A stretch of 47,569 bases of DNA from a virus. Positions 1 to 47,569 of this stretch are shown piece by piece; the stretch's first letter is position 1; each line of letters starts with the position of its first letter. Below the pieces are notes generated by a model. It did no database searches. It had not been told where the DNA came from and worked only from the letters and a program-made list of their open reading frames with translations. A program made the translations under genes and the position numbers. The stretch spans positions 1 through 47,569 of the IMG/VR virus record IMGVR_UViG_3300010413_000056; one strand, written 5' to 3'.

Positions 1-144
1 AACTGATGAAGCTGACTTAGACAGTCTCTTACTCTACTATGCGGAAAAGAACCCAGAAATTGAAATGTGGTGTCTGCTTCAACCGACTTCACCGTTAAGG
101 ACTGCAAATGATATTAAGCGCATGTATAACTTTGCTAAACGTGA
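1..144. repeat. Terminal direct repeat, left copy (circular assembly overlap)
   Basis: Bases 1-144 are identical to bases 47426-47569. The cytidylyltransferase reading frame continues across the join, so the simplest reading is a circular or circularly permuted genome written with a 144-base overlap. A true 144-bp packaged terminal repeat cannot be excluded from sequence alone. Confidence 0.95.
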
Positions 145-466
145 AAAATACGATTCAGCAGTAAGTGTTACTCAGAATCCAATGATGTTTTGGGTAAAGG
201 ATGCTACCTCAAACGGACATGCGGCTACATATCATATACATAAACGACAGAATCGGCAGCAACGGAAGTCGTTTTTCATGGAAAACGGGGCGATTTACTT
301 TACTAAAACCTACACATTACTGACTATGCAATGCAGGTTGGGGGGAACTATATATTTATTTAATATGCCTAAAGAGAGGTCTTTTGAAATTGACGAGCCA
401 ATTGATTGGCAAATATGTGAAATGTTAATGGAGGGTCGTCGTGGGCGTATTAAAAGAGCTGCTTGA
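2..466 (+). CDS. neuA: Acylneuraminate (CMP-sugar) cytidylyltransferase, 3' part of a gene split by the window ends
   Basis: This is the C-terminal two thirds of a protein that starts at 47205 and crosses the circle junction; joined, it has 228 residues, a normal size for a CMP-nonulosonate synthetase. The family joins CTP to a nonulosonic acid (sialic, legionaminic or pseudaminic type) to give the activated CMP-sugar. The motif QPTSPLRT (about residues 101-108 of the joined protein) is typical of NeuA/PseF-type cytidylyltransferases. The stop overlaps the next gene by 26 bases, implying translational coupling to the Maf-like/methyltransferase fusion. The exact sugar cannot be told from the sequence. 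Confidence 0.85.
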   Translation, partial: TDEADLDSLLLYYAEKNPEIEMWCLLQPTSPLRTANDIKRMYNFAKREKYDSAVSVTQNPMMFWVKDATSNGHAATYHIHKRQNRQQRKSFFMENGAIYFTKTYTLLTMQCRLGGTIYLFNMPKERSFEIDEPIDWQICEMLMEGRRGRIKRAA

Positions 467-1997
467 TAAACAGGATGAACTTGCTTCCAGCCGGTTTAAG
501 TTAGTTCCGGCACATTATAACTTTCTACTGTTCGGGAATGACAATGATTCATCTACTAAACTACCCGATATATGGCATCAGAACGCACTCGTTAACCTTA
601 AAAAGTTAAAGTGTAAGTCTGTTTACGATCTACCTCCGCACAAAGGACAGGCTGTTATTGTAGTTGGTGCGAGTCCTATTTTAAAGAGACAGTGGAAGGA
701 ACTTAAAAAAGCAGACGAACGATTTGTAATAATTGCGGTTAATTCTGTACTTAAATATTTACTCAAACGGGGAATACGAGTCGATTATACAATCTGCATC
801 GACGGTCAGACTTCACCGAACTGGAGTATGGATATTGGTGAAACTGATATTACCGCTATATTCTCGCCTTATACTGCACCTGAAGTTATCGACTACTGGA
901 AAGGGCCGAAATATGTAGTGCCGTTCAGGATGGGTAAAGACTACAACCTCTGGCGCAGGATTAAAAGACGATGGGGTGGACCGCATATAGCTGGCGGAAA
1001 TGCATTCAATTCAGCGGTTTCTATCTTTGCAATGAATACGGAAGCTAAAATCTATCTCTTAGCAGGAAATGAACTCAGTTTTAAGAAAAGATATTACGTG
1101 CATGGCAAATCAACGCAAGACACACAGAATTACTATTTCCTGCATGATGTCAAAGGCCGAAAGGTTAATACTATCGTGCCTCTTTATAGTTACAAAATCT
1201 GGTTGGAAAATTTCATGGCATTAGGCTACCCAGACTGTGTTTGGTATAACTGTTCCGAAGGGGTTGTCGGAGTAGATACAGATAGAAGCCTTATGGAATT
1301 TGTCTACCAGAAACCACTTGGCGAAGCAATTTATCTCATAAAACAATCATGGGCTTTTGAATCTTTACCATGGGATGCAAAGAATAAATATATTTACGAT
1401 CATCTTTACGGTACAGACCAGTATTATCCGCAGAACGGTAGAGGCGCATGGAATCACATAACAGAATGGATGCCTGATTTTACAAAGGCTTTGGATGTAG
1501 GTTGCGGAACTGGTGTTGGTATCCGATATGCACGAAGTTTAGGACATGATGTTTATGGTGCCGATATTTCAGATCAGATAAAGAATATCTGGTACGATCA
1601 TGGAATTGCCGAATACTGTCATGTAGCGCCAGCGCATGATCTTCCTTTTCGTGATAATGAATTCGACATGGTTGTCTGTACTGAATGCTTAGAACATATT
1701 CCTGAAGACGGAATTGAACCTACATTAAATGAAATGTACCGGGTAGGTTCTGACAGGTTTTATTTTACAATTGCCTTAACACCTGATTCTAAGTTCCACC
1801 AGAAAGGTGTAAAATTACATACAACTTTAAAAAAATGGGATTGGTGGGCTGAAAAGTTAGAAAAAGCAGGCTATAAAGTCGGCTGTGTAGGGCATGACGA
1901 ATACGGTGCTTTTGTTCTCGCTGTCAAGAGTGAACTTCCATATATAAATGGGAAACAATTATTCAAGGAGCCTGAATGCGTGTCGAATGTGGCGTAA
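441..1997 (+). CDS. Maf/MptE-like (DUF115, PF01973) domain fused to a SAM-dependent methyltransferase
   Basis: The 518-residue protein starts at GTG behind a GAGGG ribosome site inside the neuA-like gene. Residues about 65-290 match the MptE-like/DUF115 fold shared with flagellar Maf proteins, which transfer pseudaminic or legionaminic acid to flagellin: VVGASP near 74-79, a CIDGQ segment, GNELSF near 209, and a Cys-rich NCSEG stretch. Residues about 345-500 form a class I methyltransferase with motif I LDVGCGTGVG near 350 and ADISD near 374. The N-terminal part is paralogous to the protein at 45756. Inference: the protein attaches and/or methylates a nonulosonic acid on a phage or host target. 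Acceptor and sugar are unknown. Confidence 0.75.
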   Translation: MGVLKELLDKQDELASSRFKLVPAHYNFLLFGNDNDSSTKLPDIWHQNALVNLKKLKCKSVYDLPPHKGQAVIVVGASPILKRQWKELKKADERFVIIAVNSVLKYLLKRGIRVDYTICIDGQTSPNWSMDIGETDITAIFSPYTAPEVIDYWKGPKYVVPFRMGKDYNLWRRIKRRWGGPHIAGGNAFNSAVSIFAMNTEAKIYLLAGNELSFKKRYYVHGKSTQDTQNYYFLHDVKGRKVNTIVPLYSYKIWLENFMALGYPDCVWYNCSEGVVGVDTDRSLMEFVYQKPLGEAIYLIKQSWAFESLPWDAKNKYIYDHLYGTDQYYPQNGRGAWNHITEWMPDFTKALDVGCGTGVGIRYARSLGHDVYGADISDQIKNIWYDHGIAEYCHVAPAHDLPFRDNEFDMVVCTECLEHIPEDGIEPTLNEMYRVGSDRFYFTIALTPDSKFHQKGVKLHTTLKKWDWWAEKLEKAGYKVGCVGHDEYGAFVLAVKSELPYINGKQLFKEPECVSNVA

Positions 1998-2155
1998 CAT
2001 CTTGTAAGTGGGGTACACCGATAAATGATAGTTACGTTGAGTGTAACTGTCCTAATATTGTACTCAAATGGCGTGCTGCGGCTGACTTAGGCCGTGGTGC
2101 AATCGTAATGGTCGAATGTTTGCAATTAGAAGTTAAAAGGGGGAAAGATGACTGA
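1976..2155 (+). CDS. Small cysteine-rich protein, unknown function
   Basis: A 59-residue frame starts at ATG 1976 after a well-spaced AAGGAG. It overlaps the preceding gene by 22 bases and the NeuB-like gene by 8 bases. It has five cysteines, including a CNC pair (residues 23-25), suggesting metal binding. Without it there would be an unusual 150-base gap in a tightly packed operon. I do not recognise the family. Confidence 0.6.
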   Translation: MRVECGVTSCKWGTPINDSYVECNCPNIVLKWRAAADLGRGAIVMVECLQLEVKRGKDD

Positions 2156-2966
2156 GATAATTTGTGAAGTCGGCATAAATGCGAATGGCGATCTTGAACT
2201 TGCAAAGAAACTTATCGACGTAGCGCATTCAGCAGGCTGTCAATATGTTAAGTTTCAAAAAAGGACAATAGATCAAGTATATACGCAAGAATTTCTCGAT
2301 AGTCCACGTAATAGTCCGTGGGGCACTACACAGAGAGAACAGAAAGAAGGACTTGAGTTCGATTACAACGACTATTCAGAAATAGAACGATATTGTGCCG
2401 GAAAGATAGGTTGGTTTGCATCGCCGTGGGATATTGCGAGTGTTAAGTTTTTACAAAGGTTTAACCCGCCTTTTATAAAGATTGCTTCAGCCATGCTGAC
2501 TAACAAGAAATTTGTAATGGAATGCTATAAGACCAAGATACCTTTAATTGTTTCAACCGGCATGTGTACGATGGAAATGATAAAGGAATATGTATGGCCG
2601 ATTTTAGAGAACGTCTACTGTCTGATGCATTGTACGTCTACATATCCAAGTAAAGATGAAGAACTTAACCTAAAATGTATTCAGACCTTAAAAGAAGAAT
2701 TCCCGTCTGTAAAGATAGGCTATTCATCTCATCATCCTGGAGTAGCATTTATCCCGGTTGCAATTGCTCTCGGTGCGGAAATGGTAGAAGTGCATATAAC
2801 ATTAGACCGGGCAATGTATGGTTCAGATCAGGCAGCATCAATTGAACCTGAAGGGATCTTTAAGTTAGCCAAATACGCCAAAGGTGTCAGCAAAGCATTG
2901 GGTGATGGAATTAAACGAATCACACCGGCTGAAGAGATTATCTTAAAAAAACTGAGAGCAGCATGA
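2148..2966 (+). CDS. neuB: N-acetylneuraminate synthase family protein (NeuB domain only)
   Basis: The 272-residue TIM-barrel protein matches the NeuB/PseI/LegI family, which condenses phosphoenolpyruvate with a hexosamine or mannose-type sugar to make a nonulosonic acid. Visible family signatures are CEVGINANGDLELAK near the N-terminus, VKFQKRT, FASPWD, FIKIASAM, IVSTGM, MHCTSTYP, IGYSSHHPG and a VEVHITLDR segment. Cellular NeuB is usually about 340 residues with a C-terminal SAF (antifreeze-like) domain; this protein stops after the barrel, so the SAF domain is missing. It overlaps the HAD gene by 4 bases (ATGA). It probably supplies the substrate of the CMP-sugar synthetase two genes upstream. 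Confidence 0.85.
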   Translation: MTEIICEVGINANGDLELAKKLIDVAHSAGCQYVKFQKRTIDQVYTQEFLDSPRNSPWGTTQREQKEGLEFDYNDYSEIERYCAGKIGWFASPWDIASVKFLQRFNPPFIKIASAMLTNKKFVMECYKTKIPLIVSTGMCTMEMIKEYVWPILENVYCLMHCTSTYPSKDEELNLKCIQTLKEEFPSVKIGYSSHHPGVAFIPVAIALGAEMVEVHITLDRAMYGSDQAASIEPEGIFKLAKYAKGVSKALGDGIKRITPAEEIILKKLRAA

Positions 2967-3244
2967 TAATTTACGTCGATATAGACAATACAATCTGTTC
3001 GCATGAAGAGGATTATTCTAAGGCGATTCCTTTTCACGATATGATTGATAAGGTTAATAAACTTTCAGAAGAACATACCATCGTTTACTGGACAGCACGA
3101 GGTGCTACAACCGGAATTGATTGGACTGAAGTAACAGAGCAGCAATTACAGAAATGGGGTTGCAAATATTCAGAACTCAAAATGGGTAAACCGCATTATG
3201 ATTTATTCATCTGTGATAAATCAATAACACCGGAGGTATTATGA
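2963..3244 (+). CDS. Small HAD-superfamily phosphatase
   Basis: The 93-residue protein carries HAD motif I (VDIDNT, nucleophile D6 and acid D8), a motif II-like YWTARG (42-47), a motif III lysine (K76 in MGKPHYD) and a short LFICDKS motif IV-like end. It is minimal, without a cap domain. It is coupled by a 4-base overlap to the NeuB-like synthase. Inference: it may dephosphorylate a 9-phosphate nonulosonate intermediate, as Kdn-9-phosphate phosphatase does, but small HAD proteins of this kind also act on other capsule-sugar phosphates. Confidence 0.7.
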   Translation: MIIYVDIDNTICSHEEDYSKAIPFHDMIDKVNKLSEEHTIVYWTARGATTGIDWTEVTEQQLQKWGCKYSELKMGKPHYDLFICDKSITPEVL

Positions 3245-3564
3245 CACCTATAACTTGTCCTGGCGGCTATGGTGTTCCTGTAGTAGCAGGGAACTTTACA
3301 ATTAAACATATTTCATTTAGAAAGTCGGCAGACGGAACCGCATCAGTTGTAAGATTGTCAGATGACAGCACTATCGTTCCTGGTTCTAAATTCGGGAAAT
3401 TTCCTTTAATAAAGACACCGCAACAAAGATTGGTAATTGATCTTTCTTTAGAAGCGGATACGGAAGGATATTGTGATTCTGATATTAATGTAAGGGTAAC
3501 AAACGGTATTTCGCCTATAACTACTTCTAATATAGTTCCAGGGTCTTTGATGGTATATGTATGA
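3241..3564 (+). CDS. Hypothetical head/connector-region protein
   Basis: This 107-residue beta-rich protein starts after a strong GGAGG and overlaps the next gene by 4 bases (ATGA). It has no motif I recognise. Its position between the sugar genes and the head-tail adaptor, its size and its lack of membrane segments suggest a minor virion protein. It could also be part of the sugar cassette. Confidence 0.5.
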   Translation: MTPITCPGGYGVPVVAGNFTIKHISFRKSADGTASVVRLSDDSTIVPGSKFGKFPLIKTPQQRLVIDLSLEADTEGYCDSDINVRVTNGISPITTSNIVPGSLMVYV

Positions 3565-4481
3565 GTATAATAACACAAGAAACCGGACAATTCACGGGAT
3601 ATACTCTCTCTGAATTACGGGCCTTGGTTTTACGAGGATTACGAGCATCAAATACGGCCCGTTATTCACCTACTCAGGGTACTGCTGATTACGATTGGAT
3701 AGATGATGCTTTAAATCGTGGTATTGAAAAGTTTGTTTTAGAAACTAAATGTTTGCGAACTTATGCGATTATAGAACTTAAATCCAATTATCGTACTTAT
3801 AGACTTCCTGAAGACTTTATCGACCTTATGGCAGTCTATTATTACGATTCAGCACTCTCTGACGGATATAGAGAGATTACTATAAAATCTATAGAAGAGA
3901 TAAACGATTCAATTCCAGATTGGCGTACAGGGACAGGTGATCCAGAATTGTTCTATTTAGATAGAATGTTTGGGAATACCTGGACTTTCGGACTCTATCC
4001 TACGCCAGATACAGATGGCGATACAATTACATTTGATTCTGAATTCGGTGTAGTTGTTGAATGGGTTTGCCCTCTTTACACACTTACACAGGAAGTTGGC
4101 ACAATCATCAGAATGACCGATACTGACGAGTTTTTCCTAAGTGCTGATTTAGGAACGGTAGCTGATATTAAGGATCTGGACGGAAATCTCTGGCTTGAAT
4201 ATTACCGATTACCTAAACTTCTTAATATGTCTACGCAGTATGTAGAAATACCGAAAGAATTCCAGAAAGCGCCGATATACTTTGCAATTCAAGACCTACT
4301 TTCAGAGAACCCCGAAGATAGTGTTGAATATAAACGGGCAATGCAATACGAGCAAAGATTCTATAGCGAAATAAAAAGATTTCTCGACACACGGAAGAAA
4401 GCACTCGCAGGACATAATTTGAGAGCAACAGCTAACGCCTGGGGTTGGTATAAGGGCATGGATTGGTATAATGTCGTATGA
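3561..4481 (+). CDS. Head-tail adaptor/connector protein
   Basis: The 306-residue protein has the make-up of podovirus adaptor proteins that sit under the portal: an N-terminal helical part (LRALVLRGLRASN, then a YDWIDDALNRGIEKF helix) followed by YRLPEDFIDLMAVYY and a C-terminal helical region. The LPEDF-containing segment recurs in phage adaptor families. It lies directly before the beta-propeller-like tail protein and overlaps it by 4 bases, matching the usual order adaptor then tail hub. Assignment is by family resemblance and gene order. Confidence 0.65.
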   Translation: MSIITQETGQFTGYTLSELRALVLRGLRASNTARYSPTQGTADYDWIDDALNRGIEKFVLETKCLRTYAIIELKSNYRTYRLPEDFIDLMAVYYYDSALSDGYREITIKSIEEINDSIPDWRTGTGDPELFYLDRMFGNTWTFGLYPTPDTDGDTITFDSEFGVVVEWVCPLYTLTQEVGTIIRMTDTDEFFLSADLGTVADIKDLDGNLWLEYYRLPKLLNMSTQYVEIPKEFQKAPIYFAIQDLLSENPEDSVEYKRAMQYEQRFYSEIKRFLDTRKKALAGHNLRATANAWGWYKGMDWYNVV

Positions 4482-6175
4482 CAACTGAAGTAATCACATT
4501 CGATAAAGCTGTTAATCGTAAGAAGTCACCGTTATTACTTGAAACAAATGAACTTTACGAAGCAAACGGATTCTCTTACGAAATAGATGGTGAACTTGCT
4601 ACGCGCACAGAGCTGGAACAGGATATTGTTATTTATGCAGCAGGCACGATTCAGGGGTTCAACCGTGTAGATACATCTATCCTGGCAGTTGGAAAAAGAC
4701 TGTGCTATGCAGGACAGGCTTATTTTAATTACGTATATCAAAGAGATATAACCGATTCTTCCTATACACAGATAGATATTCTGAATGGGAACATAAGGCC
4801 GAGTTTTGTTGACTATCAGGCTTTTACATTCTTGGTAGATGGTAAGTCAAAGAGAGCATATATAAATGAAAACGGTTATGAATGGGGTATAAACGCGCCT
4901 GTCTATGCTGTTTTTCAACAACTTGGCAGTGCAGGTAATTTAAACGGTTCATACAGTAGTGTGGTAACGTATGTGGTTAATTTTCCAAACGGTAAGGTTT
5001 ATGAAACAGGGCCAAGTCCGGTCACGCTTGCTAATGTAACTAATCAGCAATTATTATGGTCGCAAATACCTATATGTGATTACGAAGGCACCGGACTTGA
5101 AATCTGGCGTAGGCTTTATAGAACTGTATCTGGTACTTATTATTTAGTCGCTACAATATATGATAATACTACTACAACATATACTGATAATACATCAGAC
5201 GATACGTTACAATTAAATTCTGAGCTTTCTACTGAAGATTATATTGCACCACCTATAGACTGTACTGATATAGCATTACATCTACAAAGATTATTCATGA
5301 TTAAAGGGAATACACTTTATTGGACTGAACCTTATATTCCTTTTGCGTATGCGTCTGACAGCAATGTTGTTGTATCAAGGGATGATGAAGACTTGGTTGC
5401 TTTATTTTCATGGGCGGATCAGCTTTACATAGTCTCTGCACAGAAATGGTATCGCTTACAGGGTTCTTCATCTGATACATGGTCGATTAAGCAAACATTC
5501 GCTGATAAGGGTTGTGTGAATAAAAATACTATCGTTGTTACAAGGTTTGGTTTCTTAGGACTTCATTATGATGGGATTTACCTGTTTGATGGTGCTACGA
5601 ACCGTAATATAACAGAAGAGATTTTAGGCAAAGAATATTTTGACGGATTAGATACTTCGGTTCCATACGCAACATTCGACGGACGGAGATATTTTTTTTA
5701 TTATGCATCCAGCGGAACGACTTTGGATAGTTGTCTGATTATAGATTTTTTACATTATCCAACAATAAGATGTTTTCATCTGGATTTTATAGCTACTTCT
5801 CATTTCCATTATAAAGAAACAGGTGCTAATTACTTCTGTAAGGATGGTTATGAATATACAGAAGGTGATGAGACAATTTCTGTAAGTATGAAAACAGGTG
5901 ACAAGTCGTTTGGTGGTATTATTAAACAGAAAAACCTTGAATATTTATATTACGATATAAATACAGGTGGTGTGGATGTTACGGTTAACTTTTATGTAGA
6001 CGGAACTAACACATATTCTTTAACTCTGAACACAGACAGCCGTGAACGGAAACGATCTGAGAAATTACCACATCTGCAAGGTTATAGATTCGCCATTGAA
6101 GTTACTTGTTCTGATGCTGCTGATCTGGTGATTTATGCACCGTGGGTAATTGAAGCAACATTATTTGGTGATTAA
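4478..6175 (+). CDS. Tail hub/stabilisation protein (P22 gp10-like or tail tubular B-like)
   Basis: The 565-residue beta-rich protein opens with a segment in which a contact strand is followed by NELYEANGFSYEIDGEL, a start common to phage stabilisation/tail nozzle proteins. Repeated WYRL, GIYLFDGAT and RRYFFYY strands suggest beta-propeller blades. Gene order (adaptor, this, fibres) agrees with a DNA-stopper or tail hub role in a short-tailed phage. It ends one base before the next gene starts. Confidence 0.65.
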   Translation: MTTEVITFDKAVNRKKSPLLLETNELYEANGFSYEIDGELATRTELEQDIVIYAAGTIQGFNRVDTSILAVGKRLCYAGQAYFNYVYQRDITDSSYTQIDILNGNIRPSFVDYQAFTFLVDGKSKRAYINENGYEWGINAPVYAVFQQLGSAGNLNGSYSSVVTYVVNFPNGKVYETGPSPVTLANVTNQQLLWSQIPICDYEGTGLEIWRRLYRTVSGTYYLVATIYDNTTTTYTDNTSDDTLQLNSELSTEDYIAPPIDCTDIALHLQRLFMIKGNTLYWTEPYIPFAYASDSNVVVSRDDEDLVALFSWADQLYIVSAQKWYRLQGSSSDTWSIKQTFADKGCVNKNTIVVTRFGFLGLHYDGIYLFDGATNRNITEEILGKEYFDGLDTSVPYATFDGRRYFFYYASSGTTLDSCLIIDFLHYPTIRCFHLDFIATSHFHYKETGANYFCKDGYEYTEGDETISVSMKTGDKSFGGIIKQKNLEYLYYDINTGGVDVTVNFYVDGTNTYSLTLNTDSRERKRSEKLPHLQGYRFAIEVTCSDAADLVIYAPWVIEATLFGD

Positions 6176-6769
6176 ATGTCTACCGTACCATATCCATTAT
6201 CATCACGTAATCTTGACGAACTCAAGACACAGATTTATGAGGTTTTACGGCAATTATATGAAGATCATATAGGTGGTGCTGATTTAGGTGATGTATTCGC
6301 TATTGTGGGCGACGTACTTACTCTGGTTTTAGCTTCAACTGGTGGTCTTACTAAAGTTTCAAACGAACTTGCGCTTTTATTGCAAAGTGCTGGTGGTTTA
6401 AATTCTACGGCAGATGGACTCACGATTAAACTTGCCGATGGTTCGTTATCGTTAAGTGCAAGTGGCCTTGCTGCGTCAGCTACAACTAAAGATCATGGAA
6501 GTCTTACAGGATTAGCGGATGACGACCATACACAATATTTATTGGTTGATGGCACAAGGGGGTTGACTGGTAATTGGGATGCAGGTTCGTTTGAGATACG
6601 AGCGCAGACCTTTGAGTCAGATGTTTCCACCGGAACTGCACCATTTACGGTTGCTTCCACAACCGTAGTAACGAATTTGAATGCAGATCAAGTAGATGGA
6701 TATGACTTAACTCAGATACAAACAGATGCAACCGATGCAGCAATTCTTTGGGCAATAGTTTTAGGATAA
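6176..6769 (+). CDS. Tail fibre/collar protein with head-binding repeat module
   Basis: The 197-residue protein has a short helical N-terminus, alternating GGL and SASG beta repeats, then the module DHGSLTGLADDDHTQY with LTGNWDAGSFEIRA and QVDGYD that recurs in many phage fibre and collar proteins. The segment from LTGNWD to QVDG is closely repeated in the protein at 7100 (RDWDVGSYKITA to QVDGKD), so the two are related fibre components, likely assembled together or derived by duplication. Confidence 0.65.
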   Translation: MSTVPYPLSSRNLDELKTQIYEVLRQLYEDHIGGADLGDVFAIVGDVLTLVLASTGGLTKVSNELALLLQSAGGLNSTADGLTIKLADGSLSLSASGLAASATTKDHGSLTGLADDDHTQYLLVDGTRGLTGNWDAGSFEIRAQTFESDVSTGTAPFTVASTTVVTNLNADQVDGYDLTQIQTDATDAAILWAIVLG

Positions 6770-6770
6770 T

Positions 6771-7103
6771 ATGGCTAATTCACTACAACAACTCGCACAG
6801 CAATCGGCAAGCAGCACGCCAACCAGCATGCTTTCTCCTGGGGCCGGAGAAACTCTTATCATCACAACAGTAGTCGTTGCAAATACCGGGGCAAGTGCTC
6901 GCACATTTTCCATTTACATTGACGACAACGGAACAACCTACACCGCTGCAACAGCACTTTATAAGGCTATTCCCATTGCGGCAAACACCACTTACGAACT
7001 AACAGTCAAATGGTTCATGAACGATGCGACAGGAAACCTGGCAATTGACCAGGATGCTGGAACCGATGTAACAATTACCATTTTCGGAGTTGTCCAAACA
7101 TGA
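6771..7103 (+). CDS. Small beta-sandwich virion protein
   Basis: The 110-residue protein has a helical start (LQQLAQQSASS) followed by alternating strands (TLIITTVVVANTG, TFSIYIDDNGTTY), like immunoglobulin-type fibre accessory or decoration proteins. It sits between two tail-fibre genes and overlaps the next by 4 bases. Codon and base use are more GC-rich than upstream, as in the first half of the next gene. No precise family is recognised. Confidence 0.55.
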   Translation: MANSLQQLAQQSASSTPTSMLSPGAGETLIITTVVVANTGASARTFSIYIDDNGTTYTAATALYKAIPIAANTTYELTVKWFMNDATGNLAIDQDAGTDVTITIFGVVQT

Positions 7104-8491
7104 ACATACTTCCTCCATTAATCGACTACACACGCGATCAACTTACTCGCGATTGGGATGTAGGTTCTTATAAAATAACCGCAGAGCAACTTGAATCCGA
7201 CATTGCTACCGGCACAGCACCACTTATCATTGCATCAACGACAGTAGTTTCCAATCTCAATGTCGATCAGGTTGACGGTAAGGATAGTACTGATTTCTTT
7301 AATCTTGCTGGTCAAGCCGGGGGCCAAGTAGCTTACGGAGGAACCGCTGCCAGTAATACCTACAGATTACTTACAACATCACACGCCACGAAAGGAATCG
7401 GCAATCTAAGCGATACTCTATATATTGTGGAGGCAACTAAATACGTCGGAGTCAATCAAACCTCACCGACACGTCAACTTGAAGTAGTAGGGGATGCAAA
7501 CTACAACAATCTTCTTTATGTAAAACAAACAGGATTAGGGGCGGCAATCGGAATAAACCGAACAGACGGCACATCAGGAATGTTGATTGCCGGTTCCAAT
7601 GCGGTAAATTTTCTCTACGACGAAGATGGAGATTTTGCAGTCTCGAAACATAGCAAGGCTGCAATTGACTCAGGCAATGTCTCCGGGCTTTCCCGTTCTC
7701 TATACATCCTTGGTTCTAACGATTATGCAGGATTTGGCTCTCATTTTTATACATTAGTTCCGCCCGCACACCCGATTGACGTGTACAATGATCAAAACTC
7801 CTCAACATTGATACATACAGAAAACCCAAACACCGGCACTGGTGCATACGCAGGATTCATGGCCGATTCCGACACTTCACAACTTCGTGCTGTCTCATTC
7901 GGCTCTGGATTAGTCACAACACGTTACGGTGTTACATTGGCCAGTTTTTCTGAAATACAATCAAATTCAGGGAATGGACTATTAATAGGGACCGGCACAA
8001 ATGATGCGCCGATAATCTTTGGAACAAATAGTCTTGAAGTTTTACGTATTACAGATACAGAGACTATATTCAACGATGCTTCAAATGACATGGATTTTCG
8101 TTTTGAAACGAATGGCGTTTCAAATGCATTTGTTATAAACGGTGGAAGTGATCAGATAGAACATAACACAGACACAGCTATTGCAGATGGAAAAAACGTA
8201 ATTCTTAATACGACAACGGGTACTAAATTCGGAACAGCTACCACACAGAAACTTGCATTTTACAATTCTACTCCAGTAGTGCAACCAACAGCTTTGACTG
8301 GACAAGAAACAACGATAACATTTACAGAACCCGGAACTCCTGACTATGCATTACAGGATATGACAAACTCATCTCCATGGGGTTTTGCTGATGGAGATGA
8401 AGCAAGAACATTCGTCGGAGTAGTAGAGAACTTACAAGTTAGAGTAGATGAAATTGAAACAAAACTTCAATCATTAGGACTTTTAGCTTAA
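7100..8491 (+). CDS. Tail fibre protein
   Basis: The 463-residue protein begins with the fibre module shared with the protein at 6176 (TRDWDVGSYKITA to VDQVDGKDS). It continues with long alternating beta-strands (GGTAASNTYRLL, SLYILGSNDYAGF, NGLLIGTGTNDAPIIFG) and ends in a predicted coiled coil (VGVVENLQVRVDEIETKLQSL) suited to trimerisation. It probably binds a host surface structure. I see no catalytic motif or intramolecular chaperone signature. Confidence 0.7.
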   Translation: MNILPPLIDYTRDQLTRDWDVGSYKITAEQLESDIATGTAPLIIASTTVVSNLNVDQVDGKDSTDFFNLAGQAGGQVAYGGTAASNTYRLLTTSHATKGIGNLSDTLYIVEATKYVGVNQTSPTRQLEVVGDANYNNLLYVKQTGLGAAIGINRTDGTSGMLIAGSNAVNFLYDEDGDFAVSKHSKAAIDSGNVSGLSRSLYILGSNDYAGFGSHFYTLVPPAHPIDVYNDQNSSTLIHTENPNTGTGAYAGFMADSDTSQLRAVSFGSGLVTTRYGVTLASFSEIQSNSGNGLLIGTGTNDAPIIFGTNSLEVLRITDTETIFNDASNDMDFRFETNGVSNAFVINGGSDQIEHNTDTAIADGKNVILNTTTGTKFGTATTQKLAFYNSTPVVQPTALTGQETTITFTEPGTPDYALQDMTNSSPWGFADGDEARTFVGVVENLQVRVDEIETKLQSLGLLA

Positions 8492-8493
8492 AC

Positions 8494-8742
8494 ATGGCCG
8501 ATTATATTCTCGAACTCAAAATACAAGAGGCTTATATATCAATTACTCTTGAATATCTTCCCAAAGGACTTGGCTTGCCGGAAGGAGCAACTACTCAAGA
8601 GATTGTTGCGGCTGCGAAACAAGCATGTTATCAACTTTTATGGCGTAAATATGCTCTCGGAAAAGCCTTATCGAAATATCAAGCTGCTGACCAGGAAAAA
8701 GAAGCTGGTTATATTGAAGCACAACAGGCATTGAAAGATTAA
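8494..8742 (+). CDS. Hypothetical protein downstream of tail fibre
   Basis: The 82-residue, largely helical protein contains ITLEYLPKGLGLPEGAT and an alanine-rich C-terminal helix. It starts 2 bases after the fibre stop and is followed one base later by another small gene. It may be a fibre assembly factor or minor virion component; the family is not recognised. Confidence 0.55.
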   Translation: MADYILELKIQEAYISITLEYLPKGLGLPEGATTQEIVAAAKQACYQLLWRKYALGKALSKYQAADQEKEAGYIEAQQALKD

Positions 8743-8743
8743 A

Positions 8744-8899
8744 ATGACCCCAGAAGATGCTTTGAAATTATTTATTAATCTTATCAACGACGATAGATTA
8801 AGATTTTTAAATCGACGTGAATTCACATTATTTGATCAAGCAATAAAAATATTAGAAGAAAAAATAAATGAAAATCACACTGGCGAAGTCAATAAGTGA
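8744..8899 (+). CDS. Small hypothetical protein
   Basis: A 51-residue frame starts at ATG 8744, one base after the previous stop, and overlaps the GNAT gene by 32 bases. The product is charged and helical (PEDALKLFINLIN, then FDQAIKILEEKI). Tight packing in the operon supports it; function is unknown. Confidence 0.5.
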   Translation: MTPEDALKLFINLINDDRLRFLNRREFTLFDQAIKILEEKINENHTGEVNK

Positions 8900-9278
8900 T
8901 CTTCTTGAATGTGTTCCTTTTGAAAGAGAAATCTATACTAAAGGACGGGAAACAACTAAGGTTGATAAGCTTCTGCATTTTCTGGAAGCACAACTTGAAA
9001 ATCCATATTTCAGGTTTTGGATAGCCCGTGAAGAGGGGGATGTAATAGGTTATTTTGTAGCAATGATTTCGTTAATCCCAAAACATGAACGAATACATTT
9101 AATAAGAATGTATGCCAAGTCAGATAAGTTAAGAGAAGAACTATTAGATAAGGGCCGTGAATGGGCCAATGAATATAATATAAAAATAGTTCAAATGACA
9201 GTAACGAGTCATGTAAAAGCATTTCAGCGCAGGTGGAAATTTAAGCCCGTGTCGGTGAACATGGAAAGGAGGATATGA
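8868..9278 (+). CDS. GNAT-family N-acetyltransferase-like protein
   Basis: The 136-residue protein has the GNAT layout: helices, then strands FRFWIAREEGDVIGYFVAMIS, a signature-like IHLIRMYAKSDKLREELLDKG for acetyl-CoA pyrophosphate binding, then VQMTVTSHVKAFQRRWKFKPV. GNAT proteins often sit between fibre and ejection genes in podoviruses, but their substrate there is unknown. It could modify a virion protein. It overlaps the next gene by 4 bases. Confidence 0.65.
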   Translation: MKITLAKSISDLLECVPFEREIYTKGRETTKVDKLLHFLEAQLENPYFRFWIAREEGDVIGYFVAMISLIPKHERIHLIRMYAKSDKLREELLDKGREWANEYNIKIVQMTVTSHVKAFQRRWKFKPVSVNMERRI

Positions 9279-9910
9279 TGAGTGCCGCAATAGCAGCAGC
9301 AGTACCGGTAATAAAAGCAGTTGGAACTTGGTTCGCGGCTAATTCTTCGTGGCTTGCGCCAGTTGCATCAGCGGGTGCTTCTATTTATTCAGCGAAGAAA
9401 ACCGCCTCAGAGGCCAGCAAGCGGGCAGAAAAAGCAGATGCAACCTATAATGCAATGCGATTCCCTGAACCAACAGCCGTAGCAGCACAAGCTACACAGA
9501 ATAGGGGTGCATTAGGTCAGGCACGAACAAGTTCTTACCAGAACCTTGCTAATAATTTAGCAGCACGCGGGTTCGGGCCGGGGTCAGGATTGATGGCAAG
9601 AGGTGGCAGGGCAATAGAAGGTGATTACTTAAAGTCGTTAGGTAATATGGCAACTGAACTTACTAAGTTTCAGAACACGCCTTTATATGCTCCACAGGTT
9701 ACTTCTGTTCCAAGTGGCACTGAGGCTGCTTACGGTAAGGCAGGAAGTTTGCTCGATACAGCATCTGGTTATATGATGATGAGTAACCTTTTAAAGCCTA
9801 AAACCAGCACTCCAAAAACACCAGGAGTATTAGATGAAATTCCAAGGGATATTCTTACTGGAGAACCATTAACTTATAATAGTCCTTGGTTTGGCACATT
9901 AGGAGTATAA
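9275..9910 (+). CDS. Internal virion (ejection) protein, small
   Basis: The 211-residue Ala/Gly-rich protein has an N-terminal hydrophobic stretch (AAIAAAVPVIKAVGTWFAA) and central TQNRGALGQARTSSYQNLANNLAARGFGPGSG, like short internal proteins expelled with DNA by podoviruses (T7 gp14 or P22 gp7 class). Two adjacent ATGs are possible; the second (9278) has better spacing from GGAGG. It is first of three consecutive ejection-type genes. Confidence 0.65.
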   Translation: MMSAAIAAAVPVIKAVGTWFAANSSWLAPVASAGASIYSAKKTASEASKRAEKADATYNAMRFPEPTAVAAQATQNRGALGQARTSSYQNLANNLAARGFGPGSGLMARGGRAIEGDYLKSLGNMATELTKFQNTPLYAPQVTSVPSGTEAAYGKAGSLLDTASGYMMMSNLLKPKTSTPKTPGVLDEIPRDILTGEPLTYNSPWFGTLGV

Positions 9911-9911
9911 T

Positions 9912-10682
9912 ATGCCAGTTAATTTTCAGACATATCAAGCAGACAATAGTGATTGGCTACGTGGCGCACAATTAGCCCTGCAAGCACAGGGCATTAAAGA
10001 CCGTAGCCAGCAGGATGCAATGCTTCGCAAGCTTCAGGAACAGCGGTTACAGCAGGGCGCTTTGCAGATGGAAGAGGCAAGGCGACTCATGGCCGAACGT
10101 GAACAGGAACGCAGTATTCTCTCTAATGTTGATCCGCGTGATCCGAATGCACTTGCCGCTGCACTATTACAAATCGGTTCACCTAAAGCGGCAGATGTTT
10201 ATATGCAGGGGAAGAGAATTGCCGCTGAAGAAAAAGGTATGCAGTCACGTGAGAAGATAGCAGGCATTGAACAACAGACAAGACTTGCAGAAAGAAAAGC
10301 TCAACTAGAACGTATAAAACGTGCTGAAGAACTTGAAAAGTTAAAGTTTAACAACGCAAAACAACTTCTTAACCTGAAAAAAAATCAGAAAGGAAATCCT
10401 AAAAAAACCATAGATGATCTTAACAAGACCGTTCTTGAACTGCAAAAAGACTATGCTGAAATGAAACAGGTAGCACCTGAAGAAACCGGACTTCTAAGTG
10501 AGATAGAAAGCCAGATTGAATTCTACGATGCGCAACGCAAAAAGCTACAGAAGGGTGATACTAAAAGCATAGATGTGTCAAAGTTTAAAAAGCCTGAAGA
10601 AATAAAATCGGCGTATGATTCTGGAATGTTATCAGAACAGCAAGCTATTTTCTTGCTCAAAGAACAGTTTGGGATGAAATGA
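9912..10682 (+). CDS. Internal virion protein, coiled-coil
   Basis: The 256-residue protein is dominated by long coiled coils rich in Q, E, K and R (LRKLQEQRLQQGALQMEEA near 40; EQQTRLAERKAQLERIKRAEE near 120). This fits the middle ejection protein of podoviruses, which helps form a trans-envelope conduit. It overlaps the next, much larger ejection protein by 4 bases. There is no enzymatic motif. Confidence 0.65.
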   Translation: MPVNFQTYQADNSDWLRGAQLALQAQGIKDRSQQDAMLRKLQEQRLQQGALQMEEARRLMAEREQERSILSNVDPRDPNALAAALLQIGSPKAADVYMQGKRIAAEEKGMQSREKIAGIEQQTRLAERKAQLERIKRAEELEKLKFNNAKQLLNLKKNQKGNPKKTIDDLNKTVLELQKDYAEMKQVAPEETGLLSEIESQIEFYDAQRKKLQKGDTKSIDVSKFKKPEEIKSAYDSGMLSEQQAIFLLKEQFGMK

Positions 10683-13600
10683 AAGCAATTGATTTTCTAA
10701 AACAAGATTCAGCGGAAGCATTTCTTAAAAGTTCTCCGGTAGAAAAACCAGTTGCTACCCCTGACTTTTCACAACCTATCCCAAAAGGGTTAGAAGAACC
10801 AGGATTAGTTCAACCTGTATATGATCCAATTGATACATTTATTGATGCTTTTACACTCGGTGGTCCTACGGTAGTAAAACAGCTAATCAAGCAGGGACCG
10901 AAGATTTTAGCCAAACAGGCGGCGAAAGAAGTAGCAACCGGCGCGGGTGTAGGTGCTGGAATGGCAATTGCCGATGAACTTGGTGGTGGGGAGATCACAA
11001 AGTTTTTGGCCGGATTAGGTGGAGGAACGATTACAAGCGCAGGAATCACCGCAGCGCGGCAAGGAATTATTCGCGCATTGTTGAAGAAAGGGGTTCCCAA
11101 AGATACAGTCGAATTACAAGCAGATAACTTAGTTCAAAAATATGTAAAAACATCACTTGAAACCGCCGACACAAACGAATCTGCTAAGGCATTGCGCCAG
11201 AAATATGAAAGATATTCTAAATTAATCTCTGAACATGAACGTCCTGGATATGAGCAGTGGTGGGAAGATGCATTAAGAATCAGGGAAATGAAACGACTTG
11301 GTAGCGCAATACCAATAGAGGGAAAACCTTTAAGAGCAGAAGAATATCTTGAAATAAAAACGCCACGGAAAGGATTTGAGAAAACAGCGCCAGACTTAGC
11401 ACGACCAACAGCGCCTTATTTAGTTCAGCCTGCCGGACAGAATTTTATAGAACAGGCACAAGCATTAGTTAGCAGAACACCTGAAAAACTTGCAAAAGCA
11501 GTTGGTAAGCCCAAACAGATAGATACACTTCGGCAAATGGGCAAGAAAACAGAACGTGAACTTGTCGAGGGTATTGTTCAGGATGCAGTTGAACAGCCTA
11601 AAAAGTTAGCAGAGCTTGCTCGTTCTAAAGGAAAACTGAAACTTGCCGAACAATTGGAATCACAAGCAATTGAAAATGGCATGAAGATTAAAACAGCAGA
11701 CGGTGAGATTGCCGATAATGCTGTTGATAGGGTATTACAACCACTAAGAGGGGAACGTGGTGCGATAACGATTCAGGAACCTAAAGCTAAGAAAATAGCT
11801 CGTGAAATGGCTGAAGACCCTGATATAAAAGCGGTATCAAGCCTTATCGGTAAAGAGAAAAAACCTACTGTGTTTGAAACACTTGCCAAAGCAAACCAGA
11901 AACTATTCGACCGTTTTGCGCCTATCAAGAAAGTCTCTAAGCAGGCATACGAAGAGGCGTTAACCTATTCATCACATAAAGACGCGATCAACGAAGGGTT
12001 AGAACGGCTGAAGGATTCAATGAAAAAAGTATCCGATCAGCCTGATTTATTCGGACAGTATATGTTGGCACATCGTGCCAAGACACGACTTGGCGCAGGA
12101 ATTACCACCGCGATAACGGAAGGAAAAGCAGACCGGGCAATTAAAAAGATTGAAAAGATTTTCGTCGATAATGGTTATTCACTCAAAGACGTTCACGAAG
12201 CAAGAGATGCATTCCAGAAATGGACACATGACGAAATTCTAAAACCTATGCGTGATGCTAATATAATTTCTGATGAAGCATATAACGCAATTAAGGACAA
12301 GAACAAATGGTACATGACGTTCGACGTTCTGGACCACATGCCGGACGATTTAGATAAACTTCCTGTTCGTGGTGAATGGTTCAGTGTTGGCAAGAATAAA
12401 GTCATAATGCGAATGCGTGGCACTGAGAAGCAGATAGCGGAACCATTGGAAGCAACAATTCGCAAGATGATCCAGGCCCGGAATACAATAGCCCGCAACA
12501 ACATAGCAAGTATGCTCGTTGAAACACCTGGTGTTGCACGTATAAGGGCTAATTCAATAAAAGAATTTAAGAGTCTTAAAAATGCAGTAGGGCCGGGATA
12601 TGTACCGAAACGTGATGAAGATGTAATTCACCGATTGATAAATGGAAAGGCAGAAACTTATATAGTCGATAAGACCATAGCAGATGCGATGAAAAACCTT
12701 TCACCGAAATCCGCATTTAAATCTGTTATGGCAATTAACTCTGTTTTCAGGCAGGCTGCAACTACAGTCTATTTGCCGTTTACAATCTCTAATATGTTCC
12801 GTGATGCATTCATGGCATATACAACCGCACCTGTTTATAAAGCAACAAGACCGGATCAGTTTGCCGTCGATTGGGTTAAAGGTGCTTTAGAGGGTGTAAA
12901 ACATGAATTCTTAGGTAAATCTAAACTTGCTAAAGAATACATAGAAAAAGGTGGCAGTTTCGGGTGGGTAGGGCATATACGGACTGCAAGAGATGGCAAG
13001 GCAATAGTTTTTAAGTCAAAGTCTGGTAAAGACGTTGTTGCCAATATAATCAAGTTTCCAAAACATATAAGAAACCTGCTTGAAAAGATAAGCAGTTCTG
13101 TTGAATTAGCGCCAAGACTCGGGGTATATGATCGTGCAATTAAACAAGGATTATCTAAACGTGAAGCAGCACTGTTGGCACGCAAATCTACAATCGACTT
13201 TAACAGGGGCGGTATAACCGTCAAGCAACTGAATCAATGGATACCATTTTTAAACGCACGAGTACAGGGGCGGCTTAATGTAGCGGAAGCATTAGGTGTT
13301 ATGGGCGGCGGCACCACCGCACAACGATTAGCACGATTCAAGCAGACTGCACCGAAGATTTTCACAGCGGTTATAATTCCCGGAATGGCAACGTATGCCT
13401 ATAATAGATATTACTATCCTGAACAGCACGACGATATTCCTGAATATATACGGCAGAATTATTATCCGATTATCATAGGTGAAGAAACAGGCCGAACAGG
13501 TGAAAAAGAGCCTAAATATTTGGTAATCCCGAAAGGTGATGTAGGTCAGGTTTTCTGGAATCCTTTTGAATATGCGTTGGATTCTGCATACGGCAGAGAT

Positions 13601-14311
13601 AAAAGCGGTTTTAATAAATGGGCAATTAACTTTTTAAGTGACGTTTCACCAGTAGATTTCGCCAGGGAAGGACAGGTTTCACCATCTAAAATGCTGTCAA
13701 GTGTAAGCCCACCGTTTGTAAAAGCGGTAGTGGAACCGATAACAAACTACAATCTTTACAAAGGACGTGCTGTTGAACCTGACTGGATGCGACAGAAATA
13801 TCCAGAAGAACTTAGAGCATATGATTGGACACCTGAATCTTATAAGGTTATCAGTCAGAAACTAAAAGATTATACCGGTTCGACAATATCGCCGCTTAAA
13901 TTGCAGAATATTGCATCTAATCTGTTGGCAGGTTATGGCCGTGAAGGGTTAAGTATCCAAGCAATGATAGGAAGTCTCACAGGGCGCATTGTACGCACTC
14001 AAGGCGGCGAGATAAGGAACCGTGCCACCGAGACTATCAAGGACATGGAACAGGGCTATAAGACGGCAAGGGCGTTTGCGGAACAAGCCGTTCTAAGTGG
14101 TAACAGAAAAGAAGCAGCCGATATAATGAATGCATGGAATGCAAGTTTAGAACGTAATTTATCTGAATACAATAAAGAATTCAGCAAATATGATCTTCAA
14201 GACAGAGGTAAATTAAGACAGAGCTTGTTCTTTTCATTCAGGAAAAAGCTCAACGTAATGAAAAAGAAAAAAGATACCCGTTCTTATATAGAAAAAAAAC
14301 TAAGGAAATAA
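10679..14311 (+). CDS. Large internal virion/ejection protein (LPD38-like)
   Basis: The 1210-residue protein has an N-terminal glycine-rich hydrophobic region (about 60-125) that may insert in membranes, a long helical middle, and a segment near 840-870 (KSTIDFNRGGITVKQLNQ, then WIPFLNARVQG) typical of the 'large polyvalent protein-associated domain 38' found in phage ejection proteins. It probably leaves the capsid with the DNA and helps it cross the cell envelope. No lytic transglycosylase motif was found. Confidence 0.7.
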   Translation: MKAIDFLKQDSAEAFLKSSPVEKPVATPDFSQPIPKGLEEPGLVQPVYDPIDTFIDAFTLGGPTVVKQLIKQGPKILAKQAAKEVATGAGVGAGMAIADELGGGEITKFLAGLGGGTITSAGITAARQGIIRALLKKGVPKDTVELQADNLVQKYVKTSLETADTNESAKALRQKYERYSKLISEHERPGYEQWWEDALRIREMKRLGSAIPIEGKPLRAEEYLEIKTPRKGFEKTAPDLARPTAPYLVQPAGQNFIEQAQALVSRTPEKLAKAVGKPKQIDTLRQMGKKTERELVEGIVQDAVEQPKKLAELARSKGKLKLAEQLESQAIENGMKIKTADGEIADNAVDRVLQPLRGERGAITIQEPKAKKIAREMAEDPDIKAVSSLIGKEKKPTVFETLAKANQKLFDRFAPIKKVSKQAYEEALTYSSHKDAINEGLERLKDSMKKVSDQPDLFGQYMLAHRAKTRLGAGITTAITEGKADRAIKKIEKIFVDNGYSLKDVHEARDAFQKWTHDEILKPMRDANIISDEAYNAIKDKNKWYMTFDVLDHMPDDLDKLPVRGEWFSVGKNKVIMRMRGTEKQIAEPLEATIRKMIQARNTIARNNIASMLVETPGVARIRANSIKEFKSLKNAVGPGYVPKRDEDVIHRLINGKAETYIVDKTIADAMKNLSPKSAFKSVMAINSVFRQAATTVYLPFTISNMFRDAFMAYTTAPVYKATRPDQFAVDWVKGALEGVKHEFLGKSKLAKEYIEKGGSFGWVGHIRTARDGKAIVFKSKSGKDVVANIIKFPKHIRNLLEKISSSVELAPRLGVYDRAIKQGLSKREAALLARKSTIDFNRGGITVKQLNQWIPFLNARVQGRLNVAEALGVMGGGTTAQRLARFKQTAPKIFTAVIIPGMATYAYNRYYYPEQHDDIPEYIRQNYYPIIIGEETGRTGEKEPKYLVIPKGDVGQVFWNPFEYALDSAYGRDKSGFNKWAINFLSDVSPVDFAREGQVSPSKMLSSVSPPFVKAVVEPITNYNLYKGRAVEPDWMRQKYPEELRAYDWTPESYKVISQKLKDYTGSTISPLKLQNIASNLLAGYGREGLSIQAMIGSLTGRIVRTQGGEIRNRATETIKDMEQGYKTARAFAEQAVLSGNRKEAADIMNAWNASLERNLSEYNKEFSKYDLQDRGKLRQSLFFSFRKKLNVMKKKKDTRSYIEKKLRK

Positions 14312-14312
14312 C

Positions 14313-15086
14313 ATGGGTACAGTTATCAAAACAAAAATCGGTAAAGAAGACCTTGAAATAGCTTCTACTACCGCATATCCAACTACGTTCACACGAGTAA
14401 CATCCACAGGTGGTAGTCAAACCTTAACCGAATTTCCCGATATATGGAAAACACATCGATCTACCTTAAATGCAATGTATCATGGTACAGATCGTGACTC
14501 CACCACGATAACCACCGCATTAGGCATACTCGGAACGGTTAACGCAAGAGCGTTGTATTTAGAGGCAGGAAGTTGGAATATAAACGCTAATGTAACCGTC
14601 CCTTCTAATATTACGCTGGTCTGTGAACCTGGCGCTGTTTTAGATACTTCCGGGGGGAAGTCAATCGCAATCAACGGTGGTCTGGTAGCAAGTCCTCATC
14701 AACAGATATTCGGCAGCAGTATAACAGTTACATTAAGTGCAAACATTTTAATGCGCTATCCGCAATGGTGGGGTGAAGCTGATATATTTGAGACTATTGC
14801 CGCAGACGATGCTACACCGTCAGTCCTTAAAAGCAATTGGTTCATTACTTCGGCAAATGCAGGGGCAACGGCAATTACTAATTTTGATAACGGGAATATA
14901 GGTCAGACTATTACCGTAATTGGTGGCTCAGATACTAATGCTTCGACAATAGCGTCAGGCACTTATATAAAAGCAAAGGCAGCATTTACAATTGGCGAAA
15001 ACGATTCAATTTCCTTTGTCTTGAATCCAAGCAATATTTGGGTGGAAACAGGACGAAGTCAAATAGACAGTGGGCATGTGTACTAA
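14313..15086 (+). CDS. Short tailspike-like protein sharing an N-terminal module with the next gene
   Basis: The 257-residue protein starts MGTVIKTKIGKEDLEIA and has RVTSTGGSQTL, then ALYLEAGSWNINANVTVPSN and MRYPQWWGE, the start of a pectate-lyase-like right-handed beta-helix. The next protein has the same order (MGTVYKALAGKQDLALY, RLTSTGSTQTL, WLAPGTWTLDANLTIPAN, FPEWFG). Here the long helix is missing and a short beta-rich C-terminus follows, so it is a truncated or specialised paralogue. Its stop overlaps the next start by one base (TAATG). Confidence 0.65.
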   Translation: MGTVIKTKIGKEDLEIASTTAYPTTFTRVTSTGGSQTLTEFPDIWKTHRSTLNAMYHGTDRDSTTITTALGILGTVNARALYLEAGSWNINANVTVPSNITLVCEPGAVLDTSGGKSIAINGGLVASPHQQIFGSSITVTLSANILMRYPQWWGEADIFETIAADDATPSVLKSNWFITSANAGATAITNFDNGNIGQTITVIGGSDTNASTIASGTYIKAKAAFTIGENDSISFVLNPSNIWVETGRSQIDSGHVY

Positions 15087-16783
15087 TGGGAACAGTATAT
15101 AAAGCACTTGCAGGGAAACAAGACCTTGCACTATACGATGGCGATAATACAGCCAGGACTTTTGAACGGCTGACTTCAACAGGAAGTACGCAAACTCTTC
15201 GCAAATTCGATTGGATAGGTGTTGACGTACTCGCTGAATATGGAAGTTATACATCCTTTGCCGGGTCGGTTATCACAACGGCAATTGCAGGGGTTACAGC
15301 GGGAACGGTTACGCAGTTATGGTTGGCACCAGGGACGTGGACACTGGACGCTAACCTTACAATACCGGCAAATATAGTTCTTGAACTGGCACCTGGTGCT
15401 TCTTTTGATCTTGGCGCATATACATTAACAATTAACGGTAGTTTGCGTGCAGATCCAAATAGACAGATATTTGATATTTCTGGTGGTGGCACTGTAACCG
15501 GCACGCCTAAAATACAAGCTGTTTTCCCTGAATGGTTTGGTGCAAATGGTGATAAATCTGGTGACGATAGCGCAGCAGTTAATGCGGCGATTGTATTAGC
15601 AGATAATTTTATTCCGGTAATTTTCAGAGGTTGGTACGCAGTTGATTCACAAATAGTATTTCACCCTCATGGACATTATTATGCGCTTACTTCGCCAACA
15701 ACTGCCACAGTAGCAGTAACTTCAGGATTATATAGTGATTCAGGTGCCACAACTTCCTTTACCTTAGATGGTGATGGCGCACTTAATCCCGGTTCTTCGT
15801 TTGGGTATGGTGCAAGGTTTGAGAATATTATATTTGAACGTGCCGACGATACGGGCAAAAACTTCTATATACGAGATGAAAAGAAAGCATATTTTTCAGG
15901 ATGTGTATTTGCAAGAGGATCAATAGCACTTGAATTCGATTCTGGTGCTTCAGGGACTTGGTATAATACATTTAATGCATGTAGTTTTATAGGGGATAGT
16001 AGTGGTACAAATAGTTATATAGGTGTTAAATTTGTTTCAACTGGCGTTGCTAACCCTAATGAAAATTACTTTACAAACTGCAATTGGAATTATTTTGGTA
16101 CAAATGTTTATTTAGATAAAGGCGGGCATAATGTTTTTACAGCTTGTGCATTTGAAAATGCATGGGAAATTAATATTCAGACAACAGCTAACGGAACATC
16201 AAACAGTGAATTTATAGGATGCCGTTGGGAATATAATATAGGAAGAAATTACGCTGCAGGTGGTAGACAGCTTCTAAATGCAGCAGAAGCAACACGTATA
16301 TTCGGTGGAGATTGGGTTTCATCTGTATTGGCAACAACTGAATTTTTAGAAGATACAAGCACAAATGGAATTGCTATCATAGGAGATACTCTTGTTTCAG
16401 GTTATAGTAATAACTTTTCACGGGCACTTTATCTAAGGAGTGATACTAACCCGCAACTTTATCTTAATCAAGGTGGAACACAAGTTTATTCAATTGATGT
16501 ACTTTCTAATAATTTTAGGATAAGGGATAATACTGCTGGCACGAACTTGATTAATTATATCAAATCAACCGGTGAAGTTGGTATTACCCCACCACTTGTA
16601 ATCGGCGGTACTTCAGGGCCGACAATTAATGAATATGACGGTAATCCAGAGAATAATGTAACCGCAGATGCAGGAAGTATTTGTTTGAATACCACACCTG
16701 CCACAACTGAATATGCATTATATATAAAACGTACCGGAACTGGCAATACAGGGTGGGAAGGTGTTGGAACCGTAATACCATAA
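15086..16783 (+). CDS. Tailspike with pectate-lyase-like beta-helix
   Basis: Start chosen at ATG 15086 (565 residues) because it overlaps the upstream stop and restores the MGTV... N-terminus shared with the paralogue. After the head-binding part, FPEWFGANGDKSGDDSAAVN (about 150-170) is the classic entry to phage pectate-lyase-superfamily beta-helices, followed by many NxF/GC turns (YFTNCNWNYFG, VFTACAFENA, EFIGCRWEYN). Such spikes bind and often cleave host surface polysaccharide. The C-terminus (GNPENNVTADAGSICLNT) is a common trimerising end region. Confidence 0.75.
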   Translation: MGTVYKALAGKQDLALYDGDNTARTFERLTSTGSTQTLRKFDWIGVDVLAEYGSYTSFAGSVITTAIAGVTAGTVTQLWLAPGTWTLDANLTIPANIVLELAPGASFDLGAYTLTINGSLRADPNRQIFDISGGGTVTGTPKIQAVFPEWFGANGDKSGDDSAAVNAAIVLADNFIPVIFRGWYAVDSQIVFHPHGHYYALTSPTTATVAVTSGLYSDSGATTSFTLDGDGALNPGSSFGYGARFENIIFERADDTGKNFYIRDEKKAYFSGCVFARGSIALEFDSGASGTWYNTFNACSFIGDSSGTNSYIGVKFVSTGVANPNENYFTNCNWNYFGTNVYLDKGGHNVFTACAFENAWEINIQTTANGTSNSEFIGCRWEYNIGRNYAAGGRQLLNAAEATRIFGGDWVSSVLATTEFLEDTSTNGIAIIGDTLVSGYSNNFSRALYLRSDTNPQLYLNQGGTQVYSIDVLSNNFRIRDNTAGTNLINYIKSTGEVGITPPLVIGGTSGPTINEYDGNPENNVTADAGSICLNTTPATTEYALYIKRTGTGNTGWEGVGTVIP

Positions 16784-16793
16784 GGAGAGAACA

Positions 16794-17210
16794 ATGAAAC
16801 CATTAACCGCATTATTAGTAATCGTAATTGCAATGTTGGTAATCGTTGCGTCAAGTTGGGCTGAAATGCGCGATATTACAGTTACTTATGACTATGTGCC
16901 AACACAGGATGAAATTGACAAAGGAGTGGTTGTCGAAAAAGTACGATTGTATAAAAATGTATTTGCTAACCCCGTTTGCGAAGCACCATATACGGAAGAA
17001 CATACATTCGATTGCAGCATATCATGCGATAAAGATGATATTGTATTAGTTGACGGTAATCGCCACTACAGAGCAACATTTACGGCAACGCTTGTAAGTA
17101 CTTATGGTGATGAATCTTTAAAATCTGAACCATACACAGCGACAAGTTTAACTCCAGTACAAATCCCTTTACCGTCTGCCCCAATCTCTACGAATATCTT
17201 GATGCAATAA
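16794..17210 (+). CDS. Secreted small protein with signal peptide
   Basis: The 138-residue protein follows AAGGAGAG and has an N-terminal signal sequence (hydrophobic residues 4-21, likely cleavage after SSWA). The mature part is beta-rich with four cysteines, like a single fibronectin- or Ig-type domain (VRLYKNVFANPVCEAPYTEE, HYRATFTATL). It lies between tailspike and holin-like genes, so it may act in the periplasm during lysis or be exposed on the cell. Its 3' end has a competing -1 frame (see findings). Confidence 0.6.
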   Translation: MKPLTALLVIVIAMLVIVASSWAEMRDITVTYDYVPTQDEIDKGVVVEKVRLYKNVFANPVCEAPYTEEHTFDCSISCDKDDIVLVDGNRHYRATFTATLVSTYGDESLKSEPYTATSLTPVQIPLPSAPISTNILMQ

Positions 17211-17262
17211 TTGAAGAGTTAAGGGGCATTCGGAATGAATTACAGCATGGAAATCCAAATAA

Positions 17263-17520
17263 ATGAAACCGCGATTATACAATCGACTTGAACAACGGAA
17301 AAAAGCCAACAATGATAATGAAAAAAGAAAGTATAACCCGGTTGGTTTAAATATTTCCATGACTATAATCAACAATTCTATAACGGCGTGGCACAAGGTT
17401 TTGCAAAGTCATATTGCAAAAGGGACAAATGACGAAATGTGTATAGCTAATACAATCATAAAGACACTCGAAGAAATTAAAAAAGATATTCACAAAGAAG
17501 TACATTCAAAGGTGGGGTAA
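17263..17520 (+). CDS. Hypothetical protein upstream of holin
   Basis: The 85-residue basic, helical protein (RLYNRLEQRKKANND start; IIKTLEEIKKDIHKEV end) starts within an ATGA overlap with a -1 frame extending from the previous gene, and its stop overlaps the next start (TAATG). Its position suggests the lysis region; the family is not recognised. Confidence 0.5.
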   Translation: MKPRLYNRLEQRKKANNDNEKRKYNPVGLNISMTIINNSITAWHKVLQSHIAKGTNDEMCIANTIIKTLEEIKKDIHKEVHSKVG

Positions 17521-17684
17521 TGGGTATATTTAATAGAACTATACTGATTTTAGGGTTGATAGGTCTTGCTGGATGGTTGGCATATCTTGGCATAGATCCC
17601 GAGAAAATAGCGGTTATTTGTTCTGCTGTTTCTGCACCACTACTAACTTATATTGGTATCAAGGGATCTGGTAAGGTGCAATGA
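17520..17684 (+). CDS. Small two-helix membrane protein, candidate holin
   Basis: The 54-residue frame begins at ATG 17520 overlapping the previous stop. It has two hydrophobic segments (ILILGLIGLAGWLAYLG and AVICSAVSAPLLTYIGI) joined by a short polar turn (DPEK) and a KGSGK tail, the layout of small class II holins. It overlaps the next membrane protein by 4 bases, giving a two-gene membrane cassette. Confidence 0.6.
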   Translation: MGIFNRTILILGLIGLAGWLAYLGIDPEKIAVICSAVSAPLLTYIGIKGSGKVQ

Positions 17685-18019
17685 ATGAATTATCTATCTT
17701 TCAATGGATTATTATTTTCTTCGGTGCGGGGGTCTTTATCACAGGTGCCAGAATATTAATGGTAGTTGGAGAAAAGCTAAAGGAGATAGATGTGGTTAAG
17801 GGATCTATCGAAGCACTAAAAGCCGAAACAAGAGAGTCTTTTAAGAACTTGAAAGATGATGTTGCTCTACGGGCTTTCTGCATATTACGCCACGACGAAA
17901 TAGATAAACGATTCAAAACAGGTGATAAAAAATTTGAAAAATTAGACGAAAAGATTGATGCCTTGATAGGCATGGTAGCAAGGATAGATGAACGTACAGC
18001 CAAGTGGCCTAAAGAATAA
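17681..18019 (+). CDS. Membrane-anchored coiled-coil protein, holin/lysis candidate
   Basis: The 112-residue protein has one N-terminal membrane segment (WIIIFFGAGVFITGARILMVV) and then coiled coil to the C-terminus (EKLKEIDVVKGSIEALKAE, KKFEKLDEKIDALIGMVARI). Similar single-span coiled-coil proteins (XhlA-like, spanin-like) accompany holins. Coupled by ATGA to the candidate holin. Function in lysis is inference; no endolysin lies next to it. Confidence 0.55.
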   Translation: MNELSIFQWIIIFFGAGVFITGARILMVVGEKLKEIDVVKGSIEALKAETRESFKNLKDDVALRAFCILRHDEIDKRFKTGDKKFEKLDEKIDALIGMVARIDERTAKWPKE

Positions 18020-18220
18020 ATGTATGTACTGAAAATAGATCATGATAAATGCAAATTAAAATGCGTTACACATTGTGATTCTATAATTTGCGACTTTATG
18101 CGTAGATTCACAGGGGGAGAAATCTTTATAATCAGAAACTTAGAAAATCCTGAAGAACCAATAGAATATAAAATTTTAAGACTTAAAAAAGAATGTAAGC
18201 AGAATGCTATCTTCTTTTAA
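18020..18220 (+). CDS. Small cysteine-rich protein, last gene of the late block
   Basis: A 66-residue protein starts immediately after the preceding stop. Five cysteines (CKLKC, THCDSIIC, and one late) suggest metal or Fe-S binding, with a following beta/hairpin region (GGEIFIIRNLENPEEP). I do not recognise the family. It is followed by a convergent leftward gene 45 bases away. Confidence 0.5.
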   Translation: MYVLKIDHDKCKLKCVTHCDSIICDFMRRFTGGEIFIIRNLENPEEPIEYKILRLKKECKQNAIFF

Positions 18221-18265
18221 CGTAACAAAAACTTTCTATATATTGTTCATAAATCATGAAGATAT

Positions 18266-18442
18266 TTACTGTTCAACTTCTGTGAGTGTTAAATAAAAAG
18301 TTACAAATCCTGACTCATCTACAACTATGTTGAGATCATATTCAGGTGTATTGTATTGTGTTTCGTGGTGTAAATTGAAAAATAATATCCAGTTAATTAA
18401 AAACAAAAAAACACCAAGAATAAAAGTTATTGATAACCTCAT
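18266..18442 (-). CDS. Small single-span membrane protein
   Basis: A 58-residue leftward frame starts at 18442 after a strong GGTGGAGGGG. An N-terminal hydrophobic helix (ITFILGVFLFLINWILFF) is followed by a short polar domain with NIVVDESGFVTFYLTLTE. It is the last gene of the leftward block. Function is unknown; it may be an inner-membrane accessory protein. Confidence 0.55.
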   Translation of the reverse strand: MRLSITFILGVFLFLINWILFFNLHHETQYNTPEYDLNIVVDESGFVTFYLTLTEVEQ

Positions 18443-18457
18443 AATCTACCCCTCCAC

Positions 18458-18856
18458 CTAACCTAAATGTAGTTTGTTACCTTTCATAGTCCTCTCTGTT
18501 ATATCAGTAAGTATTTCCTCAAATGAGGTCACATATTTTCTGTGTCCTGTCCATGTTTCGTCGAGCTTTTTCTGACTGTTCCTCTTTGCTGACTTAATTA
18601 ATTTCCCTGTTTTCTTACTTATCTTGTCAGGATTTTTCAATTCATACCAAAATGTATGCCCCCTGAACCCCACGATGATATCGTTATATCCTGGTTCTGC
18701 TGACACACCAGGAAGTTTGCGTAAGTCTTCAACTATGTCTTTCTGGTTAGAGTCTACCTTTGCTCGGCGCATCATATCATCCTTATAATATTCACAATTA
18801 AGACAGTTTCTTGTATCACAATGAGTATTTGCATATTCACAATCCATTTCAACCAT
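18458..18856 (-). CDS. VRR-NUC-type nuclease (Holliday junction resolvase-like)
   Basis: The 132-residue protein carries a PD-(D/E)XK core: an EDLRKLPGVSAEPG helix-turn, catalytic D in GYNDIIVGFRG and the E-x-K pair in WYELKNP, then KSAKRNSQKKLDETW, as in VRR-NUC domain nucleases. The N-terminus adds a cysteine cluster (CEYANTHCDTRNCLNCEYY) that may bind zinc. It may resolve branched DNA during recombination. An alternative start three codons later (18847) is possible. Confidence 0.65.
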   Translation of the reverse strand: MVEMDCEYANTHCDTRNCLNCEYYKDDMMRRAKVDSNQKDIVEDLRKLPGVSAEPGYNDIIVGFRGHTFWYELKNPDKISKKTGKLIKSAKRNSQKKLDETWTGHRKYVTSFEEILTDITERTMKGNKLHLG

Positions 18857-18888
18857 CCATTACACCAGACAAGCTGGTGAATTGTTTG

Positions 18889-18980
18889 TTATCCTTTCCT
18901 CATAAACCTACCAGTAACACAATGCTGGCATGCTTTTCCAACTACTCGCCAGTGTCCGTAGTCGCATAACTCTCATTCAT
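18889..18980 (-). pseudogene. Possible frameshifted tiny zinc-ribbon gene
   Basis: On the minus strand the frame ending at 18889 reads CDYGHWRVVGKACQHCVTG, a zinc-ribbon-like C...CxxC peptide with no start codon. An ATG at 18980 gives MNES in a neighbouring frame, and a shift after the fourth codon would join the two. A real indel, an assembly error or chance are all possible. Confidence 0.3.
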
Positions 18981-19131
18981 CTATAGACGGCCTACGTGCA
19001 CCTATAAAGAATAGAAGGTAGATTCCACACAAGACTATCCAGCCAACGATACCGACAGACCACCATCCCCACACCTCATACAGTACATCCATAATCAGAA
19101 TAGTTACTATTCCACCGAGTATATATTTCAT
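18973..19131 (-). CDS. Small two-helix membrane protein
   Basis: A 52-residue frame starts at 19131 behind GGAGGGAG. Two hydrophobic segments (ILGGIVTILIMDVLY and VGIVGWIVLCGIYLLFFIG) and a short cytosolic-type tail (ARRPSIDE) are visible. No family recognised; the strong ribosome site supports it as real. Confidence 0.55.
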   Translation of the reverse strand: MKYILGGIVTILIMDVLYEVWGWWSVGIVGWIVLCGIYLLFFIGARRPSIDE

Positions 19132-19150
19132 TGTTCTCCCTCCTTTATTG

Positions 19151-19270
19151 TTATTTATTTACCATCTTAATTAATCCGTCAAGAATATCTGGTTCACCAA
19201 TGGTAAGAATTATCAAAATAAATACGCATATTATTGCTATGACGACAACATGATTATCATTCATTTCCAT
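19151..19270 (-). CDS. Very small single-span membrane protein
   Basis: A 39-residue frame (or 37 from the second ATG) starts inside the end of the upstream lipoprotein gene and contains one strong hydrophobic segment (VVVIAIICVFILIILTIG). The overlap with the lipoprotein stop suggests translational coupling. Function is unknown. Confidence 0.45.
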   Translation of the reverse strand: MEMNDNHVVVIAIICVFILIILTIGEPDILDGLIKMVNK

Positions 19271-19617
19271 CTATCCTTATCTCGTTGGCTATAGAATCCA
19301 TAATCTATTTTAAATGGATTCATGGTATCTTTCCTACCCCGACAATGTTGCAAGTCATGCTGCAAGGTGTCTTCCCTTCCCCTAAGCATTCGTATCTTGC
19401 AAGCCTTGGCAGGGTTGTATGGAACCCATACGCAACTTGTATAAATATCCAGCGTCTTATGTTCCGCGAAACATGCCTTTTGTAATGCCCACCAACTATC
19501 ATATTCGATAATTTCTACCAATGGCGCTTGACGGTAGCCGAGGTCAGGGTGAATGTCTTTTGAGACAAAGGCACATCCTGATAACGATAGAAGTAATAGC
19601 ATGGCTGTTGTTTTCAT
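19261..19617 (-). CDS. Lipoprotein, possible outer-membrane phage factor
   Basis: The 118-residue protein has a type II signal peptide with lipobox LSGC (cysteine about 15). The mature domain has four more cysteines, aromatic YDSWWALQKACF, and HDLQHCRG near residue 90, which resembles a metalloprotease HExxH with Asp in place of Glu. It is followed by a short membrane protein and preceded by a second lipoprotein. A role in lysis or exclusion of other phages is possible but unproven. Confidence 0.6.
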   Translation of the reverse strand: MKTTAMLLLLSLSGCAFVSKDIHPDLGYRQAPLVEIIEYDSWWALQKACFAEHKTLDIYTSCVWVPYNPAKACKIRMLRGREDTLQHDLQHCRGRKDTMNPFKIDYGFYSQRDKDRWK

Positions 19618-19808
19618 TCGCTCATCTTATCTTTTATCTCTCGGCAAGAAACCTCAATATAACGGTTATACGTGCCAAAATGTAACAATATTATTGTTTC
19701 GCCGTTGCATGTATTCTGTAAATCTTTCATTGCTGAAGCAGCCTTCTCACTATCTGAACATCCATAAGTTAGAACAACCAAAAAAAATAGTATAATTATG
19801 GTTTTCAT
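19614..19808 (-). CDS. Small lipoprotein
   Basis: Start chosen at 19808 because it overlaps the upstream stop (ATGA) and gives a clean lipoprotein signal (IIILFFLVVLTYGCSDSEKA, lipobox TYGC). The product is 64 residues with two further cysteines in the mature part. A frame extends upstream but lacks a signal context. It overlaps the next lipoprotein by 4 bases, so the two are likely made together. Confidence 0.6.
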   Translation of the reverse strand: MKTIIILFFLVVLTYGCSDSEKAASAMKDLQNTCNGETIILLHFGTYNRYIEVSCREIKDKMSE

Positions 19809-20725
19809 GCTGGTATTAATTCCCCGTTTTTTGCTGTGTAATATATATCTTCTTTCAGACCATTCTTTCCTATGCATCCAGTTGCAAAACCAACACATTT
19901 ATTTTCTGAATCATATTCAGCTATAGAAATCCATGTTCCGTTTTTACCTTTTGCCTTGGTATGTATTCCTGAACATGCAATCACAGAATTTTTTCCTTTA
20001 GTTTCTATCTGGGCATAGTTACCAGAAGAGCCTATCTTGGCAGAGTAACCAGAAGAGCCTATCTTGGCATAGTTACCAGAAGAGCCTATCTGGGCATAGT
20101 TACCAGAAGAGCCTATCTTGGCAGAGTAACCAGAAGAGCCTATCTGGGCATAGTTACCAGAAGAGCCTATCTTGGCATAGTCACCAGAAGAGCCTATCTG
20201 GGCATAGTAACCAGAAGAGCCTATCTGGGCATAGTCACCAGAAGAGCCTATCTGGGCAGAGTAACCAGAAGAGCCTATCTGGGCATAGTTACCAGAAGAG
20301 CCTATCTTGGCATAGTTACCAGAAGAGCCTATCTTGGCAGAGTAACCAGAAGAGCCTATCTTGGCAGAGTAACAAGAGAATTTACATTTATCAATAATCC
20401 ACTTAACAGCATTTTCAATAAATTCAGAAATTGATAATTCTGCTTCTATTTTTATTTTAGCGGAAACTATTTTACTGTCTGAAATATGTTTTTCTATTTC
20501 TCCAGACTGCTTTACTATAGCATATCGACTATTAATATCGTAATAATTCCAGCAATCAAACGGATTCTCACAAGCATGGAACCCTGATTCGCATATCTTT
20601 ATTGTTCCCTTGTGGGTATATGTTTTGCCTACTTCAAACTTAAATCCTTTGCATGACAAGTCTTTATCAAATGCTTTATACGTTGTCGGAAACTTTGCGA
20701 ATTTTCCATTTTTATCTCTATACAT
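19805..20725 (-). CDS. DUF7666-like protein with 13 nonapeptide repeats
   Basis: The 306-residue protein starts with the conserved region seen in DUF7666-type phage and bacterial proteins: YKAFDKDLSCKGFKFEVGK, ICESGFHACENPFDCWNYY and YAIVKQSGE. Residues about 120-240 are 13 tandem units of nine residues (consensus NYAxIGSSG), probably forming a beta-helix-like stack. The C-terminus (SVIACSGIHTKAKGKNGTW) continues the degenerate repeat. Function is unknown in the family. It is unusually repetitive at DNA level. Confidence 0.65.
   Translation of the reverse strand: MYRDKNGKFAKFPTTYKAFDKDLSCKGFKFEVGKTYTHKGTIKICESGFHACENPFDCWNYYDINSRYAIVKQSGEIEKHISDSKIVSAKIKIEAELSISEFIENAVKWIIDKCKFSCYSAKIGSSGYSAKIGSSGNYAKIGSSGNYAQIGSSGYSAQIGSSGDYAQIGSSGYYAQIGSSGDYAKIGSSGNYAQIGSSGYSAKIGSSGNYAQIGSSGNYAKIGSSGYSAKIGSSGNYAQIETKGKNSVIACSGIHTKAKGKNGTWISIAEYDSENKCVGFATGCIGKNGLKEDIYYTAKNGELIPA
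20012..20373 (-). repeat. Tandem repeat array, 27-bp unit, about 13 copies
   Basis: The DNA encoding the NYAxIGSSG stretch is a near-perfect 27-bp tandem repeat; the core CCAGAAGAGCCTATCT (plus strand) is constant and neighbouring positions vary between a few alternatives (TTGG/TGGG, GTTA/GTAA/GTCA). Unit length is a multiple of three, so copy number changes keep the frame. This is a minisatellite inside a gene. Confidence 0.9.
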
Positions 20726-20755
20726 TTTCTCCCCCTATATTATAGGTATATGGTG

Positions 20756-20968
20756 TTATGCTGCCTCCCATGCTGCAAGTGCATGTGTTAATTGAGTGCC
20801 CATATAAATAATTTCTTCGCCATAAGTTACTTGATAAAACCCACAAGCATTAAGAAATAATCGTAACCTTTTATCGTTTATAGTAGTAGAAGCGTACTCA
20901 AACCAATTATTCGCACGATATTCAAGAATATCTTGTGGATTAAGTTCCATTTTAACGCCGTGTCCCAT
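20756..20968 (-). CDS. Hypothetical small protein
   Basis: A 70-residue protein starts at 20968 after a GGGGGGAAG ribosome site and overlaps the upstream Cys-rich gene by 17 bases. It contains NPQDILEYRANNWFEYAST and ends GTQLTHALAAWEAA. No family recognised. Confidence 0.5.
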   Translation of the reverse strand: MGHGVKMELNPQDILEYRANNWFEYASTTINDKRLRLFLNACGFYQVTYGEEIIYMGTQLTHALAAWEAA

Positions 20969-21125
20969 TCTTCCCCCCTATCTGCTTTTTCCAATCAGGT
21001 TTAGGATATTCACCAGCCTGTCTACATTGCCCTGCTGCTATTTCGTATATGTTTAGTTCGTAGCAGCCTGAAGGACATTTATTATCTCGTATAGGGCAAG
21101 GTCTTTTGCAAGGTTTCTGTTTCAC
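20952..21125 (-). CDS. Small cysteine-rich protein (GTG start)
   Basis: A 57-residue frame starts at GTG 21125, overlapping the upstream stop (GTGA). Five cysteines (CKRPCPIRDNKCPSGC and one later) suggest a zinc-binding fold. The start overlap supports coupling to the upstream membrane protein. Function is unknown. Confidence 0.5.
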   Translation of the reverse strand: MKQKPCKRPCPIRDNKCPSGCYELNIYEIAAGQCRQAGEYPKPDWKKQIGGKNGTRR

Positions 21126-21307
21126 TTTTGTTTTAATGCTTCCGGGTTCACTGTTTGGGTTATAGTTTTAATAACCATATCTTCATAAAAAAAAGAATAA
21201 CTACCTGTTTTAGCGATCCAATAACAACCATAAATAATTCCACCTGCCAATGTTATCCCACAAACAACAACAGCTATAAAACCGATATTCTTTAACCATG
21301 TTCGCAT
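21122..21307 (-). CDS. Small membrane protein
   Basis: The 61-residue protein starts after GGAGGAG and has one long hydrophobic segment (IGFIAVVVCGITLAGGIIYGCYWIA) followed by a soluble tail. No family recognised. Confidence 0.5.
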   Translation of the reverse strand: MRTWLKNIGFIAVVVCGITLAGGIIYGCYWIAKTGSYSFFYEDMVIKTITQTVNPEALKQK

Positions 21308-21349
21308 AATTCTCCTCCTTTGTTATATAGGTTATTCTTCCTCTATGCT

Positions 21350-21559
21350 CTATTCACGTAACATTTCTCGGATAATTTCTAAATCTCTAACTAATTTATT
21401 TTCACCACATATAGCTAATATATCTTCGGCAGCACTTATAAATTCTTCTGCATACTCAAAAGATTCTTGTTCATTAAGCAAACCAGAATTAAAAGAGACT
21501 CCAGCTTCTCCAAAAGAAACATCCAAATAAGCGGATGTTTTTCTTACATTGATTTTCAT
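21350..21559 (-). CDS. Hypothetical acidic small protein
   Basis: The 69-residue protein has an N-terminal strand region (KINVRKTSAYLDVSFGEAG) and an acidic helix (YAEEFISAAEDILAICGE). It starts just after a leftover fragment encoding ITPQSE that recurs at other gene boundaries in this operon. Family unknown. Confidence 0.5.
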   Translation of the reverse strand: MKINVRKTSAYLDVSFGEAGVSFNSGLLNEQESFEYAEEFISAAEDILAICGENKLVRDLEIIREMLRE

Positions 21560-21588
21560 TCCATGAACCCCCTTCTCTGATTGTGGTG

Positions 21589-21843
21589 TTATTCTTCTAT
21601 CCTATATTTACACCACGGATATTGACCGCCCATGTCAATTATTTTTCCTGAATCATGTAGTCGCTGTGCTGCGTTGGCACGTTTTTGGTTTTTTGTTGCC
21701 CAAAATATTGTAAACCCACCATGCTCTCTAATCTGACGTAATACATGCTGTTCTTGCCCATCTCTTGTGCGGAGATCAAGATTGTATGACTCGGATTCTT
21801 GATTAATACAGACAATAGTATTCCCCATTTTTATGCAAGTCAT
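21589..21843 (-). CDS. Hypothetical protein, possible HTH
   Basis: The 84-residue protein ends in a segment like winged-helix phage proteins (EQHVLRQIREHGGFTIFWA, RANAAQRLHDSGKI). Its last codons (RIEE) and stop merge into the repeated boundary sequence found elsewhere in the operon. A DNA-binding role is possible but unproven; a second ATG five codons in is an alternative start. Confidence 0.5.
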   Translation of the reverse strand: MTCIKMGNTIVCINQESESYNLDLRTRDGQEQHVLRQIREHGGFTIFWATKNQKRANAAQRLHDSGKIIDMGGQYPWCKYRIEE

Positions 21844-21892
21844 TCACTATATTCCATATAGGTTATTCTTCCTCTATCCTGGAATAATATTT

Positions 21893-22252
21893 CTATTTAT
21901 ATCCAAAAAACAACCAGTTTAATCTTTTTAAAAATGATGCTTTTCGAATGTTTCTTAATTCTTCTTGTGCTAAAAAAAACATTTTTTGTGCTGAATTAAG
22001 ACTTTCTTCCATGTTGTTCCATGCTTCATACATTAACCCTAATATTTTTTGTGATTTTTCTGGTATTCCTACAATTATATCAGTTTTGTCTGATGGCCTT
22101 ATGAAACGTCTACCATGAATCAGCTCTCTGAAAGTTTCTTGTTCATAAAGAACATCATTTATTAAAATTGGCATGTGTGATGGGGTCATGTGTAATATCT
22201 CCACTGGATCACGGTTAGTCTCAAAGAACTTTATGTCTTCTATTACTATCAT
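21893..22252 (-). CDS. Hypothetical protein
   Basis: The 119-residue protein has an N-terminal beta-rich part (VEILHMTPSHMPILINDVL, FIRPSDKTDIIVGIPE) and a C-terminal amphipathic helix ending in a basic, aromatic tail (RLNWLFFGYK). It is bracketed by the two types of repeated boundary sequence. Family not recognised. Confidence 0.5.
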   Translation of the reverse strand: MIVIEDIKFFETNRDPVEILHMTPSHMPILINDVLYEQETFRELIHGRRFIRPSDKTDIIVGIPEKSQKILGLMYEAWNNMEESLNSAQKMFFLAQEELRNIRKASFLKRLNWLFFGYK

Positions 22253-22299
22253 TCCCTAAACCCCTTTCTCGGATTACGCTCTGATTGTGGTGTTATTAG
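22249..22299 (-). repeat. Orphan copy of the 3' end of the HTH regulator gene
   Basis: Read on the minus strand this spacer encodes LITPQSERNPRKGFRE and a stop, almost the same as the C-terminal tail of the HTH regulator at 23188-23391 (LITPQSERNPRKGFKE). A shorter version (ITPQSE) precedes the gene at 21559. It is a gene-end relic left between unrelated genes. Confidence 0.75.
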
Positions 22300-22667
22300 T
22301 TTTCTTCCCAATATTTTTCGATCATGTCACAAATATTATCTCTTGCTGGTTTAGTTAATTCTATCAGACAATTTGATGGGATATCACCATTGACCTCTAC
22401 AATATAATTATTAAGGTCTTCAATAATCTGACCATAAAACCATCCTTCTTTAAAAAACTGGTCGCGTATGCTCAAACAATCATGACATATTTTGAAAGTC
22501 TCTGCCCGACCATCCCATATACCAAATTCTCTTGAGTATTTTTCTCCAACGTGAATAATTCTATTACATTCAGAACAAGTATGAATTTTTTTAGCTACCG
22601 GGCTTGTTTCTGAATGAAAATCAGCATTGTCACAATCACCAACATATACCGTGCATGAACAATCCAT
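22296..22667 (-). CDS. Zinc-binding hypothetical protein
   Basis: Start chosen at 22667, where ATG overlaps the upstream stop (TAATG); 123 residues. It begins CSCTVYVGDCDNADF and carries a CSECNRIIHVGEKY / CHDC pair typical of a zinc ribbon, followed by a helical C-terminus. Similar short zinc proteins are frequent in phage early operons. Function is unknown. Confidence 0.55.
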   Translation of the reverse strand: MDCSCTVYVGDCDNADFHSETSPVAKKIHTCSECNRIIHVGEKYSREFGIWDGRAETFKICHDCLSIRDQFFKEGWFYGQIIEDLNNYIVEVNGDIPSNCLIELTKPARDNICDMIEKYWEEN

Positions 22668-23191
22668 TATATTTTTCCCCAACAATAGGCACGAATAGCA
22701 AGCACAACCCAATCACGGTCAGCTTCCATTGTGAATTTTGAGTCAAGTCCTATCTTAACTTCTATTTCTTGCGCTACCTTATAAGATAAGTCCCTTTTCC
22801 CTGACTTGAACATTGACCACATAGCCGGGGAAAGCCCTATATATTTAGCAATTTCTGTATCTTTTAATTTCTTCAAATATGATTTGTCTTGGTTAGGGTT
22901 TATCTTTATAAATGGGATATTTTTATTGTAAGCGTCGGGGATTGCTTTTATTAATCCTCGCTCAATTCTTCTCATTTCTGATGGTTCTATAAAAGCTAAA
23001 ATTTTAGCACGAAAAGATTTTTTTCCATATTTGTTGTACTCATCCTGCATGATAATATTAGAGTGATCGTTATGTTTAAGAGAGCTAAAGTGTGTTGACA
23101 ACCTTCTTTTAATGTTGACTGTAGAGCCTATATATTTTCTTCCATTGCCTATATTCTCTATTTCATAAACACATGCAGTTTTATTCTTCAC
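22667..23191 (-). CDS. GIY-YIG nuclease fused to an HTH domain
   Basis: Residues about 6-95 form a GIY-YIG nuclease (VYEIENIGNGRKYIGST, then RRLSTHFSSLKHND and ERGLIKAI). Residues about 112-150 look like an XRE-type helix-turn-helix (TEIAKYIGLSPAMWSMFKSG). Homing endonucleases of this class combine a nuclease with a DNA-binding domain, but an HTH this like a repressor is notable. It overlaps the HTH regulator by 4 bases. It may be a mobile gene inserted after the regulator. Confidence 0.7.
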   Translation of the reverse strand: MKNKTACVYEIENIGNGRKYIGSTVNIKRRLSTHFSSLKHNDHSNIIMQDEYNKYGKKSFRAKILAFIEPSEMRRIERGLIKAIPDAYNKNIPFIKINPNQDKSYLKKLKDTEIAKYIGLSPAMWSMFKSGKRDLSYKVAQEIEVKIGLDSKFTMEADRDWVVLAIRAYCWGKI

Positions 23192-23391
23192 TCTTTGAAT
23201 CCTTTTCGTGGGTTTCTCTCAGATTGTGGCGTAATTAACGGCCTCATTGACTCGTAATCAACTAACCAGATATTTGCCAGTTTCCGGGCCTTAACCTTTC
23301 CACGTTCGATCCAAGCCCGTACAGCAGCCCTTGTGCAACCGCAAATCTTAGCTGCTTCCTCTACCGTTATTTCTGCGTTTCGTGTTTCCAT
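23188..23391 (-). CDS. Helix-turn-helix regulator (excisionase/MerR-like), first gene of the leftward operon
   Basis: The 67-residue protein has a HTH_17/MerR-type fold (ITVEEAAKICGCTRAAVRAW, then IERGKVKARKL and WLVDYESM). It is transcribed from a strong consensus-like promoter placed so close that the mRNA probably begins at the ATG. The C-terminal tail ITPQSERNPRKGF recurs as fragments downstream. It likely controls the divergent promoters at 23392-23535. Confidence 0.7.
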   Translation of the reverse strand: METRNAEITVEEAAKICGCTRAAVRAWIERGKVKARKLANIWLVDYESMRPLITPQSERNPRKGFKE

Positions 23392-23535
23392 GGTGGTATA
23401 TTATACGATAGAAACTACTTTGTCAAATATTTTTACAAAATAATATTTTTTCCTTGCAAGGCGTGTTGAGATGGTATAAGGTATATTCATGAGGGGGCAA
23501 ATCTCTGCTGCCCACAACCTTAATGGGGGAGAATT
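23392..23535. promoter_or_regulatory. Divergent early control region
   Basis: This 144-base non-coding stretch separates leftward and rightward early genes. Besides the leftward promoter it contains a perfect 10-bp palindrome CCTTGCAAGG at 23452-23461, whose TTGCAA could be the -35 of a rightward promoter (TATAAG at 23475), and a small leader hairpin (GGGCA at 23497 area with TGCCC). The palindrome is a plausible operator for the HTH regulator. Confidence 0.5.
23398..23426 (-). promoter_or_regulatory. Leftward sigma70-type promoter, probably leaderless mRNA
   Basis: On the minus strand TTGACA (23421-23426) is followed after 17 bases by TAATAT (23398-23403), or after 15 by TATAAT. Only 6-8 bases separate the -10 from the ATG at 23391, so the start site would fall at or next to the start codon and there is no room for a ribosome site. 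Confidence 0.75.
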
Positions 23536-23841
23536 ATGATACTTTGTTTTACTTTATCAATGCCGAATGTTGGTTCTTGGAATGGAAAATGGACAGGAGC
23601 AAATAATTTATATGCCAGAATAATTAACTTTGGCAAAAGCAAAAAGGCAACAGGAAAAGCACAAAAAATTCTTGATAAAGGATATTATCATTATAATTTT
23701 GGAGATGGATGGTCTGCTGGAATAACTATCAAACAAGTTGATGCTAAAGAAGCAAATAAAATACGTAGGGCAAGTAAAGGATTTTGTGGGTATGATTGGA
23801 TGATTGATTCAATAAGAGAACATGGAATAATTAAAACGTAA
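23536..23841 (+). CDS. Conserved phage protein of unknown function
   Basis: The 101-residue protein begins MILCFTLSMPNVGSWNGKW with NLYARIINFGKSKK, a pattern I associate with a widespread small phage family without known function. First gene of the rightward early block. It is preceded by the leader CACAACCTTAATGGGG, repeated before the next gene. Confidence 0.6.
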   Translation: MILCFTLSMPNVGSWNGKWTGANNLYARIINFGKSKKATGKAQKILDKGYYHYNFGDGWSAGITIKQVDAKEANKIRRASKGFCGYDWMIDSIREHGIIKT

Positions 23842-23872
23842 GAAACAGCACAACCTTAATGGGGAGAGAATT

Positions 23873-24049
23873 ATGAAAAAATGGCCTAAAAAAGACTACG
23901 GCCCAGGTGATCCTGAAACCTGGCCTCCATATTCAGGGCATCCACTCGACCCACGCTACAAGCCAACACAAGAAGAATGGGAGGAAGACAACCCTGAATA
24001 TGATCCTGTACCGTGGGAAGACGATCTATTTATAGCAGGGGATAAATAA
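23873..24049 (+). CDS. Small acidic Pro/Trp-rich protein
   Basis: A 58-residue frame starts at ATG 23873 after GGGGAGAG. It is rich in P, W, D and E (YGPGDPETWPPYSGHPLDP, EEWEEDNPEYDPVPWEDD). The stop overlaps the next start (TAATG). Acidic small early proteins sometimes mimic DNA to inhibit host factors; that is speculation here. Confidence 0.5.
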   Translation: MKKWPKKDYGPGDPETWPPYSGHPLDPRYKPTQEEWEEDNPEYDPVPWEDDLFIAGDK

Positions 24050-24366
24050 TGAGAATTTCATTTAAAAAGCAACCACGCGAAACTGGACTTGCCAATGCAG
24101 CAAATCCGTGGCCAACTACAGATATCAAGGTAAATAAGAAAATTGTCGGTCATATTAAACCACCAACATGGATGAGTGATAATAAAAGGTGGGAAATCAA
24201 CATTTCTATAGAAGGTAGCGAACCAAATAACCCCAACTGTTCTTGGCGCTGGATAAGCCCGAAATACAAACCAGACAATGAATCAGAAGGACGCGAATGG
24301 GTAAAGAAACACCTTGAAAATTTTCTTACAAAGAATAATTTACAACTTCATTATTTTGACGATTAA
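24049..24366 (+). CDS. Hypothetical protein
   Basis: The 105-residue protein shows alternating strands and ends in a helix (WEINISIEGSEPNNPNCSW, REWVKKHLENFLTKN). It is like small phage single-domain alpha/beta proteins of unknown function. Coupled to the previous gene by one-base overlap. Confidence 0.5.
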   Translation: MRISFKKQPRETGLANAANPWPTTDIKVNKKIVGHIKPPTWMSDNKRWEINISIEGSEPNNPNCSWRWISPKYKPDNESEGREWVKKHLENFLTKNNLQLHYFDD

Positions 24367-24377
24367 TAATTATCAAT

Positions 24378-24534
24378 TTTACCATGAGAGTAGGAGGTTG
24401 TGAGAAAACAGTGTGTAATGATAATAACAATGAGAAACCCTTGGCGTCTTATGCTCGAGTCGCAAGTAGGAAGATTATCCTTATGCATCCGGAACTGTCT
24501 ATCATAACACGCGCACTTCTATTCTCATGGTAAA
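24378..24534 (+). ncRNA. Candidate structured RNA with a 16-bp closing helix
   Basis: Between genes, TTTACCATGAGAGTAG (24378-24393) pairs fully with CTATTCTCATGGTAAA (24519-24534), with one G-U wobble. Inside, GTGTGTAATGATA (starting near 24411) pairs with TATCATAACACGC (near 24501-24513) with one mismatch and one G-U. Further in is a small hairpin AGGA/TCCT. The wobble pairs and nested helices argue for a folded RNA (or 3' UTR element) of about 157 nt. The strand is assumed to follow the operon. Confidence 0.55.
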
Positions 24535-24576
24535 GAGGATAAAACTACTTGACATACTATAACCATAGGGGGAGAT

Positions 24577-24795
24577 ATGAGAGACTTAACAAAACTTCTA
24601 CAGAAAGTAGCTACCAAACTATACAATGAAGGTACAGTAATTTTTGAGCAGGATGTATATATATTTGAAACAGGTGATTGTTTTAAGTTTAGGGTAGAAC
24701 GTGAATATGTCAACGATATGTTAACCAAAAATGGTGCCGAAATACTCGCAGAAGAAAAGCGAGAAAAACGCATAATGGATGTAATGGGGGAATGA
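24577..24795 (+). CDS. Hypothetical small protein before ERF
   Basis: The 72-residue protein follows a GGGGGAG ribosome site and overlaps the ERF gene by 4 bases. Helix-strand content (LTKLLQKVATKLYNEGTVIF, CFKFRVEREYVND) with a charged tail. Coupling to ERF suggests a link to recombination, but the family is not recognised. Confidence 0.5.
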   Translation: MRDLTKLLQKVATKLYNEGTVIFEQDVYIFETGDCFKFRVEREYVNDMLTKNGAEILAEEKREKRIMDVMGE

Positions 24796-25535
24796 ATATG
24801 GAAAACGAATTACCAGCAGTACAGGGGAATAATTCTTTTTTGCAGATGGTTGAACGTCTTTCTATAAATCCTGACGTTGACGTTGAAAAGATACGTCAGA
24901 TAATGGAAATGCAGGAGCATATTCTTGATAGAAATGCAAAACAAGCATTCAATGCGGCAATGGTTCGAGCGCAAAGCAAAATGCCTATTGTGCCAAGAGA
25001 TAAATTAAACTCACAGACTCAAAGCAAATATTCAAAATACGAAACTATTCTAAAACTTTGCAAGCCAATTTATACAGAAGAAGGATTCTCTGTTATGTTC
25101 CATGAAGGTGATGCAAAGAAAGAAGATGAGATTCGTATAATTGCAGAAGTTATGCACGAAGAAGGCCACACCAAGACTGTCTGGACAGATGTTCCACTTG
25201 ACATTTCAGGTATCAAGGGTCAGGTAAACAAAACAAAAACCCATGCCAAGGGAAGTAGTATTCAATATGGGCGTAGTTATTTGATGAAACAGATTTTTAA
25301 TATTCCTTCTGGCGACGATGACGACGGCAATTTAGCCGGAACAGATATTATTACCGAAGAACAATCAAATGAATTATATGCATTGATTGACGAACATAAT
25401 CTAAACCATGATGGTCAATATCTTAAACGATTTCTTGAATATATGAAAGTGGATTGTATTGAAGAAATTCCAGTAAAATTATATCCAAAGGCAAAAGCAG
25501 CGATCATGTCAGCAATCAAGAAGGTATCGAAATGA
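24792..25535 (+). CDS. erf: ERF-family single-strand annealing protein
   Basis: The 247-residue protein matches the ERF superfamily, which binds and anneals single-stranded DNA in phage recombination. Visible: NAKQAFNAAMVRAQSKMPIV, the SKYSKYETILKLCKPIY core, GFSVMFHE, and KGSSIQYGRSYLMKQIFNI with an acidic loop after it. The C-terminus may bind a partner. Coupled by 4-base overlap to the YqaJ exonuclease, the usual two-gene recombinase pair. Confidence 0.85.
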   Translation: MNMENELPAVQGNNSFLQMVERLSINPDVDVEKIRQIMEMQEHILDRNAKQAFNAAMVRAQSKMPIVPRDKLNSQTQSKYSKYETILKLCKPIYTEEGFSVMFHEGDAKKEDEIRIIAEVMHEEGHTKTVWTDVPLDISGIKGQVNKTKTHAKGSSIQYGRSYLMKQIFNIPSGDDDDGNLAGTDIITEEQSNELYALIDEHNLNHDGQYLKRFLEYMKVDCIEEIPVKLYPKAKAAIMSAIKKVSK

Positions 25536-26140
25536 AACAAACATTCTATGATTGCGAACAGGGTAGCGAAGAATGGTTTGAGCTTCGCAGAGGCATTGTT
25601 ACAGCTTCCATGTTTGATGCTGTAATGGCTAAAGGCCGTGGCAATAGTGAATCATTAACACGGCGCAAATATATGCTTACACTCATTGGCGAACGCTTAA
25701 CTGGTGAGACTCAAGACAGTTATACAAACGCTCACATGGAACGTGGTAAAATAATGGAAGCCGAAGCAAGAGAATTATATTCAATGGTTTCCAGAAACGA
25801 AGTTAAGCAGATTGGTTTTATAAAATTTGGTGACGACATAGGAGCAAGCCCTGATGGAATAATAATGAAAGATGGTTGTCTTGAAATAAAAACAAAACTG
25901 CCACATTTACATCTTGATTGTTTATTGCGTGATGAAGTGCCAAGTGAACACATTAAACAGATTCAAGGGCAGTTATGGGTTGCAGATAGACAGTGGTGCG
26001 ATTTTGTAAGTTATTGGCCGAGTTTGCCTATCTTTATTAAAAGAATTGAACGAGATAACGAACATATAAGAAAAATATCTAATTATGTTTCTAATTTTTT
26101 GCAACAAATGTACGAATTAATGGATAAAATAAGTGGCTGA
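25532..26140 (+). CDS. YqaJ-type phage recombinase exonuclease
   Basis: The 202-residue protein carries the lambda-exonuclease/YqaJ fold: GSEEWFELRRGIVTASMF at the N-terminus, a HMERGKIMEAEARELY helix, and the active-site set GASPDG ... LEIKTK. It would resect double-strand ends to load the neighbouring ERF protein. Its stop codon lies in a 16-bp sequence (TGGCTGAAATATATCT) repeated 56 bases downstream at the start of a truncated DUF1367 gene. Confidence 0.85.
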   Translation: MKQTFYDCEQGSEEWFELRRGIVTASMFDAVMAKGRGNSESLTRRKYMLTLIGERLTGETQDSYTNAHMERGKIMEAEARELYSMVSRNEVKQIGFIKFGDDIGASPDGIIMKDGCLEIKTKLPHLHLDCLLRDEVPSEHIKQIQGQLWVADRQWCDFVSYWPSLPIFIKRIERDNEHIRKISNYVSNFLQQMYELMDKISG

Positions 26141-26205
26141 AATATATCTTAATTACTAATTAAATACTAATTAATACTAATTTAGTATATGGCTGAAATA
26201 TATCT
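26134..26205 (+). repeat. Direct repeat flanking AT-rich tandem units
   Basis: TGGCTGAAATATATCT occurs at 26134-26149 and again at 26190-26205. Between them are several TACTAATTA-like units. The first copy spans the YqaJ stop, the second the start of the truncated DUF1367 fragment, so this looks like a small rearrangement scar at a homing-endonuclease insertion. Confidence 0.7.
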
Positions 26206-26263
26206 CCGCAGACGTGGCAAACTCCTTGAACCTGCTGACTCGAGAAGTGAGGAAGTAGTATGA
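26189..26263 (+). pseudogene. Truncated 5' fragment of a DUF1367 gene
   Basis: The frame encodes 24 residues, beginning MAEIYLRRRGKLLEPADS, then stops where the homing endonuclease begins (ATGA overlap). It matches the N-terminus of the intact protein at 26888 (MATIFLQKRGRYLEPADQ) at protein level but differs strongly in DNA, so it is not a recent duplication; it is probably the relic of the original allele. Confidence 0.7.
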
Positions 26264-26883
26264 AATGGTCAGAAAAAGACATAAGAATTTTGAGGAAATT
26301 TTATCTAAAAAATGGCTGGAGAATAGTATATGACTTGCTCGAGAATAAAAGAAGTCAGGCAGCAATAATATCGAAAGCTTTTAAATTAGGCTTACGATCT
26401 ACTTTTCAGCAAAATAAAAAGCATGAATATGTCGGGACAAGAACTTACCGTGCATGGTATTCAGCTATTCAAAGATGTATAAATGAGAACCATCCTTATT
26501 TTTATCTATATGGTGGTTTAGGTATAGGGTTTTATGCTCCTTGGAAAGATTTTAGAATATTTTTAAGAGACATGGGGCAAGCGCCATCTGAAAAACATCA
26601 AATAGATAGAATTGATTCAACTAAAGATTATGAACCTAATAATTGCCGGTGGGCGACACCATCACAACAATGTGCTAATAGAAAGTTTATATCAAAAACT
26701 GGATATAAAGGAGTAATAAAAACCAAATATGGTAAATATGTAGCAAGGATAGGATATAAAAAGAAAAAACTTCATATTGGCACATATCATTCTAGTTTAT
26801 TAGCAGCCATGCAGTATGATAAAAAAGCGACTGAGTTATATGGTCCTTATGCAATGACTAATGAAAAAATGGGACTATTGTAA
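26260..26883 (+). CDS. HNH-AP2 homing endonuclease
   Basis: The 207-residue protein has an N-terminal DNA-binding helical region, a HNH-type nuclease core (HQIDRIDSTKDYEPNNCRWA with the following SQQCANRK) and a C-terminal AP2 domain (TGYKGVIKTKYGKYVARIG, LHIGTYHSSLLAAMQYDKKA). This layout is that of free-standing phage homing endonucleases. It lies between a truncated and an intact copy of the DUF1367 start, marking its insertion site. Confidence 0.85.
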   Translation: MKWSEKDIRILRKFYLKNGWRIVYDLLENKRSQAAIISKAFKLGLRSTFQQNKKHEYVGTRTYRAWYSAIQRCINENHPYFYLYGGLGIGFYAPWKDFRIFLRDMGQAPSEKHQIDRIDSTKDYEPNNCRWATPSQQCANRKFISKTGYKGVIKTKYGKYVARIGYKKKKLHIGTYHSSLLAAMQYDKKATELYGPYAMTNEKMGLL

Positions 26884-26887
26884 ATAT

Positions 26888-27304
26888 ATGGCTACTATTT
26901 TTTTGCAAAAAAGGGGAAGATATTTAGAACCTGCCGACCAATCAAGCGAAGAGATTGTTAAAAAACTTCCTGCCACTAAAGCATTAAAATGCAAATTTTC
27001 TGTCGTCAGAAATTTATCCTTCCATAAAAAGGGCATGGTACTTTTTCAAACAATGTTTGATATGCAAGAACATTTTGATGCATTCGATCCTTTTAGAAAA
27101 TGGCTTACAGCAAAGGCAGGATTCTGCAAAATATATACAGCACCAAATGGCTATACATTATTTGAAGCAGAATCTTTAGCATTTGATTCAATGGATGACT
27201 TACGTTTCCAACAAGTTTACAATGCGGTTATAGATACATTTATTGCCGAATTTCCAAGTATTTCAAAACAACAGTTAACAGAGATTCTTGAGTTTGCAGA
27301 ATAG
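26888..27304 (+). CDS. DUF1367 family protein
   Basis: Start set at 26888 (138 residues), giving the family-type N-terminus MATIFLQKRGRYLEPAD. The body (KCKFSVVRNLSFHKKGMVLF, LTAKAGFCKIYTAPNG) fits DUF1367, a phage recombination-region family of unknown function. No good ribosome site precedes it, as expected if the homing endonuclease displaced the original leader. Neighbours are recombination genes. Confidence 0.75.
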   Translation: MATIFLQKRGRYLEPADQSSEEIVKKLPATKALKCKFSVVRNLSFHKKGMVLFQTMFDMQEHFDAFDPFRKWLTAKAGFCKIYTAPNGYTLFEAESLAFDSMDDLRFQQVYNAVIDTFIAEFPSISKQQLTEILEFAE

Positions 27305-27325
27305 CACAAACAGCTAAAACAGGAA

Positions 27326-27419
27326 TGAAGACTTGGCAGAGTAATATGTTTGGCTCATTAAGTGGCGCGCTCTGGAATTAACATTATGTAAGTAGCAGCA
27401 TTTATCTTGCCGGTCTTCA
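27326..27419 (+). other. Spacer with possible stem-loop
   Basis: The 124-base gap 27305-27428 has no gene I can support. TGAAGAC (27326-27332) pairs with GTCTTCA (27413-27419), and just inside GGCA (27335) pairs with TGCC (27408). The closing helix is short, so this may be chance. Confidence 0.3.
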
Positions 27420-27428
27420 GGTTAAACT

Positions 27429-27593
27429 ATGAGATATAAAAAAACCTGGTATCGTTGTAAATGCGGAGAAGAGGCAGAAATATATCTTGATCATGAATGG
27501 TATATTTGTCCGTCATGCAAACGCCGTGGACGCTGGATGAAAATAGAGGAAAGCACACAATGGAACAACCAAGAGAAAAACGTGTCAGACTAA
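27429..27593 (+). CDS. Small zinc-ribbon protein
   Basis: A 54-residue frame starts at ATG 27429 and overlaps the HNH gene by 34 bases. It has a clear zinc ribbon (CKCGEEAEIYLDHEWYICPSC) with a basic stretch after it (KRRGRWMK). Small zinc ribbons next to HNH nucleases are common in phage recombination regions. Function is unknown. Confidence 0.6.
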   Translation: MRYKKTWYRCKCGEEAEIYLDHEWYICPSCKRRGRWMKIEESTQWNNQEKNVSD

Positions 27594-27805
27594 AGGGTAA
27601 AAAACTATATGACCTTTACGAAGATGTTTTTGAACGTGATAACTGGAAATGTCAAGGGGAGAACTGTCCAGGTTATTGGCCTCTTGACAAGGCACCACAC
27701 CATATCATATTCAAGAGCCAAGGTGGGCCAGATACAGAAGAAAACCTGATAACTTTGTGCATGTACTGCCATAGCAAAAAGCATGGTGTTAATTTAGTTA
27801 AATAA
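27560..27805 (+). CDS. HNH endonuclease
   Basis: Start chosen at ATG 27560 behind GAGG (81 residues). Residues about 20-75 are a compact HNH fold: YEDVFERDNWKCQ, CPGYWP, PHHIIFKSQGG, ENLITLCMYCHSKKH. Small HNH proteins like this can act in recombination or packaging. It is probably not a homing enzyme since it lacks a DNA-recognition extension. Confidence 0.8.
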   Translation: MEQPREKRVRLKGKKLYDLYEDVFERDNWKCQGENCPGYWPLDKAPHHIIFKSQGGPDTEENLITLCMYCHSKKHGVNLVK

Positions 27806-27830
27806 TTTCACTACTATAATCAGAGCAGAG

Positions 27831-28010
27831 ATGAAAATAATAATAGGTATTCATATTACATTTGATCTGGATGAAGTTAAGCAGAAATTTATATGGCAAC
27901 CTTGCCAGCGATTAAAAGAGTGTCTTAAAATAGACTGTTGGATAGAAAAAAAGACCGATGATAATTCTTGTGTCCGGGGCGACAAGGACAGTCAAAAAAT
28001 TACAGAATAA
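27831..28010 (+). CDS. Small hypothetical protein overlapping the next gene
   Basis: A 59-residue frame from ATG 27831 overlaps the DpdA-like gene by 53 bases. It has four cysteines including WQPCQRLKECLKIDCW. The long overlap lowers confidence, but without it there would be a 150-base gap in a packed operon. Confidence 0.4.
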   Translation: MKIIIGIHITFDLDEVKQKFIWQPCQRLKECLKIDCWIEKKTDDNSCVRGDKDSQKITE

Positions 28011-28566
28011 TAAACATTTAGGTAAGTTAAAAACACCACAAGACGGAAATTCTTTACCGAATAATGGAATATGGGCGGCAGACAATGCAGCTTATTCTAA
28101 TTGGGATGAAACGAAGTTTAAACAATTACTTAATAAAATATATGCTCACCATAACAAGCCAGTTTTTGTGGCATGCCCTGATGTGGTTGGTAATGCAAAA
28201 AAAACTTTATGTTGTTTTGAAGAGTGGGAGCCATATATACATGAACTCAGATTAAATGTAGCTTTAGTCTTACAGAACGGCCAAGAAGGAATAGGTATTC
28301 CTTGGCATTTAATAGAGGCAATTTTTATCGGGGGCGACGATGAATTTAAACTCGGTGGATGGGTTAAATATATTGTCCCTGTAGCGAAAGAACGAGGCAA
28401 ATGGGTACACATGGGCAGAGTAAATTCACTTTGTAGAGTAAAATATGCTTATGATATTGGTTGCAACTCAATAGATGGTTCGCAGTTTTCTATGTTTTCT
28501 GATACTTATTTGCCTAAATATTTAAGATTCCTTGATTTTCTCGACAGACAAGGAAGATTATTTTAA
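27958..28566 (+). CDS. DpdA/TGT-like protein (putative DNA deazapurine transferase family)
   Basis: The 202-residue protein resembles a family of short TIM-barrel proteins in phages related to tRNA-guanine transglycosylase: WAADNAAYSN (in place of TGT DSGGF), VACPDVVGNA, AIFIGGDDEFKLGG, GKWVHMGRVNS and GCNSIDGSQFS, where the Asp could be the nucleophile. DpdA proteins insert 7-deazaguanines in phage DNA and protect it from restriction. No preQ0 biosynthesis genes are present, so the precursor would come from the host. Assignment is by motif resemblance only. Confidence 0.5.
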   Translation: MIILVSGATRTVKKLQNNKHLGKLKTPQDGNSLPNNGIWAADNAAYSNWDETKFKQLLNKIYAHHNKPVFVACPDVVGNAKKTLCCFEEWEPYIHELRLNVALVLQNGQEGIGIPWHLIEAIFIGGDDEFKLGGWVKYIVPVAKERGKWVHMGRVNSLCRVKYAYDIGCNSIDGSQFSMFSDTYLPKYLRFLDFLDRQGRLF

Positions 28567-28567
28567 A

Positions 28568-28687
28568 ATGAACAGAGAAGATATGTTTTGGCTTATAGTT
28601 GGAATCATTATGTTAATATATTTTTTTGTTGGTTTATGGTGGGTATATTTCGATGATGATAATGAAGATGGCGGTTTTGGGACATAA
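28568..28687 (+). CDS. Very small membrane protein
   Basis: A 39-residue frame starts at ATG 28568 directly after the previous stop. It has one membrane segment (FWLIVGIIMLIYFFVGLWWV) and an acidic tail (DDDNEDGG). Function is unknown. Confidence 0.45.
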   Translation: MNREDMFWLIVGIIMLIYFFVGLWWVYFDDDNEDGGFGT

Positions 28688-28826
28688 AAACACTACTATA
28701 CCCATAGCAGAGATAATTCTTGCAAAACCCAACAACCATGTTAAAATAATACACGCTAAGATCCGGGCTGGCATCCGGGGAGCTAACACAAGGACAGAGA
28801 ATGGGATGATACCAAAAATTAAATAG
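28653..28826 (+). CDS. Hypothetical small protein, possible HTH
   Basis: A frame overlapping the preceding membrane gene encodes about 57 residues (several in-frame ATGs between 28653 and 28668). AEIILAKPNNHVKIIHAKIR followed by AGIRGANT looks like the short helix-turn-helix with a final IRxG seen in phage DNA-binding proteins. Its stop is inside the left arm of a strong hairpin. Start and function are uncertain. Confidence 0.4.
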   Translation: MMIMKMAVLGHKNTTIPIAEIILAKPNNHVKIIHAKIRAGIRGANTRTENGMIPKIK

Positions 28827-28894
28827 GCTTTATGAACGGGGCCAACAGAGAATAAGCACCCATTCGCTTGTCCGCTCTGCCGTTCATAAAGCCT
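28825..28894 (+). terminator. Long hairpin, terminator or RNA control element
   Basis: AGGCTTTATGAACGG (28825-28839) pairs perfectly over 15 bp with CCGTTCATAAAGCCT (28880-28894). The 40-nt loop can form further short pairs (CAGAG/CTCTG, AAGC/GCTT). It overlaps the stop of the upstream gene and lies 22 bases before the replication initiator gene. The following ATTTTGCG is only weakly U-rich, so a regulatory role is as likely as termination. Confidence 0.65.
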
Positions 28895-28916
28895 ATTTTG
28901 CGTTTGGGTACTGAAA

Positions 28917-29591
28917 ATGGGTAAGCCACCTGCATTTCAATTTTATGTCAGAGATTGGCTTAGTGATCCATCTTTAAAACAAGTTGAATTTTCGACCAAG
29001 GGAATTTGGATTGATTTTTTATGTTATTTATGGGAGTCAGAAACAAAAGGAGAACTACAATCTGGGAAAAAAGAATTTTGCAGAATGATAGGATGTTCTA
29101 TAGACGAATTTGAACAATTTTTATCTGATGCTAATAAAACATCTTTTTGTGACATTTCCGTTACTGATAACGGTATAATAACGGTTCGTAACAGAAGGAT
29201 GCACAGAGACGAAAAACAACGTAAAAACAACAGAGAACGTCAACAGAGGTTTAGAGAAAAACCAAAAAATAACAAAAAAGTAACGCTCTATTCTTCATCT
29301 TCTTCTTCAGATATTATAAATAATATCTTTATATATTGGCAGGAAGTACATAAACACAAAAGAGCAAAACTCGACACCAACCGTCAAAAAAAAATAGCAG
29401 CCAGATTAAAAGATGGATACACAGAAGAGGAAATAAAAGATGCTATTGACGGATGCAAGCTTTCACCTCACCACATGGGGAAAAATGACAGTGGAACAGT
29501 TTATGATGACATTGAATTAATTTGCCGCGACGCGAAGCATATTGATCTTTTTAGAAAATGTAAAGAAAAGGCAATAGTAGAAAAATGGTGA
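28917..29591 (+). CDS. Replication initiator / helicase loader-type protein
   Basis: The 224-residue protein has an N-terminal winged-helix region typical of DUF1376-like phage replication proteins (PPAFQFYVRDWLSDPSLK, EFSTKGIWIDFLCYLWES), a charged linker with a run of serines (about 125-132), and a C-terminal helical domain (YTEEEIKDAIDGCKLSPHHM, YDDIELICRD) like DnaD/loader C-termini. It directly precedes and overlaps the DnaB-like helicase, so it probably recognises the origin and loads the helicase. Confidence 0.75.
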   Translation: MGKPPAFQFYVRDWLSDPSLKQVEFSTKGIWIDFLCYLWESETKGELQSGKKEFCRMIGCSIDEFEQFLSDANKTSFCDISVTDNGIITVRNRRMHRDEKQRKNNRERQQRFREKPKNNKKVTLYSSSSSSDIINNIFIYWQEVHKHKRAKLDTNRQKKIAARLKDGYTEEEIKDAIDGCKLSPHHMGKNDSGTVYDDIELICRDAKHIDLFRKCKEKAIVEKW

Positions 29592-30805
29592 ATATAAGTG
29601 AGATTGAAAGAACTTTTGTGGGGGGGATTATCCTTGATCCAGACAAATTAGTCCATGTTAATATAAAAGCGGAAGATTTTGCCCTCGATAATACACGAAA
29701 GGCTTTTGTTGAAATAAGAAAACTTTGGGAAGAGAAACAACCTGTAGATTTATACGAATTATCAAAGTCAGGCCTTGATGTAAAATGGTTGTCTGGACTC
29801 ACAGACATAGGAAGTCCGGCAAGGGTGAAATATTTATCTCGAGAGATTTCAACCGAGGCCAAAAAGCGGAGGATACTCACAAAATTAAAAAAGATTGAAA
29901 AAGATTCTGAATATTATGATGCAAAAACGATGTTATCTGACATATTGGATTTATATAATGCTGAAAATAAAGACGATATAAAAGATTCATCTATACAGGC
30001 CGTTGTTAAGAGATATGAAGAATTTCAAAAAGAAAATCGTCGTCGTGGGAATATAGGAATTGATACTGGATTCGATTTTTTTAGGAAGAAGTATATTTAC
30101 TATGTCCCCGGTCATGTTTGGGCTATTGGCGGTTATACGAGTGTTGGCAAGTCAGCAAGCATGATTGAGATGATTGAAAGACTTCCTGACAGTGCAAAGT
30201 CTTGTGTAATTTCTACAGAGATGACACGAGAACAAATAGTTGCGAGGATACTATCAAGAAAAACAGGATTTGAAACCTATGTATTGCTTTCTGGTGGACT
30301 CCATGACCAACGCCTTGAGGATGAAGACAGGGCAAAGAAGGATCTTCTATCTAAAAAATTGGATGTTTTTGAAGATGTTTATTTTCTTGACGATATTGTT
30401 TCTATGCTTAGGATGAAACATCTACAGGGTGGATTAAATGTGGCATGGGTAGATTATATTCAAAACTGCAAGGTCAAGGGTGCCAAGAATGAATATCAAG
30501 CAATGGGGATGATTGCTAAAACAATGCAACAGACAGCAAAAGAACTTCGCTGTACTATTATTCTTTTCAGCCAGGTTGGGAATGCAGCCGCAAAAGAAGA
30601 TAGCGGATTGCTTGAATTTAAAGGTGCTGGAGATATAGCCGCTGTAGCTGATCTCGGTATATGGTTAACAAGAAGTCCTGATAATAAAGAAAATTTATTG
30701 TGGGACTTTAGAAAAAACAGGCATGGGCGTACAGGATCGCAAGTGCTTCGCTTCACAGATGGGTGGACACGACTTCAAGAAATTGACTCGGTAAAAAACA
30801 AATGA
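29585..30805 (+). CDS. dnaB: DnaB-like replicative helicase
   Basis: The 406-residue protein has a DnaB N-terminal domain (EIERTFVGGIILDPDKLV) and a RecA-type ATPase: Walker A GGYTSVGKS near 180-190, IRMT-type helix STEMTREQIVARILSRKTG, Walker B VAWVDYIQ near 285, and a QVGNAAAKEDSGLLEFKGAG segment with a late NRHGRTG arginine-finger region. It is shorter than bacterial DnaB (about 470). With the upstream loader it makes a minimal replication module; host polymerase is needed. Confidence 0.85.
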   Translation: MVNISEIERTFVGGIILDPDKLVHVNIKAEDFALDNTRKAFVEIRKLWEEKQPVDLYELSKSGLDVKWLSGLTDIGSPARVKYLSREISTEAKKRRILTKLKKIEKDSEYYDAKTMLSDILDLYNAENKDDIKDSSIQAVVKRYEEFQKENRRRGNIGIDTGFDFFRKKYIYYVPGHVWAIGGYTSVGKSASMIEMIERLPDSAKSCVISTEMTREQIVARILSRKTGFETYVLLSGGLHDQRLEDEDRAKKDLLSKKLDVFEDVYFLDDIVSMLRMKHLQGGLNVAWVDYIQNCKVKGAKNEYQAMGMIAKTMQQTAKELRCTIILFSQVGNAAAKEDSGLLEFKGAGDIAAVADLGIWLTRSPDNKENLLWDFRKNRHGRTGSQVLRFTDGWTRLQEIDSVKNK

Positions 30806-31341
30806 ACGAATTTAATTTAAAAATTAGAGAAAGATTTTGTGATAAACTGGTTAATTCTTTTGGGGAAATAGAGTGTACCATAGAAGAAGCAGAGAAGTTT
30901 ATTTGTGCATGTATTAAATCATATTCTGGTTGGTTTTATTCGATGTCAGAAGACTTTACTCTGTTATCTTTTGTTATTAGAAGATCTAAGGGTAAAATAA
31001 AAGAAAAAGCAGACAGCAAGGCAGAGATAATATTTTGCAATATCTTATATAAAAACAATATAAAGTTTGAGTTTCAGAAGAAAATTGGTCCATATAAAGT
31101 TGATTATTTATTTGATAATAATATAATTTTAGAATGTGATGGTCCGCATCATACCCACCCTGTTCAGGTACAGCATGATAAAATGCGTGATTCATATATA
31201 GAGAAAAAAGGATATAAAATATTAAGATGTGATTGGGATATGGTCGCAGCAATGACAGATGATGTTATAGAATTGTTGCAGAATTATATTTCAAACAATT
31301 ACACTAGCATATCAGAACACAACGACACAGAAAACCAATAA
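30802..31341 (+). CDS. Vsr/DUF559-like endonuclease
   Basis: The 179-residue protein has a C-terminal very-short-patch-repair-like nuclease domain: SKAEIIFCNILYKNNIKFEF, then KKIGPYKVDYLFDNNIILEC with catalytic D, ECDGPHHTHPVQVQHDKMRD and GYKILRCDWD. The N-terminal 75 residues are helical and unrecognised. It overlaps the helicase gene by 4 bases and so may process DNA nicks or branches in replication. Confidence 0.75.
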   Translation: MNEFNLKIRERFCDKLVNSFGEIECTIEEAEKFICACIKSYSGWFYSMSEDFTLLSFVIRRSKGKIKEKADSKAEIIFCNILYKNNIKFEFQKKIGPYKVDYLFDNNIILECDGPHHTHPVQVQHDKMRDSYIEKKGYKILRCDWDMVAAMTDDVIELLQNYISNNYTSISEHNDTENQ

Positions 31342-31350
31342 GGGGTAATA

Positions 31351-31626
31351 ATGTACGAACCAACAAGCAAAGAACGCACCTGCACTAAGCATGGTAAAAA
31401 GTATAACGTGGGTTATTTCTGTCCACATTGCGCGCCTAATATCGGTTGTTATACCGACAAGGAATACGAAGCACAACGCAATTCTTGCATCCCTGATGCT
31501 ATATTACGAGCTAATGAACGCATAAAGAAAGGCCGGAATGCAAAAGGAAAGTTTTGTGGCAAGCAGGAATTTAGTAAAGTATTTTTAGAAGAAATGGACA
31601 GGATTGTTAAAGAGAGAGGGATTTAA
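31351..31626 (+). CDS. Hypothetical zinc-binding protein, cassette-associated
   Basis: The 91-residue protein starts after AAGGGG. It has a Cys-rich N-terminus (CTKHGKKYNVGYFCPHCAPN, then CYTD) that resembles a zinc ribbon and a basic helical C-terminus. Its stop codon TAA lies inside the ATTTAAC R'' box of the first attC-like site, as is usual for integron cassette genes. No boundary is visible on its left side. Confidence 0.6.
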   Translation: MYEPTSKERTCTKHGKKYNVGYFCPHCAPNIGCYTDKEYEAQRNSCIPDAILRANERIKKGRNAKGKFCGKQEFSKVFLEEMDRIVKERGI

Positions 31627-31703
31627 CGCAGAATTAACTTGCGAGCCAAGGCGATAATTGAGGCCCGCATATACTCCGAGTCAGGTTGAAGGTTTTGTTA
31701 GCG
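31621..31703 (+). other. attC-like integron site 1
   Basis: R'' box ATTTAAC (31621-31627) and R'-like box GTTAGCG (31697-31703) enclose an imperfect palindrome. After a 6-nt spacer the left arm TTAACTTG pairs with CAGGTTGAA in the right arm, leaving one extra base (seen as C after TT on the complement) unpaired, with one G-U. R' deviates from GTTRRRY at its last bases, so this is the weakest of the three full sites. Confidence 0.6.
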
Positions 31704-31729
31704 AAAAATTTTACAATTTGGAGGCCGCA

Positions 31730-31792
31730 ATGCACAAAGTGGGCGAAAGAGTTGGCGCGAAGGAGCCGCAGATGAGGCGGCATAACGGTTGA
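31730..31792 (+). CDS. Mini-ORF of a 165-bp cassette
   Basis: A 20-residue frame starts at ATG 31730 after TTGGAGGCCGC, a good ribosome site, and stops within attC-like site 2. The peptide is basic (MHKVGERVGAKEPQMRRHNG). Very short cassettes of this kind exist in integrons. Translation is unproven. Confidence 0.35.
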   Translation: MHKVGERVGAKEPQMRRHNG

Positions 31793-31868
31793 GTTGTGGC
31801 GTCCGCGCCACTGACCTTGCAGAAAAACCGGGCGGCTAAACGCGGTCGCCACGAATGATTGGTTAAAC
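31780..31868 (+). other. attC-like integron site 2
   Basis: R'' box GCATAAC (31780-31786) and R' box GTTAAAC (31862-31868, fits GTTRRRY). After 6-7 spacer bases the arm TTGTGGCG pairs with CGCCACGAA leaving one extra base after TT, and continues as CCGCG/CGCGG past a single mismatch. The left end reads like the aadA-type attC start (GCxTAACGxTTGAGTT). Orientation has R' to the right, toward the next gene. Confidence 0.75.
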
Positions 31869-31890
31869 CGCGTGAAAATAGGAGGTATTT

Positions 31891-32499
31891 ATGGATCTAC
31901 AATGTAGTGAAGCACGGTTCTTGAATGATATCGCAGAGCATAAGATGGAGATCGTCCGTGATGATGGGCTTTACCGCCATGTCAGATTTCGGTGCAATGG
32001 TTCCTATTGCATGGGGTTCGACCTTGTGACCTGGCCAGGATTTCTTTGCTTCTGTGGTGATATGGGCGAGTTTGTTTTCAGCCGGGCGGCGGATATGTTC
32101 AGCTTCTTCCGGGGAAGCGGCCACCGCAACAATAAGCACCCTACCCTGGCCGTGAATTTTGGATACTGGGCTGAAAAGTGCAAAGCGGTTGATAAGTCGG
32201 ATGGCATTAGAAAATATGACCCTGGTAAATTCCGAGAAGTGATTACCGAAATCTTGAACGACGACGAAGACGTCACCGATGAACTGCGCCAGGTTGTTGA
32301 AGATGAAGTCCTTTGGGCTGCCGACGATGGGCCACATGCTGCCCATGCTGCCGCCAATGACTTTGAATGGAATGGCAAGATGTATTTCCAGGATTTCTGG
32401 GAACACAGCCTTGAGGTATACACCTATCGTTTCCTCTGGTGCTGCTACGCTATGGCCTGGGGGATTGCAGAATACGACAAGGGAAAGTCAGCGGTTTAA
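31891..32499 (+). CDS. Conserved phage/prophage protein of unknown function in a cassette
   Basis: The 202-residue protein starts after AGGAGG. It contains CMGFDLVTWPGFLCFCGDMG, FSRAADMFSFFRG, VEDEVLWAADDGPHAA and FWEHSLEVYTYRFLWCCYAM, a pattern I associate with a widespread prophage family of unknown role. The gene is clearly more GC-rich than its surroundings. It lies between attC-like sites 2 and 3, and its stop TAA is inside the R'' box of site 3, so it has the form of an integron cassette of about 713 bp. Confidence 0.75.
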   Translation: MDLQCSEARFLNDIAEHKMEIVRDDGLYRHVRFRCNGSYCMGFDLVTWPGFLCFCGDMGEFVFSRAADMFSFFRGSGHRNNKHPTLAVNFGYWAEKCKAVDKSDGIRKYDPGKFREVITEILNDDEDVTDELRQVVEDEVLWAADDGPHAAHAAANDFEWNGKMYFQDFWEHSLEVYTYRFLWCCYAMAWGIAEYDKGKSAV

Positions 32500-32581
32500 C
32501 GTCGTTTTTGAGCCGCTGGCCAAAGACGAAACAATAAAAACGCCGATATTCTTCCAGTCGGCTCGAAAAACCTGGTTAGGT
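32494..32581 (+). other. attC-like integron site 3 (best match)
   Basis: R'' box GTTTAAC (32494-32500) and R' box GTTAGGT (32575-32581) both fit consensus. After a 6-nt spacer the left arm TTTGAGCCG pairs with CGGCTCGAAA in the right arm, with one extra base unpaired after TTT, then a second unpaired base, then CTGG/CCAG. R box, unpaired spacer, L box with extrahelical base and variable loop are all present over 88 bp. Confidence 0.85.
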
Positions 32582-32587
32582 GAGTAA

Positions 32588-32863
32588 ATGGCTGAATTGA
32601 TTGTAACACCAGAAGAGGAAGCGGCCGCATCATATATTGATTGGTCTGATGAATCATTGGGAAAGATGGTTAAGATGATTGGCCTTTTGATGAATGACGA
32701 ATACGGCAAAGATGCCGCCTGGGTTTCAATGGCTGCACATTTGCTTGTGGATTTTTCTCGGAAAACGAATAGCACCAATACCAGCGTCAAAGTTTCTGGG
32801 TGTACCAAGAATGATGAACCAATTGGTGACTGGGAAATTCGGATTCGTAAAATATCCACCTAA
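32588..32863 (+). CDS. Hypothetical protein, last cassette gene
   Basis: The 91-residue protein starts 7 bases after the R' box of site 3. It contains EEEAAASYIDWSDESLGKMV and a C-terminal strand region. Its stop TAA is inside ACCTAAC (32858-32864), which fits an R'' box, but no matching R' follows. It may be the terminal cassette with a decayed attC. Family not recognised. Confidence 0.6.
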   Translation: MAELIVTPEEEAAASYIDWSDESLGKMVKMIGLLMNDEYGKDAAWVSMAAHLLVDFSRKTNSTNTSVKVSGCTKNDEPIGDWEIRIRKIST

Positions 32864-32891
32864 CTATATTATTATCTCGCAGCAAAGAGGA
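32858..32891 (+). other. Possible attC remnant (R'' box only) and small imperfect hairpin
   Basis: ACCTAAC is followed by TATTATTATCTC, which pairs imperfectly with GAGGATAATATTA (one mismatch, one bulge) just upstream of the next start. No GTTRRRY box is seen. It may be a decayed cassette end or an unrelated hairpin. Confidence 0.3.
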
Positions 32892-32898
32892 TAATATT

Positions 32899-33327
32899 AT
32901 GCCAAAAGTGATAACTATTAAGTCACCGGACGGAATAGAATATACCATAAAAGAACTTGCTGACAAGTTTGGTATATCGCCAAAGACTATCCGGGCCCGG
33001 TATAACAGGGGATGTTCCTGGAAAGAGTTTATAGAACCTTACAAGCCGTCGACGTTTCTTATTAAAGACCCAAACGGCCAAGAATGGACTATGGACGAAA
33101 TAGCCAAGGAATACGGTTTAGTTGCTCGTACTGTACGTCGGCGGATAAAAGACGGCTGGAAATGGGACCAGATAATATCACCGGCAAATAACGTGCGAAG
33201 TGAGGCGGCTAAAAAAAGATATAAACCGTTTGCCAACTTAAAGTCAGATCCATACATGACACCGCAGGAACACTGGCAAGCTGAATTATTAGCAAGAGTG
33301 GAAATGGTAAAGGATGGGAGAATATGA
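32899..33327 (+). CDS. Protein with two tandem HTH repeats
   Basis: The 142-residue protein contains two copies of one module: IKSPDGIEYTIKELADKFG with SPKTIRARYNRGCSWKEFI, and IKDPNGQEWTMDEIAKEYG with ARTVRRRIKDGWKWDQII. Each is a short DNA-binding helix-turn-helix ending in G(C/W)xW. It probably binds DNA with two half sites; role unknown. It overlaps the next gene by 4 bases. Confidence 0.65.
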   Translation: MPKVITIKSPDGIEYTIKELADKFGISPKTIRARYNRGCSWKEFIEPYKPSTFLIKDPNGQEWTMDEIAKEYGLVARTVRRRIKDGWKWDQIISPANNVRSEAAKKRYKPFANLKSDPYMTPQEHWQAELLARVEMVKDGRI

Positions 33328-33671
33328 AGACAGAAATAGGCAACAAGCTTCGTGCAAAACTTAAAGAAGTATCCAAAGGTGAACCTGAAACATGGGGATT
33401 TGTGGCTATGTTTATGGATATGATAGCCGAAGCAGAAAAAGACAATAAAGAGCCAACAGGACAACCAGAATGGATAAAAGTAAGTGATAGGTTGCCGGAA
33501 GATGGGCAAATGGTTTTAACTTGGAATGGTTATCAAAGAACTATAGATCGATTTAGGGAAGGAATAAGTGAAAACTTTGTTATGTCTAAAATGGTAGCGC
33601 AAATGAGTGGAGAAGATATACCAACAGAACCTACCCACTGGCAACCACTTCCAGAACCACCAAAAGAATAA
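33324..33671 (+). CDS. DUF551 family protein
   Basis: The 115-residue protein ends with the DUF551 pattern: PEWIKVSDRLPEDGQMVLTW and PTHWQPLPEPPKE. DUF551 is a small domain of unknown function in phage early regions. It is the last gene of the rightward early block and is followed by a terminator. Confidence 0.75.
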   Translation: MKTEIGNKLRAKLKEVSKGEPETWGFVAMFMDMIAEAEKDNKEPTGQPEWIKVSDRLPEDGQMVLTWNGYQRTIDRFREGISENFVMSKMVAQMSGEDIPTEPTHWQPLPEPPKE

Positions 33672-33697
33672 GGGAGGCCGTAACCTCCCCGTGTTTT
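33672..33697. terminator. Intrinsic terminator, likely bidirectional
   Basis: GGGAGG (33672-33677) pairs with CCTCCC (33684-33689) around CCGTAA and is followed by GTGTTTT. In the opposite direction the hairpin is followed by TTATTCTTTT. It lies between convergent operons. Confidence 0.75.
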
Positions 33698-33719
33698 AAT
33701 CCTATTCAAAAGAATATGT

Positions 33720-34004
33720 TTATTTTTTCCGTGGTTTCGGGTTGCATTCTCTATCATACACAAACCTATATTTATTATTATGACAGAATGAAACCAATTT
33801 TGCCCCATTTTCCTTTAAACTTCTTGCTGCTTGTTCATCTGTTGGGTTTAGTTTGCACATGAAAGGGCAATCAAACTTACCATGTGAAAATGTCATATTT
33901 TGGAAAATAGGATTTTTCATATCATCATTTGTTAGGCCAAATATTGTTGCTTTCATTCCATGTTTTGTATTAATAGCACCTTTGCAGAATCTTTCACAAC
34001 TCAT
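33720..34004 (-). CDS. Hypothetical cysteine-rich protein
   Basis: Start set at 34004 because GGGGAGG lies 6 bases upstream (94 residues). The protein has six cysteines (SCERFCKG, CPFMC, FCHNN, ECN), suggesting metal binding. Family not recognised. Confidence 0.55.
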   Translation of the reverse strand: MSCERFCKGAINTKHGMKATIFGLTNDDMKNPIFQNMTFSHGKFDCPFMCKLNPTDEQAARSLKENGAKLVSFCHNNKYRFVYDRECNPKPRKK

Positions 34005-34022
34005 AATCAACCTCCCCATAGT

Positions 34023-34157
34023 TTATTTAATTTTATCGACCGCTTCTTCTATCAGTTTTGCCTGACTCTTTCCGAGTTTATGACTTAGTTTGACAAGTTT
34101 GGTTATCGTATCAGGATGCAGCCTGAATGAACGCATGAGTCTTTTTTGTTTTTTCAT
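34023..34157 (-). CDS. Small ribbon-helix-helix DNA-binding protein
   Basis: A 44-residue frame starts at 34157 after GGGGGATAA. It reads as a ribbon-helix-helix: MRSFRLHPDTITKLVKLSHK with LGKSQAKLIEEAVDKI. Dimers of such proteins act as transcription repressors. The start directly follows the upstream stop (TAAATG). Confidence 0.65.
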   Translation of the reverse strand: MKKQKRLMRSFRLHPDTITKLVKLSHKLGKSQAKLIEEAVDKIK

Positions 34158-34268
34158 TTATCCCCCTATAGTTAAGTTTTGAATAGCAGATATAAACATA
34201 TTAGCTACTTGAATAGCAAACCATGCAGCTATTAACGACGATATAGTCAGTATGAATAGTTCTTTCAT
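34158..34268 (-). CDS. Very small membrane protein
   Basis: A 36-residue frame starts at 34268 after GGGGGAAG. One amphipathic membrane segment (FILTISSLIAAWFAIQVANM). Function is unknown; it precedes the RHH gene without a gap. Confidence 0.45.
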   Translation of the reverse strand: MKELFILTISSLIAAWFAIQVANMFISAIQNLTIGG

Positions 34269-34309
34269 GCTTCCCCCTGTGTTAAATTATAGCCTAATAT
34301 AATAATAGT

Positions 34310-34507
34310 CTATGAATTATCGTTTTTTTGTGTAAATTCTTCTCCTAGCCGCTTGCAGCATGTTCGGCAAATATGTTTGTCGGCTGTTTCGCTCGGTTGT
34401 CTATCAAAATCAACACAAATTGGAGCAATCCAAAGGTTAAATATTGGTCTGGTTGCATCCGTAATTCCACAAATATTACAAGAAAATACTTTTTTGAAAC
34501 TCATCAT
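34310..34507 (-). CDS. Small zinc-finger protein
   Basis: The 65-residue protein carries two CxxC pairs (CNICG and CRTCC) separated by about 35 residues, typical of a zinc ribbon. Two adjacent ATGs follow GGGGG; the second (34504) has the better spacing. Function is unknown. Confidence 0.5.
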   Translation of the reverse strand: MMSFKKVFSCNICGITDATRPIFNLWIAPICVDFDRQPSETADKHICRTCCKRLGEEFTQKNDNS

Positions 34508-34534
34508 CTACCCCCTATTAAGTTAAATTATAGC

Positions 34535-34807
34535 CTATTTCGCTCCAGGTTGATCTGTATCGAACGAATTAATATAGTCCTGTATAACCTGGTGCAAGTC
34601 GTCGGCTCTTAAACTTAGCCACGTTGTCATAGTTTTCTGTATGTCTTTAATCGTCGCCTCCGTCCCTAACCTGATTCCATCGTTAAGGGCAGCAAGCTGC
34701 GCATCCCGGATAAGCTGTACCGTTTCCTGGATGCTGGCAATAGGATCAGGCTGGCTGAGTGTATCGGCTAAGTATTCACGGGCTATAGTGCTTTGTTGTT
34801 TACGCAT
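34535..34807 (-). CDS. Hypothetical helical protein
   Basis: The 90-residue helical protein (IQETVQLIRDAQLAALNDG) starts in the leader ATAGGTGATACCATG, also used by the next gene upstream. No family recognised. Confidence 0.5.
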   Translation of the reverse strand: MRKQQSTIAREYLADTLSQPDPIASIQETVQLIRDAQLAALNDGIRLGTEATIKDIQKTMTTWLSLRADDLHQVIQDYINSFDTDQPGAK

Positions 34808-34815
34808 GGTATCAC

Positions 34816-35190
34816 CTATTCTTTGAATTTTTCAAGTGCATCATCAAAAGAGCCATTAAATATTGTTTTCATTTTTGGACCGTATCCTGACTTAACTTTT
34901 AGTTGTAATTTCCCATCTTTAAAGGTAATATAATATTGATATTCAGTGTCTGCATGAAAGTCATGGTTACGAGTAAAATATATATTGCCGCCGCCCTCAT
35001 CTTTCCATGCTCTAATAATAGCAGCAGCAAAGTCCATGCTTTCAAAGCGGGGCAAAGTCCAGGCATAAGGCAATGCTTCTTTTAAGGTATTAACTACTCC
35101 ATATTCACCTTGAGGGTATCCGTCACAGTGGCGGTAAATATAGAAAGTATCATATGCATCTTTAACTGAAATTGTGCTTCGTGTGCTCAT
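34816..35190 (-). CDS. Conserved phage protein of unknown function (STRSTI family)
   Basis: Start set at 35190 (124 residues) because AGGTGATACC precedes this ATG. The protein begins MSTRSTISVKDAYDTFYIYR and contains HCDGYPQGEYG, features of a widespread phage/plasmid family of unknown function. A frame extends upstream but without a ribosome site. Confidence 0.6.
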   Translation of the reverse strand: MSTRSTISVKDAYDTFYIYRHCDGYPQGEYGVVNTLKEALPYAWTLPRFESMDFAAAIIRAWKDEGGGNIYFTRNHDFHADTEYQYYITFKDGKLQLKVKSGYGPKMKTIFNGSFDDALEKFKE

Positions 35191-35215
35191 GGTATCACCT
35201 ATACAGTAGAGGTTA

Positions 35216-35260
35216 TTAGAAATGGACAACAGTTGTTCTTACTTTGTCGCCAACGTTCAT
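35216..35260 (-). CDS. Possible 14-residue peptide or truncated gene
   Basis: A frame MNVGDKVRTTVVHF begins behind AAAGGTGA. NVGDKVRT resembles the start of a KOW-like protein, so it may be a truncated gene rather than a functional peptide. Confidence 0.25.
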   Translation of the reverse strand: MNVGDKVRTTVVHF

Positions 35261-35273
35261 AATATTCACCTTT

Positions 35274-35483
35274 TTATTTCACCTTTGTTATAATTCCGTT
35301 TTCAATGATAGCTTGAGCATACCATCGATGTGGTTGCGGATAATGTGGTCCCTCTAATGTTACAGTGCCGTTTTCCGGCTCATTGCCGCCGAACGGCCCC
35401 GGCTGGAATATCCTAACTTTGGTACCGGCAGCAATAGCGTCTTTTAAAGCTTTTTTTGTCTTAAAATTAATTGTAGTATACAT
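35274..35483 (-). CDS. Small phage protein of unknown function
   Basis: The 69-residue protein (MYTTINFKTKKALKDAIAAG, then VRIFQPGPFGG and TVTLEGPHYPQPHRWYA) resembles a small protein family recurrent in phages; function is not known. Confidence 0.55.
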   Translation of the reverse strand: MYTTINFKTKKALKDAIAAGTKVRIFQPGPFGGNEPENGTVTLEGPHYPQPHRWYAQAIIENGIITKVK

Positions 35484-35495
35484 TGCAGTTTCCCC

Positions 35496-35696
35496 TTAAT
35501 TTGGTATAAAGTTAAAATAGAATCTCGGCATATGTGTGAATTCAAGACTTCCCTTTATCCCAGTTTTGCGGTCTTTTACCGATACATAAGGTGATAGGAA
35601 ACCAATAAATTCATATTTCGCCGTGGCCTGGGTTGTATCCATTACATCCGGATACTTTTTTGATAATTCGGTTCTTAGTTTTGTTTTTTCATCCAT
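35496..35696 (-). CDS. Hypothetical small protein
   Basis: A 66-residue protein with a helical N-terminus and beta C-terminus (YEFIGFLSPYVSVKDRKTG). It is tightly packed between neighbours. Family not recognised. Confidence 0.5.
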   Translation of the reverse strand: MDEKTKLRTELSKKYPDVMDTTQATAKYEFIGFLSPYVSVKDRKTGIKGSLEFTHMPRFYFNFIPN

Positions 35697-35698
35697 AA

Positions 35699-35893
35699 TT
35701 AATACCTCCGCATAATAAAGTTATACATTTTTTTATTTGCTTCGTGTCGTTTTATCATTTGTTGCATATAATTTTTTCTATCGGTAACAGGTAATGCATG
35801 CCATACATTTTTTCTCATTCTCGAGATAACGTATTTAATGACTTGTCTATTACTTTGTGATATATGACATCTATCAACTATTCGGTTAATCAT
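35699..35893 (-). CDS. Hypothetical small basic protein
   Basis: Start set at 35893 because GAGGTATACC precedes this ATG (64 residues). The product is basic and helical (SNRQVIKYVISRMRKNVW, MQQMIKRHEANKK). Family unknown. Confidence 0.5.
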   Translation of the reverse strand: MINRIVDRCHISQSNRQVIKYVISRMRKNVWHALPVTDRKNYMQQMIKRHEANKKMYNFIMRRY

Positions 35894-35901
35894 GGTATAC
35901 C

Positions 35902-36495
35902 TCAGTGAATATTGAATACTACATCCTTTCCTAATCTCGGCAAGTGCCAACACATACCACAGGTGTCGCAATGTCCCGGACATTCGAGAGTGATAAAAGA
36001 ATTCATTCGTTTTTCAGTACCATCCTGGCACCACGCGACAGGGAAACCAAACTTGTTTTCAGGCATATCCATAGACGGGAACATACTAAAGACAATTGTC
36101 AAATTATCCATTTTATCAGCTTGCCTATAATCGAGATTATGCATTTTAGTGAAAGCTAGAAATTTAGTATAAGGACAGGCGCTGGCAATCATAATCATAT
36201 GGTTTAAATAATCTTGATTTAAAATGTCTCCTGCTACATGCCATCGGAAAAATCTCGGCTTCTTTGTTTCGCAATACTCACAAATATCCGACATATATGC
36301 GGTTAAATCAGTTTTAGCCAAACTATAGTTCTTATCCCATGCCTTTCGAACACTAGGATACATTTTATAACTTTTTAAAGCGTAACATTTATCCTTGCAT
36401 GATTTGCAATTGCCACATGATTTGACAGGAGTCATTGACACATTAGGTATTTTACCGATTTTACTATTGCCATTCGATATGGTTACTCGTGACAT
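35902..36495 (-). CDS. GP88-like cysteine-rich protein
   Basis: The 197-residue protein resembles the phage 'gene product 88' family: MTPVKSCGNCKSCKDKCYAL with conserved cysteines, RFFRWHVAGDILNQDYLNHM, FLAFTKMHNL and a C-terminal ECPGHCDTCGMC cluster. The cysteines may hold an Fe-S cluster or zinc. Family function is unknown. Confidence 0.7.
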   Translation of the reverse strand: MSRVTISNGNSKIGKIPNVSMTPVKSCGNCKSCKDKCYALKSYKMYPSVRKAWDKNYSLAKTDLTAYMSDICEYCETKKPRFFRWHVAGDILNQDYLNHMIMIASACPYTKFLAFTKMHNLDYRQADKMDNLTIVFSMFPSMDMPENKFGFPVAWCQDGTEKRMNSFITLECPGHCDTCGMCWHLPRLGKDVVFNIH

Positions 36496-36522
36496 AATTT
36501 TTTCCCCCTGTTAATGTTATGG

Positions 36523-36798
36523 TTAGTCAAGATTTTTATAGAATTCTTTGTCTGTCATTATTGACCGTAATGCCGTGTCGATATGTTCATCATTCAAATA
36601 ATCATAAAGCGTATCACAAGCAAAGCTTGTTAATTGTGCCGTGTTAAACATATCCCACCGGATGCGTTTTTTTAAGTCATGGTATCGACCTAATTGTTTG
36701 ACTTGTGCGATATGTTTCGGTATCTCTTCAGCATAAACAAAACATACCCTGTCAATTTCTGTTTTCATGTGGCTGTAGTGTTCTGGTTTTATTTTCAT
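36523..36798 (-). CDS. Hypothetical protein, first gene of the second leftward block
   Basis: Start set at 36798 because GGAGGATAAAAAA lies just upstream (91 residues). The product is helical (YSHMKTEIDRVCFVYAEEI, TAQLTSFACDTLYDYLND). Transcribed from the promoter at 36834-36862. Family not recognised. Confidence 0.55.
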   Translation of the reverse strand: MKIKPEHYSHMKTEIDRVCFVYAEEIPKHIAQVKQLGRYHDLKKRIRWDMFNTAQLTSFACDTLYDYLNDEHIDTALRSIMTDKEFYKNLD

Positions 36799-36833
36799 TT
36801 TTTTATCCTCCATTGAATTATTAAGTTAATCAT

Positions 36834-36862
36834 AGTGTATTTACTTTATCGTCGTTTGTCAA
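36834..36862 (-). promoter_or_regulatory. Leftward sigma70-type promoter
   Basis: On the minus strand TTGACA (36857-36862), 17-base spacer, TACACT (36834-36839). It would drive the leftward operon starting at 36798, with a normal 5' leader and ribosome site. Confidence 0.65.
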
Positions 36863-36913
36863 TACAAAATTAAGAGGGGATGAATTTTTTTTTGCCACAT
36901 AATGTTTTTTTCT

Positions 36914-36942
36914 TTGCAACTTGTTAAAATAGTTAGTAATAA
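36914..36942 (+). promoter_or_regulatory. Rightward sigma70-type promoter, probably leaderless
   Basis: TTGCAA (36914-36919), 17-base spacer, TAATAA (36937-36942). Only 8 bases (ACATAAAC) lie before ATG 36951 and none resemble a ribosome site, so the transcript probably begins at or beside the start codon. Confidence 0.6.
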
Positions 36943-36950
36943 ACATAAAC

Positions 36951-37214
36951 ATGGATTATACCATCCGTGGCGCTATCAAGCTGTTGACTGATTACAACCG
37001 GGACCGGGAAACGCAACCGAGCCGGAGGGATATTATTTGCAATGAGTTTATGTTATTCAGAGCAAGATCAAAAGCCCGGCAGCATAGGGATGCGTGGTAT
37101 GAGCCAATATCATCTTATGAGAATAAAGGTCCGGCAGGAACACCCGGAAAAAGAATGACCCTCACCAAAGCAGTAGAATGCATGGTAGAGGGTATTTTTT
37201 TGGATGAACAGTAA
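36951..37214 (+). CDS. Hypothetical protein, first gene of the rightward late-side block
   Basis: The 87-residue basic protein (MDYTIRGAIKLLTDYNRDRE, FMLFRARSKARQHRDAWY) has no recognisable family. It likely is expressed from a leaderless mRNA. Position suggests an early regulator. Confidence 0.55.
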   Translation: MDYTIRGAIKLLTDYNRDRETQPSRRDIICNEFMLFRARSKARQHRDAWYEPISSYENKGPAGTPGKRMTLTKAVECMVEGIFLDEQ

Positions 37215-37215
37215 A

Positions 37216-37365
37216 ATGAAAATAGGTAAAAACAAGCTAAAAATGAATGACGGGAGTATAAGAACATTCAAAAGCGGAGAAGCACGTGATAAATTCGAAA
37301 GAGTAGCACAAGCAAAGAGACACGGATGGAAAGGACCAACAAAGAAGAAGAAAAGGAAGAAATAA
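37216..37365 (+). CDS. Small basic phage protein
   Basis: A 49-residue frame starts one base after the previous stop. It reads MNDGSIRTFKSGEARDKFER with AQAKRHGWKGP and ends in a lysine-rich tail, a pattern recurring in small phage proteins of unknown role. Confidence 0.55.
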   Translation: MKIGKNKLKMNDGSIRTFKSGEARDKFERVAQAKRHGWKGPTKKKKRKK

Positions 37366-37411
37366 CCAAACCACTGTTATTAACACTAAATTGTCTATAA
37401 GGGGGAAAATA

Positions 37412-37564
37412 ATGAACATTAAAACAGATACAATCAATGCTTATAAAGACTTTACAGCACCACTTACCATACCAGGAAAGATTATAACACTCTTCATAAC
37501 AATACCATATCTTATTATAAGAATGATCTTTAACACACTGGTAACAGAAGAATGGCGCATATAA
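37412..37564 (+). CDS. Small membrane protein
   Basis: A 50-residue frame starts at ATG 37412 after AGGGGGAAAA. One hydrophobic segment (IITLFITIPYLIIRMIFNTL). Function unknown. Confidence 0.5.
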   Translation: MNIKTDTINAYKDFTAPLTIPGKIITLFITIPYLIIRMIFNTLVTEEWRI

Positions 37565-38070
37565 CCTTTGATAGACGTAGACGGCCGATAGGAGATGGAT
37601 AAACGGCAGTACCATTATTTGGGCAAACCAATAGAAAAAGGGAAGACATCATCCGCCCTTATAGTGACCAATACCGAGCGCAGCGCAGGTGTACAACATG
37701 CCCGGCACCATTACCCATAATGTTAGGCTTTCCCTAACAACCAAGCCAAGGCCAAAAATGGCGTATCCTGAATCATATCAATATCTTACAAAGAAATATA
37801 ACATAATGGATATTATGCGACATTGTTTGATAGCAAGGGACACAGGGTGGCGAAAACTGCTGCATCGAACATGCTCCATTTCTGCTACACTACCTAACAA
37901 CAAGGAATGCAATGGTGGGGGGCGAAACAGAGGCACCGACCTTGGGGCCCTACCCCTCCAGTATAGAGATATATCACCTTTAGAAACTCCACTTTTCAAA
38001 ACGATTGTACAAGTAATTGTTACACCGTCAGCGACGTGTATACAAGTTAGCGCATTTTGAAGGTATTTAA
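37565..38070 (+). other. 506-base stretch without a well-supported gene
   Basis: Two weak frames occur: 37595-37720 (41 residues, start too close to its GGAG) and 37758-38060 (about 100 residues from MAYPESYQYLTKKYN, low-complexity later half). A small hairpin TGTTAGG/CCTAACA lies at 37721-37739, and a G-rich/C-rich pair (37913-37970 area) could form a stem. The right end holds the promoter of the next gene. Confidence 0.5.
38017..38044 (+). promoter_or_regulatory. Promoter and possible operators before the XRE-like gene
   Basis: TTGTTA (38017-38022), 16-base spacer, TATACA (38039-38044). TACAAGTAA (38008-38016) and TACAAGTTA (38041-38049) lie 33 bases apart, about three helical turns, overlapping the promoter ends: candidate operators for the regulator encoded downstream. 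Confidence 0.45.
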
Positions 38071-38253
38071 GTGTTAGGTAACGAATTAATAGAAGCCTTA
38101 GATGAGTTAAAGTTAAGCCAGGCTGAATTTTCACGGAAGATAGATGTGAGCAAGAACACTGTAAGCAGTTGGGTAAATGGCAGGCATCCGATACCTAAGG
38201 TAGTTGAGTTATATTTAAGGTTGCGGTTAGAATTATTAAGATTATGCGATTAA
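38071..38253 (+). CDS. XRE-type helix-turn-helix regulator
   Basis: The 60-residue protein starts at GTG after GAAGG. It is a single HTH domain ([34 protein letters not shown]). It overlaps the acyltransferase by 10 bases. It probably regulates its own promoter. Confidence 0.7.
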
Positions 38254-38636
38254 CCAAGACCTACGGTGAGATAAAGAAGGTAGGCAAGACGGGTGAAATA
38301 CGGATAGGGAGGTATTGTGCAATAGCGGAAGGTGTGGTAGCGGTAATGGATGGTCACGATATATGTGAGCCTATCATGTTTCCGTTTAACGGTAGAGTCA
38401 AGCCTATGGGTGATGTGGTAATAGGCAATGATGTCTGGATAGGATATGGAGTAACGATATTAGGTGGTGTGACAATAGGAGATGGTGCGGTGGTAGGGGC
38501 AAGGAGTGTAGTAACAAAAGATGTGCCTCCTTATGCGGTTGTAGTGGGTAATCCTGCTGAAGTGAAGAAGTATAGGTTTGAAGAAGAGACTATTGAATAT
38601 TTATTAAGGTACTGGGCTGGCGGCCTGGCTTTTTAA
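38244..38636 (+). CDS. Left-handed beta-helix O-acetyltransferase-like protein
   Basis: The 130-residue protein shows hexapeptide repeats ([55 protein letters not shown]) and the end [18 protein letters not shown], typical of CatB/NeuD/maltose-type acyltransferases. It acts with acetyl-CoA; the acceptor may be a sugar. With the nonulosonic genes elsewhere in the genome, O- or N-acetylation of that sugar is a possible role. It is more compact and GC-rich than its neighbours. Confidence 0.75.
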
Positions 38637-38655
38637 CAGGAGAGGAGGGGGAATT

Positions 38656-38790
38656 ATGATTGATTGGTGGGATATATCAAAGAGATTACGTAAAAAAATA
38701 TTTGAACTGAAGCAGGATTATAAAATAGTTGGTTTTAGAACTGTCAAAGTTTCAGATCACATAATGATTTTTCTTATAAAGAATAGGTGA
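38656..38790 (+). CDS. Small hypothetical protein
   Basis: A 44-residue frame starts at ATG 38656 after a strong GAGGAGGGGG. It is basic with an amphipathic helix (WWDISKRLRKKIFELKQDY). The strong ribosome site supports it; function is unknown. Confidence 0.55.
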   Translation: MIDWWDISKRLRKKIFELKQDYKIVGFRTVKVSDHIMIFLIKNR

Positions 38791-38793
38791 AGT

Positions 38794-39066
38794 ATGGGTA
38801 AAAAAAAGACGGCAAGAGAAAAACAAGAAGATGTTTCAATGTTGGCAGCGCATATAAGAGAAAATTATATAAAGCGCGGCAGAGGTTGGACACAGATCAA
38901 AAGGGTACTTGAAACTCACATGAATCCTGGTCTTGAAACCACAACTCATCCGAGTGGTGTACACTATAATCCTACTGCTACAAAGAAACAAATGGAAAAA
39001 CACCAAAAAAAAGAAACTGCTAAAATGAAAGTAAATCAATTACGACGCAGGTTGAGAAATAAATAA
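38794..39066 (+). CDS. Hypothetical basic protein
   Basis: The 90-residue lysine-rich helical protein (GKKKTAREKQEDVSML, KQMEKHQKKETAKMKVNQLR) lies just before the sugar isomerase and terminase genes. A nucleic-acid-binding role is plausible. Its TAA overlaps an ATG opening a 19-codon frame that ends at the isomerase start, perhaps a coupling leader. Confidence 0.5.
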   Translation: MGKKKTAREKQEDVSMLAAHIRENYIKRGRGWTQIKRVLETHMNPGLETTTHPSGVHYNPTATKKQMEKHQKKETAKMKVNQLRRRLRNK

Positions 39067-39114
39067 TGAATGTAACGTGGCTGGCGGCAAAGCTCTCTCC
39101 CCCTCCTGTTTCCG

Positions 39115-39648
39115 GTGGCAGGTAAATTGTCGCACACCGGATTTATGAAAGCATACAACGACCATTTACAGGCTTTAAGCAGTATTGATTTTGAGCAGGT
39201 TGCTCGAATTACCGAACGGATAAGGACTTGTAAAGGCATAGTTTATTGGATGGGTAACGGTGGTAGCGCGGCGGATAGTCAGCACATGGCCGGTGAACTG
39301 ATGGGTGTAGGGATTAAGAGTATTGCTTTAACGGATTCTTCGGTTTTAACGGCTACAGCTAACGATATTTGTTATGAAGACGTTTTTGCAGCGCAGATTG
39401 CCACGTTATGTACCGGGGATGATATTCTTATCGGTCTTACGACTTCAGGTAAAAGCCGGAATATAATCGATGGGTTCTTGGTAGCGGATGCTTTAGATGT
39501 TTTTACAATCGCTTTTACAGGCAGACAGCCGTTATATGTAGATGAATGCGTAAATATAGATTCAGATTCAACTCCGAGAATTCAGGAAGCGCATGAATTC
39601 ATAGGACATTTGATTTATGAAGAAATTAAAGCCGAAAAAGATAGCTGA
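39115..39648 (+). CDS. gmhA: SIS-domain sugar-phosphate isomerase (GmhA-like)
   Basis: The 177-residue protein (GTG start; ATG 39145 is an alternative) has the GmhA/SIS fold: NGGSAADSQHMAGELMG, ALTDSSVLTATANDICYEDV, GDDILIGLTTSGKSRNII and a C-terminal HEFIGHLIYEEI. GmhA converts sedoheptulose 7-phosphate to heptose 7-phosphate for LPS core or related nucleotide sugars. It overlaps the terminase small subunit by 32 bases, so it is part of the late operon rather than a stray gene. Confidence 0.8.
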   Translation: MAGKLSHTGFMKAYNDHLQALSSIDFEQVARITERIRTCKGIVYWMGNGGSAADSQHMAGELMGVGIKSIALTDSSVLTATANDICYEDVFAAQIATLCTGDDILIGLTTSGKSRNIIDGFLVADALDVFTIAFTGRQPLYVDECVNIDSDSTPRIQEAHEFIGHLIYEEIKAEKDS

Positions 39649-40135
39649 AATCCTGGGCGTTACAACTCAGACTATTCATTATCATAAACGAAAAGGTCAT
39701 TTTAAACGACTTCCTGGTGGATATTACGACTTAGACGAAGTTAGAGAGAGTCTTATATTACACGGAAACAAAGACGGCTATGCAGCGACTAAGGCTGATA
39801 AGAACGAAGTCGCCTTACACTGGTCTGTAGAAAGTGCATCTGCTGCGGCTGATTTTGAGAAGAAACGTGCTGATATACTTTTATACGAACAGAGCAGTAT
39901 TTTAAGAATTCAGAGAGAACTTCGAGCGAATTTAACCCCAAAAGCGATTAAAAAACTCTCAGAAAACGAGAAACTCAACTGGTATCGTACTTTAGGTGCT
40001 GATTTTACCACTAAATACGATAAAGAACGCCTTGAACGAGGTAAATCAACTGAAAACGTAGAACTGTTAGTCAAAGTAATCAGTGAACTACGGAGGGATC
40101 ATGTACAAAGTCAGAGTAATACACAGACACCGTGA
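39617..40135 (+). CDS. Terminase small subunit-like protein
   Basis: The 172-residue protein opens with a helix-turn-helix (KPKKIAEILGVTTQTIHYHK) that could bind packaging sites, then a long helical region (ADFEKKRADILLYEQSSILR) typical of small terminase oligomers. It precedes the large terminase gene with one small gene between them. Assignment is by position and HTH plus helical layout. Confidence 0.65.
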   Translation: MKKLKPKKIAEILGVTTQTIHYHKRKGHFKRLPGGYYDLDEVRESLILHGNKDGYAATKADKNEVALHWSVESASAAADFEKKRADILLYEQSSILRIQRELRANLTPKAIKKLSENEKLNWYRTLGADFTTKYDKERLERGKSTENVELLVKVISELRRDHVQSQSNTQTP

Positions 40136-40277
40136 TGAAAAGGAACTTGAAACCACAATTAACGAACTTGGCAATAACGGATATGAACTTGATTTTATCT
40201 ATCACGATAAGTTTATCTTTAAAAAAATAGATGATACTGGAAGACAGTACAAAAAAAGAACTTCTAAAGAAAGCTAA
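40101..40277 (+). CDS. DUF4177-like small protein
   Basis: Start set at ATG 40101 with GGAGGGATC just upstream (58 residues). VRVIHRHRDEKELETTINEL followed by GNNGYELDFIYHD fits the DUF4177 pattern. It overlaps both terminase genes. Function is unknown. Confidence 0.6.
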   Translation: MYKVRVIHRHRDEKELETTINELGNNGYELDFIYHDKFIFKKIDDTGRQYKKRTSKES

Positions 40278-41844
40278 ACTATTCTTCCTGGAGATGAACG
40301 CTATCCAGCAGCGTTTCATCCATGTAAAGAACAAGTCCGGATATACACCTAGACGTAGACTGAACGAATGCGGCAACAAGGGTGGCAAAACTCATGGCGG
40401 AATTGCAGAAGATTTAGCACATGCCTGGGGTTGTAGAATATGGTTGCCTGAAGATCATCCCGATTACAAGATCCAGATTAAAGTACCGAATAGAGGGTTA
40501 ATAGGTTGTGAAACAATGGCTCATTCGGTAATGGAAAAAATCTGGCCTACCTTAGAAGAACTCATTCCTCTTACCTGTTCGTATAAAACTAAAAAAAATC
40601 CACAAGGACAGATTCAGAAACTAACCTTTGAAACTGATCCATTCGGGCAGAAATGCACGTCCGAGATTTACCTACGGTCTTACGACCAGGAACCGGCGAC
40701 TTTTGAAGGTATTGATGCAGATTGGATACATTGGGACGAACCGCCGCCTAAGAAAATCATAGAAGCGGCAGAACGTGGCAAGATAGTCTCAAACGCACCG
40801 TCCTGGTTCACAATGACTCCTTTGAAGGAAGCGTATATATATGACGAGTATTCTTTAAAAGCCGCCAACATGGGCGGTGATGACGAAGAAATTGCCGTAG
40901 TACGGGGCGAGATTTGGGAAAACTGCATAGATTACTGTTTCTACTGTGATTTAGATATTCCTGAAAACAGAATTAAAGACGAAGAATTCAATCTTATACG
41001 ACCCGTAAAGAACTGTCCGCAATGTGATCGGGTTTTAGGCTTTATAGAAAAAGCAGGAATTGACGACTATCTGAAGACTTTAGATCCTGAAACACGAGAA
41101 TCGCGTGAAAAAGGACTCTGGAAACACCTTAGTGGTCTTATCTATAAGGATTTAGACCGCGATATTCATTTATACGACGACATTCCTATCCCGAAACACT
41201 GGATGATGATAGAAGGGATGGACCCGCACGATGCACGACCTTCTAAGTATCTGTTTGCAGCCGTTTCACCTGAAGAGATAGATATTTTTAAAAAGACACG
41301 TAATCGAATTTATGTATTTGATTACTTACTTTTAGACGGTGATATGGATAGTATCGTTCGTAAGATTAAGATGAAACGGGCTGAATACGGTTATTCAAAA
41401 CCTAAATGGATAGTACTCGATTCTAAATACGGTACTCGTACTGAAATGGAAGGTAAATCCTGGGAAGACGAACTCAGGCTCAGGGGTATTGGACATATAA
41501 GACTATCTAAATCAAGACCCGGTGACGTTGAATTAGGCCATAAATTGGTGAGAGAATATTTAAAACTACATCATTCTACTCTAACCGATAGAACCAAACC
41601 AGGTATTTTACTGGCAAAAGAGAAGTGTAAAGGTGCCGGTGGTCCGATAAATCAACTCTTCAACTATCAGTATTCAGATAAACACGACAAACCGAAAGAA
41701 GAATATAAGGACTTTCCTGATGTTTTAAGATATATGGTTCTTGAAGAACCTATATATATGAATCCTATACTTCAAAAAGAACGCGAAAAGAAGATTTACG
41801 AAATACGCGATCATGCATACAGGCTGAGAAGACATGCCATCTAA
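40231..41844 (+). CDS. terL: Terminase large subunit
   Basis: The 537-residue packaging motor has a Walker A-like GNKGGKT (48-54), a Walker B with catalytic acid in WIHWDEPPP (about 165-172), and a C-terminal nuclease domain whose acidic residues include DPHDARP and VLDSKYG. Between them is a CIDYCFYC ... CPQC set (about 232-265) that could bind zinc and is not a standard part of terminases. ATG 40231 overlaps the DUF4177-like gene; ATG 40293 is an alternative start. Confidence 0.85.
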   Translation: MILEDSTKKELLKKAKLFFLEMNAIQQRFIHVKNKSGYTPRRRLNECGNKGGKTHGGIAEDLAHAWGCRIWLPEDHPDYKIQIKVPNRGLIGCETMAHSVMEKIWPTLEELIPLTCSYKTKKNPQGQIQKLTFETDPFGQKCTSEIYLRSYDQEPATFEGIDADWIHWDEPPPKKIIEAAERGKIVSNAPSWFTMTPLKEAYIYDEYSLKAANMGGDDEEIAVVRGEIWENCIDYCFYCDLDIPENRIKDEEFNLIRPVKNCPQCDRVLGFIEKAGIDDYLKTLDPETRESREKGLWKHLSGLIYKDLDRDIHLYDDIPIPKHWMMIEGMDPHDARPSKYLFAAVSPEEIDIFKKTRNRIYVFDYLLLDGDMDSIVRKIKMKRAEYGYSKPKWIVLDSKYGTRTEMEGKSWEDELRLRGIGHIRLSKSRPGDVELGHKLVREYLKLHHSTLTDRTKPGILLAKEKCKGAGGPINQLFNYQYSDKHDKPKEEYKDFPDVLRYMVLEEPIYMNPILQKEREKKIYEIRDHAYRLRRHAI

Positions 41845-43498
41845 AGAAGAATATAAAAAGTTGGAAACACTTCTGCAACTCTTTATGAGAGCGGAAGATT
41901 ATTGCAGACCTTACTTCGACAGAGCGAAAAGAAACTACAGACTCTACAGGTCCGGGACTGCGGTTGATGAAAAAGATTGGCCGTATGTAAACAGAGTAAG
42001 AACTAAAGATATTCTCGCTTTTGTTGAAGATACGACTGCTTTACTTATTTCGACTCTTTTTGCGACTACTCCGTTTTTTTCGGTAATTCCGAGAGAGACT
42101 AAAGTTCAGTATATTTTACAGACAGGTATCGACACGATCAAGGTAGCCGAACAGATGGAAAAATGTTTAGACTACCAGATTTCACATGAAGATACAGAAT
42201 TCTTTGAAGAGATTACTGATTTCTTTAAAGGTGGTACTATTTTTGGTAATTCATATATAGGCGTTTATCCTAAATTCACCGAGGAAGGATTCTATTTAAG
42301 ACCGAAACTCGATACAGTTGACTTCTGGAATTTACTTCCTGTACCGGGTGCCAGAAGAATGTCCAGGGCCAGAGGTGTTTTTGTTAGAGAACTTACCGAT
42401 ATAGTTACTTTAGGTGAGTTAGCTAAAAAAGGAATCTACCAAAATGTAGATAAGATTAAAACTCTACAATCAATGGACCCTGAAACTGACTGGCATGCTG
42501 CATTACTTCAAGAAATTGGTATGGAAGAATGGTTGCCGGAACGCGATCAGGTTGAAGTTTTACATTACTTCTCTAACGGACATTTAATCTCGATTGCCGA
42601 TAGACGGGTTTTCTTGAGAGATTCTACTTCTAAAGGAAAACCATTTCCTTACGATCTTCCACAAGTGCAGTATAAATATATGCCCGTTCCGCTTGAATTC
42701 TTTGCAATGGGTATTCCCGAAGTTTTAGAAGTACTACAAGAAGACAAGAACCTTATCAGGTCGGCACGTAGGGATAACATTGACCTGGTAATCAATAAAA
42801 TCATAAAGGCCCGTGAAGGTGCCGATATAAATTACGATCTTTTAAAGTTCTATGCAGGCGCAATATGGCCGTTAGAAAACCTTAACGATATTGACGTTCT
42901 TGACATTCCTGACGTTACCCAAAGTTCCTATGCAGAAGAACAGGGTTTACAAAGGGATATGGAAAATGCTTTAAGTCTGTTTGGTTATGCACGCGGTCAG
43001 ACTCCGGCGCATTCAGAACAACCCACTACGGTAATGAAGATTCAACAGGCATCTTTAAACAGACTCGACCTTGCCGTCAAAATGGCTGAATTCACAACTC
43101 TTCAGAATATAGCTGCACGTATTATCATGTTGAACAGAGCTTATATGACGCAAGAGAATTACGAAGCAATTATAGGCGAACCCGATGCCGGATTCTATCA
43201 AATGACTGTAGAAGACGTGAAAAAATTCTTCACAATCAAACCAGTAGGAAGTTCGATTTCCAATATTAAAGAAGTACGACAGAAACAAATCGAAACCATG
43301 ATAGGCATGTTAAGTCAATTCCCACCTGAAGTCACGCAAGGTAATGTAACACCATTTGCAGTCGATTGGTACGAAACTTTAATGACCGGCCTCGATTCTA
43401 TAGATATAAAGAATAAAGACCGTGTTTTAATAAAACTTCAACAGGAGGAACAGCCTATGGATATGGACTTAGGTAACGTGCCTTACGGTGCCGCATGA
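41834..43498 (+). CDS. Portal protein
   Basis: The 554-residue protein follows the large terminase with an 11-base overlap, the usual place for the portal. It has an N-terminal AEDYCRPYFDRAKRNYRLYR segment, GNSYIGVYPKF in the body, an EEQGLQRDMENALSLFGYAR helix and a QPTTVMKIQQAS motif, as in podovirus portals. It forms the dodecameric channel for DNA. Confidence 0.8.
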   Translation: MPSKEEYKKLETLLQLFMRAEDYCRPYFDRAKRNYRLYRSGTAVDEKDWPYVNRVRTKDILAFVEDTTALLISTLFATTPFFSVIPRETKVQYILQTGIDTIKVAEQMEKCLDYQISHEDTEFFEEITDFFKGGTIFGNSYIGVYPKFTEEGFYLRPKLDTVDFWNLLPVPGARRMSRARGVFVRELTDIVTLGELAKKGIYQNVDKIKTLQSMDPETDWHAALLQEIGMEEWLPERDQVEVLHYFSNGHLISIADRRVFLRDSTSKGKPFPYDLPQVQYKYMPVPLEFFAMGIPEVLEVLQEDKNLIRSARRDNIDLVINKIIKAREGADINYDLLKFYAGAIWPLENLNDIDVLDIPDVTQSSYAEEQGLQRDMENALSLFGYARGQTPAHSEQPTTVMKIQQASLNRLDLAVKMAEFTTLQNIAARIIMLNRAYMTQENYEAIIGEPDAGFYQMTVEDVKKFFTIKPVGSSISNIKEVRQKQIETMIGMLSQFPPEVTQGNVTPFAVDWYETLMTGLDSIDIKNKDRVLIKLQQEEQPMDMDLGNVPYGAA

Positions 43499-43833
43499 AA
43501 GCATCTGATTTTAAACGACAGATTCTTGAAGAAGGGAATAACTCGTCAATTCGTAAACAGATTCAATCTAAACTGGAACACCGGGATACAAAGGGAGAGA
43601 TTTTAGAAATCGGCAAAGCACTTGAAAATTTAGTTAAGCAAACAGGATGGTCTTACATAGAAGCATATATGTTCAGGATGATGAATCTAACCGGCCTTTT
43701 AATGGGGCAGACAGATGAACGTCAGCAAGGGGTTGCCGCAGGTTATGTGCAACTTATGCAATATGTAGATCAGATGATTAAAGCAAAGAATGCAATCCTA
43801 ATGGAACATTCGGAGGACGACGATGGATCATGA
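43495..43833 (+). CDS. Hypothetical small head-assembly protein
   Basis: The 112-residue helical protein overlaps both portal and scaffold genes. A segment YIEAYMFRMMNLTGLLMGQT and acidic C-terminus (HSEDDDGS) are visible. It may be a head-assembly accessory; no family recognised. Confidence 0.5.
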   Translation: MKASDFKRQILEEGNNSSIRKQIQSKLEHRDTKGEILEIGKALENLVKQTGWSYIEAYMFRMMNLTGLLMGQTDERQQGVAAGYVQLMQYVDQMIKAKNAILMEHSEDDDGS

Positions 43834-44590
43834 CCCTAACGTGGAAATCCCTGAAGTGGATTTAACCAACGTAAACTTGGAAACAGAGACTAAACCGGAA
43901 AAGAACGACCTTGGCCCTTATAAAACACCTGAAGATTTAGCTAAAGGTTATAAAGAGATTCAAGGTTATGCGACTAAAGTCTCTCAAGAGAAGAAAGAAC
44001 TTGAGAAACAACTAGAAGCAATGCGTAACGAATTCGCATCTTTAAAGGAACAGATGGAATTTCGACAGGAACCGGTACAACCACAAATGCCAAACGATCC
44101 TGATTTTGAAACAAGGTTGCTGGAGAATCCAAACGAAACCATTGCACAGTTAGTCTCGCAACAGGTGGCAACACAACGTATTGCCGAAACATTAGAAGAA
44201 ATTCAGGAAACCGATCCTGAAACATTCAACGACCGCTATAGTTATGTGTCGATGTTAGCACAGAATCCGCAATATCAGCCTTATCTGAAAACAGCTAAAG
44301 GCGTGAAAAGATTATTTAAAATTGCGGATGAACAATTAGAAAATCGACTCAAGAACCAGGCAATGAAATCAATCACAACACTATTCGGTGAAAATGCCGA
44401 TTTAGATAAACTTAAACAACTTATTGCTTCCGATAAAAAAGACCCAGGCGCATACATGCCTGACCTCGGTACAGGTGGGCCGCCACGAGATGTAAAACCG
44501 GATCATGGTAAGAAAATTAAGGAGGCTGTTGACCGTGGTGATCCTGAAGCTGTACTTGGCGCTATTTTTGAAGAGGCTTTAAAGGAGTAA
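43823..44590 (+). CDS. Scaffolding-like protein
   Basis: The 255-residue acidic protein precedes the capsid gene by 3 bases. It has a coiled coil (KVSQEKKELEKQLEAMRNEF), an acidic N-terminus and a mostly helical body with a final PGAYMPDLGTGGPP. This is the layout and position of phage scaffolds that organise the procapsid. Confidence 0.7.
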   Translation: MDHDPNVEIPEVDLTNVNLETETKPEKNDLGPYKTPEDLAKGYKEIQGYATKVSQEKKELEKQLEAMRNEFASLKEQMEFRQEPVQPQMPNDPDFETRLLENPNETIAQLVSQQVATQRIAETLEEIQETDPETFNDRYSYVSMLAQNPQYQPYLKTAKGVKRLFKIADEQLENRLKNQAMKSITTLFGENADLDKLKQLIASDKKDPGAYMPDLGTGGPPRDVKPDHGKKIKEAVDRGDPEAVLGAIFEEALKE

Positions 44591-44593
44591 ATT

Positions 44594-45790
44594 ATGGCTC
44601 TTACAAGTACCGCCTTTATGGCGGCGCCAGGTGCATGGACTTCTACGCTTGCCAATAAACTTGACAAGATAGACTGTTCGCAAGTACTTGCTGCCGTTCT
44701 AAAGGGTGATAAACAACTCTTAGGTCACATCAAAATGGCTGGTGTGGCTAGAAACATTGAATATAACTGGATTGAAGACGATCTTAACGCGGCATTCGTA
44801 ATTGCATCTTCATCCGCTAACAACGTAATGACGGTAACATCACCGTCCGGAACTGCTTCACTTCAGAGGGTTTTGAGAAACAATGCGGTTATTAACCCGG
44901 CTGGCTCTGAAGTCTACATGAAGGTGGCCGCTGCGGTTACTAAACTCACTTTGACTGCTGCTGCATTCGGGTCTACAACCTGGGCATCGTGGACTGCAAC
45001 CAAGTGCTATGTAGTCGCACAACCGTATGCAGATATTGATTCTGCGAGTTCCGATATTTCAAAACTCAGAACCAAACGTAAAAACTTTACACAAGTCTTT
45101 GAACGTGCGGTACAGATTACCCAATCCCGTAAGGGTATGGATATGGAAGCAGTTACTTCCGAACTCCAGTTGCAGATTATGCGCCGAACGATGGAAATAA
45201 AGCGTGAACTCGATATGTCCGTACTCCGAGGATATGCAACTGCAACAGGATCTAATGTCTATTCGGCAGATACCGAACTTAGAACGATGGCAGGAATTAT
45301 TCAGCTAATCAGAGATCCTAACCTTGATTCTACCAGTGAAGATACAACGGTTATCAATAAGTCTTCTGCCGCACTTTCAATTGCAGGACTTAATTCACTC
45401 TGTTATCTCGTATGGGGTGAAGGTGGCCTGGATGAAATGGCAGATCCGATTTTCGTAGTCGGCGCTAAACAGCAGAGAGTTATAGCCGGTTTTGAATCTG
45501 AACTCAGACGAGTAGAACAGGGTGAACGTACAACTGGTTATTATCGTGATGTATTCCTGTCCGATATGGGTGTTGAAATTCCGGTTGTGCTTGATCGTTG
45601 GTGTCCTGAAGACAAGGTGATTCTCTTGGATCGTTCAAGGGTTGCACTCAAACCGCTTGCCGGTGATAACTGGCACATGGAAAAAATGGCTAAAACAGGC
45701 CGGAACGAAACATGGCAGATTTCCGGCCAATTCACAATAGAACTCAGGAATTCTAATGCCTGCCACGGACTCATCTATAACCTTGCCTAA
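44594..45790 (+). CDS. Major capsid protein (SU10/DUF5309-like)
   Basis: The 398-residue protein fits the SU10-type major capsid family: NFTQVFERAVQITQSRKGMD, MEIKRELDMSVLRGYATATG, IFVVGAKQQRVIAGF, and LPVI-like strands VEIPVVLDRWCPEDKVILL. The C-terminus (EKMAKTGRNETWQISGQFTI) is also typical. The Maf/MptE-like gene starts 35 bases before its stop, so the two are probably co-translated. Confidence 0.8.
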   Translation: MALTSTAFMAAPGAWTSTLANKLDKIDCSQVLAAVLKGDKQLLGHIKMAGVARNIEYNWIEDDLNAAFVIASSSANNVMTVTSPSGTASLQRVLRNNAVINPAGSEVYMKVAAAVTKLTLTAAAFGSTTWASWTATKCYVVAQPYADIDSASSDISKLRTKRKNFTQVFERAVQITQSRKGMDMEAVTSELQLQIMRRTMEIKRELDMSVLRGYATATGSNVYSADTELRTMAGIIQLIRDPNLDSTSEDTTVINKSSAALSIAGLNSLCYLVWGEGGLDEMADPIFVVGAKQQRVIAGFESELRRVEQGERTTGYYRDVFLSDMGVEIPVVLDRWCPEDKVILLDRSRVALKPLAGDNWHMEKMAKTGRNETWQISGQFTIELRNSNACHGLIYNLA

Positions 45791-46739
45791 TCCACTTAAT
45801 TTTTTGGATTCAAACCAGGATTGGCGCAAGTTTACAACAAAAGTCTCCGATAATACCGGAGCGCATTACCTTGATCTATGGATTGAGAATGCACGCATTA
45901 ATCGCAAGATTGTGCGTAACCGTGGCTGGATAGCAGAACTCCAGGATAACCATAGCGGCAAGACTGCCGTTATGTTAGGCGCAAGCCCGGCAATTAAGAA
46001 CCAGATCGCAACACTGCGAATCTTGCAGGATGATTCTGATTTCGTGCTGATAGGTATAACCAGCGGGTTGAAGTTCATGCTGGATAACGGTATTAAACCG
46101 AAGTATGTAATGATTGCGGATGCAGACCCGGACATTGAACGGTTCTGGAAAGGGTTGGATATGAACCAGACAAAAGATATGACGTTACTGGCGAATATCT
46201 GTACTCATCCTAAACTGCTCAATATGTGGCAAGGACCAATTAAGTTTATTGCAATCTATACTGCCGTTAAAAAACTAGACAGAAAACTCGCCAAATGGTA
46301 TTCACCTGTTAATGGTGTCGGTAATTTTTTCCCAGCTTTATGTTCACAATATAATACCGGCGCTGCATTAGCATATATGGTTTTCGGTTGTAAGATTATC
46401 ATATTTGTTGGCAACGAACTCAGTTTCGCCGACGAGCAAACAACTTACTATGCAGACAGAGAAGACGTTAAGGATAGTTGGGAACGCGGGCCGCACATGA
46501 ACATACGTGGCGAAAGAGCATATACCAATGCTATGTTAATGTCGCTCAAATTCGCATTAGAAGATTTTCTCGGTAAGATAAGTGGTGACGGATGGTTCTT
46601 TAATTGCACAGAAGCAGGAATCTTTGGAGTTAGTAAACGGTTTGGGAATCTACCCTGGATAACACAACTTACTTTAACCGCCGGAATTATGCAGGCTAAG
46701 TCTATAATGCATACCGGCAAACCAATATTAGGAGCATAA
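45756..46739 (+). CDS. Maf/MptE-like (DUF115) protein, candidate virion glycosyltransferase
   Basis: The 327-residue protein has VMLGASP (72-78), a DADPDIERF segment, GNELSF (about 217-222) and NCTEAGIFGV, the same markers as the N-terminal half of the fusion at 441. DUF115 includes Maf proteins that attach nonulosonic acids to flagellin. It starts inside the capsid gene (AGGA 7 bases upstream) and is followed 3 bases later by another head-type gene. Inference: it glycosylates capsid or another virion protein. A host target is also possible. Confidence 0.7.
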   Translation: MPATDSSITLPNPLNFLDSNQDWRKFTTKVSDNTGAHYLDLWIENARINRKIVRNRGWIAELQDNHSGKTAVMLGASPAIKNQIATLRILQDDSDFVLIGITSGLKFMLDNGIKPKYVMIADADPDIERFWKGLDMNQTKDMTLLANICTHPKLLNMWQGPIKFIAIYTAVKKLDRKLAKWYSPVNGVGNFFPALCSQYNTGAALAYMVFGCKIIIFVGNELSFADEQTTYYADREDVKDSWERGPHMNIRGERAYTNAMLMSLKFALEDFLGKISGDGWFFNCTEAGIFGVSKRFGNLPWITQLTLTAGIMQAKSIMHTGKPILGA

Positions 46740-46741
46740 CA

Positions 46742-47161
46742 ATGAGTGACTTCAGTGATCTTTGCCCGCTTTTCAATACGGGTGTGTATGGCGAGATCAC
46801 CTTGCCGTATGTATTTATCGGAAGTCGGTCTACTACCAACAAATTTGAAGGTGGTCTTCCGTTCGGACGATCCGTTATTGTAACCGCGTGCTACGTTAAG
46901 AAACATACAACCTGTGCGTCAACTACTGCCGCAATGAAAGTCAAGTTTGCAAAAGCAGCTACTTGGGGTGCTACGCAAACTGTATTTTCCAGCTTTCAGT
47001 TGAGCAAGACAGTAACAACTCAGGTTGTCGGTAAGTACATGACAATGACGACAACTGCTAAAACCTTTGGTGCAACTGACGTTTTACACATGGTCAGTGG
47101 TGCAAAGGAAGCAGTAGCGTCGGTTCACGTATCGGCAGTTATCAGATACAAAGAAAAATAA
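46742..47161 (+). CDS. Head-region protein, decoration-like
   Basis: The 139-residue beta-rich protein (FIGSRSTTNKFEGGLPFGRS, VTTQVVGKYMTMTTTAKTF) starts 3 bases after the Maf-like gene. Its size, strands and location next to the capsid gene suggest a decoration or minor head protein, and it is a candidate acceptor of glycosylation. Family not recognised. Confidence 0.5.
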   Translation: MSDFSDLCPLFNTGVYGEITLPYVFIGSRSTTNKFEGGLPFGRSVIVTACYVKKHTTCASTTAAMKVKFAKAATWGATQTVFSSFQLSKTVTTQVVGKYMTMTTTAKTFGATDVLHMVSGAKEAVASVHVSAVIRYKEK

Positions 47162-47168
47162 ACCGGAA

Positions 47169-47188
47169 AAGCCCCCTTCGGGGGGCTT
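47169..47188 (+). terminator. UUCG-loop hairpin after head genes
   Basis: AAGCCCCC (47169-47176), loop TTCG, GGGGGCTT (47181-47188): a very stable 8-bp hairpin. No T-run follows, so it may be a partial terminator or mRNA stabiliser between head genes and the sugar genes. The next ribosome site (GGGAGG) is 6 bases away. Confidence 0.7.
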
Positions 47189-47204
47189 AACCAAGGGAGG
47201 TTTT

Positions 47205-47569
47205 ATGAAAACGGCAGCACTAATCCCGGCTCGGACGGGATCAAAGGGCATACCTAATAAGAATTTTAACGTGTTAGTAGGGAAACCATTAGTAAATTGG
47301 ACCGTGGAAGCAGCAACCAAAAGCGGAATATTCGATAAGATTATCCTTAGTTCCGATGGTGGATTTACCGATAAACTGTATCCATTGAATTTGGAAATAG
47401 ACAATAATAGACCGGAAAAGTTTGCAACTGATGAAGCTGACTTAGACAGTCTCTTACTCTACTATGCGGAAAAGAACCCAGAAATTGAAATGTGGTGTCT
47501 GCTTCAACCGACTTCACCGTTAAGGACTGCAAATGATATTAAGCGCATGTATAACTTTGCTAAACGTGA
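47205..47569 (+). CDS. neuA: Acylneuraminate cytidylyltransferase, 5' part (continues at base 145)
   Basis: The gene starts after GGGAGG and has the CMP-sugar synthetase signature LIPARTGSKGIPNKN (residues 6-20), which holds CTP. It runs off the window, but the last 144 bases equal bases 1-144 and the frame continues to a stop at 466, giving 228 residues. Partners are the NeuB-like synthase and the Maf-like proteins. Confidence 0.9.
   Translation, partial: MKTAALIPARTGSKGIPNKNFNVLVGKPLVNWTVEAATKSGIFDKIILSSDGGFTDKLYPLNLEIDNNRPEKFATDEADLDSLLLYYAEKNPEIEMWCLLQPTSPLRTANDIKRMYNFAKR
47426..47569. repeat. Terminal direct repeat, right copy
   Basis: This stretch is identical to bases 1-144 and marks the closure of the circular assembly within the cytidylyltransferase gene. 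Confidence 0.95.

Follow-up and report, generated by a model that had tools for sequence, protein, structure and literature searches.

A putative integron-type cassette array in a phage early-gene operon, with genes running against their predicted attC sites

Phages exchange genes as modules, and to our knowledge site-specific machinery for module exchange in the phage early region is hardly known. The locus studied here raises the question of whether genes of such a region are carried as integron-type cassettes and, if so, how they lie relative to their attC sites. The window, meaning the whole stretch of DNA analysed, is a 47.6-kb phage contig from an IMG/VR record, and its genes include the following.

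24792, Erf-like annealing protein
25532, RecE-like exonuclease
29585, DnaB
31351 to 31626, plus strand, phage gene left of the array, 91 residues; its stop codon TAA forms the junction to site 1
40231 to 45790, terminase, portal and major head protein

The array is located between genes 31351 and 32899, within a run of plus-strand early genes, and GC skew in the window tracks gene strand. Behind DnaB, positions 30802-31341 hold a DUF559/MTES_1575 nuclease-like gene, possibly a homing-type endonuclease. The gene at 32899-33327 contains two helix-turn-helix units, like the DNA-binding part of HNH endonucleases, with the HNH domain absent, and its protein shows a weak match to Mad1.

Integron integrase genes (TIGR02249) were gathered from 229 genomes, from the class of a Rhodocyclaceae MAG, and the DNA adjoining 40 of these genes, each stretch oriented by its integrase, supplied the model sites. 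A strict one-base-bulge test returned the canonical polarity in 77 of 81 bacterial attC sites, and a position weight matrix (PWM) built on 72 bacterial attC sites from 24 loci gave the correct orientation for 72/72 in a leave-one-out test with the genome or locus withheld. A covariance model (CM) was derived from 28 of the bacterial attC sites together with known box and arm pairs; it contains no sequence of the window phage and was run with filters off. Over the whole window its first three ranks fall, at exact coordinates, on the three sites picked out by an earlier sequence-only reading, and its fourth-best match reaches 14.6 bits (E 0.2).

31621 to 31703, minus strand, attC site 1 (of cassette C); CM 22.7 bits, E 0.0019; PWM 19.1 for the reverse complement versus -3.6 forward
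31780 to 31868, minus strand, attC site 2 (of cassette B); CM 25.7 bits, E 3e-4; PWM 18.8 for the reverse complement versus -4.5 forward
32494 to 32581, minus strand, attC site 3 (of cassette A); CM 17.4 bits, E 0.039; PWM 9.5 for the reverse complement versus -1.7 forward

Sites 2 and 3, for which a covariance-model check had been proposed, thus pass it with an independently built model, site 3 on its own reaching an E-value of only 0.039. Dinucleotide shuffles of the window produced three same-strand sites inside 1.2 kb at matching thresholds in 0/200 cases. A home-made box-and-stem scanner also has sites 2 and 3 as its best matches; its loose form gives no polarity decision, and it was superseded by the strict bulge test, the PWM and the CM, with control locus L007 called canonical. 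An Rfam scan of the window gave no match. Single-strand folding, also proposed as a check, turned out negative for sites 1 and 2, whose predicted structures do not exceed those of shuffles in stability. The attC signal of the sites is carried by boxes, spacing, arms and bulge, not by bulk folding energy. We take all three to be genuine sites of the attC type.

The CM places all three sites on the minus strand and finds a plus-strand match for none of them, and the PWM favours minus over plus by 23, 23 and 11 bits for sites 1, 2 and 3. Read on the minus strand, site 1 carries R'' CGCTAAC and R' GTTAAAT, and site 3 carries R'' ACCTAAC and R' GTTAAAC. Site 2 runs R'' GTTTAAC CAATCA TT C GTGGCG ... 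CGCCAC AA CTCAACC, R' GTTATGC, with CAACTCAACC directly before the R' box. Its extra C follows TT on the R'' side, as in the attC of aadA1; in a plus-strand reading the extra unpaired base sits on the arm adjoining the right-hand box. An extra base after TT, described earlier, is therefore present, but it belongs to the minus strand, since the sites are attC on that strand. The accompanying claim that the left boxes are R'' and that the genes run with attC is contradicted by the extrahelical base, the PWM and the CM. A canonical cassette has its gene along the attC direction with the stop at R''; here the sites are on minus and the genes on plus, from which we read the genes of the array as inverted relative to their attC sites.

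Cassette limits were inferred from the G↓TTRRRY cleavage rule (the arrow marks the cut), applied on the minus strand.

31627 to 31785, minus strand, cassette C, 159 bp; boxes GTTAGCG/GCATAAC share 2 of the 4 variable positions
31730 to 31792, plus strand, candidate gene in cassette C, a 20-codon ORF translated as MHKVGERVGAKEPQMRRHNG
31786 to 32499, attC on minus and gene on plus, cassette B, 714 bp; boxes GTTAAAC/GTTTAAC match 7/7
31891 to 32499, plus strand, cassette gene B, 202 residues, phrog_4657 (E 2e-50, residues 6-199)
32500 to 32863, attC on minus and gene on plus, cassette A, 364 bp; boxes GTTAGGT/ACCTAAC match fully
32588 to 32863, plus strand, cassette gene A, 91 residues, starting 7 bases beyond site 3
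32858 to 32864, minus strand, bare core box reading GTTAGGT on minus and ACCTAAC on plus; it is precisely the right box of site 3 in reverse complement

These features agree with a CALIN array: three CM matches, where at least two attC by structure and sequence model are expected, no integron integrase on the phage contig, and one gene between sites with matching boxes (7/7 letters for cassettes A and B, in part for C). The idea of cassette units inside a phage genome is in this way supported. They do not make a complete integron with intI and attI; neither the TIGR02249 nor the Phage_integrase profile matches the phage contig, in line with the earlier remark that no integrase is visible, and no tyrosine recombinase was detected. 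The TAA stops reported to lie in boxes are indeed in ATTTAAC (gene 31351), in GTTTAAC, the left box of site 3 (gene 31891), and in ACCTAAC (gene 32588); the TGA just inside site 2 is the stop of the 20-codon ORF. That ORF, with a GGAGG ribosome site, is the only gene-like content of cassette C, whose boxes match poorly.

The array had been drawn to 32864; ACCTAAC at its end is a bare core box and not a fourth attC, with no CM match there. In attC order this box is the first array junction, and it contains the TAA of gene 32588. No attI-like conserved flank is seen beside it. To its right, at 32865-32897, there is an imperfect inverted repeat, ATATTATTATC ... GATAATATTAT, possibly a decayed attC or a terminator. 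At the other end of the array, gene 31351 has no box match upstream. Joined, the flanks read GGGATTTAA followed by CTATATT. The array appears to have entered directly behind the stop codon of gene 31351, at a predicted insertion point TAA↓C, and the empty-site junction is predicted as GGGATTTAA followed by CTATATTATTATC. Searches for relatives with the same flanks, using DnaB, gene 32588, gene 32899 and the MCP, returned distant relatives only, with a different early region, and yielded neither an empty site nor alternative cassettes; blastn of 30-38 kb against known phages returned none.

Cassette gene B matches phrog_4657 over most of its length. The family was found in 85 known phage records, and 110 or more stretches of bacterial genomes, the majority from Burkholderiales, carry it as well. 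This plus-strand match means that the cargo is a phage gene running against its attC. Pfam, NCBIfam, PADLOC and the PDB offered no lead to its function, and its structure model (pLDDT 88) matches no fold in the PDB with an E-value under 0.001; a family search with gene A returned no family. The gene had been described as GC-rich, which holds (GC 0.499, the mean over genes being 0.390, z 2.5; GC3 z 3.2), and a foreign origin of this cassette gene is supported; cassette B as a whole has a GC of 0.50 (z 2.6), and in the gene set the highest GC values are those of gene B and of cassettes B and C. Among 93 loci with other phrog_4657 genes, three distant phage relatives included, attC lies near the gene only in L002, where it adjoins an array and is not itself a cassette, with L045, a phage-like contig of a Rhodocyclaceae MAG with eight sites, nearby.

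L002 and L045 led to further attC arrays. IMG/VR was scanned with two proteobacterial-type attC end patterns, and the strand of attC was compared with that of the longest gene between neighbouring sites, so that the survey depends on these patterns and on a simple ORF rule. Integrase-bearing bacterial integrons gave 83 same-strand, 3 opposite and 27 uncalled intervals. Viral contigs with attC gave 33 same-strand, 54 opposite (54/87 called) and 43 uncalled (Fisher p 6e-18 per interval; p 3e-6 per contig, opposite versus same being 21 versus 15 viral contigs and 0 versus 21 bacterial ones). Some of these IMG/VR contigs may be bacterial rather than phage, and same-strand arrays are present among the viral contigs too, one of which (G255) carries a full integron integrase. 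An integron integrase is absent from every contig whose array is mainly inverted. Five inverted arrays besides that of the window lie on contigs with phage hallmarks.

G230, terminase and portal
G236, terminase, portal and head protein
G247, tail protein
G242, terminase
G246, DNA polymerase

Gene strand is fixed by homology in L133, L247, L270, L273, L045 and the window, and genes proven by homology to lie opposite attC in other phages include methyltransferases (phrog_954, 5e-70; phrog_67) and an RNA ligase (phrog_548, 2e-30). In the inverted arrays the boxes flanking one gene agree at all 4 variable positions in 61/74 cases and the two boxes of one site in 15/89, as expected if a gene and its two boxes form one cassette. 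Of the 98 boxes with TAA in these arrays, 53 supply the exact stop of an ORF of 40 codons or more, compared with 38/120 bacterial R'' boxes, 12/138 bacterial boxes read antisense and a background rate of 16 percent for YTAAC overall in this DNA. Together with the box matches, these counts show that the strand of a gene and its junction are tied to each other in these arrays, through design or selection. A bare box stands at the gene-downstream end of 10 of the 15 arrays scanned (10/11 with enough flank), one of them (L326) being a weak attC.

The survey also yielded some separate observations. At L149 (7060-7300) a single-stranded DNA-binding protein gene is apparently shortened at the start of an inverted array, as if the array had entered the gene. 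L287 and L309, from an isolate prophage record (IMG/VR 2834908352_000001), hold a complete integron integrase and an array of canonical layout; the prophage call has probably taken in a chromosomal integron. In a Rhodocyclaceae MAG, L098/L106 (G001:C87) has a frame-broken IntI-like or XerC-like recombinase, then an IS91-like transposase gene, beside canonical attC. That MAG (G001), considered as a source for its chromosomal integron integrase (C61) and the IS91-like pair (C87), showed no link to the phage contig.

Occurrence of attC in phages is already published by Qi et al. 2023 (PMC9892861). Five of the six phage sites tested there recombined with attI1 through IntI1; sites from two phages, PH101 among them, did so better through the bottom strand. 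The authors term the layout of TJE1 and PH101 typical. Re-read with our model, two of three published phage arrays are inverted: in Pseudoalteromonas phage H101 (PH101) the four attC lie on plus and the annotated genes there on minus (record 75919-77987; L341 25919-27987), and in MW202573 it is the attC that are on minus while the genes are on plus (L339 2069-3738). Tetrasphaera phage TJE1, with both on plus, is canonical. Gene inversion goes unmentioned in the available part of PMC9892861 and was not found elsewhere in the literature searched, mostly other than subscription papers; inversion of cassette genes relative to attC appears to be new.

We therefore consider it probable that the locus is a three-cassette integron-type array lacking an integrase, inserted in a phage early-gene operon with its genes inverted relative to attC. 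On the minus strand it would read as a normal array, the core box at 32858-32864 followed by cassettes A, B and C, each ended by its attC. On the plus strand it would be a row of genes, each starting just past a site and ending at the TAA of the next box. Because no recombinase was found in the phage, a host integron integrase would likely act on it in trans, a route already proposed in the sequence-only reading. Recombination of attC takes place on one folded strand of DNA, as a rule the bottom strand, and is more frequent when that strand serves as the lagging-strand template (PMC5371416). For the minus-strand attC of the window, the host integrase would fold the plus, coding strand as the recombining strand. 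Cutting there at RYYYAA↓C would set every crossover behind a stop codon, so that whole genes would enter or leave exactly behind the stop with their neighbours unbroken. Insertion that spares the upstream gene and keeps the cargo in the direction of the operon would be possible only with the gene inverted relative to attC. Integron integrases accept genomic attG cores (PMC12901181), so that a TAAC stop (GTTA on minus) could be an entry point, and the reverse step, in which an attC recombines with the TAAC that ends a phage gene downstream, would create a new inverted cassette. We infer in this way the direction of insertion, entry behind the TAA of gene 31351 and selection as the cause of the inversion.

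An unlikely alternative is a relic: an integron fragment from a bacterial chromosome came in through illegitimate recombination, is inert today, and later received phage genes between its dead attC. The missing integrase, the weak CM scores of sites 1 and 3 and the hairpins of sites 1 and 2, which fold no better than shuffles, would suit such a relic, and illegitimate recombination is what Qi et al. suggest (PMC9892861). With only 3/86 called bacterial cassettes inverted, however, a captured piece should carry canonical genes, and matched boxes with stops exactly in them across many phages misfit later random gene insertion. Much less probable still is the arrangement that the sequence-only reading had favoured, an ordinary plus-strand array of unusual attC with the extra base on the other arm. 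The genes do begin past right boxes and end in left ones like canonical cassettes, but arm and spacer consensus, beyond the bulge, favours minus by 11 to 23 bits, the CM lacks a plus-strand match, cassette A would be left without attC and gene 31351 without an upstream box, and the bare box recurs at the gene-downstream end of the arrays surveyed. Chance, or some different structured element that looks like attC (a terminator or a phage-specific hairpin, for example), might explain the weak folding energies and the lack of an Rfam match but is scarcely credible given the top three matches of an independent model, on one strand within 1 kb, and the shuffling result.

Beyond the inverted array itself, a joint reading, which we hold only tentatively, is that phages keep an integron cassette pool of their own, separate from the bacterial one and with genes inverted. 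The crossover would then always fall right behind a TAA stop (plus TAA↓C), with the coding strand as the recombining strand. An inverted gene would stay silent while its cassette sits in a host integron, and ordinary phage genes would become cassettes through recombination of an upstream attC with the TAAC at their own stop. The same reversed layout in many phages suggests such a phage-kept pool of exchangeable cassettes. If true, a phage with an inverted attC array could gain or lose genes as whole units through a host integrase while its operon stays intact, which would account for the phage collection of methyltransferases and other counter-defence genes. The origin of integron cassettes would become a testable question, for a single recombination would turn a phage gene flanked by an attC and its own TAAC stop into a cassette. 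Published phage arrays need re-reading for strand.

Compared with known systems, the window resembles the CALIN arrays described in phages (PMC9892861), with attC clusters in phage genomes and the integrase absent. With class 1 and chromosomal integron arrays it shares R''/R' boxes, L arms, the C bulge after TT, the spacing, one gene per attC and matching boxes at the cassette ends; in those arrays, however, the genes run along attC with an integrase gene near, whereas here they run against attC and the integrase is absent. Genomic attG sites, too, receive cassettes through the action of integron integrases (Loot 2024, as cited in PMC12901181). Insertion of this kind would explain how the array entered at a GTT core without an attI; attG sites are known from bacterial genomes, whereas the core in the window would be the TAAC stop of a phage gene.
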